Part shown: positions 1-64,000 of the stretch, in pieces
Layout: each line of letters begins with the position of its first letter
Position numbering within the stretch: the stretch's first letter is position 1
Assembly: GCF_901827185.1 (NCBI RefSeq)
Contig: NZ_LR594671.1
Location: 1,178,001-1,242,000 of the forward strand
Length of the DNA stretch: 64,000 bases
DNA from: Variovorax sp. PBL-E5
GTDB taxonomy: Bacteria; Pseudomonadota; Gammaproteobacteria; Burkholderiales; Burkholderiaceae_C
Direction: 5' to 3'
Made by a program: the position numbers and the translations under genes
The notes under the pieces: generated by a model
The model's input: the letters and a program-made list of their open reading frames with translations, nothing else
Database searches by the model: none
Told to the model about the DNA's origin: nothing

Positions 1-362
1 GAGCCGCACTCCAGATCGACCTGCCCCTTGACGACGGCGTCGATGCGCGACTCGGAGGTCACCGGCACCCACTGGATGGCGAGCGTCCTGTGCACCGCGT
101 CGCCCAGCGCCTCGACCAGCGCCTTGCACAGCTCGATCGAATAGCCGATGGGCTCGTTGCGTGCGGACAGGTAGGAAAAGGGAATCGACGATTCGCGGTA
201 GCCGATGGCGACCGCGCCGGCTTCGCGCACCTTGGCCAGCGTGCCGGTCAGTGCGGCCGGCGCCGCCGGCGTGGCGTCGGTCTGGGCCAGCGCAGACTGC
301 GGCAGGCCGAGCAGCCCCGTCAGCAGCACGGTTGCCATCGACAGCTTGCGGATCAGCCTCAT
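1..362 (-). CDS. Amino-acid ABC transporter periplasmic binding protein, partial (3' end beyond left edge)
   Basis: The first 120 codons are visible. An N-terminal signal peptide (basic MRLIRK, hydrophobic stretch, SALAQ cleavage-like end near residue 26) is followed by the start of a family 3 solute-binding fold: an AIGYRESSIPFSYL strand-loop and, near residue 112, the VKGQVDLECGS segment typical of GltI-type glutamate/aspartate receptors. It should capture an acidic amino acid in the periplasm for an ABC permease. The start codon at 362 lies only 10 bp after the stop of the DAACS symporter gene, so the two are probably co-transcribed. Permease and ATPase genes, if present, are outside the window. 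The family is clear; the exact ligand is inferred. Confidence 0.85.
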   Translation of the reverse strand, partial: MRLIRKLSMATVLLTGLLGLPQSALAQTDATPAAPAALTGTLAKVREAGAVAIGYRESSIPFSYLSARNEPIGYSIELCKALVEALGDAVHRTLAIQWVPVTSESRIDAVVKGQVDLECG

Positions 363-372
363 GGTGCACATC

Positions 373-1680
373 TCAAGCATGTACAGGGTGGGCCAGCGTG
401 GCGGAACTTTCGGCGTCCAGCGTGCGCGCGTTCGCATCGGCATCGCTCTCCGACATCAGTTCGCCCTCCCACTTGGCGACCACCGCCGCGGCGATGGAAT
501 TGCCCACCGCATTGGTGGCCGAGCGGCCCATGTCGAGAAAGGTGTCGACGCCGAGGATCAGCAACAGACCGGCTTCGGGGATGTTGAACTGGTTCAGCGT
601 CGCGGCGATCACCACCAGCGAGGCGCGCGGCACGCCGGCCATGCCCTTGGAGGTGAGCATCAGGATCAGCAGCATCGTGATCTGGGTGCCGATCGGCAGA
701 TGGATGTCGTAGGCCTGGGCAATGAAGAGCACCGCGAAGGTGCAGTACATCATCGAGCCGTCCAGGTTGAAGGAATAGCCCATCGGCATCACGAAGCTGG
801 AGATCTTGCGCTTGACGCCGAAGCGGTCGAGCGCGTCGAGGATCTTGGGATAGGCCGCCTCCGAACTCGCGGTCGCGAAGGACAGCAGGAAAGCCTCCTT
901 GATGAGCACCAGCAGCTTGAGCACGCGCGGGCCGAGGAACACGAAGCCCGCGAAGGTCAGAACGCCCCACAGCAGGAACAGGCCGATGTAGAAATCGCCC
1001 ATGAAGACCGCGAACTTGAGCAGGATGCCCAGGCCGTTCACGGCCACGGTGGCGGCCATCGCGGCCATCACGGCCAGCGGCGCCAGCTTCATGACGTAGC
1101 CGGTGATCTTGAGCATCGCGTGCGAGAGTTCGTCGATCGCGTTGATCAGCGTGCGGGCCTTTTCCCCGAGTGCGGCCAGCGCGACGCCGAAGAACATCGA
1201 GAACACGACGATCTGCAGGATCTCGTTGTTGGTCATGGCCTCGGCGAAGGATTTCGGCACCATGTGGGCGACGAAGTCCTTCAGCGTGAACTTCGAGGTC
1301 GCGAGGTTGGCGGAAGCGCCGATGTCCGGCAGCGGCAGGCCCAGGTTGTGGCCCGGCTGCAGCAGGTTGGCCATGATCAGGCCCAGGATCAGCGAGATCA
1401 GCGAGGCCGTCACGAACCAGCCGAGCGACTTGCCGAACACCCGGCCGACGGAAGCGGCATCGCCCATGTGCGCGATGCCGACCACCAGCGTCGAGAACAC
1501 CAACGGCCCGATCAGCATCTTGATGAGCCGCAGGAAGACGTCCGACATGATCGAGATGTAGCCCGCGATCTCGGTCGCCGTCTTCTTGTCCGGGAAGTTG
1601 AGGAAGACCATGTAGCCGAGCACGATGCCGATCACCATCGCGATCAGGATCCATGCCGCTGGCGGCAGTTTCTTTGTCAT
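373..1680 (-). CDS. DAACS-family Na+/H+:dicarboxylate (or glutamate) symporter
   Basis: A 435-residue inner-membrane carrier of the dicarboxylate/amino acid:cation symporter family, the usual length for GltP/DctA. Multiple hydrophobic segments run through the protein. The serine-rich re-entrant loop appears as SFATASSEAAYPK (about residues 264-276), the cation/substrate motif as SFNLDGSMMY (about 299-308), and the C-terminal GVDTFLDMGRSATNAVGN near 380. It would import a C4-dicarboxylate or acidic amino acid with cations. I chose the ATG at 1680 because AAAGGGG precedes it and MTKKLPPAAW begins the conserved region; an upstream in-frame start at 1725 adds an unconserved tail. The next gene is a GltI-like receptor, which favours glutamate/aspartate, but DctA-type substrates remain possible. 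Confidence 0.9.
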   Translation of the reverse strand: MTKKLPPAAWILIAMVIGIVLGYMVFLNFPDKKTATEIAGYISIMSDVFLRLIKMLIGPLVFSTLVVGIAHMGDAASVGRVFGKSLGWFVTASLISLILGLIMANLLQPGHNLGLPLPDIGASANLATSKFTLKDFVAHMVPKSFAEAMTNNEILQIVVFSMFFGVALAALGEKARTLINAIDELSHAMLKITGYVMKLAPLAVMAAMAATVAVNGLGILLKFAVFMGDFYIGLFLLWGVLTFAGFVFLGPRVLKLLVLIKEAFLLSFATASSEAAYPKILDALDRFGVKRKISSFVMPMGYSFNLDGSMMYCTFAVLFIAQAYDIHLPIGTQITMLLILMLTSKGMAGVPRASLVVIAATLNQFNIPEAGLLLILGVDTFLDMGRSATNAVGNSIAAAVVAKWEGELMSESDADANARTLDAESSATLAHPVHA

Positions 1681-1848
1681 GAGAGCCCCTTTGTCGAATG
1701 AGTTCTGGAGATGTCGTTCCCTCACCGCCGGCCCGCGCGCGCCGCGGATCCCTGCTGGGGAGTGATTTCATGCCAAATCCGTGCCTGCCGCAATGGCGAT
1801 CCGGGCTGCGGCCATGCCGTGTCGGCCTGGGGCCATGCGGCTGAAACC

Positions 1849-1854
1849 TAGAAT
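1849..1854 (+). promoter_or_regulatory. -10-like TAGAAT before the mutarotase gene
   Basis: TAGAAT followed by C lies 6 nt before the ATG at 1861, with no Shine-Dalgarno sequence and no clear -35. Transcription would start at or next to the start codon, giving a leaderless mRNA. It is one of several TAnAATC boxes in the window. Confidence 0.45.
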
Positions 1855-1860
1855 CGGGTC

Positions 1861-2712
1861 ATGTCCGTCCAAGCCCTTGTCTTTCGTGGCCAGCCTGCGC
1901 TGCAAGTCACCCTGCCTGCGGGCGACTGCTGCACGGTGGCCCTGCATGGCGCCCACGTGCTGTCGTGGGTCACGGCCGATGGCGTCGAGCGCATCTACCT
2001 GAGCCCCGAAGCGCTGTTCGATGGCCAGAGCGCGATCCGCGGCGGCGTGCCGGTCTGCTGGCCGCAATTCAACCAGCGCGGGCCCCTGCCCAAGCACGGC
2101 TTCGCGCGCAATGTCGCGTGGCAGGCCCATACCCCCGAAGGGCCCGAAGGCGAGGGCGGCGATGGCACGCTGGCGCTCTCGCTGCACGACAGCGACGCGA
2201 CGCGCGCCCTCTGGCCGCATGCCTTCCACCTTCGTCTTTCCGTGACCCTGGCGCCGCGCGCGCTGCGCATCGCGCTGGCTGTCGAGAATCCCGGCCCGCT
2301 GCCCTGGTCGTTCGCGGCCGCGCTGCACAGCTACCTGCGCGTGGACGATGCGACGGCCGTGCGGCTCGAAGGTCTGCAGGGCGCCAGGCGCTGGGATTCG
2401 GTGCGCGACGTGCGGCAGGTCGAGACGGCACCGGCGCTGCATTTCGGCGCCGAGTTCGACAGCGTCTATGCGGCGCCCGCCGGGCCGCTGCGGCTGGTGC
2501 AGGCGTCCGGCACGCTCGCCATCGCGCACAGCGCGAACTGCACCGAAACGGTGGTGTGGAATCCCGGCCCCGAACTCAGCGCCAAGCTCGCCGACATGCC
2601 CGACGACGGATGGCGCCACATGCTCTGCGTCGAGGCCGCGCGCATCGACGAACCCGTGCTGCTCGCGCCGGGCGCTGCCTGGCAGGGCTGGCAACAGCTC
2701 ACCGTGACCTGA
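1861..2712 (+). CDS. D-hexose-6-phosphate mutarotase (YeaD-like aldose 1-epimerase)
   Basis: A 283-residue cytoplasmic enzyme of the aldose-1-epimerase superfamily, predicted to interconvert alpha and beta anomers of glucose-6-phosphate-type sugars. Visible family features are [11 protein letters not shown] (near residue 60), HGFARNVAW (near 80), HSYLRV with the likely catalytic histidine (near 155) and a C-terminal CVEAARI carrying the likely catalytic glutamate. Length and motif order match YeaD. It stands just upstream of hisF on the same strand with a 22-bp gap, so it could feed transcription into the his genes. The precise sugar phosphate is inferred from the family. Confidence 0.87.
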
Positions 2713-2734
2713 TTTTTCGGACCGAAGCCATCAC

Positions 2735-3535
2735 ATGCTTGCCAAACGCATCATCCCCTGCCTCGACGTCACCGGCGGCCGCGTCGTCAAGGGCGTCAAT
2801 TTCGTCGAGCTGCGCGACGCCGGCGACCCGGTCGAGATCGCGGCGCGCTACAACGCGCAGGGCGCCGACGAGCTCACCTTCCTCGACATCACCGCGACCA
2901 GCGACGGACGCGACCTGATCCTGCCGATCATCGAGGCGGTGGCCTCGCAGGTCTTCATTCCGCTGACCGTCGGCGGCGGCGTGCGCACGGTGGAGGACGT
3001 GCGCCGGCTGCTCAATGCCGGCGCCGACAAGACCAGCTTCAACTCGGCCGCCATCGCCAATCCGCAGGTGATCGAGGACGCGTCGCGCAAGTACGGCGCG
3101 CAATGCATCGTGGTCGCGATCGATGCGAAGCGGCGTAGCGCCGAAGAGGCCGAGCGCCTGACGCCGGAGGGCGTGCGCGTCGGGCCCGGCTGGGATGTCT
3201 ACAGCCACGGCGGCCGCAAGAACACCGGCCTCGATGCCGTGCAATGGGCCGTCGAGATGGCACGCCGCGGCGCCGGCGAGATCCTTCTGACCAGCATGGA
3301 CCGTGACGGCACCAAGAGCGGCTTCGACCTCGCGCTGACGCGCGCGGTGAGCGACGCGGTCGGCGTGCCGGTGATCGCCTCCGGCGGCGTCGGCAACCTC
3401 GACCACCTGGCCGACGGCATCCAGACCGGCGGCGCCGATGCGGTGCTGGCGGCGAGCATCTTTCACTACGGCGAGTACACGGTGGGCCAGGCCAAGGCCT
3501 GCATGGCCGCCCGCGGCATCCCCGTGCGAACGTGA
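2735..3535 (+). CDS. hisF: Imidazole glycerol phosphate synthase cyclase subunit HisF
   Basis: A 266-residue (beta/alpha)8-barrel protein, slightly longer than the usual 250-258. HisF takes ammonia from the HisH glutaminase and converts PRFAR to imidazole-glycerol phosphate and AICAR in histidine synthesis. The N-terminal [16 protein letters not shown] carries the first catalytic aspartate, [10 protein letters not shown] the second, and [11 protein letters not shown] the C-terminal phosphate-binding loop. It heads a hisF-hisI-hisE string and its TGA overlaps a GTG (3532) that could start hisI. hisH and hisA are not in the window. No good Shine-Dalgarno is visible before the ATG. Confidence 0.97.
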
Positions 3536-3551
3536 GCAAGGCCCAGGGTGG

Positions 3552-3557
3552 GACAAT
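3552..3557 (+). promoter_or_regulatory. Possible internal -10-like GACAAT before hisI
   Basis: GACAATC lies 7 nt before the ATG at 3565, the same arrangement seen before the Nif3-like and ubiJ genes. It falls inside the his operon, so it may be only a secondary start or chance. Confidence 0.25.
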
Positions 3558-3564
3558 CCGCCGT

Positions 3565-3966
3565 ATGAACTGGTTGGACGAAGTGAAATGGGACGCGAAC
3601 GGCCTGGTGCCGGTGATCGCGCAGGAGCAGGGAAGCAACGACGTGCTGATGTTCGCCTGGATGAACCGCGAAGCGCTCGCCAAGACCGCGGAGCTCGGCC
3701 GCGCCGTGTACTTCAGCCGTTCGCGCGGCAAGCTCTGGTTCAAGGGCGAGGAGTCCGGCCATGTGCAGACGGTGCACGAGATCCGCATGGATTGCGACAA
3801 CGACGTGGTGCTGCTCAAGGTCACCCAGCTCGGCCACGAGCCCGGCATCGCGTGCCACACCGGCCGCCACAGCTGCTTCTTCAGCAAGTACGAGAACGGC
3901 CGATGGACGGCGGTCGAGCCGGTCTTGAAAGATCCCGCATCGATCTATACCTCGTCACCACGATGA
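3565..3966 (+). CDS. hisI: Phosphoribosyl-AMP cyclohydrolase HisI
   Basis: A 133-residue enzyme that opens the adenine ring of phosphoribosyl-AMP, the third step of histidine synthesis. Metal-site motifs are clear: the aspartate cluster MDCDND binds Mg, and [16 protein letters not shown] supplies the zinc cysteines. I start at the ATG at 3565 (MNWLDEVKW), the usual family start. A GTG at 3532 overlapping the hisF stop as GTGA would add 11 residues and cannot be excluded. As in many betaproteobacteria hisI and hisE are separate genes; hisE starts inside the hisI stop (ATGA), implying translational coupling. Confidence 0.96.
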
Positions 3967-4352
3967 AATCCGACGTCCCCCCACGAAACGCCGAGGACGC
4001 GCTGGCGCGCCTGGCCGCCGTCATCGAAAGCCGCCTGCCGGCACGCGGCGGCGATCCCGAGAAGAGCTACGTCGCCCGGCTGCTGCACAAGGGGCCTGAC
4101 GCCTTCCTCAAGAAGATCGGCGAAGAGGCCACGGAAGTGGTGATGGCGGCCAAGGATGCGGACCATGGCGGCGAGCGCGCCAAGATCGTCAACGAGGTGG
4201 CCGACCTGTGGTTCCACTGCATGATCGCGCTCGCGCATTACGGCCTCGCGCCGCGCGACGTCGTTGCCGAGCTGGAGCGCCGCGAAGGCACCAGCGGCAT
4301 CGAGGAAAAGGCCCTGCGCAAGGCGCAGGATCGCGAAGCTTCCAACGACTGA
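3963..4352 (+). CDS. hisE: Phosphoribosyl-ATP pyrophosphatase HisE
   Basis: A 129-residue all-alpha NTP pyrophosphohydrolase that converts phosphoribosyl-ATP to phosphoribosyl-AMP, the second step of histidine synthesis. The motif [15 protein letters not shown] with its Mg-binding glutamates, followed by [15 protein letters not shown], is diagnostic. It begins within the hisI stop codon (4-bp ATGA overlap). It ends 9 bp before the downstream membrane-protein gene, so that gene is probably in the same transcript. Confidence 0.96.
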
Positions 4353-4361
4353 GAGGACGCC

Positions 4362-4739
4362 ATGGCCCAGGACATCGTGACCGTCGAACCCAAGGACTCG
4401 CTCAAGACCTGGGGCTGGATCAGCTACGTGATGCATCTGGTGGTGGCGGTGGGCGCCGTGCTGCCGGGCGCGCAGGCCTCGATTGCGCTGCTCTTGATCG
4501 CGCTCGTGGTCGATCTGGTCAAGCGCGACGACGCGGCCGGCACCTGGCAGGCCTCGCACTTCAGCTGGCGCATCCGCTCGGTGCTGTGGGCCGGCCTGCT
4601 GTACCTGCTGACCTCGTGGCTGTGGCTGCTGCTCTTTGTCCCCGGCTGGATTGCCTGGGCCCTGATTTCCCTCTGGTTCCTCTATCGCATCGTCAAGGGG
4701 ATGGTGCGCATGAATGCGGGCCGACCCATGGAGTCCTGA
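4362..4739 (+). CDS. DUF4870-like small membrane protein
   Basis: A 125-residue protein with about three hydrophobic segments (residues about 20-55 as one or two helices, 70-90 and 93-110) and a short soluble N-terminus. It resembles the DUF4870 family of small inner-membrane proteins, which has no established function. A Shine-Dalgarno AGAGGA lies 5 nt before the ATG. It sits between hisE and a HIT hydrolase gene and its TGA directly abuts the next ATG, so it belongs to the same operon. The family assignment is from length and hydrophobic pattern; no function is claimed. Confidence 0.75.
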   Translation: MAQDIVTVEPKDSLKTWGWISYVMHLVVAVGAVLPGAQASIALLLIALVVDLVKRDDAAGTWQASHFSWRIRSVLWAGLLYLLTSWLWLLLFVPGWIAWALISLWFLYRIVKGMVRMNAGRPMES

Positions 4740-5099
4740 ATGTCGTCTGACCCGAACTGCGTCTTCTGCAAGATCATCGAAGGCAAGATCCCGTCGCGCA
4801 AGGTCTACGAGGACGAAGAACTTTTCGTCTTCCACGACATCGCACCGTGGGCGCCGGTGCATTTCATGATCGTGCCGAAGCGGCACATTCCGTCGATGGC
4901 GCAGGTCACGGCCGACGATGCGGGCCTGCTGGGACGGATCATGACGCTGGCGCCCAAGTTGGCCGTCGAGCAGGGTTGCCGCCCGTATCCGGAAGGCGGC
5001 TTCCGGATCGTCGTCAACACCGGTGCCGAGGGCGGGCAGGAGGTCCACCATCTCCACGCCCACGTCATGGGCGGGCCAAGGCCCTGGCTCAAGGGGTGA
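4740..5099 (+). CDS. HIT-family purine nucleoside phosphoramidase (HinT-like)
   Basis: A 119-residue histidine-triad protein of HinT length. The active-site motif HHLHAHVMGG lies at about residues 101-110, and the N-terminal CVFCKIIEGKIPSRKVYEDE is characteristic of bacterial HinT. Such proteins hydrolyse AMP-linked phosphoramidates in the cytoplasm. Its ATG follows the upstream TGA without a gap. It lies between the his genes and tatA, a position I recall in related genomes. Enzyme class is secure; the physiological substrate is not. Confidence 0.93.
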   Translation: MSSDPNCVFCKIIEGKIPSRKVYEDEELFVFHDIAPWAPVHFMIVPKRHIPSMAQVTADDAGLLGRIMTLAPKLAVEQGCRPYPEGGFRIVVNTGAEGGQEVHHLHAHVMGGPRPWLKG

Positions 5100-5134
5100 T
5101 ATTCGAGCTTGGTGGTCGCGCTTCGGGCGCCGAC

Positions 5135-5140
5135 TAAAAT
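5135..5140 (+). promoter_or_regulatory. -10-like TAAAAT upstream of tatA
   Basis: TAAAATC lies 26 bp before the tatA ATG at 5166, in the only sizeable gap between the his/HIT genes and tatABC. No convincing -35 is present at 16-18 bp. An AGGAG ribosome binding site follows at about 5154. Confidence 0.4.
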
Positions 5141-5165
5141 CGCAGACATTCTTCAGGAGTAATCC

Positions 5166-5402
5166 ATGGGTTCACTTTCCATCTGGCACTGGTTGATCGT
5201 GCTGCTCGTCGTCGTGATGATCTTCGGCACCAAGAAGCTGCGCAACATGGGGTCCGATCTCGGCGGCGCCGTCAAGGGCTTCAAGGACGGCATGCGCGAA
5301 GGCTCGTCCTCCGACGAACCCGGCGCGCCGCCCGCGCAGGTGACGGCCAACCCGGCCGCCGACAAGTCGACGATCGACGTCGAAGCGCGTCAGAAGTCCT
5401 GA
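5166..5402 (+). CDS. tatA: Sec-independent translocase subunit TatA
   Basis: A 78-residue protein with one N-terminal transmembrane helix ([17 protein letters not shown]), the FGTKKL hinge and an amphipathic helix ([12 protein letters not shown]), the standard TatA layout. It polymerises to form the pore for folded twin-arginine substrates. Likely passengers encoded in this window are the Rieske protein (petA), the HiPIP and the lytic transglycosylase at 39436, all with twin-arginine-like or related signals. AGGAG lies 7-8 nt before the ATG. tatB follows after 13 bp. Confidence 0.96.
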
Positions 5403-5415
5403 TCGCCGCACACCC

Positions 5416-5874
5416 GTGATCGATCTCGGCATCTCGAAACTTGCGCTGATCGGCGCGGTCGCGCTGATCGTCATCGGGCCCGAGAAGCTGCCGCGCGTGG
5501 CGCGCACTGTCGGCACGCTGCTCGGCAAGGCGCAGCGCTACGTGAACGACGTGAAGGCCGAGGTCAACCGCTCGATGGACCTCGACGAGCTGCGCAAGAT
5601 GAAGGACACGGTGCAGGAAGCGGCGCGCGACGTCGAGCACAGCATCCAGTCCGGCGCGAGCGACTTCGAGAAGCAGTTCTCCGAGAGCGGCCAGACCCTG
5701 TCGGCCCTGTCCGAGCCGACGCCCTCCTTTCCCGAGTACAAGCACCCCCGCAAGAACTGGCGCCTGAAGCAGGGCGCCACCCCGCAGTGGTACAAGGCGC
5801 GCAACGGCGTGCGCACCAAGGCGCTGTCGGGCGCGGCGCGCGTGGCACGCTTTCGCCCTCACAAAATCAACTAG
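5416..5874 (+). CDS. tatB: Sec-independent translocase subunit TatB
   Basis: A 152-residue protein beginning [27 protein letters not shown], the TatB signature: a transmembrane helix, a GPEKLP hinge and a long amphipathic helix (about residues 30-100). With TatC it forms the receptor for twin-arginine signal peptides. The start is a GTG at 5416. The C-terminal 50 residues are basic and proline-containing ([19 protein letters not shown]), a tail I take to be lineage-specific. It is the middle gene of tatABC. Confidence 0.95.
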
Positions 5875-5934
5875 CCGCAACGTCGATCCGGCCGCGCGCA
5901 GCGCGCCCCGAGGTCCCGCCCGCAGCGTCCCCCC

Positions 5935-6738
5935 ATGGCCGAATCCACCGACAAGAACAAAGACAAAGAAGACGAGCTGGCCGGCACCGAGCAGCCCTTC
6001 GTCCAGCACCTGATGGAGCTGCGCGATCGGCTGATCTACTGCATCTATGGCCTCGTGGTCGCCGGCATCCTGCTTTCGATCTGGCCCGGTCCGAGCGGGC
6101 TGATCGACCTGATCGCGATCCCGATCCGCGCCCACATGCCGCACGACGCGAAGCTGATCGCCATCGGCGTGTTCTCGCCCTTCTTCGTCCCGCTCAAGGT
6201 GCTGGCCATGACCTCGGTGCTGCTGGCGCTGCCCTGGCTGATGTACCAGTGCTGGGCCTTCGTGGCGCCCGGGCTCTACAGCCATGAAAAGAAGTTCGCG
6301 CTGCCGCTGATCTTCTTCGGCAGCTTCCTGGCTTACTGCGGCATCGCCTTCGTGCAGTTCTTCGTGCTGGACAAGATGTTCAGCTTCATCCAGCGCTTCA
6401 CGCCGCCGTCGGTGGCGGCCACGCCCGACATCTCGTCCTACGTGGAGGCGATCCTGTCGCTCTACATCGCGTTCGGCGTTGCCTTCCAGGTCCCGATCGT
6501 GGTCATGCTGGCCGTGCGCTTCGAGCTGGTCACGGTCGAGAAGCTGCGTTCCTTCCGCGGCTATTTCGTCGTCGTCGCCTTCGTCGTGGCGGCGGTGCTG
6601 ACGCCGCCGGACGTGGTGTCGCAGCTCGCGCTGGCGATCCCGATGTGCCTGCTCTACGAGATCGGCATCATCGGTGCGCGCTACTTCTCGAAGTACACCA
6701 AGGCGCCCGAAGAGCGCGCCGATTCGGCGCAGTCCTGA
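5935..6738 (+). CDS. tatC: Sec-independent translocase subunit TatC
   Basis: A 267-residue six-helix inner-membrane protein that recognises the twin-arginine motif. Family features are FVQHLMELRDRL near residue 22, the LPWLMYQCWAFVAPGLY segment near 97, and the final helices with FRGYFVVVAFVVAAVLTPPDVVSQ. It completes tatABC; a 60-bp GC-rich gap separates it from tatB. It converges on the protease gene with a 25-bp gap that shows no obvious terminator. Confidence 0.97.
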   Translation: MAESTDKNKDKEDELAGTEQPFVQHLMELRDRLIYCIYGLVVAGILLSIWPGPSGLIDLIAIPIRAHMPHDAKLIAIGVFSPFFVPLKVLAMTSVLLALPWLMYQCWAFVAPGLYSHEKKFALPLIFFGSFLAYCGIAFVQFFVLDKMFSFIQRFTPPSVAATPDISSYVEAILSLYIAFGVAFQVPIVVMLAVRFELVTVEKLRSFRGYFVVVAFVVAAVLTPPDVVSQLALAIPMCLLYEIGIIGARYFSKYTKAPEERADSAQS

Positions 6739-6763
6739 CTGAGCCTCTTTCGGCGCGCGCGGC

Positions 6764-7939
<1,176 letters not shown>

Positions 7940-7990
7940 GAAAGGCCGGGGTGAATCTAAAACAGCGATTGTCGCGCAGCGCCAGACTGA

Positions 7991-7996
7991 GACAAT
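7991..7996 (+). promoter_or_regulatory. -10-like GACAAT before the Nif3-like gene
   Basis: GACAATC lies 6 nt before the ATG at 8003 in the divergent gap with the protease gene. No Shine-Dalgarno precedes the ATG, so a leaderless transcript is likely if this box is used. Confidence 0.4.
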
Positions 7997-8002
7997 CGCC
8001 GC

Positions 8003-8776
8003 ATGAGCACGACACGCCACGAACTCCTGCACGCGTTCGATCTCCTGCTCGCGCCCGCGCGCTTCAAGGACTACGGGCCCAACGGCCTGCAGGTCGAGGG
8101 CCGCACCACGGTGCGCAAGATCGTCTCGGGCGTGACCGCCAGCCGCGCGCTGATCGAGGCTGCCATCCGCGCCGAGGCCGATGCGGTCTTCGTCCACCAC
8201 GGCCTGTTCTGGCGCGGCCAGGACGGGCGCGTGACCGGCTGGATGAAGCAGCGGCTCGGCCTGCTGCTCGGCGACGACGTCAATCTGTTCGCCTACCATC
8301 TGCCGCTCGATGCGCATCCCGAGCTCGGCAACAACGCGCAGCTTGGCCTGAAACTCGGACTGATCGCGCACGCAGGCGCGGCCGGCCGCTTCGGCGACCA
8401 GGAGATCGGCTTCCTGGGCGCGCGCGACAACGGCGAGGACTTCAAGAGCGCGAAGGCGCTGGCCAGCCACGTGGAAAAGGCGCTGGGCAAGCCGGTCACG
8501 CTGCTGGACACGGCCCATCGCGCGATCCGCAACATCGCCTGGTGCACGGGCGGCGCGCAAGGCTATTTCGAAGCGGCCATCGCCGCGGGCGCCGACGCCT
8601 TTCTCACCGGCGAGATCTCGGAGCCGCAGGCCCACTACGCGCGCGAGATGGGCGTCGCGTTCATCGCCTGCGGGCACCACGCGAGCGAGCGCTACGGCGC
8701 GCCGGCCGTGGCGGGCCATGTCGCCGCGCAGCTCGGCCTCGCGCACGAATTCATCGACATCGACAACCCCGCGTGA
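8003..8776 (+). CDS. Nif3-like dinuclear metal centre protein (YbgI family)
   Basis: A 257-residue member of the Nif3/YbgI family, proteins that form toroidal hexamers with a two-metal site. Metal ligands are visible in AVFVHHGLFW (near residue 58), the NLFAYHLPLD strand (near 95) and the C-terminal ACGHHASERYG. YbgI-type proteins have been linked to GTP cyclohydrolase I-like folds and DNA repair, but the cellular role is uncertain. It ends in a GTGA overlap with pdxA, so the two genes are translationally linked. Confidence 0.9.
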   Translation: MSTTRHELLHAFDLLLAPARFKDYGPNGLQVEGRTTVRKIVSGVTASRALIEAAIRAEADAVFVHHGLFWRGQDGRVTGWMKQRLGLLLGDDVNLFAYHLPLDAHPELGNNAQLGLKLGLIAHAGAAGRFGDQEIGFLGARDNGEDFKSAKALASHVEKALGKPVTLLDTAHRAIRNIAWCTGGAQGYFEAAIAAGADAFLTGEISEPQAHYAREMGVAFIACGHHASERYGAPAVAGHVAAQLGLAHEFIDIDNPA

Positions 8777-9831
8777 ACAAGGACAAGGCTGGCGCGATCG
8801 CGCTCACGCTCGGCGATCCCGCAGGCATCGGGCCCGAGATCATCGTCAAGGCGTTTCGCGACGCGGCCGTCGACATGCGCGACTGCTTCGTGGCCGGCGA
8901 CGTGGGCATCGTGCGCCGCGCTTCACAGGCGCTCGCTGCCTCCGGCCAGCCGGCGCTGGCCGTCGCGCTGATCGACACGCCCGCCGATGCACACGATGTA
9001 CCGCCTCGCTGCGTGCCCGTGCTGCAGGTCGTCGCCGCGCCCGGGCACGCGATCGCGCAGGGCGAGATCAGCGCCGCCGCGGGCCGCATCGCCGGCGAGT
9101 GCGTGGTGTGGGCCGCGCGCGCGGCATTGCGCTCGGAGATCGCGGCGATCGTCACCGCGCCGCTGCACAAGGAGGCGCTCGCCGCCGCGGGATACCCGTT
9201 CCCCGGCCACACCGAGCTGCTGCAGGCCGAAGCCGCGGCGCATCAGGGCCGGTCGATCGCCGAGCTGCCGGTGCGCATGATGCTGGCCAACGACGAGCTG
9301 CGCACCGTCCTCGTGAGCATCCACATGTCGCTGCGCGATGCGATCGAGGCCGTGAGCTTCGACGGCGTGCTGCAGACGCTACGCATCGCGCATCGCGCGC
9401 TCGGCGCGGTGCTGGGACGGCCGCCGAAGATCGGCGTCGCGGGACTCAATCCGCATGCGGGGGAGGGCGGCCTGTTCGGTTCGGAGGAGCGCGACATCAT
9501 CGCGCCCGCGATCGCGAGCGCACGCGCCGAAGGCATCGATGCCGACGGGCCGCATGCGCCCGACACGGTCTTCATGCGCGCGCGTGCCAAGGCGCAGGGG
9601 CCGGGTGAGTTCGACGTGGTGGTCGCGATGTACCACGACCAGGGCCTGATCCCGGTCAAGTATCTCGGCGTCGACAAGGGCGTCAACGTGACGCTCGGGC
9701 TGCCGCTGGTGCGTACCAGCCCCGATCACGGCACCGCCTTCGACATCGCGGGAAAGGGCGTTGCCGACCCCTCGAGCCTGATCGAGGCCGTGCGCATGGC
9801 CCGCTCGCTGGTTCGCGGCGCGGGCCCCTGA
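8773..9831 (+). CDS. pdxA: 4-hydroxythreonine-4-phosphate dehydrogenase PdxA
   Basis: A 352-residue NAD-dependent dehydrogenase of pyridoxal 5'-phosphate synthesis. The family hallmarks LTLGDPAGIGPEI (residues about 8-20), APLHKEAL, YPFPGHTELL, GLNPHAGEGGLFG, YHDQGLIPVKYL and TSPDHGTAFDIAG are all intact, including the metal-binding histidines. It starts at a GTG (8773) that overlaps the Nif3-like stop codon as GTGA; no other start keeps the conserved N-terminus. It ends 12 bp before the convergent mscL. Confidence 0.96.
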   Translation: MNKDKAGAIALTLGDPAGIGPEIIVKAFRDAAVDMRDCFVAGDVGIVRRASQALAASGQPALAVALIDTPADAHDVPPRCVPVLQVVAAPGHAIAQGEISAAAGRIAGECVVWAARAALRSEIAAIVTAPLHKEALAAAGYPFPGHTELLQAEAAAHQGRSIAELPVRMMLANDELRTVLVSIHMSLRDAIEAVSFDGVLQTLRIAHRALGAVLGRPPKIGVAGLNPHAGEGGLFGSEERDIIAPAIASARAEGIDADGPHAPDTVFMRARAKAQGPGEFDVVVAMYHDQGLIPVKYLGVDKGVNVTLGLPLVRTSPDHGTAFDIAGKGVADPSSLIEAVRMARSLVRGAGP

Positions 9832-9843
9832 CGGGCTGTTGCC

Positions 9844-10272
9844 TCAGGCGCGCTTGAGGCTGTCGCGGATCTCGCGCAGCAGCACGACGTCTTCAGGCGG
9901 CGCGGCCGGCGCGGGTGCTTCTTCGTTCTTCTTGCGCAGCTTGTTGATCTGCTTGACCATGATGAAGATGATGAAGGCCAGGATCACGAAGTTGACCGCG
10001 ACCGTGATGAAGTTGCCGTAGGCCAGCACGCCCACGCCGGCCTTCTTGAGATCGGCCAGCGTGTTGGGAACGCCGGCCGGGATCGTCCCCAGCACGATGT
10101 ACAGGCTGGAGAAGTCGAGCTTGCCGAAGACCAGCCCGACGATCGGCATGATGATGTCGGTGACCAGCGAGTCGACGATCTTGCCGAACGCCGCACCGAT
10201 GATCACGCCGACCGCGAGGTCGACCACATTGCCTTTGACGGCAAATTCACGGAACTCTTTCATGACGCTCAT
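9844..10272 (-). CDS. mscL: Large-conductance mechanosensitive channel MscL
   Basis: A 142-residue membrane channel that opens under hypo-osmotic stress. The first helix carries [29 protein letters not shown], the MscL pore signature, and the second [20 protein letters not shown], followed by a cytoplasmic bundle ending [13 protein letters not shown] chose the ATG at 10272 because GAGG lies 8 nt upstream. A GTG at 10281 and an ATG at 10263 are in frame but less well placed. Confidence 0.96.
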
Positions 10273-10309
10273 GCCGGCCACCTCGTTCTTGGTTGTGTTG
10301 ACGGCGGCC

Positions 10310-10315
10310 AGTATA
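10310..10315 (-). promoter_or_regulatory. -10-like TATACT upstream of mscL
   Basis: On the minus strand TATACT lies about 37 nt before the mscL start, in the divergent gap with petA. A -35 at normal spacing is not convincing. Confidence 0.4.
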
Positions 10316-10387
10316 GGGGCGGGATCCGCACAACGGTGACATCCGTGCGCGGCGTCTCGCGCGGCCCGTGCGCGCCTGCGTGCCGCG

Positions 10388-10417
10388 TTGAATTCACTGC
10401 TTACGCTCCGCTACAAT
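10388..10417 (+). promoter_or_regulatory. Promoter of petABC (TTGAAT-18 bp-TACAAT)
   Basis: TTGAAT at 10388-10393 and TACAAT at 10412-10417, spaced 18 bp and followed by C, form the best sigma70-like promoter in the window. Transcription would start near 10424, about 37 nt before petA. Confidence 0.6.
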
Positions 10418-10460
10418 CGCCGGTTGACCCAAGCCCCTAGCGAGAAGATTGAGGACCCCC

Positions 10461-11075
10461 ATGAGTGACAGCACTGCCGGCCGCCCCCGGATCGACACCA
10501 GCAAGCGGACATGGTTGATCGCATCGGGATGTGCAGGCGTAGTGGGTGGCGTGGCCACCGCCGTTCCGTTCGTGAGCAGTTTCGAACCCTCCGAGAAAGC
10601 CAAGGCAGCCGGTGCGCCGGTCGAGGCCGACATCAGCGGCCTGCAGGTCGGCCAGAAGATGACGGTCGAATGGCGTGGCAAGCCGGTCTGGATCCTCAAA
10701 CGATCGCCAGAGCAGATCGCCGAGCTGCCCAAGCTCGATCCGCAACTCGCCGACCCGGAGTCCAAGCGCCATCCGGACGAATTCACACCCAAGTACGCGC
10801 AGAACGAAACCCGCTCGATCAAGCCCGAAGTGCTGGTCGTGGTCGGCATCTGCACCCACCTCGGCTGCTCGCCGGGCGATCGCTTCCAGGCCGGCCCGCA
10901 GCCCTCGCTGCCCGATGACTGGGAAGGCGGCTTCCTGTGCCCTTGCCACGGATCGACCTTCGACCTGGCCGGCCGCGTGTTCAAGAACAAGCCCGCACCC
11001 GACAACCTGCCCGTGCCGCCGCACATGTATCTCTCCGATACGCGCCTGCTCATCGGCGAAGACAAGAAGGCTTGA
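10461..11075 (+). CDS. petA: Ubiquinol-cytochrome c reductase iron-sulfur (Rieske) subunit
   Basis: A 204-residue Rieske protein of the cytochrome bc1 complex, which takes the first electron from ubiquinol. The N-terminus (RPRIDTSKRTWLIASG, residues about 8-23) resembles the modified twin-arginine membrane anchor of Rieske proteins. The 2Fe-2S ligands are CTHLGC (about 131-136) and CPCHGS (about 160-165). A disulfide cysteine occurs in each loop. ATG at 10461 is chosen over an upstream TTG. It opens the petA-petB-petC operon. Confidence 0.96.
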   Translation: MSDSTAGRPRIDTSKRTWLIASGCAGVVGGVATAVPFVSSFEPSEKAKAAGAPVEADISGLQVGQKMTVEWRGKPVWILKRSPEQIAELPKLDPQLADPESKRHPDEFTPKYAQNETRSIKPEVLVVVGICTHLGCSPGDRFQAGPQPSLPDDWEGGFLCPCHGSTFDLAGRVFKNKPAPDNLPVPPHMYLSDTRLLIGEDKKA

Positions 11076-11086
11076 GAGCGACGACC

Positions 11087-12523
11087 ATGGCTGAATTCCA
11101 CGAAATCTCCCCCAACGCCCCGGCCGGCGAGAAGCTGCTGAACTGGGTCGACAACCGTTTCCCGCTCTCCAAGCTCTGGAACGACCAGTGGGGCAAGTAC
11201 TACGCGCCCAAGAACTTCAACTTCTGGTACATCTTCGGCTCGCTCGCGATGCTGGTGCTGGTGATCCAGATCGTGACCGGCATCTTCCTCGTGATGCACT
11301 ACAAGCCCGATGCGACGCAAGCCTTCGCCTCGGTCGAGTACATCATGCGCGACGTGCCCTGGGGCTGGCTGATCCGCTACATCCACTCGACGGGTGCCTC
11401 GGCATTCTTCATCGTGGTGTACCTGCACATGTTCCGCGGCCTGATGTACGGCAGCTACCGCAAGCCGCGCGAGCTGATCTGGGTCTTTGGTTGCGCGATC
11501 TTCCTGTGCCTCATGGCCGAAGCCTTCATGGGCTATCTGCTGCCCTGGGGCCAGATGAGCTACTGGGGTGCGCAGGTGATCGTGAACCTGTTCTCCGCGA
11601 TCCCCTTCGTCGGTCCGGACCTCTCGCTGTTGATCCGCGGCGACTACGTGGTGAGCGACGCCACGCTCAACCGCTTCTTCAGCTTCCACGTGATCGCAGT
11701 GCCGCTGGTGTTGCTGGGCCTGGTGGTCGCCCACCTGATCGCGCTGCACGAAGTGGGTTCCAACAACCCCGACGGCATCGAGATCAAGGCCAAGCGCGGC
11801 GCCGACGGCCATCCGCTCGACGGCATCCCCTCGCATCCCTACTACACGGTGCACGACATCTTCGGCGTGGTGGTGTTCCTCACCATCTTCTCGGCGGTGA
11901 TCTTCTTCGCGCCCGAGGCTGGCGGCTACTTCCTCGAGTACAACAACTTCATCCCGGCCGATTCGCTCAAGACGCCTCAGCACATCGCACCGGTCTGGTA
12001 CTTCACGCCGTTCTACTCGATGCTGCGCGCGACCACCGACGACATGGTCAACGTGTTCTCGCTGATCGTCGCGCTCGGTGCCATCGGCGCCTTCATCAAG
12101 GGCAAGTTCGGCATGGTGACCAAGGTCGCGATCGTGGTCGTCGCGGTCATCGTGATCTATCTGCTCAAGTCGCTGGATGCCAAGTTCTGGGGCGTGCTGG
12201 TGATGGGCGGCTCGGTGATCATCCTGTTCTTCCTGCCCTGGCTCGACCACAGCCCGGTCAAGTCGATCCGCTTCCGTCCGGGCTGGCACAAGACGGTGTA
12301 CGGCGCCTTCGTCTTCTTCTTCCTGATCCTCGGCTACCTCGGCATCCAGCCGCCCGGCGTCTGGGGCAGCATGGTGATCGGCTCGTTCTCGCTCGATCTC
12401 GCGCAGACCGTCTCGCAGATCGGAACGCTGGTCTATTTCGGCTTCTTCCTGCTCATGCCATGGTGGAGCCAGCTTGGTGAATTCAAACCCGTGCCCGATC
12501 GCGTGCGTTTCGCAGCGCACTGA
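11087..12523 (+). CDS. petB: Ubiquinol-cytochrome c reductase cytochrome b subunit
   Basis: A 478-residue integral membrane protein carrying hemes bL and bH and the Qo/Qi quinone sites of complex III. The N-terminal transmembrane bundle includes YIHSTGASAFFIVVYLHMFRG, and the second heme-histidine pair lies in FSFHVIAVP and VAHLIALHEVGSNNP. The Qo-site motif that is PEWY in most cytochromes b reads PVWY here (about residues 302-305). The C-terminal region is longer than in mitochondrial forms, with extra hydrophobic segments. The start at 11087 lies 11 bp after petA; petC follows by 15 bp. Confidence 0.97.
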   Translation: MAEFHEISPNAPAGEKLLNWVDNRFPLSKLWNDQWGKYYAPKNFNFWYIFGSLAMLVLVIQIVTGIFLVMHYKPDATQAFASVEYIMRDVPWGWLIRYIHSTGASAFFIVVYLHMFRGLMYGSYRKPRELIWVFGCAIFLCLMAEAFMGYLLPWGQMSYWGAQVIVNLFSAIPFVGPDLSLLIRGDYVVSDATLNRFFSFHVIAVPLVLLGLVVAHLIALHEVGSNNPDGIEIKAKRGADGHPLDGIPSHPYYTVHDIFGVVVFLTIFSAVIFFAPEAGGYFLEYNNFIPADSLKTPQHIAPVWYFTPFYSMLRATTDDMVNVFSLIVALGAIGAFIKGKFGMVTKVAIVVVAVIVIYLLKSLDAKFWGVLVMGGSVIILFFLPWLDHSPVKSIRFRPGWHKTVYGAFVFFFLILGYLGIQPPGVWGSMVIGSFSLDLAQTVSQIGTLVYFGFFLLMPWWSQLGEFKPVPDRVRFAAH

Positions 12524-12538
12524 CGGGAGAGTCTAAGA

Positions 12539-13294
12539 ATGAAGAAACTGATCCTCACGTTGATCGCGGCGCTCGGCCTCCTGGTCGGCGCCCATGCCGA
12601 AGAGACGGGCATTCCCTGGGACAAGGCACCGAACAAGACGAACGACCTCGCGGCGCTGCAGAACGGCGCCAAGCTCTTCGTCAACTACTGCCTCAACTGC
12701 CACTCGGCGGCGTTCATGCGCTACAACCGGCTGCAGGACATCGGCATCTCGGAGCAGCAGATCAAGGACAACCTTCTGTTCACGACCGACAAGGTCGGCG
12801 AAACCATGAAGGCCAACATCGATGCGCGCCAGGCCAAGGAGTGGTTCGGCACTGTTCCGCCCGACCTCACACTGGTCGCACGCTCGCGTGCCGGTCATGG
12901 CGGCACCGGTGCCGATTACCTCTATACCTACCTGCGCACCTTCTACCGCGACGACACCAAGGCCACCGGCTGGAACAACCTCGCGTTCCCGAACGTCGCG
13001 ATGCCCAACGTGCTCTGGGAACTGCAGGGCGATCGCCGCCCGGTCTACGACAAGGTCGAGGCGCACGGCCACGAGGTCGAGGTCTTCAAGGGCTGGGAGC
13101 AGGTCAGGCCCGGCACGATGACCACGTTGCAGTACGACGAAGCCGTGGGCGACCTCGTGAGCTACCTGCAATGGATGGCCGAGCCGGCGCAGAACACCCG
13201 TGTGCGCGTGGGTGTCTGGGTGCTGCTGTTCCTCGTCATGGCCGTGGTCTTCACATGGCGATTGAATGCGTCGTACTGGAAAGACGTCAAGTAG
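12539..13294 (+). CDS. petC: Cytochrome c1 subunit of the bc1 complex
   Basis: A 251-residue membrane-anchored c-type cytochrome. It has a Sec signal peptide (residues 1 to about 20, MKKLILTLIAALGLLVGAHA), the heme-binding CLNCH (about 51-55), a distal region with APNVAMPNVL-like loop at FPNVAMPNVLWE, and a C-terminal anchor (VWVLLFLVMAVVFTWRL). It passes electrons from the Rieske centre to soluble or membrane cytochromes c. It is the last petABC gene and is followed by a Rho-independent terminator. Confidence 0.96.
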   Translation: MKKLILTLIAALGLLVGAHAEETGIPWDKAPNKTNDLAALQNGAKLFVNYCLNCHSAAFMRYNRLQDIGISEQQIKDNLLFTTDKVGETMKANIDARQAKEWFGTVPPDLTLVARSRAGHGGTGADYLYTYLRTFYRDDTKATGWNNLAFPNVAMPNVLWELQGDRRPVYDKVEAHGHEVEVFKGWEQVRPGTMTTLQYDEAVGDLVSYLQWMAEPAQNTRVRVGVWVLLFLVMAVVFTWRLNASYWKDVK

Positions 13295-13336
13295 TTCGAG
13301 TGCCGCCGATCGGGCGCCTTGTGCGCCGGATCCCGC

Positions 13337-13375
13337 AGAGTGGGTTGCCAACGCGACCCACTCTTTTTGATTTTT
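13337..13375 (+). terminator. Rho-independent terminator after petC
   Basis: A perfect 9-bp stem (AGAGTGGGT at 13337-13345 with ACCCACTCT at 13356-13364, 10-nt loop) is followed by TTTTGATTTTT. It lies between petC and sspA, so sspA either has its own promoter or depends on read-through. Confidence 0.8.
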
Positions 13376-13389
13376 AGGAGCCTTTCGCC

Positions 13390-14001
13390 ATGATGGTCTT
13401 GTACTCAGGAACGACCTGCCCTTTTTCCCATCGTTGCCGTTTCGTGCTGTTCGAGAAAGGCATGGACTTCGAGATCCGCGATGTCGATCTCTACAACAAG
13501 CCCGAAGACATCAGCGTGATGAATCCGTACGGCCAGGTGCCAATCCTGGTCGAGCGCGACCTCATCCTGTACGAGTCGAACATCATCAACGAGTACATCG
13601 ACGAGCGCTTCCCGCATCCGCAGCTGATGCCCGGCGATCCGGTCGATCGTGCACGCGTGCGGCTGTTCCTGCTCAACTTCGAGAAGGAACTCTTCGTGCA
13701 TGTGTCCACGCTCGAGAACCGCAGCTCCAAGGGCAACGAGAAGGCGATCGAGAAGGCGCGCTCGCACATCCGTGACCGCCTCACCCAACTCGCCCCGGTG
13801 TTCCTCAAGAACAAGTACATGCTGGGCGACAACTTCTCGATGCTCGACGTTGCGATCGCGCCGCTGCTGTGGCGCCTCGACTACTACGGCATCGATCTCA
13901 GCAAGAATGCGGCGCCGCTGCTGAAGTACGCAGAGCGCATCTTCTCGCGCCCGGCGTATATCGAAGCGCTGACGCCTTCGGAAAAGGTGATGCGCAAGTA
14001 G
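13390..14001 (+). CDS. sspA: Stringent starvation protein A (glutathione S-transferase fold)
   Basis: A 203-residue thioredoxin/GST-fold protein that, in E. coli, binds RNA polymerase and affects stationary-phase and acid-stress genes. The N-terminal MMVLYSGTTCPFSHRCRFVLFEKGMDFE and the NPYGQVPILVERDL motif match SspA; the C-terminal half is the helical GST domain. TAGGAG lies about 10 nt before the ATG. It is followed by sspB, the usual partner, which supports the specific name over a generic glutathione S-transferase. Confidence 0.92.
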   Translation: MMVLYSGTTCPFSHRCRFVLFEKGMDFEIRDVDLYNKPEDISVMNPYGQVPILVERDLILYESNIINEYIDERFPHPQLMPGDPVDRARVRLFLLNFEKELFVHVSTLENRSSKGNEKAIEKARSHIRDRLTQLAPVFLKNKYMLGDNFSMLDVAIAPLLWRLDYYGIDLSKNAAPLLKYAERIFSRPAYIEALTPSEKVMRK

Positions 14002-14018
14002 GCATTGCGCAGCTGGCC

Positions 14019-14606
14019 ATGATCAACGCGCTCGAATCGTCTTCGACACGTCCGTACCTGATCCGGGCGTTGTACGAGTGGTGCACCGACAACGGCTTCA
14101 CGCCCTATGTCGCGGTGCAGGTCGACGACACCGTGCAGGTGCCGCGCGAGTATGTGAAGAACGGCGAGATCGTGCTGAACATCAGCTTCGACGCGACCAG
14201 TTCGCTCAAGCTCGGCAACGACTTCATCGAGTTCAAGGCGCGCTTCGCGGGCACGGCGCGCGAGATCAGCGTGCCCGTCGGGCGCGTGCTGGCGATCTAT
14301 GCGCGGGAGAACGGACAGGGCATGGCCTTTCCGGCGCCAGTGCCGGCCGCCGAAGGCGGCGGCGCCGCGCCCGCGACGCCGACGGCAACGCTCACGCCAT
14401 CCGCTGCCTTGCGCCTGCCGTTGCGAGACGCATCGCGCGGCACCGAGGGCGATGCCGGCAAGGTGGTCCATCTGGTCAGCGGCGCCGGTGCCGACGAAGC
14501 CGGCGCGATCGGCGAGACGAGCGTGAGCCCGCCCGAGGATCCGAGCGATCCGCCGCGTCCGCCCGCAAGCGGTGGTGCGCGGCCCTCGCTCAAGCGCATC
14601 AAGTGA
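14019..14606 (+). CDS. sspB: ClpXP protease specificity-enhancing factor SspB
   Basis: A 195-residue adaptor that delivers ssrA-tagged proteins to ClpXP. The folded substrate-binding domain covers about residues 1-108 (STRPYLIRALYEWCTDNGFTP at the start; EIVLNISFDATSSLKLGND; VPVGRVLAIYARENGQGM). A long Ala/Pro-rich flexible linker follows, and the extreme C-terminus ARPSLKRIK resembles the E. coli ClpX-docking tail. The gene starts 17 bp after sspA and ends 52 bp before tRNA-Thr. Confidence 0.93.
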   Translation: MINALESSSTRPYLIRALYEWCTDNGFTPYVAVQVDDTVQVPREYVKNGEIVLNISFDATSSLKLGNDFIEFKARFAGTAREISVPVGRVLAIYARENGQGMAFPAPVPAAEGGGAAPATPTATLTPSAALRLPLRDASRGTEGDAGKVVHLVSGAGADEAGAIGETSVSPPEDPSDPPRPPASGGARPSLKRIK

Positions 14607-14642
14607 GGCGTGCTTCGCTCGCGCGTGCGACGCACCGCCGTC

Positions 14643-14648
14643 TAAAAT
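14643..14648 (+). promoter_or_regulatory. -10-like TAAAAT of tRNA-Thr
   Basis: TAAAATC lies 10 nt before the first base of the tRNA, as expected for a -10 box plus short leader. A -35 at 17 bp is not obvious. Confidence 0.5.
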
Positions 14649-14658
14649 CCAAAGCCCC

Positions 14659-14734
14659 GCCGCTTTAGCTCAGTTGGTAGAGCACCCGCCTTGTAAGCGG
14701 AAGGTCGTCCGTTCGATTCGGACAAGCGGCACCA
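14659..14734 (+). tRNA. tRNA-Thr (anticodon TGT)
   Basis: A complete 76-nt cloverleaf with a 7-bp acceptor stem (GCCGCTT with AAGCGGC), D-arm with AGCTCAGTTGGTAGAGC, anticodon loop CTTGTAA (anticodon TGT, reading ACA), T-arm GTTCGATTC and encoded CCA. It follows sspB with its own -10-like box. Confidence 0.95.
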
Positions 14735-14776
14735 GGTCTTGATTCGGCAATGTCGTCGGGATGCGATGCCCGCCGG

Positions 14777-15748
14777 CTATTCGGCCTTCAGGTCGGAAGC
14801 CTGGAAGGCCTTCTTCCACGACGCGGCGTCCTGCTCGATCAACGTGCCGAATTCCTGCGGACTGAGCTTCGTCGGCACGGCGCCGTCGCGCGCCAGCGTC
14901 GCGTTGATCGAAGGATCGGAGATCGCGGCATTCACGACGGCGTTGAGCCTGGCGACCACGTCGCGCGGCGTTCCCGCGGGGGCCACGAGTCCGTACCAGA
15001 TGCTGAGTCCCAGATCCGGCAAGCCCTCTTCGTACACCGTCGGCACGTTGGGCGCTACGGCGGCGCGCTCACGGCTGGTCACCGCCAACCCGCGGAAATC
15101 GCCGGACGCGTTCCTGGCGACCGAAGTCGGTATGCCGTCGAAATACACCTGGATCTCTCCGCGCATCAATGCCAGCAGCGCTGGCCCGGCGCCGTTGTAG
15201 GGAACGGCCACCAGAGCGCCATCCGCATGCCTGGACAGCAGTGCGCCCAGCAAATGGTTGGAGCTGCCATTGCCCAGGGTTCCGTAGTTCATGCTGCCCG
15301 GGTGCTGGCGTGCATAGCCGACCAGCTCGGCAAGCGATTTGACCGGAAGGCTCTTGTTGACGTCGAGCATGAACGGCAGCGTCAGGATGCTGGCGACCGG
15401 GACGAACTGCTTGTTCGTGTAGCCGAGCTGCTTTTGAACCAGCGGCTGGATGCTCAGGGTGGTCGATGTCGCGAGCAGCAGGGTGTAGCCGTCCGCGGGC
15501 GCCTTGGCGACCGCGATGGCGCCGATCGCGGTGCCCGCGCCGGGGCGGTTGTCGACGATCACCGGCTGCTGGAGCGCCTCACGCATCTTTTCGGCGATCA
15601 GCCGCACCGCGACGTCCGCGGAGCCGCCCGGTGGATAGGGAACGACGATGCGGATCGGATGCTCGGCCTTCCATTCCGCGGCGCCTGCCTGGGGCAGCGC
15701 GAGGCAGCAGCTCCATCCGATGGCGATGATGGCAGCGATTTTCTTCAT
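14777..15748 (-). CDS. Bug-family (TTT-type) periplasmic substrate receptor
   Basis: A 323-residue tripartite tricarboxylate receptor-like (Bug) protein. A signal peptide (MKKIAAIIAIGWSCCLALPQ, cleavage near GAAEW) precedes PIRIVVPYPPGGSADVAVRL, the family's ligand-loop motif, then VDNRPGAGTAIGAIAVAKAPADG and the second-lobe GTLGNGSSNHL. Such receptors bind carboxylates and other small acids; the ligand is unknown. I chose the ATG at 15748, which overlaps the oxygenase stop as TGATG, with AAGGTG upstream. There are no TctA/TctB-type permease genes nearby, as is common for the many orphan Bug receptors in Comamonadaceae and Burkholderiales. Confidence 0.92.
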   Translation of the reverse strand: MKKIAAIIAIGWSCCLALPQAGAAEWKAEHPIRIVVPYPPGGSADVAVRLIAEKMREALQQPVIVDNRPGAGTAIGAIAVAKAPADGYTLLLATSTTLSIQPLVQKQLGYTNKQFVPVASILTLPFMLDVNKSLPVKSLAELVGYARQHPGSMNYGTLGNGSSNHLLGALLSRHADGALVAVPYNGAGPALLALMRGEIQVYFDGIPTSVARNASGDFRGLAVTSRERAAVAPNVPTVYEEGLPDLGLSIWYGLVAPAGTPRDVVARLNAVVNAAISDPSINATLARDGAVPTKLSPQEFGTLIEQDAASWKKAFQASDLKAE

Positions 15749-16743
15749 CACAGCACCTTGCCCGTTTCGAGCGAGAAGGTGACCGTGTACCGCTGCGACA
15801 GAAGCTGGCCGGACTGCATCGGCGGGTATTTGGCGCCGTTGCCGACACAGCTTGGAATGCATTCGATCATCGCGTCGTAGTTCGGTATGCAGAAGTACGG
15901 GATCGAGATGCGCGCGGCCCTGGATGCGAGCGCCGGCGGCGGATTGATCACGCGATGCATCGTCGAGATGAATCTGTCGTTGGTCCAACGCATCAGGATG
16001 TCGCCGATGTTGACGATGAAGGCGTTCGGCACCCGGGGAACGCCGACCCAGTTGCCGTTGGGCAGTTGAACCTCCAGGCCACCTGGCGCGTCGTCGACCT
16101 TCAGGATGGTGATGGCCGTGATGTCGGTGTGGGCGCCGGCACGCTCTTCGCCGTCTGTCGGCGCCGTCTTGAGGGCAGGATAGTGATTGGCGCGAAGGAT
16201 GCTTGCGTGCCGGTTGACGCGCTCGCGGAAATAGGCAGGCGGAACGTCCAGCGCAAGGGAAAAGATATCGAGGATCTCGTTGGACAGGCGCTCCATCTCC
16301 CGGTAGTAGTCGCTGAACGCCGGCTTGAGTTCAGCAGGCCGCTCCGGCCACAGGTTGGGGCCGAAATTCGAGCAGGGATCGTCGGTCACGTCCAGCGGGC
16401 CGATCGCAAAGCTTTCGAGCAGCGAGGGCTTGAGCTGGGGATCCCGGTCCTTGCCGACCGTCTTGGCGCCTTGCGGGGTGAATCCCTTCGGATTGGTTCC
16501 CTCGGGCTTCTTGACGCGGAGTTTTTCCGCCTCGTCGAGCGCGAAAAACGACTGCGAAGCGCGGTAGAGGCGATCGACCACGCCGTCGCTCACGCCGTGC
16601 CCCGTGATGACGAGAAAGCCCACTTGCTCGCACGCCGCGCACACCTGGTCCGCGACCTCGTGCCGATGCGACGGCGAGCCGGAGGCGAAGGGAGAAATGT
16701 CGATCACCGGGACGTGATCCAGTACGGTCTGGAGAGAGGTCAT
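15748..16743 (-). CDS. 2-oxoglutarate/Fe(II)-dependent oxygenase, isopenicillin N synthase family
   Basis: A 331-residue cytoplasmic oxygenase. The N-terminal VPVIDISPFASG (DIOX_N domain, about residues 10-130) is followed by the 2OG-Fe(II) domain with the iron triad HTD (about 204-206) and HRVINP (about 262), and the oxoglutarate-binding RISIPYF (about 278). The protein should hydroxylate or desaturate an unknown small molecule. It is the first gene of a two-gene operon with the Bug receptor and faces a TetR regulator across a palindrome, so the module probably takes up and modifies one compound. The substrate cannot be read from the sequence. Confidence 0.9.
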   Translation of the reverse strand: MTSLQTVLDHVPVIDISPFASGSPSHRHEVADQVCAACEQVGFLVITGHGVSDGVVDRLYRASQSFFALDEAEKLRVKKPEGTNPKGFTPQGAKTVGKDRDPQLKPSLLESFAIGPLDVTDDPCSNFGPNLWPERPAELKPAFSDYYREMERLSNEILDIFSLALDVPPAYFRERVNRHASILRANHYPALKTAPTDGEERAGAHTDITAITILKVDDAPGGLEVQLPNGNWVGVPRVPNAFIVNIGDILMRWTNDRFISTMHRVINPPPALASRAARISIPYFCIPNYDAMIECIPSCVGNGAKYPPMQSGQLLSQRYTVTFSLETGKVL

Positions 16744-16760
16744 GGGCTGTGCGTCGATTT

Positions 16761-16780
16761 AATGTAGGGATCGCTACAAT
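16761..16780. promoter_or_regulatory. Palindromic operator candidate between the oxygenase and TetR genes
   Basis: AATGTAGGGATCGCTACAAT is an inverted repeat in which 16 of 20 positions match the reverse complement, with arms TGTAG/CTACA around a central GATC. It is 18 bp before the oxygenase start and overlaps the predicted -10 and start site of that promoter. Its length and symmetry suit a TetR dimer. Confidence 0.6.
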
Positions 16781-16804
16781 AATTAATTGTGGCGGCGAGC
16801 GCAA
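16776..16804 (-). promoter_or_regulatory. Predicted promoter of the oxygenase-receptor operon
   Basis: Read on the minus strand, TTGCGC (16804-16799) and TATTGT (16781-16776) are spaced 17 bp. The -10 overlaps the palindromic operator, which would allow steric repression by the divergent TetR protein. Confidence 0.4.
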
Positions 16805-16955
16805 GCCCGGGCAAGCCGTTTTTTTGGCGGCGGCCGCCGAGGACACTGTGGTGGATAGGAGCTGCGACGCGTCTTCGGTAGAGTCGGACGGCCTTCGCTT
16901 CAGACCCGGCAGCGCCGGCCTCGCACGCCTGCTTCGCGCCGTTCCAGACCTTTCA

Positions 16956-17666
16956 ATGCCCAAACCGACTGCCAAGACAAACCCTGTCGTCCTCGAGCCA
17001 AAGCGGGGCCGTGGCCGCCCCAAGCTTCCCTCGGATGCTTCCGAGACGCGCGACGCGATTCTCGACGCCGCCCTGCGCGTGTTTTCCCGCGATGGCTATG
17101 ACGGTGGAAGCGTGGGCAAGATCTCCAAGGCGGCGAAATCCGTCGACCGGATGATCTACTACTACTTCGGCAGCAAGGAGGGCCTCTACAACGCGGTGCT
17201 GCAGGAGATGTACCGAAGAATGGGCGCGGCGGAAGAGGCGCTCGACATTGATCTTTCCGATCCCGTATCGGCGATGCGAGCCATCATCGCCTTCGTCTAC
17301 GCGTACTACCGGGCGAACCCGGACTTCATCGTTCTCCTCAATACGGAGAACATGCACAAGGGCCGCCACCTGACGCAGGCGCTCGGCGAATCGGCGGCGG
17401 CCAAGGTGCCTGCCTCGCCGACCATGAAAAGGATCCGCGCGATCCTGCTCGCCGGCCAGCGCAACGGCTGCTTCCGCAAGGACATCAGGCCGCGACAGGT
17501 CTACCTGATGATCCTCGCGACGGGCTACTTCTACGTCTCCAATCGCTTCACGCTCTCGCGCTTCCTCGGCGAGGCGCTCGACGACGAGGCGTCACACGCC
17601 GACTGGCAGGCATTCATGACCGATGCCGTGCTGCGAACGATCGGTCATGCGCCGCCGCCCGCATGA
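16956..17666 (+). CDS. TetR/AcrR-family transcriptional regulator
   Basis: A 236-residue regulator. An N-terminal basic tail (KPKRGRGRPKLP-like, residues about 15-26) leads into the TetR helix-turn-helix: ETRDAILDAALRVFSRDGYDGGSVGKIS, then DRMIYYYFGSKEGLYNAVL (about 30-85). The C-terminal ligand-binding domain is helical and of RutR/AefR type. It is transcribed divergently from the oxygenase/Bug operon and probably represses it until a ligand binds. I chose the ATG at 16956; the frame is open further upstream to 16749 but would run through the operator and encode no recognisable domain. Confidence 0.9.
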   Translation: MPKPTAKTNPVVLEPKRGRGRPKLPSDASETRDAILDAALRVFSRDGYDGGSVGKISKAAKSVDRMIYYYFGSKEGLYNAVLQEMYRRMGAAEEALDIDLSDPVSAMRAIIAFVYAYYRANPDFIVLLNTENMHKGRHLTQALGESAAAKVPASPTMKRIRAILLAGQRNGCFRKDIRPRQVYLMILATGYFYVSNRFTLSRFLGEALDDEASHADWQAFMTDAVLRTIGHAPPPA

Positions 17667-17690
17667 TGGCGGCGCGCCCGATCCTGCGCC

Positions 17691-18008
17691 TCAAGCCTTC
17701 TTGACCCAGGCGCTGCACCATCCCTTGCCCGCGACCAGCTTGCCGCCGAACAGCGTGCATGGCCCGCTCGCGTCGGCGGGCTTGCCCTGGAACAGCTGGC
17801 AGCCGCTGCACATCTGGCTGGCCTCGTGCTTCGGAAATTTCGCCTTGTCCACCTTGGTAGTGTCGGCCTTGTAGCCCAGCGCCACCGCCTGCGGATCGCT
17901 TTCGGCCACCGGGACAGCTGCCTGGGCCGCGACTTGCGTGGCGGCCGTGAGGGCCGCGCCGCCCGTCACCACCGACATCACGAAAGCACGTCGACTTGGG
18001 TTGCTCAT
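17691..18008 (-). CDS. High-potential iron-sulfur protein (HiPIP)
   Basis: A 105-residue periplasmic electron carrier. The precursor has a twin-arginine signal (SRRAFVMSVVTGGAALTA, cleavage near residue 33). The mature part carries the four 4Fe-4S cysteines in CSGCQLFQG, GPCTLF and GWCSAW, the HiPIP pattern. It could carry electrons from the bc1 complex encoded at 10461-13294 to a terminal oxidase or reductase; that link is inference. It converges on the TetR gene with a 24-bp gap and lies 49 bp after the DciA-like gene on the same strand. Confidence 0.93.
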   Translation of the reverse strand: MSNPSRRAFVMSVVTGGAALTAATQVAAQAAVPVAESDPQAVALGYKADTTKVDKAKFPKHEASQMCSGCQLFQGKPADASGPCTLFGGKLVAGKGWCSAWVKKA

Positions 18009-18057
18009 GACTGAATCCTTCGCGGTTCACCATGAGCCGCCTGGCGAGTTTGGCACT

Positions 18058-18363
18058 TCAGCGCCGCGACTGCACCTTGATGCGGATCGTTTCCACGTCC
18101 CAGCCCCGGGCTTTCAGGCGCGACTGCAGCGACGGCGCGAGCTGACGCAGCTTCGCTGCCGCCGCACTGCCGGTGACCAGCACGCACCAGACATTCCCTT
18201 CGGCCGGCCCGGCCTTCAGCGCGGATCGCATCTCGGGCGGGATCAGGTCCTCCACCGCGCGCAGCCGTTCGCTCGCATCGCGCGCCCGGGCGGCCAGGCT
18301 CGCCAGCGTGGGCGAGCCCTCGGTGGCCTCGAGCAAAGTGACGGGATGGAAGCGGCGGTTCAT
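18058..18363 (-). CDS. DciA-like DUF721 protein
   Basis: A 101-residue protein with the DUF721 domain (NRRFHPVTLLEA at the start, VWCVLVTGSAAAAKLRQLAPSL and a C-terminal basic beta-hairpin ending IRIKVQSRR). DUF721 proteins include DciA, the ancestral loader or operator of the replicative helicase DnaB. The position divergent from secA is one I recall in related genomes. I start at the ATG at 18363; longer in-frame starts run into the secA promoter region. Confidence 0.78.
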   Translation of the reverse strand: MNRRFHPVTLLEATEGSPTLASLAARARDASERLRAVEDLIPPEMRSALKAGPAEGNVWCVLVTGSAAAAKLRQLAPSLQSRLKARGWDVETIRIKVQSRR

Positions 18364-18404
18364 GGGTGGCAGGTCGGGCGGTCCGGCAGGCTGGGCAAGG
18401 TGGC

Positions 18405-18410
18405 TAAAAT
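18405..18410 (+). promoter_or_regulatory. -10-like TAAAAT upstream of secA
   Basis: TAAAATC lies about 132 bp before the secA ATG, in the divergent gap with the DciA-like gene. If used it would give a leader of about 125 nt. No strong -35 is visible. Confidence 0.4.
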
Positions 18411-18542
18411 CAACGGTTTGCCGGCATTGCTGCAGGCGGGCCCGCTTGCTTTCATGCAAAGCGCGCCCAAGTTCATTCCTGTCTATCTTAGGGATTTCGA
18501 TCGATGCGCCCGCATGCAGCGAGTGTGCGTCGATCTCCACTC

Positions 18543-21332
<2,790 letters not shown>

Positions 21333-21418
21333 ACCCCCAGTCTTCGCGCACTTCGTGTCGCTTCGCCAACCCCCTTGCAGGGGGCAACACCTGCGGCCCG
21401 GCGAAGCCGGTTCCGCGG
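21333..21418. repeat. GC-rich intergenic repeat, copy 1 (secA-argJ gap)
   Basis: About 85 bp that match 61455-61537 with gaps. Shared blocks are CACTTCGTGT, CCCCCTTGCAGGGGG (5-bp stem, TTGCA loop) and CCGGCGAAGCCGG followed by TCCGCGG. It fills most of the secA-argJ gap. It resembles REP-type palindromic elements and may stabilise mRNA ends or attenuate transcription. Confidence 0.7.
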
Positions 21419-21449
21419 TATTCCTGAAACTCGCATCGAGACATCGCCC

Positions 21450-22679
21450 ATGCCAGTGAACCTTTCCGCTCCCGATCCTGCCGCGCTGCATGCGGTGCCC
21501 GGTGTTCGCATCGGCGTGGCCGAAGCGGGCGTGCGCAAGGCCGGTCGCAAGGACCTGACGGTGGTGCTGATCGACGAAGGCGCAGCCGTCGGTGGCGTGT
21601 TCACGCAGAACCGCTTCTGCGCCGCGCCGGTTCAGGTGTGCCGCGACCATCTGGCGCGCGACTTCGGCATCCGCGCCATGCTCATCAATACCGGTAACGC
21701 GAATGCCGGAACCGGCGAGGACGGCCTGGCGCGCACGCGCGCGACCTGCATCGCGCTGGCCCGCCACCTGGATCTCGCGCCCGAGCAGATCCTGCCCTTC
21801 TCCACCGGCGTGATCATGGAGCCGCTGCCGATCGACCGGATCGAGGCCGGGCTGCCCGCCGCACTGGCCGACGCCGCACCCGATCATTGGGCGCGCGCGG
21901 CCGAGGGCATCATGACCACCGACACCGTGCCCAAGGCCTTCAGCCGGCAGGTGCAGATCGGCGGCGCGACCGTCACGATCACCGGCATCAGCAAGGGCGC
22001 CGGCATGATCCGGCCGAACATGGCGACCATGCTCGGCTTCATGGCGACCGACGCGAAGATCGATGCTTCGCTGATCCAGCCACTGGCCAAGGCGCTGGCC
22101 GACGCCTCGTTCAACCGCGTGACGATCGATGGCGACACCTCGACCAACGATTCCTTCGTGGTCATCGCCACGCAGAAGGCGCAGCACGGCGTGATCACCT
22201 CGCTCGATTCGACGGACGGACGCGCGTTGGTCGAAGCGATGCAGAACGTCGCGCGGCAGCTGGCCCAGGCCATCGTGCGCGATGGCGAGGGCGCGACCAA
22301 GTTCATCACGGTTCGCGTCGAAGGCGGACGCGATGCGGCCGAGTGCCGGCAAGTGGCCTATGCGGTGGCGCATTCGCCGCTGGTCAAGACCGCGTTCTAT
22401 GCGAGCGACCCGAACCTGGGGCGGATCCTGGCGGCGGTCGGCTACGCGGGCATCGCCGATCTCGATCAGACGGGCATCGACCTGCACCTCGACGACGTGC
22501 ATGTGGCCGTCCAGGGAGGGCGCAATCCCTCCTACCGGGAGGAAGACGGCCAGCGCGTGATGAAGCAGAGCGAAATCACGGTGCGCATCGGCCTCGGCCG
22601 CGGCGAGGCCAGCGACACGGTCTGGACCTGCGACCTGAGCCACGACTACGTCTCCATCAACGCCGATTACAGATCGTGA
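21450..22679 (+). CDS. argJ: Bifunctional ornithine acetyltransferase/N-acetylglutamate synthase ArgJ
   Basis: A 409-residue self-cleaving enzyme of arginine synthesis that moves the acetyl group from N-acetylornithine to glutamate. The autocleavage site lies in [14 protein letters not shown], with the catalytic threonine at about residue 193. DGDTSTNDS and the C-terminal [33 protein letters not shown] are conserved. The ATG at 21450 gives the standard N-terminus. Its stop overlaps the GTG start of the next gene (GTGA). Confidence 0.97.
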
Positions 22680-23545
22680 ACGAGAAGTTTGAACACCTGC
22701 TCGAGCGCGCCGAACAGCTCATCACCCGGATCGAGTCGATCCTGCCTCAACCGCTGTCGTCGCCCGCCGACTGGAATGCCTCGATCGCCTGGCGCTACCG
22801 GCGGCGCAGCTCGGGCCATGGCACGCTGGAGCCGGTGCGCCACGTGGCCGCGATGTCGCTCGATGCGCTGAAGGAAATCGATCTGCAGAAGGAAAAGATC
22901 GAGCGCAACACGCGGCAGTTCGTCGAAGGCAAGCCGGCCAACAACGTGCTGCTGACCGGCGCCCGCGGCACCGGCAAGTCGTCGTTGATTCGCGCCTGCC
23001 TGCACGCCTATGCGGCGCAGGGGCTGCGCCTGATCGAGGTCGACAAGGCCGAACTGACCGACCTGCCGGACATCGTCGAGGTGGTGTCGCAGCGGCCCGA
23101 GAAATTCATCGTGTTCAGCGACGACCTGAGCTTCGACGAGGGCGAGCCGGGTTACAAGGCGCTCAAGTCGATCCTCGACGGCTCGATTGCGGCGGCGACG
23201 CCCAACGTGCTGATCTACGCGACCAGCAACCGGCGCCACCTGCTGCCCGAGTACATGAAGGACAACCTGAGCTACACCCACACCGAGGACGGCGAGGTCC
23301 ATCCGGGCGAGGTGATCGAGGAGAAGATCTCGCTGTCGGAGCGCTTCGGCCTCTGGGTCAGCTTCTATCCCTTCAGCCAGAACGAGTACCTTGCGATCGT
23401 CGCGCAATGGCTGTCGTCTTTCGGCGCCGATGCCGCGGCGATCGAGGCCGCTCGCCCCGAAGCGCTGGTGTGGGCGCTCGAGCGCGGCTCGCGCAGCGGC
23501 CGCGTCGCGTACCAGTTTGCGCGCGACCATGCGGGTCGAGTCTGA
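22676..23545 (+). CDS. DUF815-family AAA ATPase
   Basis: A 289-residue ATP-binding protein of the DUF815 family. The Walker A motif GARGTGKSS is at about residues 95-103, the Walker B-like [12 protein letters not shown] near 142-153, and a sensor-like [14 protein letters not shown] near 180. The first 70 residues are helical and charged. The biochemical role is not established. It starts at a GTG overlapping argJ and is followed 8 bp later by mutT; I recall the argJ-DUF815-mutT order in related genomes, but it does not explain the function. Confidence 0.88.
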
Positions 23546-23553
23546 GCACCACC

Positions 23554-23985
23554 ATGACGACATCATCGCGCAAACATACGGAGGTCGCGGTCGGCATCCT
23601 GATCCGCAGTGACGACGACGCGCTGCTGCTGTCGACGCGGCCGGAGGGCAAGCCCTACGCCGGCTATTGGGAATTTCCGGGCGGCAAGCTCGAGGCCGGC
23701 GAGACGGTCGAGCAGGCGCTGCGGCGCGAACTGCACGAGGAACTCGGCATCACCATCGCCAGCGCCGAGGTCTGGAAGATCACCGAGCACGACTATCCCC
23801 ACGCGCTGGTGCGGCTGCACTGGTGCAAGGTCAGGGCATGGGCCGGCGCGTTCGAGATGCGCGAAGGCCAGTCGATGCGCTGGCAGCAGCTGCCGCTCGA
23901 GGTGACGCCGGTGCTGCCCGGCGCGCTGCCGGTCCTGGGCTGGCTCGCCGAAGAGCGCGGGCTGGCCGCCACGAAGGACTATTGA
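23554..23985 (+). CDS. mutT: MutT-type 8-oxo-dGTP diphosphatase (Nudix)
   Basis: A 143-residue Nudix hydrolase. The catalytic box [24 protein letters not shown] occupies about residues 43-66 in two blocks ([18 protein letters not shown] then HEELGI) and is complete. Preceding GYWEFPGG and the short length fit MutT, which removes oxidised dGTP from the nucleotide pool. The ATG at 23554 lies just after the DUF815 stop. The 3' end overlaps the convergent yacG stop by 7 bp. Confidence 0.88.
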
Positions 23986-24188
23986 CGCTTGGGGTCGCCG
24001 AAGGGATCGTCGTCGGGCGGTGCGTCCGCGGGCATCCTGAAGTCTTCGCTGGCCCAGGCGCCGAGGTCGATGCCCTTGCAACGGGCGCTGCAGAAGGGCC
24101 GGTACGGGTTGCTGGCCGCATAGACGCTGTCTCCACCGCACGCAGGACAGCGAACGATGCGCTCGCCGATCGAATTCGTGGCGCTCAT
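23979..24188 (-). CDS. yacG: DNA gyrase inhibitor YacG (zinc-binding)
   Basis: A 69-residue zinc-finger protein. The four cysteines are in VRCPACGG (about residues 13-19) and [16 protein letters not shown] (about 30-45), the YacG signature, followed by an acidic/proline tail ([12 protein letters not shown]). In E. coli YacG inhibits gyrase by binding GyrB. The Shine-Dalgarno-like AAGGG 7 nt before its ATG is provided by the 76-bp repeat that separates it from zapD. It is the last gene of the minus-strand coaE-zapD-yacG region. Confidence 0.92.
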
Positions 24189-24192
24189 CGGA

Positions 24193-24268
24193 GCACCCTT
24201 GGTGCTTCGCGCCGTCCCGCCAAGCGGGAGCGAGCTTGCTTGGAGCGGTCCGGCGCGGCGCTCATGCG
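24193..24268. repeat. 76-bp intercistronic repeat, copy 1 (zapD-yacG)
   Basis: This 76-bp block matches 49009-49084 at 72 positions with no gaps. It contains a 6-bp stem TCCCGC/GCGGGA with a 3-nt loop, and AGCGAGCTTGCT, which is nearly self-complementary. On the minus strand it begins at the last codons of zapD (including its TGA) and ends 4 bp before the yacG ATG, supplying AAGGG as ribosome binding site. Confidence 0.85.
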
Positions 24269-25017
24269 CAGAGGGTCAGTTCGAACGGCGCCGCATCGGT
24301 GCTTTGGTGCAGGCGGTCGTCGGCTTCGTGCCGCATCAGCCGGACCGACACCATGAGCCGGTTGCCGCTGATCTCCGGAATGAGGCCGAGCAGGGGATCG
24401 ATGCGAAGGCGAAGCAGCTGGAAACTGCGCCCTTGCGGAAGGGTCTGCTGGAACTGGCCGTTGGCTGCGATGACCTTGTACGGCACGTCGGCGTCGCGCA
24501 GGAGCTTGAGCAGCAGGTAGATTGACTCGGCCAGGGGCGCGAGCGTCGACGACCAGCGTTCCAGGTCGGCGCGGCGCTCGGTGGCGCGGCGGTTCTGCCA
24601 CGCGTAGTAGGCCGGCAGGTCGAATTCGCAGGTACCGCCGGGAATGCCCGCGCGGCTGCGGATGCTCATCAGCCACTCGTTCTCGGTCAGCGACTGCCCC
24701 GCCTTGCCGGGCACGGTGTTGAGCGTCGCGAAGTTGCGTTCGAGCTGGCCGACGACCTGGTCGAGCACCGACTCGGAAATCGCCGGGTTGCCGCGGTAGC
24801 TGTTGAAGACGTTCTTGTGCTTGTCCAGGTCTCGCAGCACATCGGCCTTGAGGTCTGCGCGCGCCGCGACATCCATGATCTCGAAGATGGTGACGAGCGC
24901 GTAGTGATGCGAGAGGGCCGAGTCGGCCGGCACCAATTCACCGAGGCGGCGAAACAGATGTTCCAGCCGCAGGTACGTTCGTATGCGCTCGTTGAAGGGG
25001 TACTCGTAGAGGATCAC
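24262..25017 (-). CDS. zapD: Cell division protein ZapD
   Basis: A 251-residue, mainly helical cytoplasmic protein that cross-links FtsZ filaments at the division ring. The N-terminus [21 protein letters not shown] is the DUF1342/ZapD hallmark, and [23 protein letters not shown] lies in the second half. The start is a GTG at 25017 without a Shine-Dalgarno. The final codons and stop fall in the 76-bp repeat. In related genomes it follows coaE directly; here two O-acylation genes lie between. Confidence 0.94.
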
Positions 25018-25053
25018 GCGGGGGCGGCATTTAGTCCGTGATGAATGATAGCT

Positions 25054-26070
25054 TCAAGAAGCCTTGCCTGGCGGTGCCGGGAGGATTTTGCGAACGGCCT
25101 CGAGCATGCGTGCCCCGAGCACGAGCTGGCCCTGCATGGAGATGTGCGTGTCATTGGGGAGGAAGAAGTCGCGGATTTTTCTTTTCTCGTCCAAGGCAAA
25201 GCTGAAGAGGTCGGGGCCGAGCCCGTCCTTCAGCAGCGCTGTCACAAAGTCTTTCGAACGATCCGGGGCGACATAGACCGTCGTCTTGTTGGGGATCACC
25301 ATCCACATGATCGAGCGGCTCCGATGCGCCTGCGTGATGGAGCGCATCTGCTCGGCGTTCTTCGGGGTGAGTTCGCCGTTGTCGTCGTCCTCGCCGAAGA
25401 ACAGTGCCTTGTTGCAGAGCCGGTTGCTGAACATCGTGCAGCCATCGGGCACCGAGCGGGCCTTGGTCCAATAGCCCGAGATCGCGTTGTCGTCGTCGGT
25501 TGTCTCCGCGCGCCGCGTGTTCCAGAAGGTGTGCCAACCTGAGCTCAGCTTGGCGTTCCAGTTGAGCGCGAAACCCGGCACCTCGGCCGGCGGCTCGATG
25601 AAGGGCTTGGTCTTGGCGTCGAAGGGCACTCTCATGTGCGCGCACGTCTGCGTGTTGTCGAGCCGCCCCGCCAACAGCCGCTCGACGCTTTCGAGGATCA
25701 CCAGCTTGCCGCGAAAGCCTGCGAGGTCGAGCCAGCCGTCGAGGTCGTCGCAGATCCGCTCGTCGAGCTGGCCCCAGAAGATCGTCGTGACGCGATAGCC
25801 TTCCTTGGTCAGCACCGATTGCCACCGGTTGGTCATCGAGAAGCTGTCGCCGATCACCAGGATGTCCGCCTGGGTCACCGGCACGGCGCGCAGGTATTCG
25901 GGATCGACGTGGGGCGGCGTGGTCTTCCAGCCGAAATCGCGGTCCGACATCAGGCCTATCCGGCTGAGGTCGCCATAGGGCACGGGGGTGGTCAGCGTCA
26001 CGGCCAGCAAGGCGACGATGACGGCGAAGCCGGACAGGAAGATCTGCAGCCAGAGTTTTGCGGGCGTCAT
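25054..26070 (-). CDS. AlgX/AlgJ-like SGNH-fold protein, putative O-acetyltransferase partner
   Basis: A 338-residue protein with an N-terminal signal anchor (about residues 5-27, LQIFLSGFAVIVALLAVTL) and a periplasmic domain. A GDS motif in LVIGDSFSMTNRW (about residues 70-82) and a late NDTHISMQG (about 304-312) supply the Ser and Asp-x-His expected of the SGNH/AlgX-AlgJ acyltransferase fold. It follows the MBOAT gene by 8 bp, as AlgJ/AlgX partners do. The pair should O-acylate an extracytoplasmic glycan or polymer. No alginate or cellulose genes are nearby, so the acceptor is unknown. The start at 26070 is the first codon after the MBOAT stop. Confidence 0.75.
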   Translation of the reverse strand: MTPAKLWLQIFLSGFAVIVALLAVTLTTPVPYGDLSRIGLMSDRDFGWKTTPPHVDPEYLRAVPVTQADILVIGDSFSMTNRWQSVLTKEGYRVTTIFWGQLDERICDDLDGWLDLAGFRGKLVILESVERLLAGRLDNTQTCAHMRVPFDAKTKPFIEPPAEVPGFALNWNAKLSSGWHTFWNTRRAETTDDDNAISGYWTKARSVPDGCTMFSNRLCNKALFFGEDDDNGELTPKNAEQMRSITQAHRSRSIMWMVIPNKTTVYVAPDRSKDFVTALLKDGLGPDLFSFALDEKRKIRDFFLPNDTHISMQGQLVLGARMLEAVRKILPAPPGKAS

Positions 26071-26078
26071 GTCGGAAC

Positions 26079-27575
26079 TCAGAACTGGAAGTAGAGGAAC
26101 GGGCTGTACGAGCCCAGCTTCGACACGCACGCGCCGAGCAGGTAGACCGTACCGAACGCCATGAGCGCGGTGAAGATCCAGGCCAGGCGCGGTCGTCCGG
26201 CGAGGGCCTGGGCTTGCGGCACCCAGCGTTCCAGTGAGATGGTGGGCGGCAATGCGAGGCAGATGAAGAGCGCGACCAGGGTCGTCTGGAAGAACTCCGG
26301 CTTGCGGTAGGGGATCGCGGTGAATTCGCGGAAGGCACCCAGCGAAGGGCCGCCGTGCATGCCGAGCATGCCCTTGTAGATGTCCATCGCCGCATGCATG
26401 CTCTCGGCGCGGAAGACGACCCAGGCGATCATCACGCACAGGAAGGTCACCAGCCAGCCGATCACGCGCGCCAGCCGGCCCGGCGTGGCATTGCGCCGCA
26501 CCTTGGCATTCCACAGGTGATTGATGGTCAGGAAGGCGCCGTGCAGCGCGCCCCACAGCACGAAGGTCCAGGCGGCGCCGTGCCACAGGCCACCTAACAG
26601 CATCGTGATGAAGAGATTCATGTAGCGGCGCCCCGGCCCCTTGCGATTGCCTCCCAGCGGCACGTAGAGGTAGTCGCGCAGGAAGGTCGACAGCGAGATG
26701 TGCCAGCGGCGCCAGAACTCGATGATGTTGGTCGACTTGTAGGGCGAATTGAAGTTGAGCGGCAAGCGCACGCCCAGGCACAGCGACAGGCCGATCGCCA
26801 TGTCCGAGTAGCCTGAGAAGTCGAAATAGATCTGCAGCGTGTAGGCCAGGACACCGAACCACGAGGTGTAGACCGTCGGCATCACGCCGTTGTGCACGCC
26901 GGTGAACATCAGGTCCGCGTACTGGCCCAGGGGGTCTGCGATCAGCAGCTTCTTGGCCAGGCCGAAGGTGAAGATGGCGATGCCCAGGGCGACCTTGTTG
27001 GCGTCCAGCCGGTAGGTCGAATCGTCCGCGAACTGCGGCATCATCTGCGCGTGGTGCAGCACCGGTCCGGCGATCAGATGCGGGAAATAGGTGACGAAGA
27101 GCAGGTAGTGCACGAAGCTGCGCTCGTGCACCTTGCCCTGCCAGCAGTCGACCAGGAAGGCGATCTGGGTGAAGGTGTAGAAGGAGATGCCGATCGGCAG
27201 CGCGATGTGGAGCAAGGGCAACTGCGCGATGCCGGCGGCGGCCAGTCCGTCGTTGACGTTGCCGACGAAGAAGTTCGCATACTTGAAGACGGCCAGCACG
27301 CCCAGATTGACCACCAGCGCCAGCACCAGCAGGCGCTTGCGGGTGGCGTCGGTGTGGCCGTGGCCGGGTGTCAGGCGCAGGCCGATCCAGTAGTTGAAGC
27401 AGATCGAGACGACGAGCAGCGGCACCGCCTTGATGCTCCACCAGCCGTAGAAGAACAGCGATGCCAGCGCGAGGAAGCCGGCCGCCGCGCGCACATTCTG
27501 TTTTCCGATCAGGAAGAACCCGATGAAGACGATCGGGAAGAAAAAGAAGATGAACGCGTAGGAATTGAAAAGCAT
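26079..27575 (-). CDS. MBOAT-family membrane O-acyltransferase (AlgI-like)
   Basis: A 498-residue polytopic membrane protein starting MLFNSYAFIFFFFPIVFIGFF. The MBOAT catalytic histidine is in GGLWHGAAWTFVLWGALHG (about residue 331), preceded by FWRRWHISLSTFLRDYLYVPLGGNR, the AlgI/DltB signature. It would move acyl groups from a cytoplasmic donor across the membrane for transfer by the SGNH partner encoded next. It lies in a minus-strand string 81 bp after coaE. Possible acceptors include a capsule, exopolysaccharide, cell-wall glycan or pilin glycan; the last is speculative and based on the adjacent pil genes. Confidence 0.92.
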   Translation of the reverse strand: MLFNSYAFIFFFFPIVFIGFFLIGKQNVRAAAGFLALASLFFYGWWSIKAVPLLVVSICFNYWIGLRLTPGHGHTDATRKRLLVLALVVNLGVLAVFKYANFFVGNVNDGLAAAGIAQLPLLHIALPIGISFYTFTQIAFLVDCWQGKVHERSFVHYLLFVTYFPHLIAGPVLHHAQMMPQFADDSTYRLDANKVALGIAIFTFGLAKKLLIADPLGQYADLMFTGVHNGVMPTVYTSWFGVLAYTLQIYFDFSGYSDMAIGLSLCLGVRLPLNFNSPYKSTNIIEFWRRWHISLSTFLRDYLYVPLGGNRKGPGRRYMNLFITMLLGGLWHGAAWTFVLWGALHGAFLTINHLWNAKVRRNATPGRLARVIGWLVTFLCVMIAWVVFRAESMHAAMDIYKGMLGMHGGPSLGAFREFTAIPYRKPEFFQTTLVALFICLALPPTISLERWVPQAQALAGRPRLAWIFTALMAFGTVYLLGACVSKLGSYSPFLYFQF

Positions 27576-27656
27576 CTTGAAGAGGGCGGTGTCGCGAAGC
27601 CCATCCGCGCGCCGCTTTGTTGTTATTTCACGGGGACAGCGACGGCAGGTAGGCGA

Positions 27657-28256
27657 TTATCGCGTGCCCTTGCCGGCCCACTGTTTCCACAGAGTCCGGA
27701 CTTCGGCGGCGAGTTCCGCCAGTGAAATGTTTTCGTTGAAGATCAGGGCATCGGCGGCTGCCCGGCGCAAGGAGCGACGAGACTGCTGGGCGATCACTGA
27801 GCGCACGGCATCGGGGGTCCAGCCCGAGCGTGCGAGGACGCGCTGCACCTGGGTTTCCTCGGTCGCATCGATCACCAGCACGCGGTCCACGAGGCCGCGC
27901 CATCGATTCGATTCGACCAGCAAGGGCACATCGAAAACGATTGGGTGATCCCCGGCCGCCGCAGCCTGGCGATCGCACTCCGCGCCGATCAGGGGATGGA
28001 GGATGGCTTCGAGCCGTTTCCTGGCGCTGCTGTCGGCGAACACCAGTTCGCGCATGCGAGCCCTGTCCAGGCCACCATCCTCGGCCAGGACCGATCGGCC
28101 GAATGCGGCCTCGATCGCAGGCATGGCCGCGCCTTGCGGCTGCGCCAGCGAGCGTGCGATCGCATCGGTGTCGACCAGTGCCGCGCCGTGCGACGCCAGC
28201 ATCGACGCGACAGTGCTCTTGCCGCTGCCGATGCCGCCTGTGAGACCGATGCGCAT
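27657..28256 (-). CDS. coaE: Dephospho-CoA kinase
   Basis: A 199-residue P-loop kinase that performs the last step of coenzyme A synthesis. It has Walker A GLTGGIGSGKST (residues 4-15), VDTDAIARSL (about 33-42) with the catalytic Asp, and VFDVPLLVES near 108. Length is standard. It lies 13 bp after pilD in the pilB-pilC-pilD-coaE order, a common betaproteobacterial arrangement. Confidence 0.96.
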   Translation of the reverse strand: MRIGLTGGIGSGKSTVASMLASHGAALVDTDAIARSLAQPQGAAMPAIEAAFGRSVLAEDGGLDRARMRELVFADSSARKRLEAILHPLIGAECDRQAAAAGDHPIVFDVPLLVESNRWRGLVDRVLVIDATEETQVQRVLARSGWTPDAVRSVIAQQSRRSLRRAAADALIFNENISLAELAAEVRTLWKQWAGKGTR

Positions 28257-28269
28257 GGCGCGCCGGCCT

Positions 28270-29124
28270 TCAGAGACCTGCCACGCGAAGGATCGCGTCC
28301 GGACCGAAGATCATGGCCGTGAAGCCCGCGCCCGCCAGGAACGGACCGAAGGGCACGTAGCCGCCCTCGCGCAAGCCCTTGCCGAGTTTGAGCGCGATGC
28401 CGACGATCACGCCGATCACCGAGGCCATGAGGATGATCGGCACCAGGGCCTGCCATCCGAACCATGCGCCGAAGGCGGCAAACAGCTTGAAGTCGCCATA
28501 GCCCATGCCTTCCTTGCCGGTGGTCAGCTTGAACAGCCAGTAGATGGCCCACAGCGACCCGTAGCCCGCCACGGCACCCCAGACGGCATTGACGAGCGTC
28601 ACGCCCGTGAAGCCGGCGATGGCGGCCAGCAGGCCGGCCCACAGCAGCGGCAGCGTGATGTCGTCCGGCAGAAGCGTCGTGTCCCAGTCGATCAGCGCCA
28701 GCGCAAGAAGCGCCGCGGCGAACCCACACCAGGCCAGACTGCCGAACTGACCGGGCATGCGCCACACACACCATGCGAAGAGCGCACCGGTCACCAGTTC
28801 GACCACCGGATAGCGCAGGCTGATGGGGGTCTTGCACGCGGAACATCGGCCGCGCAGGAACAGGTAGCTCAGGACGGGGACGTTCTCGTACCAGCGGATG
28901 ACATGGCCGCACTGCGGGCAGCGCGAGTGGGGAACCATCAGGTTGAAAGCTTCGGCGTCCTTTGCCGCGGCCGCGGCATCCGCGCCGCCGGCGCTCGCGC
29001 ATTCGGCGGCCCATTGCCGCTCCAGCATCTTCGGCAGGCGATGGATCACGACGTTGAGGAAACTGCCGATCAACAACCCGAACACGCCGGCCAGTGCGGC
29101 GTCGACCCCCTGCGAAACCAGCAT
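28270..29124 (-). CDS. pilD: Prepilin peptidase/N-methyltransferase PilD
   Basis: A 284-residue inner-membrane aspartic protease that cuts the leader from type IV prepilins and methylates the new N-terminus. The zinc-binding cytoplasmic domain has CPQCGH and CSACKTP (about residues 70-97). The catalytic aspartates lie in LIDWDTTLLPDD and GMGYGDFKLF. The ATG at 29124 overlaps the pilC stop as TGATG. Confidence 0.95.
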   Translation of the reverse strand: MLVSQGVDAALAGVFGLLIGSFLNVVIHRLPKMLERQWAAECASAGGADAAAAAKDAEAFNLMVPHSRCPQCGHVIRWYENVPVLSYLFLRGRCSACKTPISLRYPVVELVTGALFAWCVWRMPGQFGSLAWCGFAAALLALALIDWDTTLLPDDITLPLLWAGLLAAIAGFTGVTLVNAVWGAVAGYGSLWAIYWLFKLTTGKEGMGYGDFKLFAAFGAWFGWQALVPIILMASVIGVIVGIALKLGKGLREGGYVPFGPFLAGAGFTAMIFGPDAILRVAGL

Positions 29125-30347
29125 CAGACGACCTGGCCGAGCTTGAAGATGGGCAGGTACATCGAGACCACGATGCCACCGATGATGACCCCGAGGAAAA
29201 CGATGATGATGGGCTCCATCAGGCTCGAGAGGCCGGCGACCATGTCGTCGACTTCCGCCTCGTAGAAGTCGGCGGCCTTTCCGAGCATGTGGTCGATCGA
29301 GCCGGACTCCTCGCCGATCGCGGTCATCTGCAGGACCATCGACGGAAAGAGGTTGGCATTGGTCATGGCCGCCGTGAGGCTGGTGCCGGTGGAGACTTCC
29401 TGCTGGATCTTGGTTGTGGCGTCCGCGTACACCGAATTGCCCGATGCACCGCCGACGGAGTCCAGCGCTTCGACCAGCGGGACGCCTGCGGCGAACATCG
29501 TGGCCAGCGTGCGGGTCCAGCGCGCGACGCAGGACTTGTCGATCAGCGTGCCGAAGATCGGCACGCGCAGCAACAGGCGGTCCATGAACTTCTGCACGCG
29601 CTCGTTGCGCTTCCAGGCCTGGAGAAAGAAGTAGATGCCGCCGCCGATCACGCCGAAGATCAGCCACCAGTAGGTGACGAAGTATTCGCTGATCGCCATG
29701 ACGATCAGCGTCGGCGCGGGCAGGTCGGCGCCGAAGGAGGTGAACACCTGCTTGAAGGCCGGAATCACGAAGATCATGATGACCGCCACCACCACGAAGG
29801 CGACCACGATGACCGAGGTCGGATACATCAGCGCCGACTTGATCTTCGACTTGATCGCCTCGGTCTTTTCCATGTAGGTTGCCAGGCGATCGAGCAACTC
29901 TTCCAGGATACCTGCGGCTTCGCCGGCCTCGACCAGGTTGCAGTAGAGGTTGTCGAAGTACCTCGGGAACTTGCGGAACGCGGCGGAGAGCGACGTGCCG
30001 GTCTCGACATCGCTGCGGACGTCGTTGAGCAGCTTGGCGACACTCGGGTTGGCATTGCCGCGGCCGACGATGTCGAATGCCTGCAGCAGTGGCACGCCGG
30101 CTTTCATCATGGTCGCCAGCTGGCGCGTGAAGATGGCGATGTCCTTCGGCTTGATGGACTTGCCGGAGCGCATGCGCCGCTTCTTGATCTTCGTCGTCAG
30201 CACGCCCTGGCGCCGCAACGACGCCTGCACCTGGTTCTCGCCCGCTGCCCGCACTTCGCCGCGCACGGCCTTGCCGTTGCGGTCCTTGCCCTCCCACTCG
30301 AAGACATACTCCTTGAGCGTTCGGGACGATGCTGCTGCCGTGGCCAT
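29124..30347 (-). CDS. pilC: Type IV pilus inner-membrane platform protein PilC
   Basis: A 407-residue member of the GspF/PilC family that couples the PilB ATPase to pilus assembly. Two repeated cytoplasmic domains are visible (IAIFTRQLATMMKAGVPLLQAFD at about 75 and WTRTLATMFAAGVPLVEALD at about 275), each followed by hydrophobic segments, and the C-terminus VFLGVIIGGIVVSMYLPIFKL. The start follows the pilB stop by 20 bp. Confidence 0.96.
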   Translation of the reverse strand: MATAAASSRTLKEYVFEWEGKDRNGKAVRGEVRAAGENQVQASLRRQGVLTTKIKKRRMRSGKSIKPKDIAIFTRQLATMMKAGVPLLQAFDIVGRGNANPSVAKLLNDVRSDVETGTSLSAAFRKFPRYFDNLYCNLVEAGEAAGILEELLDRLATYMEKTEAIKSKIKSALMYPTSVIVVAFVVVAVIMIFVIPAFKQVFTSFGADLPAPTLIVMAISEYFVTYWWLIFGVIGGGIYFFLQAWKRNERVQKFMDRLLLRVPIFGTLIDKSCVARWTRTLATMFAAGVPLVEALDSVGGASGNSVYADATTKIQQEVSTGTSLTAAMTNANLFPSMVLQMTAIGEESGSIDHMLGKAADFYEAEVDDMVAGLSSLMEPIIIVFLGVIIGGIVVSMYLPIFKLGQVV

Positions 30348-30367
30348 GGAATCTCCGCTTCTCCGTG

Positions 30368-32101
30368 CTACTCGTTGGTGACTGCCAGCACTTCTTCAAG
30401 TGAAGTCAGCCCTTGCATGACCTTCTTCAGTCCAGATTGCCGCAGCGAGCGAACGCCCTCGGCCTCGGCCTGCTTGGCGATGTCGAGGGCGCTGCCGTCG
30501 CGCAGGATGATCTTCTGGATTTCTTCCGTGATCGGCATCACCTGGTAGATGCCGACACGTCCCTTGTAGCCGCTGTTGCAGGCCGAGCAGCCGACGGGGC
30601 GGTAGGGCTTCCAGGAGTTGTCCACGTCCTGCGCCTTGAAGCCGGCATCGAGCAAGGCCTGCGCGGGCACGTCCGCCGGCACGCGGCAGACCGTGCACAG
30701 GCGGCGTGCGAGCCGCTGCGCGGTGATCAGGATCACGCTCGACGCGATGTTGAAGGGCGCGATACCCATGTTGCGCATCCGCGTCAGCGTCGTCGGAGCG
30801 TCGTTGGTGTGCAGCGTGGAGAGAACCAGGTGGCCCGTCTGCGCGGCCTTGATCGAGATGTCGGCCGTTTCGAGGTCGCGGATTTCGCCGACCATGATGA
30901 TGTCGGGATCCTGCCGCAGGAACGCGCGCAGCGCGGTGGCGAAGGTCAGTCCCGCCTTTTCGTTGACGTTGACCTGGTTCACGCCGGGAAGGTTGATTTC
31001 GGACGGGTCTTCGGCCGTGGCGATGTTGACACCGGGCTTGTTGAGCAGGTTCAGGCAGGTGTAGAGCGACACCGTCTTGCCGGAACCCGTGGGCCCGGTG
31101 ACCAGCACCATGCCGTAAGGACGTCCGATCGCGGTGAGCAGGCGCTCCTTTTCGTCCGCGTCGTAGCCCAGCGCATCGATGCCCAGGCGTGCGCTACTCG
31201 GGTCGAGGATACGGATGACGATCTTTTCGCCGAACAACGTGGGCAGCGTGCTCACGCGAAAATCGATCACACGCTCCGGACCGATCTTGAGCTTCATCCG
31301 GCCGTCCTGCGGAATCCGCTTCTCGGAAATATCCAGGCGCGAAATCACCTTGATGCGGGAGGCCAGCTTGTCCTTGATGACCGTGGGCGGGCTTGCGATC
31401 TCGCGCAATTCGCCATCGACGCGAAAGCGCACGCGGTATTGATGTTCGTAGGGCTCGAAGTGGATGTCCGACGCGCGCATGCTGAAGGCATCGAGCAGCA
31501 TCTTGTGCAGGAAGCGCACGACCGGCGCATCCTCGACTTCGGCCGCCGCGGAATCGTTGGCCTCGCTCGAAGTGTCCGAGGACACCTCGTCGAACTCGAA
31601 CTCGGCGCCGATGATGTTGTCGATGGTTTCGGCCGCGCTCACGGCGGCCGCTTCGATCATGCGCGAGAGCTTGTCGTACTCGGCAATGACCCAGTCCACG
31701 CCCATCTGCGACGCAAACTTGATCTTTTCGGCGGCCTGCTGATCGGAAGGGTCAGCTGTTGCGACAATGAGACGGTTGTTGCGCTTGCTGAGGACGACCA
31801 CCCGGTAGGCCGTGCAAAGCTTGGGGTCGAGAAGGTCCTTCGGCAGCCGCTGCGGGTCGATGGCGTCCAGGTCCAGCAATGGGGCGCCGAAGGCGCTGGA
31901 CAGCGTGTGAGCCAGGTCGGCGGCCGACACGGCGCCGGTGCCTGTGAGCTCAGCAATGAAGCTGCTGCGGCCGCTGAGCGACTTCTGATAGATGTCCTCG
32001 GCGACCTTGGCCGGCAGCTTTCCGGCCGAGATCAACGCACGCGCGAGCCCTGGAAGGGCGATCGGCGAGCTTTCTTTGACAAGGGGTTCGGCAGCGGCCA
32101 T
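30368..32101 (-). CDS. pilB: Type IV pilus extension ATPase PilB
   Basis: A 577-residue hexameric ATPase that drives pilus extension. An N-terminal MshEN-like domain (about residues 1-150) precedes the secretion ATPase core with Walker A GPTGSGKTV (about 334-342), the Asp box and MVGEIRDLETA (about 398), the His box STLHTND, and the tetracysteine zinc site CTVC ... CSAC near 470-505. It is the first of pilB-pilC-pilD-coaE on the minus strand. pilA is not present here. Confidence 0.97.
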   Translation of the reverse strand: MAAAEPLVKESSPIALPGLARALISAGKLPAKVAEDIYQKSLSGRSSFIAELTGTGAVSAADLAHTLSSAFGAPLLDLDAIDPQRLPKDLLDPKLCTAYRVVVLSKRNNRLIVATADPSDQQAAEKIKFASQMGVDWVIAEYDKLSRMIEAAAVSAAETIDNIIGAEFEFDEVSSDTSSEANDSAAAEVEDAPVVRFLHKMLLDAFSMRASDIHFEPYEHQYRVRFRVDGELREIASPPTVIKDKLASRIKVISRLDISEKRIPQDGRMKLKIGPERVIDFRVSTLPTLFGEKIVIRILDPSSARLGIDALGYDADEKERLLTAIGRPYGMVLVTGPTGSGKTVSLYTCLNLLNKPGVNIATAEDPSEINLPGVNQVNVNEKAGLTFATALRAFLRQDPDIIMVGEIRDLETADISIKAAQTGHLVLSTLHTNDAPTTLTRMRNMGIAPFNIASSVILITAQRLARRLCTVCRVPADVPAQALLDAGFKAQDVDNSWKPYRPVGCSACNSGYKGRVGIYQVMPITEEIQKIILRDGSALDIAKQAEAEGVRSLRQSGLKKVMQGLTSLEEVLAVTNE

Positions 32102-32153
32102 TCAACAGGTAAGAAACGTGAGGATTTGCTTCACGATCATCGTTGATCACCAA

Positions 32154-32210
32154 CGGGCTGTAAACCGCTGCGCGGGCAGCAGATCGCCAAGCAGTTGGCA
32201 TTACAGCCCG
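32154..32210. repeat. 10-bp perfect inverted repeat between tRNA-Pro and pilB
   Basis: CGGGCTGTAA (32154-32163) and TTACAGCCCG (32201-32210) are exact reverse complements separated by 37 nt. No T-run follows on either strand, so it is not a classical terminator. It lies in the 116-bp region between the tRNA 3' end and pilB. Confidence 0.55.
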
Positions 32211-32217
32211 AAAAGGC

Positions 32218-32294
32218 TGGTCGGGGTGAGAGGATTCGAACCTCCGGCCTCTACGTCCCGAACGTAGCGCTCTACCAGGCTAAGCTACACCCCG
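32218..32294 (-). tRNA. tRNA-Pro (anticodon CGG)
   Basis: A 77-nt cloverleaf on the minus strand with acceptor stem CGGGGTG/CACCCCG, D-arm TAGCTTAGCCTGGTAGAGC, anticodon loop TTCGGGA (CGG, reading CCG), T-arm GGTTCGAATCC and encoded CCA. It sits between ispB and pilB. Confidence 0.95.
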
Positions 32295-32332
32295 ATGGTT
32301 GCAATGAAGAGAGAACTGTCCTTCGTGGTGAC

Positions 32333-33370
32333 TTAGGCACGTCGCTCGAGCAACTGAGCCGCCAATTGTAGCAAACCGGCCGAGTGCGAATTCGCCGGAA
32401 AGTCGCGAAGAGCGTCCATCGCCCGCTGCGCTTCGGCTGCAGCCGCGGCGCGCGTCGCTTCCAGGGCGCCGGTTTCCCGCACGATGGCGACGATCTGCGG
32501 AAGTTGCGCCGTGTCACCGGCTTCGATGGCTGCGCGGATCAGATTGCGCGCTTCGGGTTTGCCGCGTTGCATGGCCAGGATCAGGGGCAGGGTGGTCTTG
32601 CCTTCGCGCAGGTCGTCCCCGACGTTCTTGCCGGTTTCACTCGCGTCGCCTGCATAGTCGAGCACGTCGTCGATGACCTGGAATGCCGTGCCCAGCGCCT
32701 GCCCGTAGGCGGCGCTCGCGGCTTCCACCTCCGGCGGCGTGCCGGCCAGTACGGCGGCGAGTCGCGTGCTGGCCTCGAAGAGCTTGGCGGTTTTCGATCG
32801 GATGACGCGCAGGTAGGCCTCTTCGTCGAGCGAGGCGTCGTGCATGTTCATGAGCTGAAGGACCTCGCCCTCGGCGATCACGTTGGTCGCTTCGGCGAGG
32901 ATCTGCATGACTCGCACATCGTCGGCGTCCAGCATCATCTGGAAAGCGCGGGAGTACAGGAAGTCGCCGACCAGCACGCTGGCGGGGTTGCCGAAGGCCG
33001 CATTGGCGGTCGGACGCCCGCGCCGCAGCGTGGATTCGTCGACCACGTCGTCGTGCAGCAACGTCGCGGTATGAATGAACTCCACCACGGCAGCCAGATT
33101 GAAACGCTGGTCGCCCTTGTATCCCAGTGCGCCTGCCATGAGGAGCAGCAACGCGGGGCGCAGCCGCTTGCCGCCGGCCGAGATGATGTACTTGGAAACT
33201 TGGCGCACCAGCGGGACGCCGGTATCCAGGCGGCGGGCGATCACGAGATCGACCTCGGCCATGTCGCCGGCGATCAGGCCGAGCACGGCGGCTGCAGGTG
33301 AGGTGTCGGCGACTGGAACTGACAAGGCTGGGGCGCTGGCGCGCTGCGTGATGATGCGACGGCGGCGCAA
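32333..33370 (-). CDS. ispB: Octaprenyl (polyprenyl) diphosphate synthase
   Basis: About 345 residues; a trans-prenyltransferase that makes the ubiquinone side chain. The two aspartate-rich motifs are LLHDDVVDES (first) and QVIDDVLDY (second), with GGKRLRPALLLL ahead of them. The start is uncertain: the coordinate given uses a TTG at 33370, and a TTG at 33325 would also fit; no strong Shine-Dalgarno marks either. It is divergent from rplU-rpmA-obgE, the common arrangement. Its product would feed the ubiE/ubiJ/ubiB genes at the right end of the window. Confidence 0.92.
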   Translation of the reverse strand: MRRRRIITQRASAPALSVPVADTSPAAAVLGLIAGDMAEVDLVIARRLDTGVPLVRQVSKYIISAGGKRLRPALLLLMAGALGYKGDQRFNLAAVVEFIHTATLLHDDVVDESTLRRGRPTANAAFGNPASVLVGDFLYSRAFQMMLDADDVRVMQILAEATNVIAEGEVLQLMNMHDASLDEEAYLRVIRSKTAKLFEASTRLAAVLAGTPPEVEAASAAYGQALGTAFQVIDDVLDYAGDASETGKNVGDDLREGKTTLPLILAMQRGKPEARNLIRAAIEAGDTAQLPQIVAIVRETGALEATRAAAAAEAQRAMDALRDFPANSHSAGLLQLAAQLLERRA

Positions 33371-33454
33371 GGCCGGACGGCGCAGATTATAGAGAGCCGC
33401 AGGCAGGGCTCCGGGCCTCGCGCCATGCCGGGTGGCAGCGAATCCCGGCCATGT

Positions 33455-33460
33455 TAGAAT
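33455..33460 (+). promoter_or_regulatory. -10-like TAGAAT upstream of rplU
   Basis: TAGAATC with a TG one base before it (TGTTAGAATC) lies 52 bp before rplU. The -35 is weak. It sits right before the leader hairpin, so the hairpin would be at the very 5' end of the mRNA. Confidence 0.45.
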
Positions 33461-33464
33461 CGAA

Positions 33465-33490
33465 GGCTCTGCGGAATTCGCCGCGGAGCC
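33465..33490 (+). promoter_or_regulatory. Leader hairpin of the rplU-rpmA mRNA
   Basis: GGCTCTGCGG (33465-33474) pairs with CCGCGGAGCC (33481-33490) over 10 bp including one G-T pair, around a 6-nt loop. It lies 21 bp before the rplU start and just after a -10 box. No T-run follows, so a translational or autoregulatory leader is more likely than a terminator. Confidence 0.5.
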
Positions 33491-33511
33491 ATCTTATTCC
33501 AAGAGGTCAAC

Positions 33512-33823
33512 ATGTACGCGGTCATAAAAACCGGGGGCAAGCAGTATCGCGTTGCTTCCGGCGAGAAAATTAAAGTAGAACAGATTGCTGCGGACGTAGG
33601 CCAGGAAATCGTGATCGATCAAGTGCTCGCAGTCGGCGACGGCAGCGAAATCAAGGTCGGCACGCCCCTGGTGTCCGGCGCCTCCGTGACGGCCACCGTG
33701 CTGTCGCATGGCAAGCACGACAAGGTTCGCATCTTCAAGATGCGCCGTCGCAAGCACTATCAGAAACGTCAAGGCCATCGCCAGCAGTTCACCGAACTGC
33801 AAATCGGTGCGATCGCCGGCTAA
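33512..33823 (+). CDS. rplU: 50S ribosomal protein L21
   Basis: A 103-residue ribosomal protein of standard length. [23 protein letters not shown] at the start and [20 protein letters not shown] near residues 72-91 are diagnostic. AAGAGG lies 6-7 nt before the ATG. It heads rplU-rpmA and is preceded by a strong leader hairpin. Confidence 0.98.
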
Positions 33824-33835
33824 GGAGCGAACACC

Positions 33836-34093
33836 ATGGCACAGAAAAAAGGCGGCGGCTCGACGCGAAACGGGCGCGATTCCAAGCCCAAGATGCTCGG
33901 CGTGAAGGCATTCGGCGGCGAACTGATCAGCGCCGGCTCCATCATCGTGCGCCAGCGCGGCACCCAGTTCCATCCTGGCGTCAATGTCGGCGTGGGCAAG
34001 GATCACACCTTGTTCGCCCTGGTCGAGGGCCATGTGTCCTTCGGCACCAAGGGCGCGCTCAACAAGCATACGGTCAACGTGACCCCGGCGTAA
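33836..34093 (+). CDS. rpmA: 50S ribosomal protein L27
   Basis: An 85-residue ribosomal protein. [16 protein letters not shown] and [22 protein letters not shown] are the L27 signature; the N-terminal tail reaches the peptidyl-transferase centre. AAGGAG lies 9-10 nt upstream. It follows rplU by 12 bp and is followed by a Rho-independent terminator. Confidence 0.98.
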
Positions 34094-34115
34094 GCCAGTC
34101 ACTTCGACCCGCTCG

Positions 34116-34140
34116 AAGCCCCGCTTTGCCGGGGCTTTTT
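34116..34140 (+). terminator. Rho-independent terminator after rpmA
   Basis: AAGCCCCG (34116-34123) pairs with CGGGGCTT (34130-34137) around a CTTTGC loop and runs into TTTT. It separates the ribosomal genes from obgE. Confidence 0.85.
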
Positions 34141-34149
34141 CATTTGTAA

Positions 34150-35217
<1,068 letters not shown>

Positions 35218-35218
35218 A

Positions 35219-36370
35219 ATGACCTCCAGCTTCATCTCGGGTTCCGTCGTACTTCGCGATGCGCGCCGCATCGTGGTCAAGGTCGGCTCCAGCCTCGTCA
35301 CGAACGAAGGCCGAGGCCTGGACGAGATCGCCATCGGCGAATGGTGCCGCCAGCTCGCCACGTTGGTGCGCGACGGCCGAGAGGTGGTGATGGTGTCCAG
35401 CGGCGCCATCGCCGAAGGCATGAAGCGGCTCGGCTGGCGCGCGCGTCCGCGCGAGATCAACGAGCTGCAGGCCGCTGCCGCCGTGGGACAGATGGGCCTG
35501 GCGCAGATCTACGAGAGCAAATTGCGCGAGAACGGCATGGGCAGCGCGCAGGTGCTGCTGACGCATGCCGACCTGGCCGATCGGGAGCGCTACCTGAATG
35601 CGCGCTCGACCCTCGTGACCTTGCTCGCGCTCGGCGTGGTGCCCGTCATCAACGAGAACGACACGGTGGTCAACGACGAGATCAAGTTCGGTGACAACGA
35701 CACGCTCGGCGCGCTGGTGGCCAATCTGGTGGAAGCCGATGCGCTGGTGATCCTCACCGACCAGAAGGGCCTCTTCACGGCAGATCCGCGCAAGGATCCG
35801 GATGCCCGCTTCGTGCACGAGGCCGCCGCCGGCGATCCCGCGCTCGAGGCCATGGCGGGCGGCGCGGGCAGCAGCATCGGCCGCGGCGGCATGATCACCA
35901 AGATCCTGGCGGCCAAGCGCGCCGCCGGTTCGGGCGCTTCCACGGTCATCGCCTGGGGTCGCGAACCGGATGCGCTGCTGCGCCTGACGCGCGGCGAACC
36001 GATCGGAACGCTGCTGCTGGCGCAGACCGCCAAGCACCAGGCCCGCAAGCGCTGGATGGCCGATCACCTGCAGCTGCGCGGTGCGGTGATGGTCGATCCC
36101 GGCGCTGCGGCCAAGGTGCGCGGCGAGGGCAAGAGCCTGCTGCCGATCGGCATGACGAGCGTCGAGGGCGAGTTCTCGCGCGGCGACGTGATCGCCGTGC
36201 GCGACGAACACGGCATCGAGCTTGCGCGCGGGCTCGCCAACTACTCGAGCGCCGAAGCGCGGATGCTGTGCCGCAAGCCCTCAGCCGAGTTCGAGCGCCT
36301 TCTGGGCTATGCGGCCGAGCCGGAGATGGTGCACCGCGACAACATGGTGTTGATGCCGGGAACCCGCTGA
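35219..36370 (+). CDS. proB: Glutamate 5-kinase
   Basis: A 383-residue enzyme for the first step of proline synthesis, phosphorylating glutamate. The amino-acid kinase domain has [31 protein letters not shown] and [21 protein letters not shown], and the last 90 residues form a PUA domain ([25 protein letters not shown] in two stretches). The ATG at 35219 is 1 nt beyond the obgE stop. It converges with the CNP1-like gene, leaving a 4-bp gap. proA is not in the window. Confidence 0.97.
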
Positions 36371-36374
36371 CCGC

Positions 36375-36956
36375 TCACTGCACCTCGCGGATCGGGTTCT
36401 TCATCTGGTCGACCATCTCGCTCACCGAGGCGCGTGGCGCGTGGTCGCGGCAAACACCCTGCGCGGCGAGCGCCTGGGTGTAGCGCGAGTTCTGGTCGCT
36501 GAAGCGCTTCCAGTCGGGATTGGGCACTTCCTCCCATTTGCCGTTGTTGTAGCGCGCGTAGGTCTTCTTTTCATCGGTCGCGCAGCGCACCCCTTCGTAG
36601 AACGCATTGAGCGCGTCGCCGCTGCGGTTGCTGGCGACCACCACGTAGCGCACGACGCCATCGCCGGTGATCACGATCGTCGCCGGATCGACGCCGAATT
36701 TCAGGCTCATGTAGGGCGGCATCTCGATCGGGATCAACCGCTCCGGCTTGAAGGCGGGCGGCGGGGGAACGTCGGTTTCCTTCCAGTCCCTGTCCGAGGA
36801 GGTGATCGTGGGCGGCGGAGGCGATCCGGCCTGCGCCCAATCGGGATTGGAGGTATCCCGCGGGCCTGATGCGCAAGCGGCGAGGAAGAGGCAGGCCGCG
36901 ACCGGCGCCGTGCTAGCGATGCGGCGGAAAAGAGACGTCTGCGGCAGGAAGGTCAT
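36375..36956 (-). CDS. CNP1-like lipoprotein
   Basis: A 193-residue precursor. The signal peptide ends in a lipobox LAAC with the lipidation cysteine at residue 28. A proline-rich spacer precedes a compact domain ([31 protein letters not shown], in two stretches) that I assign to the CNP1-like family, whose role is unknown. The start at 36956 overlaps the end of rppH by 44 bp, so its expression is probably tied to rppH. The next residue-level clue is a late cysteine pair (CATDEK and GVCRDH), possibly a disulfide. Confidence 0.8.
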
Positions 36957-37569
36957 TCGACGCTTTGGCATTGGGATTGGGATCGAAGCTGGCGCCGGGC
37001 GGCAGCTCGAAGTGGGGCTCATGGCCTGGGCCGGGCGGATGGCGCTCGAATTCACGGGCGCGCACGTTGCTGCGCAGGAAACGGTTGCGGAAGTCCTGCC
37101 GGGGCAGGTAGCGGGCGAGTTCGGTCAGCGCCATTTCATAGACGCCGCGCTTGAACTCGACCACCACGTCCAGCGGGACCCAGTAATCATGCCAGCGCCA
37201 GGCGTCGAACTCGGGATGGTCGGTGGCACGCAGGTTGAGATCCCAGTCGTGCCCTGTCAGTTGGAGCAAATACCAGATCTGCTTCTGGCCTTTGTAGTGG
37301 CCCCGTGCGTCACGGCGGATGAACCGATCCGGCACCTCGTAGCGCAACCAGTCACGGGTACGGGCCACGATCCGCACATGCTCCGGCTGGAGACCCACTT
37401 CCTCGTGCAGTTCCCGGAACATGGCCTGCTCGGGACTCTCGCCGCGATCGATGCCGCCTTGCGGGAACTGCCAGGAGTGGGTGCGGATGCGTTTGCCCCA
37501 GAAAACCTGGTTTCTCTGGTTGAGCAAGATGATGCCGACGTTGGGCCTGAAGCCGTCCCGGTCGAGCAT
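36913..37569 (-). CDS. rppH: RNA pyrophosphohydrolase RppH (Nudix)
   Basis: A 218-residue enzyme that removes pyrophosphate from mRNA 5' ends and so starts decay. It begins [27 protein letters not shown], and the Nudix box [20 protein letters not shown] (38-57) is intact. The segment after residue 160 is a lineage-specific proline-rich tail. The start at 37569 is the family start; a longer open frame upstream crosses the proS leader. It is divergent from proS and overlaps the CNP1-like gene at its 3' end. Confidence 0.95.
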
Positions 37570-37599
37570 AATCAAACCCCAATTTTTTGAACTGAGTCG

Positions 37600-37627
37600 A
37601 TTATGCATGCCGGGTTGCACTCGGCAA
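37600..37627 (-). promoter_or_regulatory. Promoter of rppH (TTGCCG-16 bp-CATAAT)
   Basis: On the minus strand TTGCCG and CATAATC are spaced 16 bp, about 30 bp before the rppH start. It is one of the few boxes in the window with a recognisable -35. Confidence 0.5.
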
Positions 37628-37693
37628 GCGACCAGTTGCCGGCCGCCTCGCGGCCTGCCTCTTTCTCCAACGACGAACCTCTCTGCGCGACCG

Positions 37694-39439
37694 ATGAAAG
37701 CTTCCCGATTCTTTATCTCCACCCTCAAGGAAGCGCCGGCCGATGCCGAGATCGCGAGCCACCGGCTCATGATGCGCGCCGGCATGATCAAGAAGCTCGG
37801 CACGGGCATCTACACCTACATGCCGATGGGGCTGCGGGTGATTCGCAAGGTCGAGGCGATCGTGCGCGAGGAAATGGACCGCGCCGGCGCGGTCGAGCTC
37901 GCGATGCCGGTGGTTCAACCGGCCGAGTTCTGGCAGGAGAGCGGCCGCTTCCAGAACTTCGGGCCCGAGCTCTTGCGCATCAAGGACCGCCACGAGCGCG
38001 ACTTCATCGTGCAGCCGACCAGCGAAGAGGTGGTGACCGACATCGCGCGCCAGGACATCCGCAGCTACAAGCAGCTGCCGAAGAATTTCTATCAGATCCA
38101 GACCAAGTTCAGGGACGAGCGCCGGCCGCGCTTCGGCCTGATGCGCGGGCGCGAATTCATCATGAAGGACGCCTACAGCTTCGATCGCGACCTCGGTGGC
38201 GCGAAAGCCAGCTACCAGGTGATGGCGGATGCCTACCGCAAGATCTTCGACCGCTTCGGCTTGCGCTACCGCGCCGTGGCGGCCGACAGCGGTGCGATCG
38301 GCGGTGACACGAGCCAGGAGTTCCAGGTCATCGCGGCGACCGGCGAGGATGCGATCGTCTACTGCCCCGACAGCGACTACGCGGCCAACATGGAAAAGGC
38401 CGAAGCGCTCGCGCCCGCCGGTCCGCGCGGCCCGGCGACCCAGGCGCTGACCAAGATGCCGACACCGGGCAAGAGCACCTGCGAAGACGTCGCGGCTCTG
38501 TTGGGCGTGCCGCTCTCGACCACCGTGAAGTCGCTCGTCCTCGCCACCGAGCTCACCGACGAAGCCGGTGCGGTCAAGGGCTCGCAGGTCTGGTTGCTGC
38601 TGGTGCGCGGCGACCATGACATGAACGAGATCAAGGTGAGCAAGGTGCCGGGCCTCGACCAGGGCTTCCGCTTCGCGACCTCCGCCGAGATCGAGGACCA
38701 CTTCGGCTGCAAGCCCGGCTACCTCGGCCCGCTGAAGCTCAGGCGTCCGCTGAAGATCGTCGCCGACCGCGAGGTGGCGGTGATGGCTGACTGGATCTGC
38801 GGCGCCAACGAAGTCGACTTCCACATGACGGGCGTCAACTGGGGCCGCGACCTGCCCGAGCCCGATGCGGTGGCCGACCTGCGCAACGTGGTCGCGGGCG
38901 ATGCCTCGCCCGACGGCAAGGGCCTCCTCGCGATCGAGCGCGGCATCGAGGTCGGGCACGTGTTCGTGCTCGGCACCAAGTACAGCAAGCCCATGAACGC
39001 GACCTTCCTCGACGAGGGCGGCAAGCCGCAGTTCCTCGAGATGGGCTGCTACGGCATCGGCATCACACGGCTGCCGGCCGCGGCGATCGAACAGAACCAC
39101 GATGAGCGCGGCATCATCTGGCCCGATGCGATCGCGCCTTTCACCGTCGTCGTCTGTCCCATCGGCATGGACCGCAGCCCCGAAGTCAAGACCGCTGCCG
39201 AGGCGTTGTACGAACAGTTGCTGGCCGCCGGCGTCGACGTGCTGCTCGACGATCGCGGCGAGCGTCCCGGCGCCATGTTCGCCGACTGGGAACTGATCGG
39301 CGTCCCGCACCGCGTGGTGATTTCCGACCGCGGCCTGAAGGAAGGCCAGCTCGAATACCAGCATCGGCGCGACGCGGCGGCGACCAAGGTGCCCGCGGGC
39401 GGCATCGCGGATTTCATCAGGGGCAGACTGTCCGCATGA
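37694..39439 (+). CDS. proS: Prolyl-tRNA synthetase
   Basis: A 581-residue class II aminoacyl-tRNA synthetase of the bacterial type. The N-terminus [19 protein letters not shown] is typical. Motif 2 lies in [20 protein letters not shown], a YbaK-type editing insertion follows (about residues 225-405), then motif 3 [17 protein letters not shown] and the anticodon-binding domain. It starts at 37694 and its stop overlaps the lytic transglycosylase start (ATGA). Confidence 0.97.
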
Positions 39440-40095
39440 CCGCTGCGGCGCCGGACGGTGCGCGCCGCCTCTCACGGCGCTGGTGCCTTGGTGGCGTTGC
39501 CGCCGCCGCGCTCGGTGCCGCACTGCCGCGGCAGGCCCGCGCCGGCGCGCAGATCGAGGAGCCGCTGATCGATTCGGTGCGCTCCGCGCTCAGTTCGGCG
39601 ATCCAGAACGGCGCGCCGCCGGTCCCCGAGTTCGGCAGCACCGAGGCGCGTCTCACCTACCTGCGCTGGCTGGGCGAGATGAGCGAACGGCTCAAGAAGA
39701 AACTGCCCGACTGGCCCACGCGCAAGGAATTCCTCCAGACCGTCTGGTACGAAAGCAAGCGCTCGGGCCTCGAGATCAGCCTGGTGCTCGGCCTGATCCA
39801 GGTCGAGAGCAACTTCCGCAAGTTCGCCGTGTCCAGTGCCGGCGCCCGCGGCTACATGCAGGTGATGCCCTTCTGGACACGCGTGATCGGCGACGGCGAT
39901 CCGTCCAAGCTGTTCCACATGCAGACCAACCTGCGCTTCGGCTGTGTCATCCTGCGCCACTACCTCAACCAGGAGCAGGGCGACCTGTTCATGACGCTCG
40001 GTCGCTACAACGGCAGCCGCGGCAGGGCGCCTTACCCGGATGCAGTTTTCGCGAACCAGCGGTTCTGGGTCTTCAAGGATCGCCGGCCGGACTGA
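39436..40095 (+). CDS. Lytic transglycosylase (SLT domain), Tat-exported
   Basis: A 219-residue periplasmic murein hydrolase. The N-terminus [20 protein letters not shown] is a twin-arginine signal, ending near residue 36. The SLT domain has the catalytic Glu in [13 protein letters not shown] (about residue 124), then [14 protein letters not shown] and a C-terminal [18 protein letters not shown]. It cuts peptidoglycan glycan strands to 1,6-anhydro ends. It is translationally coupled to proS by an ATGA overlap. Export through Tat fits the tatABC genes in this window. Confidence 0.88.
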
Positions 40096-40109
40096 CGGCT
40101 GGTCTTCGT

Positions 40110-41105
40110 CTATTGCATGAAGCCGATGCGGCTGCGCGCAGCGCCGGCCCGCGGCAGATCCTCCACGCGCACCTCGTCGCGGCCGGCCAGCCGTGCATTG
40201 CCGAAGCCGGTCATCAAGGCGCGGCGCATCTCGCGCGGCGCCAGCGTGGCCAGGTGGTCGAGCACGTCGGCCGAGGGCTCCTGCGCCAGCATCCGGCCCC
40301 AATCGTGCTCGCCGCGGATCGATGCATAGAGCTGGCGCGCGATCTGCCGCGCGGCCTCGGGCGAGGGCGCATCGACCTCGAACACGTTCATGCGGTTCAG
40401 GATCGGCTCGGGGATGCCGCGCGCATCGTTCGCAGTCGTGATCCAGATCACCTGGCTGGCATCGATCGGCACTTCGGCGAACTCGTCGATGAAGGCATGC
40501 GCCGTGTCGTGCTCGAGCAGGTTGTAGAGCGCGCCGAGTGGGTCGTATTGCGCATCGGCGCCGGCCTTGTCGATCTCGTCGATCACCATCACCGGGTTCG
40601 CGTACTGCCCGTCGACCAGCGCCTCGAACACCTTGCCCGGCTTGGCGCCCTTCCATTGCGACGACGCACCGGAAAGCAGCCAGCCGGCCGTCATCGAGCT
40701 CATCGGCACCAGCGACATGCCGGTGCCCAGCAGTTCGGCCAGCTTCTTCGCGAAGTGCGTCTTGCCGATGCCCGGCGGCCCGAGCAGCAGCATCGGCGTC
40801 ACTTCGAGCCCGTCGCGACTGTCCTGCGCCAGCGCGACGTGGCGGCGCACGTCGTCCAGCACCTCGGTGAAGTTGGGCAGTTGCGCGTAGAGCGCGGCCA
40901 TTTCGGGCACGCCGCTCGGCTTGACCTGGAAGCGGTCGGGGCCGCGTTCGAGCATGCGCTCGTAAGTGGTGCGCAGGTGCTCGTGATCGCGCTCGGGCAG
41001 ATGGGCAAGCTTGCGTTCGACGTCGTGGGTGCGGAACACGCTGCGCAGCTGGGCCACCGGCAGCTGGAACGACGAGGATGCGGGAACGAGACTGCGGGAA
41101 TCCAT
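40110..41105 (-). CDS. Lon-like AAA family ATPase without a protease domain
   Basis: A 331-residue AAA+ ATPase. Walker A is GPPGIGKTHFAKKLAE (about residues 109-124), Walker B VMVIDEIDKAG, sensor 1 IWITTANDARG and a C-terminal lid with LATLAPREMRRALMTG. The core resembles the Lon ATPase but no Ser-Lys protease domain follows, so it probably remodels a partner. The ATG at 41105 lies 5 nt after GGAGG; a GTG at 41111 is in frame but overlaps that ribosome binding site. Function is not known. Confidence 0.82.
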   Translation of the reverse strand: MDSRSLVPASSSFQLPVAQLRSVFRTHDVERKLAHLPERDHEHLRTTYERMLERGPDRFQVKPSGVPEMAALYAQLPNFTEVLDDVRRHVALAQDSRDGLEVTPMLLLGPPGIGKTHFAKKLAELLGTGMSLVPMSSMTAGWLLSGASSQWKGAKPGKVFEALVDGQYANPVMVIDEIDKAGADAQYDPLGALYNLLEHDTAHAFIDEFAEVPIDASQVIWITTANDARGIPEPILNRMNVFEVDAPSPEAARQIARQLYASIRGEHDWGRMLAQEPSADVLDHLATLAPREMRRALMTGFGNARLAGRDEVRVEDLPRAGAARSRIGFMQ

Positions 41106-41204
41106 GGACACCTCCGGCTTCGATCACTGGAACACAGCATAAGCCGTGCCTCGTGTCGGACGGTGTCTATGTTTTCTCGGTTTCGGCGTTTTGTCGCCGC
41201 TGGC

Positions 41205-41711
41205 TTACACGCCGCCGTGCGGATGTGTGGGGTCGACCCACAGCACCGACTCGGGCTTCTCGACCGGCTCGATGTCGAGATTGACCGCCACCGCCTCGCC
41301 ATCGCTGCGGCACAGCACGCATTCGAGCGCCTCGGTCGCGCTGGCGTTGATCTCCTGGTGCGGCACATAGGGCGGCACGTAGATGAAATCGCCGGGCCCG
41401 GCCTCCGCGGTGAACTCCAGGTTGTCGCCCCAGCGCATGCGGGCGCGTCCGCGCACGACGTAGATCACCGATTCGAGCGGCCCATGGTGATGGGCACCGG
41501 TCTTCGCATTGGCATGGATCGTCACCGTCCCGGCCCAGAGCTTCTGCGCGCCGACGCGCGCGAAGTTGATCGCCGCGGCGCGGTTCATGCCCGGCGTCTG
41601 GGCCGTGTTGGCGTCGAGCTGGCTGGCGGGAATCACGCGCACGCCATCGTGCTTCCACGCGGCGTCATCGTGGTCGTGCGCCTGGCCGTCATCGGCGTGG
41701 TCGTGGCTCAT
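41205..41711 (-). CDS. Cupin-domain protein
   Basis: A 168-residue protein with one cupin barrel. Metal-ligand histidines appear in KTGAHHHGPLESVIYVVRG (about residues 70-90) and a second cupin motif in PGDFIYVPPYVPHQE. The N-terminal 20 residues are rich in His and Asp (MSHDHADDGQAHDHDD), a possible metal-binding tail. The enzymatic role is unknown; such proteins can be small-molecule dioxygenases, isomerases or sensors. It lies 11 bp after grxD on the same strand. Confidence 0.85.
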   Translation of the reverse strand: MSHDHADDGQAHDHDDAAWKHDGVRVIPASQLDANTAQTPGMNRAAAINFARVGAQKLWAGTVTIHANAKTGAHHHGPLESVIYVVRGRARMRWGDNLEFTAEAGPGDFIYVPPYVPHQEINASATEALECVLCRSDGEAVAVNLDIEPVEKPESVLWVDPTHPHGGV

Positions 41712-41722
41712 GAGCCCAACGA

Positions 41723-42049
41723 TCAGGCCGGGCTGCCGTTCAGCATTTGTTGCAACTCGCCTGATTCGTACATTTCCATCAGGATGTCCGAGCCGCCGAC
41801 GAACTCGCCCTTGACGTAGAGCTGCGGGATGGTCGGCCAGTTGCTGTATTCCTTGATGCCCTGGCGGATGCCGTCGTCCTCCAGCACATTGACGGTCTTG
41901 AGCGAGCGCGTATCGACGCCGACGGCCTTGAGGATCTGGATCGCGCGGCCCGAGAAACCGCACATCGGGAAGCTGGCGTTGCCCTTCATGAAGAGCACGA
42001 GGTCATTGGTCTTGACGAGGTCGTCGATGCGTTGCTGGGCGTCGGGCAT
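41723..42049 (-). CDS. grxD: Monothiol glutaredoxin Grx4 (CGFS type)
   Basis: A 108-residue glutaredoxin with the monothiol active site CGFS (cysteine about residue 30) in FPMCGFSGRA, and the GSH-binding TIPQLYVKGEFVGGSDIL. CGFS glutaredoxins carry 2Fe-2S clusters and act in Fe-S trafficking. AAGGAG lies 7 nt before the ATG. It is 30 bp downstream of prmC, an arrangement I recall in the prfA-prmC-grxD region of related genomes. Confidence 0.95.
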   Translation of the reverse strand: MPDAQQRIDDLVKTNDLVLFMKGNASFPMCGFSGRAIQILKAVGVDTRSLKTVNVLEDDGIRQGIKEYSNWPTIPQLYVKGEFVGGSDILMEMYESGELQQMLNGSPA

Positions 42050-42079
42050 GGGGACTCCTTGGAAATGGGCTTCGCGGCA

Positions 42080-42931
42080 TTATTTCACCGAGCGCAGGAT
42101 TCCGCCGGAACAGCGCGCGATGCCTGCCAGGTCGTTGCGGCTTTGGACTTCGGCGAAACCGTGCAGCGCGAGCAGGTTTCGCACGGCGGCGGCCTGGTCA
42201 TGGCCGTGTTCGAGCAACAGCCAGCCGCCGTCCTTCAAATGACCGGGCGCCGCCTGCACGATGCGCCGGATGTCGTCCAGCCCGTCGATGCCCGACACCA
42301 GGGCCTGTGAGGGTTCGTGCATCAGGGCTGGCAGATGCGCGTCTCCCGCCGCGATGTACGGCGGGTTCGAGACGATCAGGTCATACCCGGCATCGGCACC
42401 GGCCAGCCAGTCGCGTTCGATGAAGTGAACCGCCAGACCGAGCCGCAGCGCATTGGCCCGCGCGACGGCCAGCGCGCCGGCGCTGGCATCGACGGCGCCG
42501 ATCCATGCATCGGCGCGCGCCGCGCCGATGGCCAGTGCGATCGCGCCGCTGCCCGTGCCCAGATCGAGCACCGAGGGCGCCGTCAGCCCATCCAGGCACT
42601 GCAGCGCCCAGTCGACCAGCGTCTCGGTGTCGGGTCGGGGCACCAGCACGCGTGCATCGACCTGCAGCCGCAGTCCGTGAAATTCCTTTTCGCCGACCAG
42701 GTAGGCCAGCGGCTCGCCGGCCGCGCGCCGGGCGCAGAGCCGCGAAAAGGCCGGCCACACGGCATCGGACAGCGCATCGGTGTCATGCGCGATCAGCCAT
42801 GCGCGCTCGTCTGCCGACCGGCCAAGCGCATGCAGCAGCAGCAGCTGGGCATCGAGCCGATCGAGGCCGAGCGCGGCGGCCGCCGCCAGCATCTCGGCCG
42901 CCGTCGCCGGCGCAGGCGTGCCGGGCGTCAT
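42080..42931 (-). CDS. prmC: Peptide chain release factor N5-glutamine methyltransferase PrmC
   Basis: A 283-residue SAM-dependent methyltransferase that methylates the GGQ glutamine of release factors. It has VLVPRPDTETLVDW, the SAM motif VLDLGTGSGAIALAI and the catalytic NPPY in IVSNPPYIAAGD (about residues 186-194). It starts in the prfA stop codon (TGATG at 42931), so enzyme and substrate are made from one coupled mRNA. Confidence 0.96.
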   Translation of the reverse strand: MTPGTPAPATAAEMLAAAAALGLDRLDAQLLLLHALGRSADERAWLIAHDTDALSDAVWPAFSRLCARRAAGEPLAYLVGEKEFHGLRLQVDARVLVPRPDTETLVDWALQCLDGLTAPSVLDLGTGSGAIALAIGAARADAWIGAVDASAGALAVARANALRLGLAVHFIERDWLAGADAGYDLIVSNPPYIAAGDAHLPALMHEPSQALVSGIDGLDDIRRIVQAAPGHLKDGGWLLLEHGHDQAAAVRNLLALHGFAEVQSRNDLAGIARCSGGILRSVK

Positions 42932-44019
42932 CACGCAGGCAGGCTGGCTTCCAGCTCGGCCAGCTGCTCGGCCTCGCGCGCGGACTGCAGCGCCGCCACC
43001 ACGTCGCCGAGGTCGCCTTCCATGATCGCCAGCAGCTTGTAGAGCGTGAGGTTGATCCGGTGGTCCGTGAGCCGCCCCTGCGGGAAGTTGTAGGTGCGGA
43101 TGCGGTCGGAGCGGTCGCCGGTGCCGACCAGGCCCTTGCGCGTCGCCGCGTCTTTCGCGGCGCGCTCGCTGCGTTCCTTCTCCTGGATGCGCGCCGTCAG
43201 CACCTGCAGCGCCTTGGCCTTGTTGCGGTGCTGGCTGCGGTCGTCCTGGCATTCGGCGACGATGCCGGTCGGGATGTGCGTGATGCGCACCGCCGAATCG
43301 GTCTTGTTGATGTGCTGGCCGCCGGCGCCGCTGGCGCGGTAGGTGTCGATGCGCAGGTCGGCCGGATTGATCTGCACCGCCTGCGTTTCGTCGGGCTCGG
43401 CCAGCACGGCGACGGTGCAGGCGCTGGTATGGATGCGGCCCTGCGTCTCGGTGGCCGGCACGCGCTGGACCCGGTGGCCGCCCGATTCGAAGCGCAGCTT
43501 GCCGAACACCTCGTCGCCGACGATGCGCAGCACCACCTCCTTGTAGCCGCCGAGCTCGCTCGCGCTCTCGCTCACGATCTCGCAGCGCCAGCCGGTGCGC
43601 TCGGCGTAGCGCGTGTACATGCGCAGCAGGTCGCCGGCGAACAGCGCCGACTCGTCGCCGCCGGTGCCGGCGCGGATCTCGAGGAAGGCATTGCGCGCAT
43701 CGTCCGGGTCCTTCGGCAGCAGCAGGCGCTGGAGCTCATCCTCGAGCTGCAGCAGCTCGGCCTCGGCGCCCGCGATTTCCTCCTGCGCCATCTCGGCCAT
43801 CTCGGGCTCGCCGAGCATCTCGCGCGCGCCCGCGAGGTCGCCCTCGCGCTGCACATAGCGCGCGTAGCGGCCCGCGATCTGCGTCACCTCCGCATGCTCG
43901 CGCGAGATGGTGCGGTACTGCGCCATGTCGGACATGATGTCCTCGCGCGAGAGCAGGAAGTCGAGTTCGCCGAGGCGTTGCGCGTAGCGTTCGAGTTGAT
44001 GACGAAGAAAAGGCTTCAC
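42931..44019 (-). CDS. prfA: Peptide chain release factor 1
   Basis: A 362-residue class I release factor for UAA and UAG. The peptidyl-transferase GGQ is in [14 protein letters not shown] (about residues 230-243), which PrmC methylates. [17 protein letters not shown] follows. The start is a GTG at 44019 (GTG AAG CCT), the only start that gives the usual N-terminus [13 protein letters not shown]. It lies 89 bp after hemA with two hairpins in the gap. Confidence 0.96.
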
Positions 44020-44045
44020 GTGAAGAGGTGTTCGAGACTGAGACC

Positions 44046-44093
44046 GGACGCAGAAGCTGCGTCCACCGCATCCGGCAGTGCCGGGCGCCGGAT
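44046..44093. repeat. Two tandem hairpins in the hemA-prfA gap
   Basis: GGACGCAG (44046-44053) pairs with CTGCGTCC (44057-44064), 8 bp with a 3-nt loop. ATCCGGC (44070-44076) pairs with GCCGGAT (44087-44093), 7 bp. No T-run follows on the minus strand. They may limit read-through or stabilise an mRNA end between hemA and prfA. Confidence 0.5.
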
Positions 44094-44108
44094 TCGAGGC
44101 GAGCGTCG

Positions 44109-45380
44109 CTAACGCTCTTTGCGCAGGAAGAGGCGTGCGAGCGTCTCGGCCGTCTGCTTGCGCGCATCGGCGTCGCCCGCGTGCAGCTCGGCCATCGCAC
44201 CGTGCAGCATCTTCTGCGTCAGCCCGCGCGACAGCGCTTCGAGCACGGTGTCGATCGGCTCGCCCTTGGCAAGCAGCTTGCGCGCACGGGCCATTTCGGC
44301 GGCGCGCCATTCGTCGGTCTGGGCGTTGAGCTGCTGGATCAGCGGCACGGCGACGCGCTGGTCGAGCCAGTGCATGAAGCTCTGGACGCCGGCATCGATG
44401 ATGACCTCGGCCTCGGCCACCGCCGCCTGGCGGCTCGCATGGCCCTGCTGCACGACCTGTGCGAGGTCGTCGACGGTGTAGAGGTAGATGTCCTCCAGCG
44501 CCTTCACCTCGGGCTCGATGTCGCGCGGCACCGCGAGGTCGACCATGAACATCGGGCGGTGCTTGCGCAGCTTCAGCGCGCGCTCGACCGCGCCGAGTCC
44601 GATCAGCGGCAGCGTGCTCGCCGTGCAACTGACGACGATGTCGAACTCGGCCAGCCGTGCCGGCAGGTCGGCCAGCCGCATGGCTTCGCCGCCGAAGCGC
44701 GAGGCGAGCTTTTCGCCGCGCTCCAGCGTACGGTTGGCGATGACGATGGAGCGCGGCTGACGGGCCGCGAAATGGGTCGCCGCGAGGTTGATCATCTCGC
44801 CGGCGCCGATGAACAGCACGCGGGTCTCGCGCAGGTCCTCGAACAGCTGGGCCGCGAGCCGCACGGCCGCGGCGGCCATGCTGATGGAATGGGCGCCGAT
44901 CTCGGTGGCGGTGCGCACTTCCTTGGCGACGGCGAAGGAGCGCTGGAACAGCTGGTTCAGCGTGCTGCCCAGCGCGCCCGCGGTTTCGGCGGCGCGCACG
45001 GCATCCTTCATCTGGCCGAGGATCTGCGCTTCGCCCAGCACCATCGAATCGAGACCGCTGGCGACACGGAAGGCATGGCGCGCGGCCTGGTCGTCGTGCA
45101 GTGCGTAGGCATGCGAGCGCAGCAGCGCCGGCGTGACGCCGCCGCTCTGGGCCAGCCAGTCCACGGTGTGGTCGAGCGCGAGATGATCGGCGGCGCAGTA
45201 GATCTCGGTCCGGTTGCAGGTCGAGATGATCGCGGCCTCCACGGCCGGATGCCGATGGGCGCCGAAGGAATGGCGCAGGCTCTGCAGCGTCGGGGCGATC
45301 TGGTCGATGGCGAACGCGAAACGACCGCGCAGATCGAGCGGCGCGGTCGTGTGGTTCAAGCCGAGAGCCCAGACTGACAT
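44109..45380 (-). CDS. hemA: Glutamyl-tRNA reductase
   Basis: A 423-residue enzyme that reduces glutamyl-tRNA to glutamate-1-semialdehyde, the first step of heme synthesis. The N-terminal [20 protein letters not shown] and the catalytic cysteine in [10 protein letters not shown] (Cys55) are intact, as is the [13 protein letters not shown] segment and the NADPH-binding [15 protein letters not shown]. It heads hemA-prfA-prmC, a conserved order. A TATAAT box sits 8 nt before the ATG, with no Shine-Dalgarno. Confidence 0.96.
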
Positions 45381-45388
45381 AACGCGTG

Positions 45389-45394
45389 ATTATA
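45389..45394 (-). promoter_or_regulatory. -10 TATAAT of hemA
   Basis: A perfect TATAATC on the minus strand ends 8 nt before the hemA ATG. The predicted start would be at or next to the ATG. The -35 (AGACTG, 17 bp upstream) is weak. Confidence 0.5.
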
Positions 45395-45484
45395 AAATCA
45401 GCAGACGCATCCAGTCTTTCCGCGGCCGAATGGCCGTGGCCATGGCGGCGATAACCCTTGGTTGCCCTTTGGGCGACGCGCTCC

Positions 45485-45763
45485 ATGGCCCTCCTGGACC
45501 TCATCGATCACCTGCTCAATTTCATCGCCCCGGCCTTCGCGGTCGGCTTCCTGTGCGCGCTGCTCGGCCGGCTCGCGATGCGCAAGGCGGCCGGCACGCC
45601 CGCGTGGTGGACGCAGGGCGCCATCAACTTCATCGTCGGGATCGTGGTGCTGGCGGCCGGGCTGATCGTCTTCGGCCATGACGGCAGGATGCTCACCTAC
45701 GGCGCACTCGTCGCGGCCTGCGGCACCAGCCAGTGGCTCGTGGCCGGCGGCTGGCGGCGCTAG
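45485..45763 (+). CDS. Small membrane protein of unknown function
   Basis: A 92-residue protein with three predicted membrane helices (about residues 10-30, 42-60, 65-85) and a short basic C-terminus. I do not recognise a characterised family. The ATG at 45485 begins [11 protein letters not shown]; an alternative in-frame start at 45458 adds nine residues. It is divergent from hemA and shares a 4-bp CTAG with the stop of the convergent mechanosensitive channel gene, which is on the opposite strand. Confidence 0.7.
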
Positions 45764-48198
45764 GGGGCGGGGCCCGGCATCACGGGATCGGCGGGCGGCG
45801 GCGCAGGCGGTGCGGGCGCCGGGGCCGCGGCATAAGCCGCCAGCGGCAGGTCGGCCGCATGCAGGCCGTCGATCATCGCGAAGAACAGGTCGCTGCGGAT
45901 GCCCCCGGCGGCGCGCGGGCTCTGCACATAGGCGATCGCCTGGAAGATCAGGAAGCCGCCCTCGATGCCCTCGAGCGTGACCGAGGGCGCGGGCGTGGCC
46001 AGCACCCCGTCGTGCCCGGTGCAGGCCGCGAGCATCACCTCGCGCGTGCGGCCGGCGTCGGTGCTCAGCGGCATCGGCAGGCGGATCAGCACCCGGCCCT
46101 CGGCATTCGAGAGCGTCATGTTGCGCACGGTCTTGGTGATGAACTCCGAGTTGGGCACGATCAGCGTCGATCGGTCGCCCAGCTGGATTTCCGTGGCGCG
46201 TACGTTGATGCGCCGCACGTCGCCCTCGGCATTGCCCAGCACCACCCAGTCGCCGACCTTGACCGGCCGCTCCGCCAGCAGGATCAGCCCGGAGATGAAG
46301 TTCTGCACGATCGCCTGCAGGCCGAAGCCGATGCCGACCGAGAGCGCGCTCGCCACCCAGGCGATGCGCTCGATGCCGATGCCCAGCGCCGACAGCGAGA
46401 CGGCGACCACCAGCACGCCGCCCGCGTAGCCGAGCAGCGTGGTGATCGAGTTGCGCATGCCCGATTCGAGCGTGGTCTGCGGCAGGTAGCGCGTGTCCAG
46501 CCATCTCTTGAAGATCCGCAGTGCCAGCAGGCCGGCCACCAGTACCGCCATCGCGCTGAAGATCGCGCCGGGCACCAGCTCGAATTCGCCCACCTTCACA
46601 CCCGCGCCGAACTTGCCGCTGCGCTGGAACACCTCGCCCGGGCTGGTGCCCAGCGGCGTCGCCAGCGCGATCACCATGTAGAAGAACAGCGCGAGCCGGG
46701 CCACGCCCGACAGCAGCACGGCGGCCTGGTCCAGCGTCTGCGGTGCCAGGCCGAAGCTCTTCTGCAGCCGCTGGCCGAAGCTGCTGCGCGACGAGACGAC
46801 CGCCATGAACAGATCGTCGGCGAACTTGAACAGCAGGTAGAAGGCCGCGACGACGATGCCGGTCCATGTGAGCTGGCTGGCCAGGAAGCTCGCCAGCGCG
46901 ACATAGCCGGTGCCCACCAGCACCCAGATCGCGACCAGCATCGCCGCCACAGCGCCCAGCAGCAGGCTCACCCACGTGGGGCGTTCGGCCGGCTGAGCCG
47001 CGCCACCGGACGGTGCGGGTGCGGGTGCCGTTTCCGCCGTGGTCGCAGCCGCAGCGGCCCCGCGCGGCGCCCGCAGGCGCAGCAGCATCGCGCCGATCAG
47101 CGCGGTCAGCCCGAGCGCCGTGGCCACGTGCGTCGCAACGACGGCCGCGAAGCTGGCTTCGACCACTGCATTGACCTGCGCGGGTGCCCAGACCAGCGCC
47201 GCGATCAGCGCCGTCAGCCATGGAAAGGGCGCGAGCCGGGCCGCCATCGCATCGGCGATCGGCGGCAGCCGCCATGAGGGCCGCTGGTTGGACAGCAGCG
47301 CGCGGCCGAGGCCGACCACGAAGGCGATGAAGATGCTGGACTGCACCACGGCCTGCGCGAGCTTGCGCGTCTGCGGGCCCCAGACGCCATGCGCATCGAG
47401 CACCGCGTGGACGCCCTGCGCCGAGAGCCCGACCAGCACCACGTTGGTGATGACGATCGCGATCACCAGCAGCGAGCGGCGCAGCCGGCCGCCCGGCAGC
47501 AGCCGCGCGGCCAGCCCAACCAGCGCGCGTTCGGCCGCCCAGTTGCCGAGGAACGCAATCAGCAGCGCCACCCCGATGCTGGTCACCACGGCCACGCGGT
47601 GTGCGGGCTGGCTGGCGATGGCGATGCTCTTCTTCACTTCGGCATCGAGCGCCCGCAGGCGCGTCACGTCGCCGGCCCAGGCGTCGCCGATGTCGCTCCA
47701 GAATTCCCGCCCCAGCGGCGACGGCGAGCGTTCGGTGAGCCTTGCCTCGAACAGCGCGCGGCGCTGGTCCAGCAGGTCGGCGCTGCGCTGCTGGACGTCG
47801 ACCGTGACCAGGCGCGCCAGCCGGATGTCGGCATCCAGCCCGTTGCGCTCCTTGGTCAGCGCGGCACGCTGCCGCGTGATGTCCGGGTCTTCGGCCGTTG
47901 CGCCGCCGGCCGGCGCATTGCCCAGCTCGCCGAGGCGCGCGTTGAGGTCGTTGAGTTCGACGGTGTGCGCGGCGACGAACTTGTCGGCCTGCCCGCCGAT
48001 GGCCGTGAGCTGGGCGACCAGCGCGCGCACGTCGTTGTCGTTGTCGACCGCCTTCGGGATCTGGTCGAGCTGCGTGCGCAGGTCGGCGACCGTCGGCTCG
48101 GGTGCGGTCGGGGAATCGGAGGCGCTGTCCTGGGCGAAGGCGGCGCTGCAAAGCACCGCGGCCAGCAGAAGGGCCACGAGACGGGGGAGCCAGCTCAT
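45760..48198 (-). CDS. Large MscS-family mechanosensitive channel with DUF3772-like N-terminus
   Basis: An 812-residue channel. A signal peptide (MSWLPRLVALLLAAVLCSAAFA) leads into a coiled-coil periplasmic domain (about residues 25-185), which I assign to DUF3772. Multiple membrane segments follow. The MscS pore and beta domain are visible at ASALSVGIGFGLQAIVQNFISG and VGDWVVLGNAEGDVRRINVR (about residues 610-660). The C-terminus is a proline/alanine-rich tail. It should release solutes on hypo-osmotic shock. The start at 48198 gives a proper signal peptide; longer frames upstream do not. Confidence 0.88.
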   Translation of the reverse strand: MSWLPRLVALLLAAVLCSAAFAQDSASDSPTAPEPTVADLRTQLDQIPKAVDNDNDVRALVAQLTAIGGQADKFVAAHTVELNDLNARLGELGNAPAGGATAEDPDITRQRAALTKERNGLDADIRLARLVTVDVQQRSADLLDQRRALFEARLTERSPSPLGREFWSDIGDAWAGDVTRLRALDAEVKKSIAIASQPAHRVAVVTSIGVALLIAFLGNWAAERALVGLAARLLPGGRLRRSLLVIAIVITNVVLVGLSAQGVHAVLDAHGVWGPQTRKLAQAVVQSSIFIAFVVGLGRALLSNQRPSWRLPPIADAMAARLAPFPWLTALIAALVWAPAQVNAVVEASFAAVVATHVATALGLTALIGAMLLRLRAPRGAAAAATTAETAPAPAPSGGAAQPAERPTWVSLLLGAVAAMLVAIWVLVGTGYVALASFLASQLTWTGIVVAAFYLLFKFADDLFMAVVSSRSSFGQRLQKSFGLAPQTLDQAAVLLSGVARLALFFYMVIALATPLGTSPGEVFQRSGKFGAGVKVGEFELVPGAIFSAMAVLVAGLLALRIFKRWLDTRYLPQTTLESGMRNSITTLLGYAGGVLVVAVSLSALGIGIERIAWVASALSVGIGFGLQAIVQNFISGLILLAERPVKVGDWVVLGNAEGDVRRINVRATEIQLGDRSTLIVPNSEFITKTVRNMTLSNAEGRVLIRLPMPLSTDAGRTREVMLAACTGHDGVLATPAPSVTLEGIEGGFLIFQAIAYVQSPRAAGGIRSDLFFAMIDGLHAADLPLAAYAAAPAPAPPAPPPADPVMPGPAP

Positions 48199-48263
48199 GA
48201 CTTCATCATAGAAGGCATGGGTGTTACACCATGCAAAGGCTCCTGGGGTGGGCCCGTGACGGC

Positions 48264-49004
48264 TCAGCCGGCCGGACTGAAGCGGTCGACCCGGTCGGTG
48301 ATGAGGCCGTCGGTGCCGAGCGCGATCAGCCGCTCCGCGGCCCATTCGTCGTTGACGGTGTAGCTCAGGGTTCGCATGCCGGCCGCATGGACTTGCGCCA
48401 CGTTGGATGCATCCCAGAGCGCGTGATTGCACACGATCGCCACGCAGCCGAGCGCCGACGCGCTCTCGAGCCAGCCGGGCGTGAGCGTGTCCAGCAGCAG
48501 GCCGCGCGGCAGCTCGGGCCGGGCCTCCATCGCGCCGCGCAGCGACTCCGGTTGGAAGGAAGTCAACAGGGGCGGTGGCACTTTTGTCCCCGACCAGAGC
48601 CGTGCGCTGAGCTGCGCGACCGCCTCGCCGGTCTGCCGCTCGACGCCGGGCGTCGGCTTGATCTCGATGTTGAGCGCATGAGCGTTGGCCAGGCAGAAGC
48701 GGATCAGGCCTTCGAGGCTGGGAAGCCCCTCACCGGCAAAACGCCGCGAATGCCATGCGCCGGCGTCGAGCTGCGCCAGCTCGCCCCAGGAAAGATCGCC
48801 TGCCGTGCCGCGGCCATTGCTGGTGCGCTCCAGCGTGCTGTCGTGCAGAAGAAAAGGAATGCCGTCGGCGCTGAGCTTGGCATCGCATTCGAACATGCGA
48901 TAGCCGTACTCGGCGCCGAGGCGGAAGGCCGCCAGCGTGTTCTCGGGCGCCAGCTTGCCGGCGCCGCGATGCGCGATCCAGCGCGGATAGGGCCAGGGCG
49001 TCAT
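48264..49004 (-). CDS. ugpQ: Glycerophosphodiester phosphodiesterase UgpQ
   Basis: A 246-residue cytoplasmic GDPD enzyme that splits glycerophosphodiesters to glycerol-3-phosphate and an alcohol. The catalytic HRGAGKLAPENT (about residues 11-22) and ECDAKLSADGIPFLLHD are intact. It has no signal peptide, as for UgpQ rather than the periplasmic GlpQ. It is the last ugp gene; the 76-bp repeat separates it from ugpC and provides AAGGG as its ribosome binding site. Confidence 0.95.
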   Translation of the reverse strand: MTPWPYPRWIAHRGAGKLAPENTLAAFRLGAEYGYRMFECDAKLSADGIPFLLHDSTLERTSNGRGTAGDLSWGELAQLDAGAWHSRRFAGEGLPSLEGLIRFCLANAHALNIEIKPTPGVERQTGEAVAQLSARLWSGTKVPPPLLTSFQPESLRGAMEARPELPRGLLLDTLTPGWLESASALGCVAIVCNHALWDASNVAQVHAAGMRTLSYTVNDEWAAERLIALGTDGLITDRVDRFSPAG

Positions 49005-49008
49005 GCGT

Positions 49009-49077
49009 GCACCCTTGGCGCTTCGCGCCTTCCCGCCCAGCGGGAGCGAGCTTGCTTGGAGCGGTCCGGCGCCGCGC

Positions 49078-49084
<7 letters not shown>
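49009..49084. repeat. 76-bp intercistronic repeat, copy 2 (ugpC-ugpQ)
   Basis: Matches 24193-24268 at 72 of 76 positions without gaps. It includes the TCCCGC/GCGGGA stem, whose loop differs (CCA here, CAA in copy 1) while the stem is kept. On the minus strand it spans the ugpC stop codon and ends 4 bp before the ugpQ start, as in copy 1. Confidence 0.85.
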
Positions 49085-50085
<1,001 letters not shown>

Positions 50086-50094
50086 AGTCTTCGA

Positions 50095-50943
50095 TTATTT
50101 CTCTGTGTCCACGAGGCCCTTGACGAACCACTTCTGCATCAACACGACGACGATCGTGGGCGGCAGCATCGCCATGATCGCCGTCGCCATCACCACGTTC
50201 CAGTCGACCGCCGCCTCGCCGTTGCCGATCATCGACTTGATGCCGACCACGATCGGGTACATGTCCTCGCTGGTGGCGGCGATCAGTGGCCACAGGTACT
50301 GGTTCCAGCCGTAGATGAACTGGATCACGAACAGCGCCGCGATGCTGGTGATCGACAGCGGCAGCAGGATGTTGAAGAAGAAGCGCATCGGCCCTGCGCC
50401 GTCCACCCGCGCGGCCTCGACCAGCTCGTCGGGCACGGTCAGGAAGAACTGGCGGAACAGAAAGGTGGCCGTGGCGGATGCGATCAGCGGGACCGAGAGG
50501 CCGGCGTAGGTGTTGATCATCTTCAGGTCGGCGACCACCTGGTAGGTCGGGCCGATGCGCACTTCCACCGGCAGCATCAGCGTGATGAAGATCAGCCAGA
50601 AGCACAGGTTGCGGAACGGAAAGCGGAAATACACGATCGCGAAGGCCGACAGCAGCGAGATGAAGATCTTGCCGAAGGTGATGATGAAGGTGATGACGAA
50701 GCTCACCCAGATCATCCGCGCCACCGAGCCGCCGCCGCTGGTGCGGCCGCCGCCGGTCAGCGCTGCGTGGTAGCTGCCCCAGAAGTTGCCGCCTGGCCGC
50801 AGCGGCATCGGCACCTGGATGATCTCCTGCGCCGTGTGGGTGGACGCGATGAAGGCGAGGTAGATCGGAAAGGCGATCAACAGCACGCCGACGATCATCA
50901 CCGCATGCGCCAGGATGCTGAGGGCGGGGCGGCGCTCAACCAT
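50095..50943 (-). CDS. ugpE: sn-glycerol-3-phosphate ABC transporter permease UgpE
   Basis: A 282-residue inner-membrane permease with about six helices. The EAA loop is VDELVEAARVDGAGPMRFFFNILLPL in two stretches, near residues 180-205, which contacts UgpC. It pairs with UgpA. The order ugpB-ugpA-ugpE-ugpC-ugpQ identifies it; by sequence alone it is a CUT1-family permease. Confidence 0.95.
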   Translation of the reverse strand: MVERRPALSILAHAVMIVGVLLIAFPIYLAFIASTHTAQEIIQVPMPLRPGGNFWGSYHAALTGGGRTSGGGSVARMIWVSFVITFIITFGKIFISLLSAFAIVYFRFPFRNLCFWLIFITLMLPVEVRIGPTYQVVADLKMINTYAGLSVPLIASATATFLFRQFFLTVPDELVEAARVDGAGPMRFFFNILLPLSITSIAALFVIQFIYGWNQYLWPLIAATSEDMYPIVVGIKSMIGNGEAAVDWNVVMATAIMAMLPPTIVVVLMQKWFVKGLVDTEK

Positions 50944-50976
50944 GCGGGCGCTCCGGCACAGGAATGGAAGAAGACA

Positions 50977-51858
50977 TCAGTAGTGGACTTTCTTCTCGAC
51001 GTAGCGGAACTGGATGACGGTCAGGCCGATGACGATGGCCATCAGCACCACGGACTGCGCGGCGGCACTGCCGAAATCCATGCCCCGGAAGCCGTCGAAA
51101 TACACGCGGTAGACCAGGATGGCGGTTTCCTTGCCGGGGCCGCCCTGCGTCACGGCGTCGATGATCGCGAAGGTGTCGAAGAAGGCGTACACCATGTTGA
51201 TCACGAACAGGAAGAAGGTGGTCGGCGACAGGAGCGGCAGCTGGATGCTCCAGAAGCGGCGCAGCGGGCGCGCGCCGTCGATGGCCGCGGCCTCGATCAG
51301 CGACTTGGGTATCGACTGCAGGCCCGCGAGGAAGAACAGGAAGTTGTAGGAGATCTGCTTCCAGATCGCGGCCATCACCACCAGTGCCATCGCATCGTTG
51401 GCATTCAGCAGATGGTTCCAGCTGATGCCCATCTGGTGCAGCCAGTACGCGACCACGCCCAGCGAGGACGAGAACATGAAGGTGAACAGCACGCCCGTGA
51501 CCACCGGCGCCACGGCGTACGGCAGAATCAGGATGGTCTTGTAGAAGGTCGCGCCGCGCACGATGCGGTCGGCGAAGATGGCCAGCAGCAGCGCGATGGC
51601 CAGCCCGAGCACCGCCACCAGCACCGAGAAGATCAGCGTGGTCTTGAACGAGGCCACGTAGGTCTCGTCGGCGAACAGCGCCTTGAAGTTGTCCAGCCCG
51701 ACCCAGGTGATCGACGAGCCGAACGCGTCCTGCTGCTGGACCGACTGGATCAGCGCCTGCACCGCGGGCCAGAAGAAGAAAACGCCGACGACGATCAACT
51801 GCGGTGCGATCAGCACCCAGGGCAGCCAGGAGGAGCGGAAGAGAACGCGTTTTTCCAT
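50977..51858 (-). CDS. ugpA: sn-glycerol-3-phosphate ABC transporter permease UgpA
   Basis: A 293-residue inner-membrane permease, MalF/UgpA-like. The EAA motif is [20 protein letters not shown] (about residues 200-220). The start [20 protein letters not shown] at 51858 is the family start; the frame is open upstream. It lies 100 bp after ugpB with a stem-loop in the gap, and 33 bp before ugpE. Confidence 0.95.
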
Positions 51859-51913
51859 GGGGGAACCGTTTCGGGCGGATATCGGGCTGCCGTGCGTCCG
51901 GCCCGCCGGCACC

Positions 51914-51944
51914 GCACCCCGTGCGCGGGATGCGCGCCGGGTGC
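51914..51944 (-). promoter_or_regulatory. Stem-loop between ugpB and ugpA
   Basis: GCACCC (51914-51919) pairs with GGGTGC (51939-51944), and inside it GCGCG (51923-51927) pairs with CGCGC (51933-51937) around a 5-nt loop. A hairpin after a receptor gene often protects its mRNA so that more receptor than permease is made; that role is inferred. Confidence 0.5.
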
Positions 51945-51958
51945 AAGGTACCGTCCGA

Positions 51959-53272
51959 TTATTTGTTCGCTGCCTGGAACTTGGCCAGCAGTTCGTTGCC
52001 GCGCTTCACGCCGCTGTCCAGCGCTTCCTTTGGCGTCTTCTTGCCGGACCAGATCTGTTCCGTTTCCTCGTCCAGGATGGCGCGGATCTGCGGGAAGTTG
52101 CCGAGGCGCACGCCGCGCGACTTGGCCGTGGTCTTGCGGATCATCTGGTTCACGGCGACGTCGGTGCCGGGGTTCTGCTTGTAGAAGCCCGACTTCTCCG
52201 TCAGCTCGAAGGCCGCGGTCGTGATCGGCAGGTAGCCGGTGCGCATGTGGCTGTCGGACTGCACTTTCGGATCCGACAGGTACTGGAAGAACTTCGCGAC
52301 GCCCTTGTAGTGGTCGGCGTTCTTGCCGGTCATGACCCAGAGGCTGGCGCCGCCGACGATGGTGTTCTGCGGTGCACCCTTCACATCAGGGTAGTAGGGC
52401 AGGGCGGACTCGGCGAACTGGAACTTGGCGTCCTTCTTGATCGCGGCATAGCTGCCCGACGAACCGATGAACATCGCGCATTCACCCGAAGTGAAGGACG
52501 AGGTCGGCTTGCTGGCACGGCCTTGATAGACGAAGGTGCCTTCCTTGGACATCTTCGCCAGGTTCTCGAAATGGCGCACGTGCAGCGGCGAGTTGAATTC
52601 GAGCCGCGCATCCAGGCCGTCGAAGCCGTTGTTCTTGGTGGCATAGGACACGTTGTGCCAGGTCGAGAAGCTCTCGAGCTGGGCCCAGGTCATCCATGAA
52701 GTCGTGAACGGGCACTTGTTGCCCGCGGCCTTGAGCTTGGTCGCATCGGCGAAGACGTCCGGCCAGGTCACGGGCGCCTTCTCGGGATCGAGGCCGGCGG
52801 CCTTGAACGCATCCTTGTTGTAGTAGAAGACGGTGGTCGAGCTGTTGAACGGGAACGACATCATCTGGCCGTTCGGTGCCGTGTAGTAGCCGGCCACGGC
52901 GGGAATGTAGCTCTTGGGATCGAAGGGAACGCCGGCCTCCTTCATGAGCTCGGCGACGGGCTTGACCACGCCCTTGGAGTACATCATCGTGGCCGTGCCG
53001 ACCTCGTAGACCTGCAGGATGTCCGGTGCGTTGCCGGCGCGGAAGGCGGCGATGCCGGCGGCCAGCGACTGGTCGTACTCGCCCTTGTACGTGGGAACGA
53101 CCTTGTATTCCTTCTGGCTCTCGTTGAACCCCTTGGCCAGATCATTGACCCAGTCGTTGAGCCCGCCGTCCATCGAATGCCACCACTGGATCTCGGTCTG
53201 GGCCTGGGCCGGAATGGCCAGCGTGCCGAACAGGGCCACGGCCGAGGCCAGGGCGAGCGTTTTGAATCGCAT
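51959..53272 (-). CDS. ugpB: sn-glycerol-3-phosphate periplasmic binding protein UgpB
   Basis: A 437-residue precursor with a signal peptide ([20 protein letters not shown], cleavage after AQA near residue 25). The mature part begins [20 protein letters not shown], a UgpB hallmark, with typical cluster B binding-protein segments throughout. It captures glycerol-3-phosphate and glycerophosphodiesters. It is the first gene of ugpBAECQ. AGGAG lies about 6 nt before the ATG. Confidence 0.96.
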
Positions 53273-53303
53273 GAAGACTCCTCAGGGGGAAAAGAAAGCG
53301 TGA

Positions 53304-53325
53304 ATGCTAGGTCGCACGTATGACA
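53304..53325 (-). promoter_or_regulatory. Possible ugpB promoter with one Pho-box-like half-site
   Basis: On the minus strand GTGTCATA (53326-53319) resembles one half of a PhoB box and lies about 9 bp upstream of a -10-like TAGCAT (53309-53304). The second half-site is poor (a TGTGAC lies 13 bp away rather than 11). Phosphate control is therefore only a possibility. Confidence 0.25.
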
Positions 53326-53434
53326 CGGCGGCGTCACATTTGTGCATTCTTGGCTTCGGTCGAGGAAGGCTCCAACGGGGGAAACCCTTTTTGTGGGCAT
53401 CGCCCCACGGCCTGCTTGCTGCGTTGCACCATGC

Positions 53435-53440
53435 TAGCAT
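53435..53440 (+). promoter_or_regulatory. -10-like TAGCAT upstream of serA
   Basis: TAGCATC lies 57 bp before the serA ATG in the 225-bp divergent gap with ugpB. No strong -35. The same gap holds a weak GTGGG/CCCAC hairpin and nothing else I can identify. Confidence 0.35.
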
Positions 53441-53497
53441 CGCGCTCCTTTTTTCGGCCTCTGCTCCATGCGTCCGGGCGGGGCTTGCAGGACGCGT

Positions 53498-54727
53498 ATG
53501 AGCAAGACTTCTCTCGACAAAAGCAAGATCAGGTTCCTTCTGCTCGAAGGCATTCATCCCTCGGCGGTCGAGGTGTTGAAGGACGCGGGCTACACCCACG
53601 TCGAGACCGTGTCGGGCGCGTTGCCCGATGCCGAGCTCAAGGCGCGCATCGCCGATGTGCATTTCATCGGCATCCGCTCGCGCACGCAATTGACCGCCGA
53701 GGTGTTCGCCGCCGCGCACAAGCTGGTGGCGGTGGGGTGCTTCTGCATCGGCACCAACCAGGTCGATCTCGATGCGGCGCGCGAGCACGGCGTGGCCGTC
53801 TTCAACGCACCCTATTCCAACACCCGGTCCGTGGCCGAACTCGTGCTGGCGGAGGCGATCCTGCTCTTGCGCGGCGTGCCCGAGAAGAGTGCCGTCGCGC
53901 ACCGCGGCGGCTGGCTCAAGTCGGCCGACAACGCCTTCGAGATCCGCGGCAAGACGCTCGGCATCGTCGGCTACGGCTCCATCGGCGCGCAGCTGTCGGT
54001 GCTGGCCGAGGCGCTCGGGATGCACGTGGCCTTCTTCGACGTCGTGGCCAAGCTGCCGCTGGGCAATGCGCGCCAGGTGCGCCTCCTGCCCGACCTGCTC
54101 GCGCAGAGCGACATCGTGAGCCTGCACGTGCCCGAGACCCAGGCCACGCAGTGGATGATCGGCGCGCCCGAGATCGCGGCGATGAAGCCCGGCGCCATCC
54201 TGATCAACGCATCGCGCGGCACCGTGGTCGATATCGAGCCGCTGGCCGAGGCGCTGAAGCAGAAGAAGCTGCTGGGCGCCGCGATCGACGTCTTCCCGAC
54301 CGAGCCGCGCAGCAACAAGGAAGAGTTCCAGTCGCCGCTGCGCGGGCTCGACAACGTGATCCTTACGCCGCACATCGGCGGCTCGACCATGGAGGCGCAG
54401 GCCAACATCGGCCTGGAGGTAGCCGAGAAGCTGGTGAAGTACAGCGACAACGGCACCTCGACCTCGTCGGTGAATTTCCCCGAGGTCGCATTGCCCTCCC
54501 ATCCGGGCAAGCACCGCATCCTGCACGTTCATCGCAACGTGCCGGGCGTGCTGTCGGAGATCAACCGGATCTTCTCGGACAACCGCATCAACATCGCCTC
54601 GCAATTCCTGCAGACCAACGAGAAGGTGGGCTATGTGGTGACGGACATCGATGCGGCGTCGTCCGATCTCGCGCTCGAAAAACTCGCCAGCGTGCCGGGC
54701 ACCATCCGCAGTCGGGTCTTGTTCTAG
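53498..54727 (+). CDS. serA: D-3-phosphoglycerate dehydrogenase
   Basis: A 409-residue enzyme that starts serine synthesis. It has the NAD-binding fold with LGIVGYGSIGAQLSVLAEALG (about 153-173), the catalytic Arg/His regions INASRGTVVDI and ILTPHIGGSTMEAQ, and a C-terminal ACT domain (about residues 335-409, HVHRNVPGVLSEINRIFSD) for serine feedback. Length matches the E. coli-type enzyme. The ATG at 53498 fits MSKTSLDKSKIRFLLLEG. It is divergent from ugpB. Confidence 0.96.
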   Translation: MSKTSLDKSKIRFLLLEGIHPSAVEVLKDAGYTHVETVSGALPDAELKARIADVHFIGIRSRTQLTAEVFAAAHKLVAVGCFCIGTNQVDLDAAREHGVAVFNAPYSNTRSVAELVLAEAILLLRGVPEKSAVAHRGGWLKSADNAFEIRGKTLGIVGYGSIGAQLSVLAEALGMHVAFFDVVAKLPLGNARQVRLLPDLLAQSDIVSLHVPETQATQWMIGAPEIAAMKPGAILINASRGTVVDIEPLAEALKQKKLLGAAIDVFPTEPRSNKEEFQSPLRGLDNVILTPHIGGSTMEAQANIGLEVAEKLVKYSDNGTSTSSVNFPEVALPSHPGKHRILHVHRNVPGVLSEINRIFSDNRINIASQFLQTNEKVGYVVTDIDAASSDLALEKLASVPGTIRSRVLF

Positions 54728-54755
54728 GCAGCGCCGCCATCAGTCAGTGGTGACT

Positions 54756-54761
54756 TAAAAT
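54756..54761 (+). promoter_or_regulatory. -10-like TAAAAT upstream of the FAD/Fe-S oxidoreductase
   Basis: TAAAATC lies 50 bp before the ATG at 54812, in the 84-bp gap after serA. No convincing -35. Confidence 0.35.
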
Positions 54762-54811
54762 CCCATCCCCTGGTTCATGGGCGCGCAGCGCCCGACCGAG
54801 GCCACTCCCCG

Positions 54812-57800
54812 ATGAATGCACCGACCGCGTTGACGGCGTTGTTGTCGCAGGCCGCAGAGCCCGCGCGATTGCGTGAGATCCCCTACAACTACACCAGCTT
54901 CTCCGATCGCGAGATCGTGATCCGCCTGTTGGGCGAACGCGGCTGGGAACTGCTGCAGACCTTGCGCGCGGAGCGCCGCACCGGCCGCTCCGCGCGCATG
55001 CTCTACGAGGTGCTGGGCGACATCTGGGTGGTGCAGCGCAATCCCTACCTGGTCGACGACCTGCTCGACAACCCGCGCCGCCGCGGCCAGCTGGTCGATG
55101 CGCTCAACCACCGGCTGGGCGAGGTGCAGAAGCGCCGCACGCCCGACAGCGACGCGCAGCGCGACCTGCTGGTCGGCGAGCTGACCACGCTGGTGTCGCA
55201 GGCCGTGCTGGCCTTCGACACCACGTTCCGCGATGTCGCCGCGCTGCGGCGCAAGACCACGCGCCAGCTGCGCCGCGTCACGGCCAAGGACAACATCAAG
55301 TTCGACGGCCTGTCGCGCGTCTCGCACGTGACGGATGCGACCGACTGGCGCGTCGAATACCCCTTCGTCGTGCTCACGCCCGACACCGAGGCCGAGATGG
55401 CCGGGCTGGTCAAGGGCTGCATCGAGCTCGGCCTGACCATCATTCCGCGCGGCGGCGGCACCGGCTACACCGGCGGCGCGATCCCGCTGACCTGGAACAG
55501 CGCGGTCATCAACACCGAGAAGCTCGAGGCGATGACCGAGGTCGAGACGATGTCGCTGCCCGGCCTGGATGCGCCGGTGCCCACGATCTGGACGGAAGCC
55601 GGCGTGGTCACCCAGCGCGTGGCCGACGCGGCCGAGCGCGCGGGCTTCGTGTTCGCGGTCGACCCGACCTCGGCCGAGGCCTCCTGCATCGGCGGCAACG
55701 TCGCGATGAACGCCGGCGGCAAGAAGGCCGTGCTGTGGGGCACGGCGCTCGACAACCTGGTCTCGTGGCGCATGGTCACGCCGGAGGCCGAATGGCTCGA
55801 AGTCACGCGCATCGGCCACAACCTCGGCAAGATCCACGATGCCGAAAGCGCGGTCTTCGAGCTGCAGTATTTCGCTGCCGACGGCCGCACGCGGCTGCGC
55901 AGCGAACGCCTCGAGATCCCGGGGCGCACCTTTCGCAAGGAGGGCCTCGGCAAGGACGTCACCGACAAGTTCCTCTCCGGCCTGCCGGGCATTCAGAAGG
56001 AAGGCTGCGACGGCCTGATCACCAGCGCGCGCTGGGTGGTGCACCGCATGCCGGCGCATACGCGCACGGTCTGCCTCGAGTTCTTCGGCAATGCGAAGGA
56101 CGCGGTACCGAGCATCGTCGAGATCAAGGACTTCATGTTCGCCGAACAGAAACGTTCGGGCGTGCTGTTGGCCGGCCTCGAGCACCTGGACGATCGCTAC
56201 CTGAAGGCGGTCGGCTATGCGACCAAGTCGAAGAAGCACGGCGGCCTGCCGAAGATGGTGCTGTTCGGCGACCTCGCGGGCGACGATGCCGACGCGGTGG
56301 CGCGCGTGACCTCGGAGGTCGTGCGCATCGCCAACTCGCGCAGCGGCGAAGGCTTCATCGCGATCAGCGCCGACGCGCGCAAGAAGTTCTGGCTCGACCG
56401 CAAGCGCACGGCCGCGATCAGCAAGCACACCAACGCCTTCAAGATCAACGAGGACGTGGTGATCCCGCTGCCGCGCATGGCCGAATATTCCGATGGCATC
56501 GAGCGCATCAACATCGAGCTCTCGCTGGCCAACAAGCTCGCGCTCGCCGACGCGCTCGAAGCCTTCTTCTCGCGCGGCAATCTGCCGCTGGGCAAGAGCG
56601 ACGATGCGCACGACATTCCCTCGGCCGAGCTGCTGGAGGACCGCGTCGCGCAGGCGATCGCGCTGGTGCGCGAAGTGCGCACGCTCTGGCGCGGCTGGCT
56701 CGACCAGGTCGAGCCGCTGTTTGCGCAGTTGCAGGACCATTCGCTGCGTGCGAGCTGGAAGACGCAGATCCGCACGCCGCTTTCGGCCATCTTCAGCGGT
56801 GCCGAGTTCGCGCCGATCCTGGCCGAGTGCAATGCGATCCACCAGCGCGTGCTCAAGGGGCGCGTCTGGATCGCGCTGCACATGCACGCGGGCGACGGCA
56901 ACGTGCACACCAACATCCCGGTCAACAGCGACAACTACGAGATGCTGCAGACCGCGCACGCGGCGGTCGCGCGCATCATGGTGCTGGCGCGCAGCCTCGA
57001 CGGCGTGATCTCGGGCGAGCACGGCATCGGCATCACCAAGCTCGAGTTCCTGAGCGACGAGGAACTGCAGCCCTTCACCGACTACAAGCAGCGCGTCGAT
57101 CCCGAAGGCCGCTTCAACAAGGGCAAGCTGCTGCGCGGCTCGGAACATGCTTCGCGGGACGGGCGCTCGCTGCACGCCGATCTCACCAACGCCTACACGC
57201 CGAGCTTCGGGCTGATGGGCCACGAGTCGATCATCATGCAGCAGAGCGACATCGGCGCCATCGCCGACAGCGTCAAGGACTGCCTGCGCTGCGGCAAGTG
57301 CAAGCCGGTGTGCGCGACGCATGTGCCGCGCGCCAACCTGCTCTATTCGCCGCGCAACAAGATCCTCGCGACCTCGCTGCTGGTGGAGGCTTTTCTGTAC
57401 GAAGAGCAGACCCGGCGCGGCATCAGCATCCGGCACTGGGAAGAGTTCGAGGACGTGGCCGACCACTGCACCGTGTGCCACAAGTGCCTGTCGCCTTGCC
57501 CGGTCGATATCGACTTCGGCGACGTCTCGATGAACATGCGCAACCTGCTGCGCAAGATGGGTCAGAAGTCCTTCCGACCCGGCAACGCGGCGGCGATGTT
57601 CTTCCTCAACGCGACGAACCCGCAGACCATCAAGGCGATGCGCGTCGGCATGGTCGGCATCGGCTTCAAGGCGCAGCGCCTGGCCAACGACCTGCTGCGC
57701 GGCCTTGCGAAGAAGCAGACCGCGGCGCCGCCGGCCACGCTCGGGCCGGCGCCGGTCAAGGAACAGGTGATCCACTTCATCAACAAGAAGATGCCAGGCG

Positions 57801-58699
57801 GGCTGCCCAAGCAGACGGCGCGCGCGCTGCTCGACATCGAGGATGCCGACTACGTGCCGATCATCCGCAACCCGCGGGCGACCACGCCCGAGACCGAGGC
57901 GGTGTTCTACTTTCCCGGCTGCGGATCGGAGCGGCTCTTCTCGCAGGTCGGGCTGGCGACGCAGGCGATGCTCTGGCATGCCGGCGTGCAGACGGTGCTG
58001 CCGCCGGGCTATCTGTGCTGCGGCTATCCGCAGCGCGGCAGCGGCCAATTCGACAAGGCCGAGAAGATGATCACCGACAACCGGGTGCTCTTCCACCGCG
58101 TCGCCAACACGCTCAACTACCTGGACATCAAGACCGTCGTGGTGAGCTGCGGCACCTGCTACGACCAACTGCAGGGTTACCAGTTCGACAAGATCTTCCC
58201 GGGCTGCCGGATCATCGACATCCACGAGTATTTGCTCGAGAAGGGCATCACGCTCGGTGACATGGGCGGCGGTGGCTATCTCTATCACGATCCCTGCCAC
58301 ACGCCGATGAAGCTGCAGGACCCGATGAAGACCGTCAAGGCGCTGGTCGGCGACAACGTGCTCAAGAACGACCGCTGCTGCGGCGAATCGGGCACGCTCG
58401 GCGTGACGCGTCCCGACATCTCGACGCAGATCCGCTTCCGCAAGGAGGAGGAACTGCGCAAGGGCGAAGCCGCCTTGCGCGACGGCGGCCAGCTCGCGCC
58501 GACGGACAACGTCAAGATCCTCACCAGCTGCCCGAGCTGCCTGCAGGGCCTGAGCCGCTACGGCAACGACCTGAGCAACGGCCTGCTCGAAGCCGACTAC
58601 ATCGTGGTCGAGATGGCGCGCAAGATCCTCGGCGAGGACTGGATGCCCGAGTACGTGGCGGCGGCCAACCAGGGCGGGATCGAAAGGGTGCTGGTATGA
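54812..58699 (+). CDS. Large FAD-linked oxidase/Fe-S oxidoreductase with DUF3683-type N-terminus
   Basis: A 1295-residue fusion. Order: an N-terminal DUF3683-like helical domain (about residues 1-150), an FAD-binding type 4 domain (about 190-330, [14 protein letters not shown]), an FAD-linked oxidase C domain (to about 780, with [13 protein letters not shown] and [12 protein letters not shown]), a ferredoxin segment with two 4Fe-4S clusters ([11 protein letters not shown] about 824; [14 protein letters not shown] about 886), and two CCG cysteine-rich modules ([10 protein letters not shown] about 1033; DPCHTPMKL and CCGESGTLG about 1160-1195). Such D-2-hydroxyacid dehydrogenases move electrons from lactate-like acids to a quinone or other carrier; the substrate is unknown. 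Coupled to the HIT gene by ATGA. Confidence 0.88.
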
Positions 58700-59142
58700 G
58701 CATGGTGCGCGTGATCGGCTGTCCGCTGTGCGACGGGACCGGTGGCCGGCTGATCTTCGATGCGCCGAAGTTCCGTGTGATCCACGTGGTCGAGGACGGC
58801 TTTCCGGCCTTCTACCGCGTGGTATGGAAGGCCCATGTGGCCGAGTGGTCCGACCTGGACGCAGAGGACCGCGCGCTGTGCATGGAGGCGGTGGCGATCG
58901 TCGAGCAAAGCCAGCGCGATGCGCTCGCGCCGACCAAGATGAACCTCGCCGCGCTCGGCAACATGACACCGCATCTGCATTGGCACGTGATCGCGCGCTT
59001 CGATTGGGATCCGCGCTTCCCGGGCTCGGTCTGGGCCGAAGTGCAGCGCGAACGCGACCCCGTGCGCGAAGCGGCCATCGAGGCCCGGCTGCCGGCCCTG
59101 GAAAGCGAGATGGTCCGCCGCCTGGCGGCAAGGAGTTTCTGA
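58696..59142 (+). CDS. HIT-family protein, longer subtype
   Basis: A 148-residue histidine-triad protein distinct from the one at 4740. The histidine motif is [13 protein letters not shown] (about residues 94-106), and the N-terminal CPLCDGTGG carries a possible zinc pair. It may be a nucleotide hydrolase or transferase; the target is unknown. It overlaps both neighbours (ATGA upstream, TGATG downstream), so it is translated with the oxidoreductase and the DUF971 protein. Confidence 0.85.
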
Positions 59143-59555
59143 TGGCAGGTTTGCAAGCGGGCGCACCGACGCCTCAATCGATCACCGTGCACAACAAGTC
59201 ACGCGTGCTGGAAGTCGGCTTTTCCGACGGCGCGAGCTTTCGCATCCCCTTCGAGCTGATGCGCATCTATTCGCCCTCGGCCGAAGTCCAGGGCCACGGC
59301 CCGGGCCAGGAAGTGCTGCAGACCGGCAAGCGCAACGTCGGCCTGCTGGCGCTGGAGCCGGTCGGCAACTACGCCGTGCAGCCGAGCTTCAGCGACGGCC
59401 ACGACACCGGCATCTTCTCGTGGGATCTGCTGTACGAACTCGGCGCGAAGCAGGACGAACTGTGGGCCGCCTACGAGCGCCGGCTCGCGGCCGCCGGCAT
59501 CGACCGCGATGCGCCGATGCCCGACAAAGGCGGCCACGCCTGCGGCAGCCACTGA
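59142..59555 (+). CDS. DUF971-family protein
   Basis: A 137-residue protein with the gamma-butyrobetaine hydroxylase-like N-terminal (DUF971) fold: [28 protein letters not shown] in two stretches, EVQGHGPGQ and [19 protein letters not shown]. In eukaryotes a similar domain occurs in carnitine synthesis and in Fe-S proteins, but bacterial DUF971 roles are unknown. The C-terminus is HACGSH. It starts in the HIT stop (TGATG) and lies 79 bp before ubiE, a position I recall in related genomes. Confidence 0.87.
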
Positions 59556-59621
59556 GCGCCGAACGCAAGGAATGACCGGTGTCCCCGCGGGGTCGTCGGT
59601 CGAATATGAACGCTTCCGGCC

Positions 59622-59627
59622 TAACAT
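59622..59627 (+). promoter_or_regulatory. -10-like TAACAT before ubiE
   Basis: TAACATC lies 7 nt before the ubiE ATG. No Shine-Dalgarno is present, so this fits the leaderless pattern seen for other genes here. Confidence 0.35.
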
Positions 59628-59634
59628 CGGAAGC

Positions 59635-60366
59635 ATGAGTTCCACCCATTTCGGTTTCGAGTCGGTCGAAGAGAGCGACAAGGCGCGGCGCGTTCGCGGT
59701 GTTTTCGATTCGGTCGCGACGCGCTACGACCTCATGAACGACCTGATGTCGATGGGGCTGCACCGCGCCTGGAAGGCCTACACGGTCATGGTCGCCAACG
59801 TGGGCGAGGGCTCGAAGGTGCTCGACATCGCGGGCGGCACCGGCGACCTGGCGCTTGCCTTCGCGAAGAAGGTCGGCGCCAGCGGCGAGGTGGTCCACAC
59901 CGACATCAACGAGGCCATGCTGCGCACCGGCCGCGATCGGCTGCTCGACGCCGGCGTGTCCCTGCCCACGCTGGTGTGCGATGCCGAGAAGCTGCCCTTC
60001 GCGGACGAGCACTTCGATGTCGTGACGGTCGCCTTCGGTCTGCGCAACATGACCCACAAGGACATGGCGCTGAAGGAAATGAATCGCGTGCTCAAGCCGC
60101 GCGGCAAGCTGCTGGTGCTCGAATTCTCGAAGGTCGCCAAGCCGCTGCAGAAGGTCTACGACTGGTATTCGTTCAACGTGCTGCCGCGCCTGGGCAAGGC
60201 GGTCGCGGGCGACGATGCCAGCTACCGCTATCTGGCCGAATCGATCCGCATGCATCCTGCACAGGAGGAACTCAAGACCCTCATGAAGGAGGGCGGTTTC
60301 GGCCATGTGGACTATCACAACATGACCGGCGGCGTCGTCGCCCTGCATGTTGGAATCAAGTGTTGA
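59635..60366 (+). CDS. ubiE: Ubiquinone/menaquinone C-methyltransferase UbiE
   Basis: A 243-residue SAM-dependent enzyme that methylates the benzoquinone ring of ubiquinone precursors. The start [11 protein letters not shown] is followed by [25 protein letters not shown] motif [14 protein letters not shown] and [25 protein letters not shown] in two stretches. The family start is the ATG at 59635. The next genes are Tim44-like, ubiJ and ubiB, forming a ubiquinone cluster. Confidence 0.96.
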
Positions 60367-60400
60367 TATGGAAGTCGCTGGTCGTACAAGAGGAGACGTC

Positions 60401-61450
60401 ATGAAGAATCTCGGTTCCGTGTTGCTGGTGTGCGCATTGGCTGTCGTGAGCATCGATGCCGATGCGGCCCGCATGGGCGGAGGCCGATCCTTCGGCAAGC
60501 AGTCCGGCAACGTGACGCAGCGCCAGGCGACGCCGCCCGCGCCGGCGGTGGCGCCCGGCGCGCCCGCCCAGAACGCGAACAATGCAGCGGCCGCGAAGCC
60601 CGCGCCTGCTGCACCCGCACCCGCCGCGGCGCCCAAGCGCCCCTGGGCCGGCATCCTCGGCGGCGTGGCCGCAGGGCTGGGCCTTGCGTGGCTCGCGCAT
60701 TCGCTCGGGCTCGGTGCCGGCTTCGGCAACATCCTGTTGATCGCGCTGCTCGCGCTGGTGGCCATGGCGCTCTGGCGCATGTTCGCCGCGCGCTCGCGAC
60801 CGAACGGCGCGGCCGGCAACACGCCCTTCGCCTTCCAGGGCGCCGGCAATCCGGCCAACGCGACCGCGCCTGCGCAGTACAGTCCCCACAACGTGGGCAA
60901 CGATGCGTCGGCCCGGCCCTGGGAGCGCAACACCGCGGTCTTCGACAACAGCCCGGGGCTGCTGACCGACACCAGCGATCGCAGCGGTTCGTCGATGGCC
61001 GGTGCTGCCGCGGCGGGCGGCAGCCTGATCGGCTCCGCGCTCGCGGGATCGCAATCGTGGGGCATCCCCGCGGGCTTCGATGCCGACGGCTTCCTCGCCG
61101 CCGCCAAGCGCAACTTCGTGACGCTGCAGGACGCCTGGGACCGCGCCGACATCGGCATGCTGCGCTCGATGATGACGGACGGCATGGTCGGCGAGATCCG
61201 CCAGCAGCTGGCCGAACGCGAGACCCACACCGGCGGCCAGCCGAACAAGACCGAGGTCGTCATGCTCGACGCCCAGCTGCTCGGCATCGAGGAGTTGCCC
61301 GATGCCTACATGGCGAGCGTCGAGTTCTCCGGCATGATCCGCGAGGATCTGTCCTCCGGTCCGAGCCCGTTCCGCGAGGTCTGGAACATGACCAAGCCGA
61401 CGAGCGGTACGAGCGGTTGGCTGGTCGCGGGCGTTCAGGCATTGCAGTAG
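60401..61450 (+). CDS. Tim44-domain membrane protein
   Basis: A 349-residue protein. A signal-like hydrophobic start (MKNLGSVLLVCALAVVSIDA) precedes an Ala/Pro-rich stretch (residues about 45-80), then two hydrophobic helices (about 85-130) and a C-terminal Tim44-type domain (about 225-349: FLAAAKRNFVTLQDAWDRAD, LDAQLLGIEEL). The Tim44 domain binds membrane and preprotein in mitochondria; the bacterial version has no firm role. It has AGGAG before the ATG and lies between ubiE and ubiJ, a position that hints at a role in quinone or envelope assembly, though this is inference. Confidence 0.82.
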   Translation: MKNLGSVLLVCALAVVSIDADAARMGGGRSFGKQSGNVTQRQATPPAPAVAPGAPAQNANNAAAAKPAPAAPAPAAAPKRPWAGILGGVAAGLGLAWLAHSLGLGAGFGNILLIALLALVAMALWRMFAARSRPNGAAGNTPFAFQGAGNPANATAPAQYSPHNVGNDASARPWERNTAVFDNSPGLLTDTSDRSGSSMAGAAAAGGSLIGSALAGSQSWGIPAGFDADGFLAAAKRNFVTLQDAWDRADIGMLRSMMTDGMVGEIRQQLAERETHTGGQPNKTEVVMLDAQLLGIEELPDAYMASVEFSGMIREDLSSGPSPFREVWNMTKPTSGTSGWLVAGVQALQ

Positions 61451-61454
61451 GACC

Positions 61455-61537
61455 ACCCCCAGGCTTGCCCACTTCGTGTGGCCGCCCGCCCCCTTGCAGG
61501 GGGCGCTGCCGGCGGACCGGCGAAGCCGGATCCGCGG
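61455..61537. repeat. GC-rich intergenic repeat, copy 2 (Tim44-ubiJ gap)
   Basis: Matches 21333-21418 with a few gaps, sharing CACTTCGTGT, the CCCCC-TTGCA-GGGGG hairpin and CCGGCGAAGCCGG followed by TCCGCGG. It lies immediately after the Tim44 gene. A further 70 bp to the ubiJ start contains a -10-like box and nothing else recognised. Confidence 0.7.
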
Positions 61538-61594
61538 CAGCCCACGAAGGGGCGCGCTGCGCGCAGCCGGCTGCATGAGGCCGGGAGCGAGCGT

Positions 61595-61600
61595 GATAAT
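61595..61600 (+). promoter_or_regulatory. -10-like GATAAT before ubiJ
   Basis: GATAATC ends 6 nt before the ubiJ ATG at 61607 with no Shine-Dalgarno, another leaderless-type start. Confidence 0.4.
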
Positions 61601-61606
61601 CGGGAC

Positions 61607-62161
61607 ATGGTCAAACCATCGTCCCCCTTCGCGTTCATCGACGATCTCTTCAACCGCGTCGGCAGCCGTCTGCAGCCACCGGCCTGGGCGGTCCATGAGA
61701 TCCGGCACCGGGCGGTGCTGTTCCTCAATCACGTGCTGCAGCAGGAGCCCGAAGCCCAGCAGCGACTCACGCGGCAGCAAGGCCGTGTGGTGAAGTTCGA
61801 ATGGCGTTTCGTGACGATGCAGCTCGTGGCCACGCCGGCCGGGCTGCTCGACCTGGCGCCCGAGGGCGCCGTTTCCGAACTCACGCTGACCGTGACCGAG
61901 GAATCCCCTTTCGGCCTGGCACGCGCCGCATTCCGCGGCGAGAAGCCGGCGGTGCGCGTCGAGGGCGATGTGCAGCTCGCGGCCGAGGTCAACTGGCTGG
62001 TCGACCACGTGCGCTGGGATGTCGAGGACGATCTCGCGCGCGCCATCGGCGACGTGCCGGCGCACACGCTGGCCACCGGCGCGCGACGCGTGGCGGGCGC
62101 GCTGCGGCAGTTCGTCGGCGAGCGCAGCGGACGGGCCGGCGGCACCGCAGGCGCCGAATGA
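61607..62161 (+). CDS. ubiJ: Ubiquinone biosynthesis accessory factor UbiJ
   Basis: A 184-residue SCP2-fold protein that binds lipid and helps assemble the ubiquinone-making complex. After an N-terminal part with [22 protein letters not shown] and [23 protein letters not shown] (residues about 33-80), the C-terminal half has [23 protein letters not shown] in two stretches, typical of UbiJ. It overlaps ubiB by 4 bp (ATGA). Confidence 0.88.
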
Positions 62162-63723
62162 GGCGCGTCTTCCGCGGCGCCGTCATCGTCTGGGTCGCGC
62201 TGCGCTACGGCCTCGACGAACTGGTCCTCACGAGCTTCCAGAAGCCGTGGCTGCGCGTGGTGGCGCGGATCGTTTCGGTCGGCCGCAACCTCGACGCGCC
62301 GCGCGGCCAGCGCCTGCGCGAGGCGCTGGAGCGGCTGGGGCCGATCTTCGTCAAGTTCGGCCAGGTGCTGTCGACCCGGCGCGATCTGCTGCCGCCCGAC
62401 ATCGCCGACGAACTGGCCTGGCTGCAGGACCGGGTGCCGCCCTTCGACTCGAAGATCGCGATCGCGACCATCGAGCGCGCCTTCCGCCGGCCGGTCGGCG
62501 ACATCTTCGTGCAGTTCGACGAGACGCCGGTGGCCAGTGCGTCGATCGCCCAGGTGCACTTCGCGACCGTGCGAACGAGCGACGGCACGGTGCGCGAAGC
62601 GGCCGTCAAGGTGCTGCGGCCGGGCATGCGCGAGGTGATCGAGAAGGACCTCGAGCTGATGGCCATGATGGCCGGCTGGGTCGAAGGGCTCTCGGCCGAC
62701 GGCAAGCGGCTGAAGCCGCGCGAGGTGGTGGCCGAGTTCGACAAGTACCTGCACGACGAGCTCGATCTCGTGCGCGAGGCCGCCAATGCCGCGCAGCTGC
62801 GCCGCAACATGACCCAGCTCGAGCTGGTGCTGATCCCGGAGATGTTCTGGGATTTCTGCCATCCGGAAGTGATCGTGATGGAGCGCATGAAGGGCGTGCC
62901 GATCGCGCAGCTCGACCGCCTGCGCGCCGCCGGCGTCGACATCCCGAAGCTGGCGCGCGACGGCGTCACGATCTTCTTCACGCAGGTGTTCCGCGACGGC
63001 TTCTTCCATGCCGACATGCACCCCGGCAACATCCAGGTGAGCCTGGATCCGCAGACCTTCGGGCGCTACATCTCGCTCGACTTCGGGATCATCGGCACGC
63101 TGACCGAGTCGGACAAGGAGTACCTGGCGCAGAACTTCGTGGCCTTCTTTCGGCGCGACTACAAGCGCGTCGCCGAGCTGCATCTCGAGAGCGGCTGGGT
63201 GCCCGAGGGCACGCGCATCGACGAGCTCGAGGGGGCGATCCGCACGGTGTGCGAGCCTTACTTCGATCGCCCGCTCAAGGAGATCTCGCTCGGCATGGTG
63301 CTGATGCGGCTGTTCCAGACCTCGCGCCGCTTCCACGTCGAGATCCAGCCGCAGCTGGTGCTGCTGCAGAAGACGCTGCTCAACATCGAAGGGCTCGGGC
63401 GCCAGATCGATCCCGAGCTCGACCTCTGGCACACGGCCAAGCCTTTCCTCGAGAAGTGGATGACCGACCAGATTGGCCCGCACAAGCTGTTCGAGCAGCT
63501 GCGCGCCGAGGCGCCGCGCTACGCGAAGCTGCTGCCGCAGCTGCCGCGCCTCCTGCACGATTTCCTGGAAAATCGCCCCGCCGACCACCGCCGGGAACTG
63601 CTGGAGCTGCTGGCTGCGCAGAAGCGGACCAACCGCCTGCTGCAGACCATCATCTACTGCGGCGTCGGCTTCGTCCTGGGGTTGTTGGCGATGCAATTGC
63701 TGGTGCGCGTGCGCTTGTTCTAG
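62158..63723 (+). CDS. ubiB: Ubiquinone biosynthesis regulatory protein kinase-like UbiB
   Basis: A 521-residue atypical kinase needed for ubiquinone synthesis. The KxGQ motif is [16 protein letters not shown], followed by the alanine-rich nucleotide loop [11 protein letters not shown], the catalytic HADMHPGNI and DFGIIGTL. Two C-terminal hydrophobic segments (about residues 488-517) anchor it to the membrane. It overlaps ubiJ and completes the ubiE-Tim44-ubiJ-ubiB cluster. Confidence 0.95.
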
Positions 63724-63797
63724 AAGGCCTGAACTTTGCGTGCGCGGCCGTGTCTGTCGCTCGCTTCGTTGCTCAATTCTTTCCGGAGGTTCGTTCC

Positions 63798-64000
63798 ATG
63801 AAATCGATGTTGCTGCGCCCCGCGCGGATCCTGTGGGCTCTGGCCCTGGGCGCTGCCGTGCTGGGCGCTCCCGTCCATGCGCAAGAGGAGAAGGTCCTCA
63901 ACATCTACAACTGGGGCGACTACATCGCCGACGACACGGTCGCGAACTTCGAGAAGGAAACCGGCATCAAGGTCCGCTATGACCTGTTCGACAGCAACGA
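63798..64000 (+). CDS. Polyamine ABC transporter binding protein (PotF-like), partial (3' end beyond right edge)
   Basis: The first 67 codons are visible. A signal peptide (MKSMLLRPARILWALALGAA, cleavage near VHAQ) precedes EKVLNIYNWGDYIADDTVAN and FEKETGIKVRYDLFDSNE, the polyamine receptor start. It should capture putrescine or a related amine. GGAGG lies 8 nt before the ATG. Permease genes are outside the window. Confidence 0.88.
   Translation, partial: MKSMLLRPARILWALALGAAVLGAPVHAQEEKVLNIYNWGDYIADDTVANFEKETGIKVRYDLFDSN

Follow-up and report, generated by a model that had tools for sequence, protein, structure and literature searches.

A palindromic repeat of Variovorax with the anatomy of a mini-cistron set between two ATGA stop/start overlaps

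Introduction

Several described systems come close to the repeat analyzed here. In most prokaryote groups, about 15% of gene pairs are co-directional and overlapping (PMC6728339). The pairs treated in the passages of that paper compared here share an ATGA or TGATG overlap between the stop codon of one ordinary gene and the start codon of the next, with a Shine-Dalgarno (SD) motif near the end of the upstream frame (Huber et al., 2019). REP and BIME sequences are described in the passages compared as short, palindromic and interspersed (PMC3733652, PMC2817692), and GTAG REPs often provide flanking open reading frames (ORFs) with a TAG stop (PMC3733652). RPE, ERIC/RU-1, YPAL/RU-2 and NEMIS are small hairpin repeats with an open frame that is sometimes fused to genes; in the passages compared, they fuse into proteins or extend protein ends (PMC2229807, PMC2759123, PMC10969869). 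Finally, insertion sequences (IS) that target REP sequences have been reported (PMC1525189).

The repeat described here occurs twice in a stretch of 64,000 nucleotides of Variovorax sp. PBL-E5 (contig NZ_LR594671.1, positions 1,178,001 to 1,242,000), referred to below as the window. It carries the ATGA stop/start overlap that marks termination-reinitiation, and shares this overlap and the position of the SD motif with the gene pairs in the passages cited above, to which it adds a complete cistron flanked by one overlap on either side (PMC6728339). Among the open-licence PMC papers listed by literature searches, none was seen to describe an element of this kind in its title or abstract.

Anatomy of the two window copies

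A repeat search delimited two copies of 84 nt with 92% identity, both on the minus strand. Copy 1 (49001-49084) lies between ugpC (49078..50085, 335 aa) and ugpQ (48264..49004, glycerophosphodiester phosphodiesterase family), and copy 2 (24185-24268) between zapD (24262..25017, ending in TGA) and yacG (23979..24188), all four genes being on the minus strand as well. The genes were assigned from ORFs and from Pfam matches to GDPD (UgpQ), YacG, ZapD and, for UgpC, to ABC_tran plus TOBE_2; the Pfam support of UgpC consists of these last two domains, and its precise name was taken from the original prediction.

The layout is the same in both copies: gene A, ATGA, mini-ORF, ATGA, gene B, with two 4-nt stop/start overlaps. 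In copy 1, ugpC ends as GCA-TGA inside the repeat, and its stop overlaps the start of the mini-ORF in the left ATGA (49078..49081, minus strand). As read from the sequence, the mini-cistron (49001..49081, minus strand) begins with the ATG at 49081-49079, runs for 26 codons and stops with the TGA at 49003-49001, which overlaps the start of ugpQ in the right ATGA (49001..49004, minus strand). The mini-cistron of copy 2, read in the same way, also has 26 codons plus a stop (24185..24265, minus strand). The repeat is therefore a mini-cistron, open from end to end, whose stop lies within the ATGA of the next gene. A 534-aa ORF ending at 49001 includes the mini-frame of copy 1.

The original prediction had regarded the repeat as a portable module that fills the gap between two genes, contains the upstream TGA and provides the ribosome binding site, and its local measurements agree with the sequence. 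The TGA of ugpC and that of zapD lie within their copies, the repeat as it was then bounded (49009-49084) ends 4 nt before the ATG of ugpQ, and the orientation relative to transcription is identical in the two copies. The SD-like motif AAGGG is likewise found on the minus strand 7 nt before the downstream ATG, at 49016-49012 (49012..49016) for ugpQ, whose ATG is at 49004, and at 24200-24196 (24196..24200) for yacG, with its ATG at 24188. The suggestion that the repeat precedes the last gene of an operon is plausible for yacG, which is followed by a convergent ORF, and doubtful for ugpQ, where the next ORF is on the same strand.

Three hairpins were predicted on the minus strand of copy 1 from RNAalifold structures: an imperfect hairpin formed by the head palindrome (49048..49079), which is common to the families with 22, 26 and 29 codons introduced below, a second hairpin (49031..49045) and a third hairpin, GGCGC-GAA-GCGCC (49017..49029), directly 5' of the SD motif. 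An Rfam cmscan of window positions 48500-49600 with E values up to 5 returned two matches, both far below the gathering score and off the repeat body.

Copy number and spread among genomes

With up to 3 mismatches allowed, the 35-nt head occurs 26 times in the own genome (7.09 Mb) and the reversed control pattern not once, which bears out the view that the two window copies reflect more than chance. The 3' half with AAGGG was found at 10 places of this genome at up to 2 mismatches. The proteins encoded downstream of the 26 copies look mutually unrelated in a comparison of their translations.

In the genus, 85 of 100 genomes carry the head at up to 1 mismatch, and none of 24 genomes from other families within the order matched the window copy. 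In a scan of named genomes, at least 119 stretches matched; the 80 matches listed include Variovorax, Xenophilus, Pseudorhodoferax, Acidovorax, Hydrogenophaga, Rhodoferax, Roseateles and Pelomonas. A search of a phage collection gave no match, and a plasmid collection yielded two records, both from Variovorax. In plasmid CP063167 the element sits between two permease genes, in a gap of 61 nt for which the gene table, itself incomplete, lists no gene, and in the second record no gene is listed near the element.

Position at stop/start junctions

For a broader survey, 323 loci from Variovorax and related Burkholderiales were reduced to 268 distinct copies with enough flank, after removal of copies flanked by fewer than 400 nt upstream or fewer than 500 nt downstream and of duplicates of the same 120-nt stretch. 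A TGA is present at the fixed place in 250 of the 268 copies, in 226 of these 250 as ATGA, in a collection biased toward TGA by the many loci fetched with TGA-starting patterns. Nine of the 18 copies lacking this TGA are inner units of in-frame tandem arrays. Among the non-tandem copies with TGA, 193 of 222 are coupled at both ends and 29 are not. In a sample of the own genome (an even 400 kb, 20 stretches of 20 kb), the base preceding non-overlapping TGA codons of coding-like frames was C in 108 and A in 22 of 162 cases.

The loci retrieved with a TGA-free pattern, less the copies already obtained with other patterns, comprise 92 non-tandem copies. Among these, TGA was found in 86, ATGA in 80 and coupling at both ends in 73 of the 92. 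Random placement of other copies, which would have spoken against the original prediction, is thus not what is seen, and the description of the repeat as a portable coupling module fits. The idea of a bare ribosome-binding cassette fared less well, given the mini-cistron at ATGA overlaps and the ordinary SD strength of the 26-codon family (see below). A crude strand caller found co-directional frames on both sides, in the sense orientation, for 189 of 230 non-tandem copies; many of the remaining 41 read as the same sense-strand anatomy.

Lengths, phase and tandem arrays

Start-to-start distances peak at 65, 77 and 86 nt, corresponding to mini-ORFs of 22, 26 and 29 codons. The 3' halves of these three families are dissimilar, and one phase prevails throughout. 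Phase was defined as the start-to-start distance modulo 3, phase 2 denoting a coupled mini-ORF and phase 0 a mini-ORF that reads into the next gene. An SD-based rule assigned 208 of the 222 non-tandem TGA copies, leaving 14 unassigned: 192 are in phase 2, 12 in phase 0 and 4 in phase 1, of which at least two phase-1 cases and one phase-0 case look misassigned by eye; since family members share ancestry, these copies are not independent. The 53 other gaps of 45-125 nt in the 400-kb sample are already uneven, with 29 in phase 2, 15 in phase 0 and 9 in phase 1, so that the excess of phase 2 amounts to 92% versus 55%. Ten of the 53 gaps are in phase, open and ATGA-ended, and 8 of the 10 start with CTGA and hence lack a usual start. 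Only two combine a usable start at the TGA with the phase and an ATGA end, and both are hairpin repeats.

The 17 tandem arrays are phased as well. Their units are spaced by 65 or 77 nt where coupled and by 84 or 87 nt where fused, with no case of phase 1. In 16 arrays an unbroken path continues into a frame longer than 90 codons, and in one it reaches the end of the locus. The array of locus L138 consists of four 26-codon units that form a coupled chain, followed by a 284-codon frame. In the 22- and 26-codon families, stop/start coupling between units is retained in most arrays. In six arrays of the 29-codon family (L103, L297, L299, L302, L303 and L304) the spacing is 84 nt and the inner stop is lost, giving fused frames of 57 or 85 codons.

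Hairpins, open frame and Shine-Dalgarno strength

Covariation and frame tests were restricted to copies that measure exactly 65, 77 or 86 nt and have NTGA at either end (182 copies, of which 170 are distinct, with locus L120 counted in two families). The 22-codon family (81 distinct copies) has 32 cells in which both sides of a pair are changed, compared with a mean of 6 and a maximum of 12 in 300 shuffles, and the 26-codon family (48 distinct) has 23 (shuffle mean 2.9, maximum 8), the structure under test being derived from the same alignment and the shuffles keeping the relatedness among copies. The 29-codon family (41 distinct) showed no real covariation, with 2 cells versus a shuffle maximum of 2. 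In the 26-codon family one pair of the head palindrome changes from G-C to A-T in 5 of 48 distinct copies, and double changes affect two adjacent pairs of the third hairpin in 7 of 48. These paired changes alter amino acids of the mini-ORF.

Stops are depleted in the mini frame, where 2 arose versus 18.3 expected; the other frames are partially depleted also (frame 1, 12 versus 23.0; frame 2, 6 versus 14.9). Across the three families, synonymous changes observed and expected were 136/102.5, 59/58.4 and 70/71.1, and non-synonymous changes, in the same order, 233/262.6, 125/123.2 and 220/215.1, so that change at the peptide level is near neutral in two families and mildly constrained in the remaining one. 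Taken together, stop depletion, covariation and near-neutral peptide change suggest that the open path and the structure are kept more than the peptide is.

The SD pairing energy at the downstream start averages -8.2 kcal/mol in the 22-codon family (88 copies), -4.9 in the 26-codon family (53 copies) and -8.5 in the 29-codon family (41 copies). For comparison, the left start, which derives from the host, has a mean of -5.6 kcal/mol; 32 ATGA overlaps of the host average -5.0, and 800 randomly chosen places -2.75. The SD motif of the window's own 26-codon family is thus of ordinary strength, and those of the 22- and 29-codon families are stronger than at host overlaps.

The same junctions in relatives without the element

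Three junctions were followed in relatives, using the best 30 of 59 (ugpC/ugpQ), 60 (zapD/yacG) and 59 (ybgC) positive genomes. By eye, this kind of element is present at 2 of the 30 ugpC/ugpQ loci of the genus and another hairpin repeat at 3; of the rest, 11 have a bare ATGA, 1 has GTGA and 13 have short gaps. Of the 30 zapD/yacG loci, 1 carries this element and 6 carry a sister element, which is degenerate at two of them and present as two in tandem at one; 12 have a bare ATGA and 11 have gaps. These counts by eye are the ones used for the two junctions. Automatic classes were 14 ATGA, 2 GTGA, 13 short gaps and 1 core for ugpC/ugpQ, where the window's own copy was mislabelled, and 13 ATGA, 4 TTGA, 2 GTGA, 5 short gaps, 5 sister elements and 1 core for zapD/yacG. 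At ybgC, where automatic classes were combined with sequence reading, the 30 loci contain 4 elements of three kinds, 22 bare ATGA, 1 TGATG and 3 short gaps.

Over the three junctions, 45 of 74 element-free loci show a bare ATGA overlap. Presence is patchy, and one and the same junction carries different element types in different species. With regard to a target-site duplication, ATGA stands at both ends of the element and in many empty sites; variant bases at the left and right ends match weakly, with G at both ends in three cases and about one expected, so that such a duplication is a candidate feature at most.

Sister repeats and neighbouring mobile elements

Further repeats that run from ATGA to ATGA were found in the 400-kb sample and the window, amid other unrelated hits. 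One has 21 codons and six close copies in the genome, including the query; four of the six have the exact design as parsed, and of the other two, one has a 25-codon frame that is also ATGA-ended and one was mis-indexed. Another sister family has three copies, one of them coupled and two continuing in frame into the next gene.

Other repeats were seen alongside. A second repeat of the window (CCCCTTGCAGGGGG ... CGGCCCGGCGAAGCCGG), at 21364-21418 and 61483-61537, is also present at locus L385; it forms an ATGA-coupled mini-ORF of 37 codons at L385 and not at window position 21364. Similar hairpin repeats lie at ugpC/ugpQ in three relatives (L331, L348 and L353). The reverse strand of locus L397 holds, at offset 17303, a 23-codon mini-ORF from ATGA to ATGA with a long CTCCCTCTCCC/GGGAGAGGGAG hairpin and a sequence unlike the main family. 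At the zapD/yacG locus of one genome (L371 in G019), which is the junction of window copy 2, two different sister elements stand in tandem.

An IS110-family element (PF01548, PF02371) lies directly upstream of the left NTGAGCGCC in 4 of the 26 copies of the own genome (loci L405-L408; C1:3733430, C1:4917892, C1:2869139 and C3:296229), and its far junction likewise carries ATGAG. This IS family may target the repeat or the ATGA junction of the repeat, a preference that is suggested by IS copies examined beside the repeat. The sole PF01797 gene (Y1_Tnp, IS200-like) found in the genome, at locus L384 (C1:1157296-1157625), is about 8 kb from the nearest repeat copy. A link to an IS200-like or RAYT enzyme was rejected, four probes having detected no repeat copy in the 1.5-kb flanks of this gene in the own genome.

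Discussion

The anatomy of the repeat, its recurrence throughout the genus, its presence and absence at ATGA junctions and its phase rule are observed features, as are the hairpin covariation in two of three families and the depletion of in-frame stops. They are probably best explained by a mobile repeat similar to REP and MITE elements that enters ATGA overlaps, is transparent to translation and preserves coupling by termination and reinitiation. A small palindromic element would insert into the ATGA stop/start overlaps within operons, bringing along a mini-ORF of about 20-29 codons, hairpins and an SD motif. The TGA of the upstream gene would then overlap the start of the mini-ORF, and the TGA of the mini-ORF the start of the downstream gene. 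A ribosome finishing the upstream gene could reinitiate on the mini-ORF, cross it and reinitiate on the downstream gene, and because of these two steps the insertion would be nearly transparent to translational coupling. Judged from the DNA, the mini-ORF is likely translated and coupling likely retained across the element, which would presumably be selfish rather than domesticated and moved by some transposase.

A domesticated regulatory module, in which a unit of hairpin and SD motif is kept for tuning the distal gene through SD access, mRNA processing or pausing, is a rather unlikely alternative in spite of the conserved hairpin immediately 5' of the SD motif, the SD strength above that of host overlaps in two of three families and the orientation shared with both neighbouring genes that a crude caller gave for 189 of 230 non-tandem copies. 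Against it speak the patchy presence among species at one junction, the apparently unrelated proteins downstream of the 26 own copies and the merely host-average SD strength of the window's own family. On the whole, the anatomy fits preserved coupling better than newly imposed regulation. An improbable reading is that of an ordinary REP- or BIME-like extragenic repeat whose open mini-frame results incidentally from high GC, common descent of the copies and close spacing of genes. The repeats are indeed palindromic, repeated and mostly intergenic, their other frames are mostly open too and ordinary gaps lean to phase 2 (29 of 53), but the dissimilar 3' halves and the other repeats hold the phase (192 of 208 versus 29 of 53), the spacings of tandem arrays follow it and stop depletion is strongest in the mini frame. 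Moreover, a usable start, the phase and an ATGA end coincide in just 2 of 53 gaps, both of which are hairpin repeats.

Hardly credible is the view that the copies encode small functional proteins (20-30 aa) of one family that gene duplication has spread. The conserved N-terminal half (MSAAPxRxKQAR) and the frame kept open would be expected of such a family, whereas the 3' halves differ among families, substitution is near neutral in two of them and mildly constrained in the remaining one, amino acids are altered by the paired changes and tandem fusions yield 57 and 85 codons.

How far the translation-transparent mobile repeat departs from described elements can be seen from their defining features. 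Like REP and BIME sequences in the passages compared (PMC3733652, PMC2817692), it is a short interspersed palindrome, as judged from consensus hairpins and covariation in two of three families. The GTAG and CGTC tags are absent from both strands of the three family consensuses as inspected by eye. It differs from REP/RAYT systems, as these papers present them in the passages compared, in having only 26 core copies, none beside the PF01797 gene, and a mini-frame from start to stop with an SD motif (PMC3733652, PMC2817692). The consensus ends, ATGAGCGC and CCAATGA, are not the terminal inverted repeats of a MITE. The repeat thus resembles REP and MITE elements and lacks some tested defining features of each.

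Unlike RPE, ERIC, YPAL and NEMIS in the passages compared (PMC2229807, PMC2759123, PMC10969869), the repeat usually stands as a separate cistron that has a start, a stop and an SD motif of its own. Fusion is the minority case: the frame is not one fused within host proteins, as in Rickettsia palindromic elements, and at most 12 of 208 copies are joined in frame to the gene that follows. The IS110-family element that abuts one point of 4 of 26 own copies recalls the IS elements targeting REP sequences, as far as these are described in the passages compared; here the neighbour is a mini-cistron repeat and not a described REP (PMC1525189).

It can also be considered, although tentatively and with more doubt than confidence, that the repeat represents a separate class of mobile elements, a travelling coupled cistron. 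Such a class would be defined by translation, as a mini-gene from ATGA to ATGA with its own SD motif that uses overlaps as landing sites, chains in tandem and exists as several sequence-dissimilar families in one genus. If true, it would spread through operons without breaking them.

The repeat offers a natural design for a portable translation-coupling linker, and its arrays would offer natural chains of multi-step reinitiation, with up to four units, on which the reach of coupling could be tested. It would account for some of the 60-90-nt gaps in operons of the Comamonadaceae. A stop/start overlap seems a poor insertion site, and an element that carries a ready-made relay would provide a way for repeats to spread within operons.
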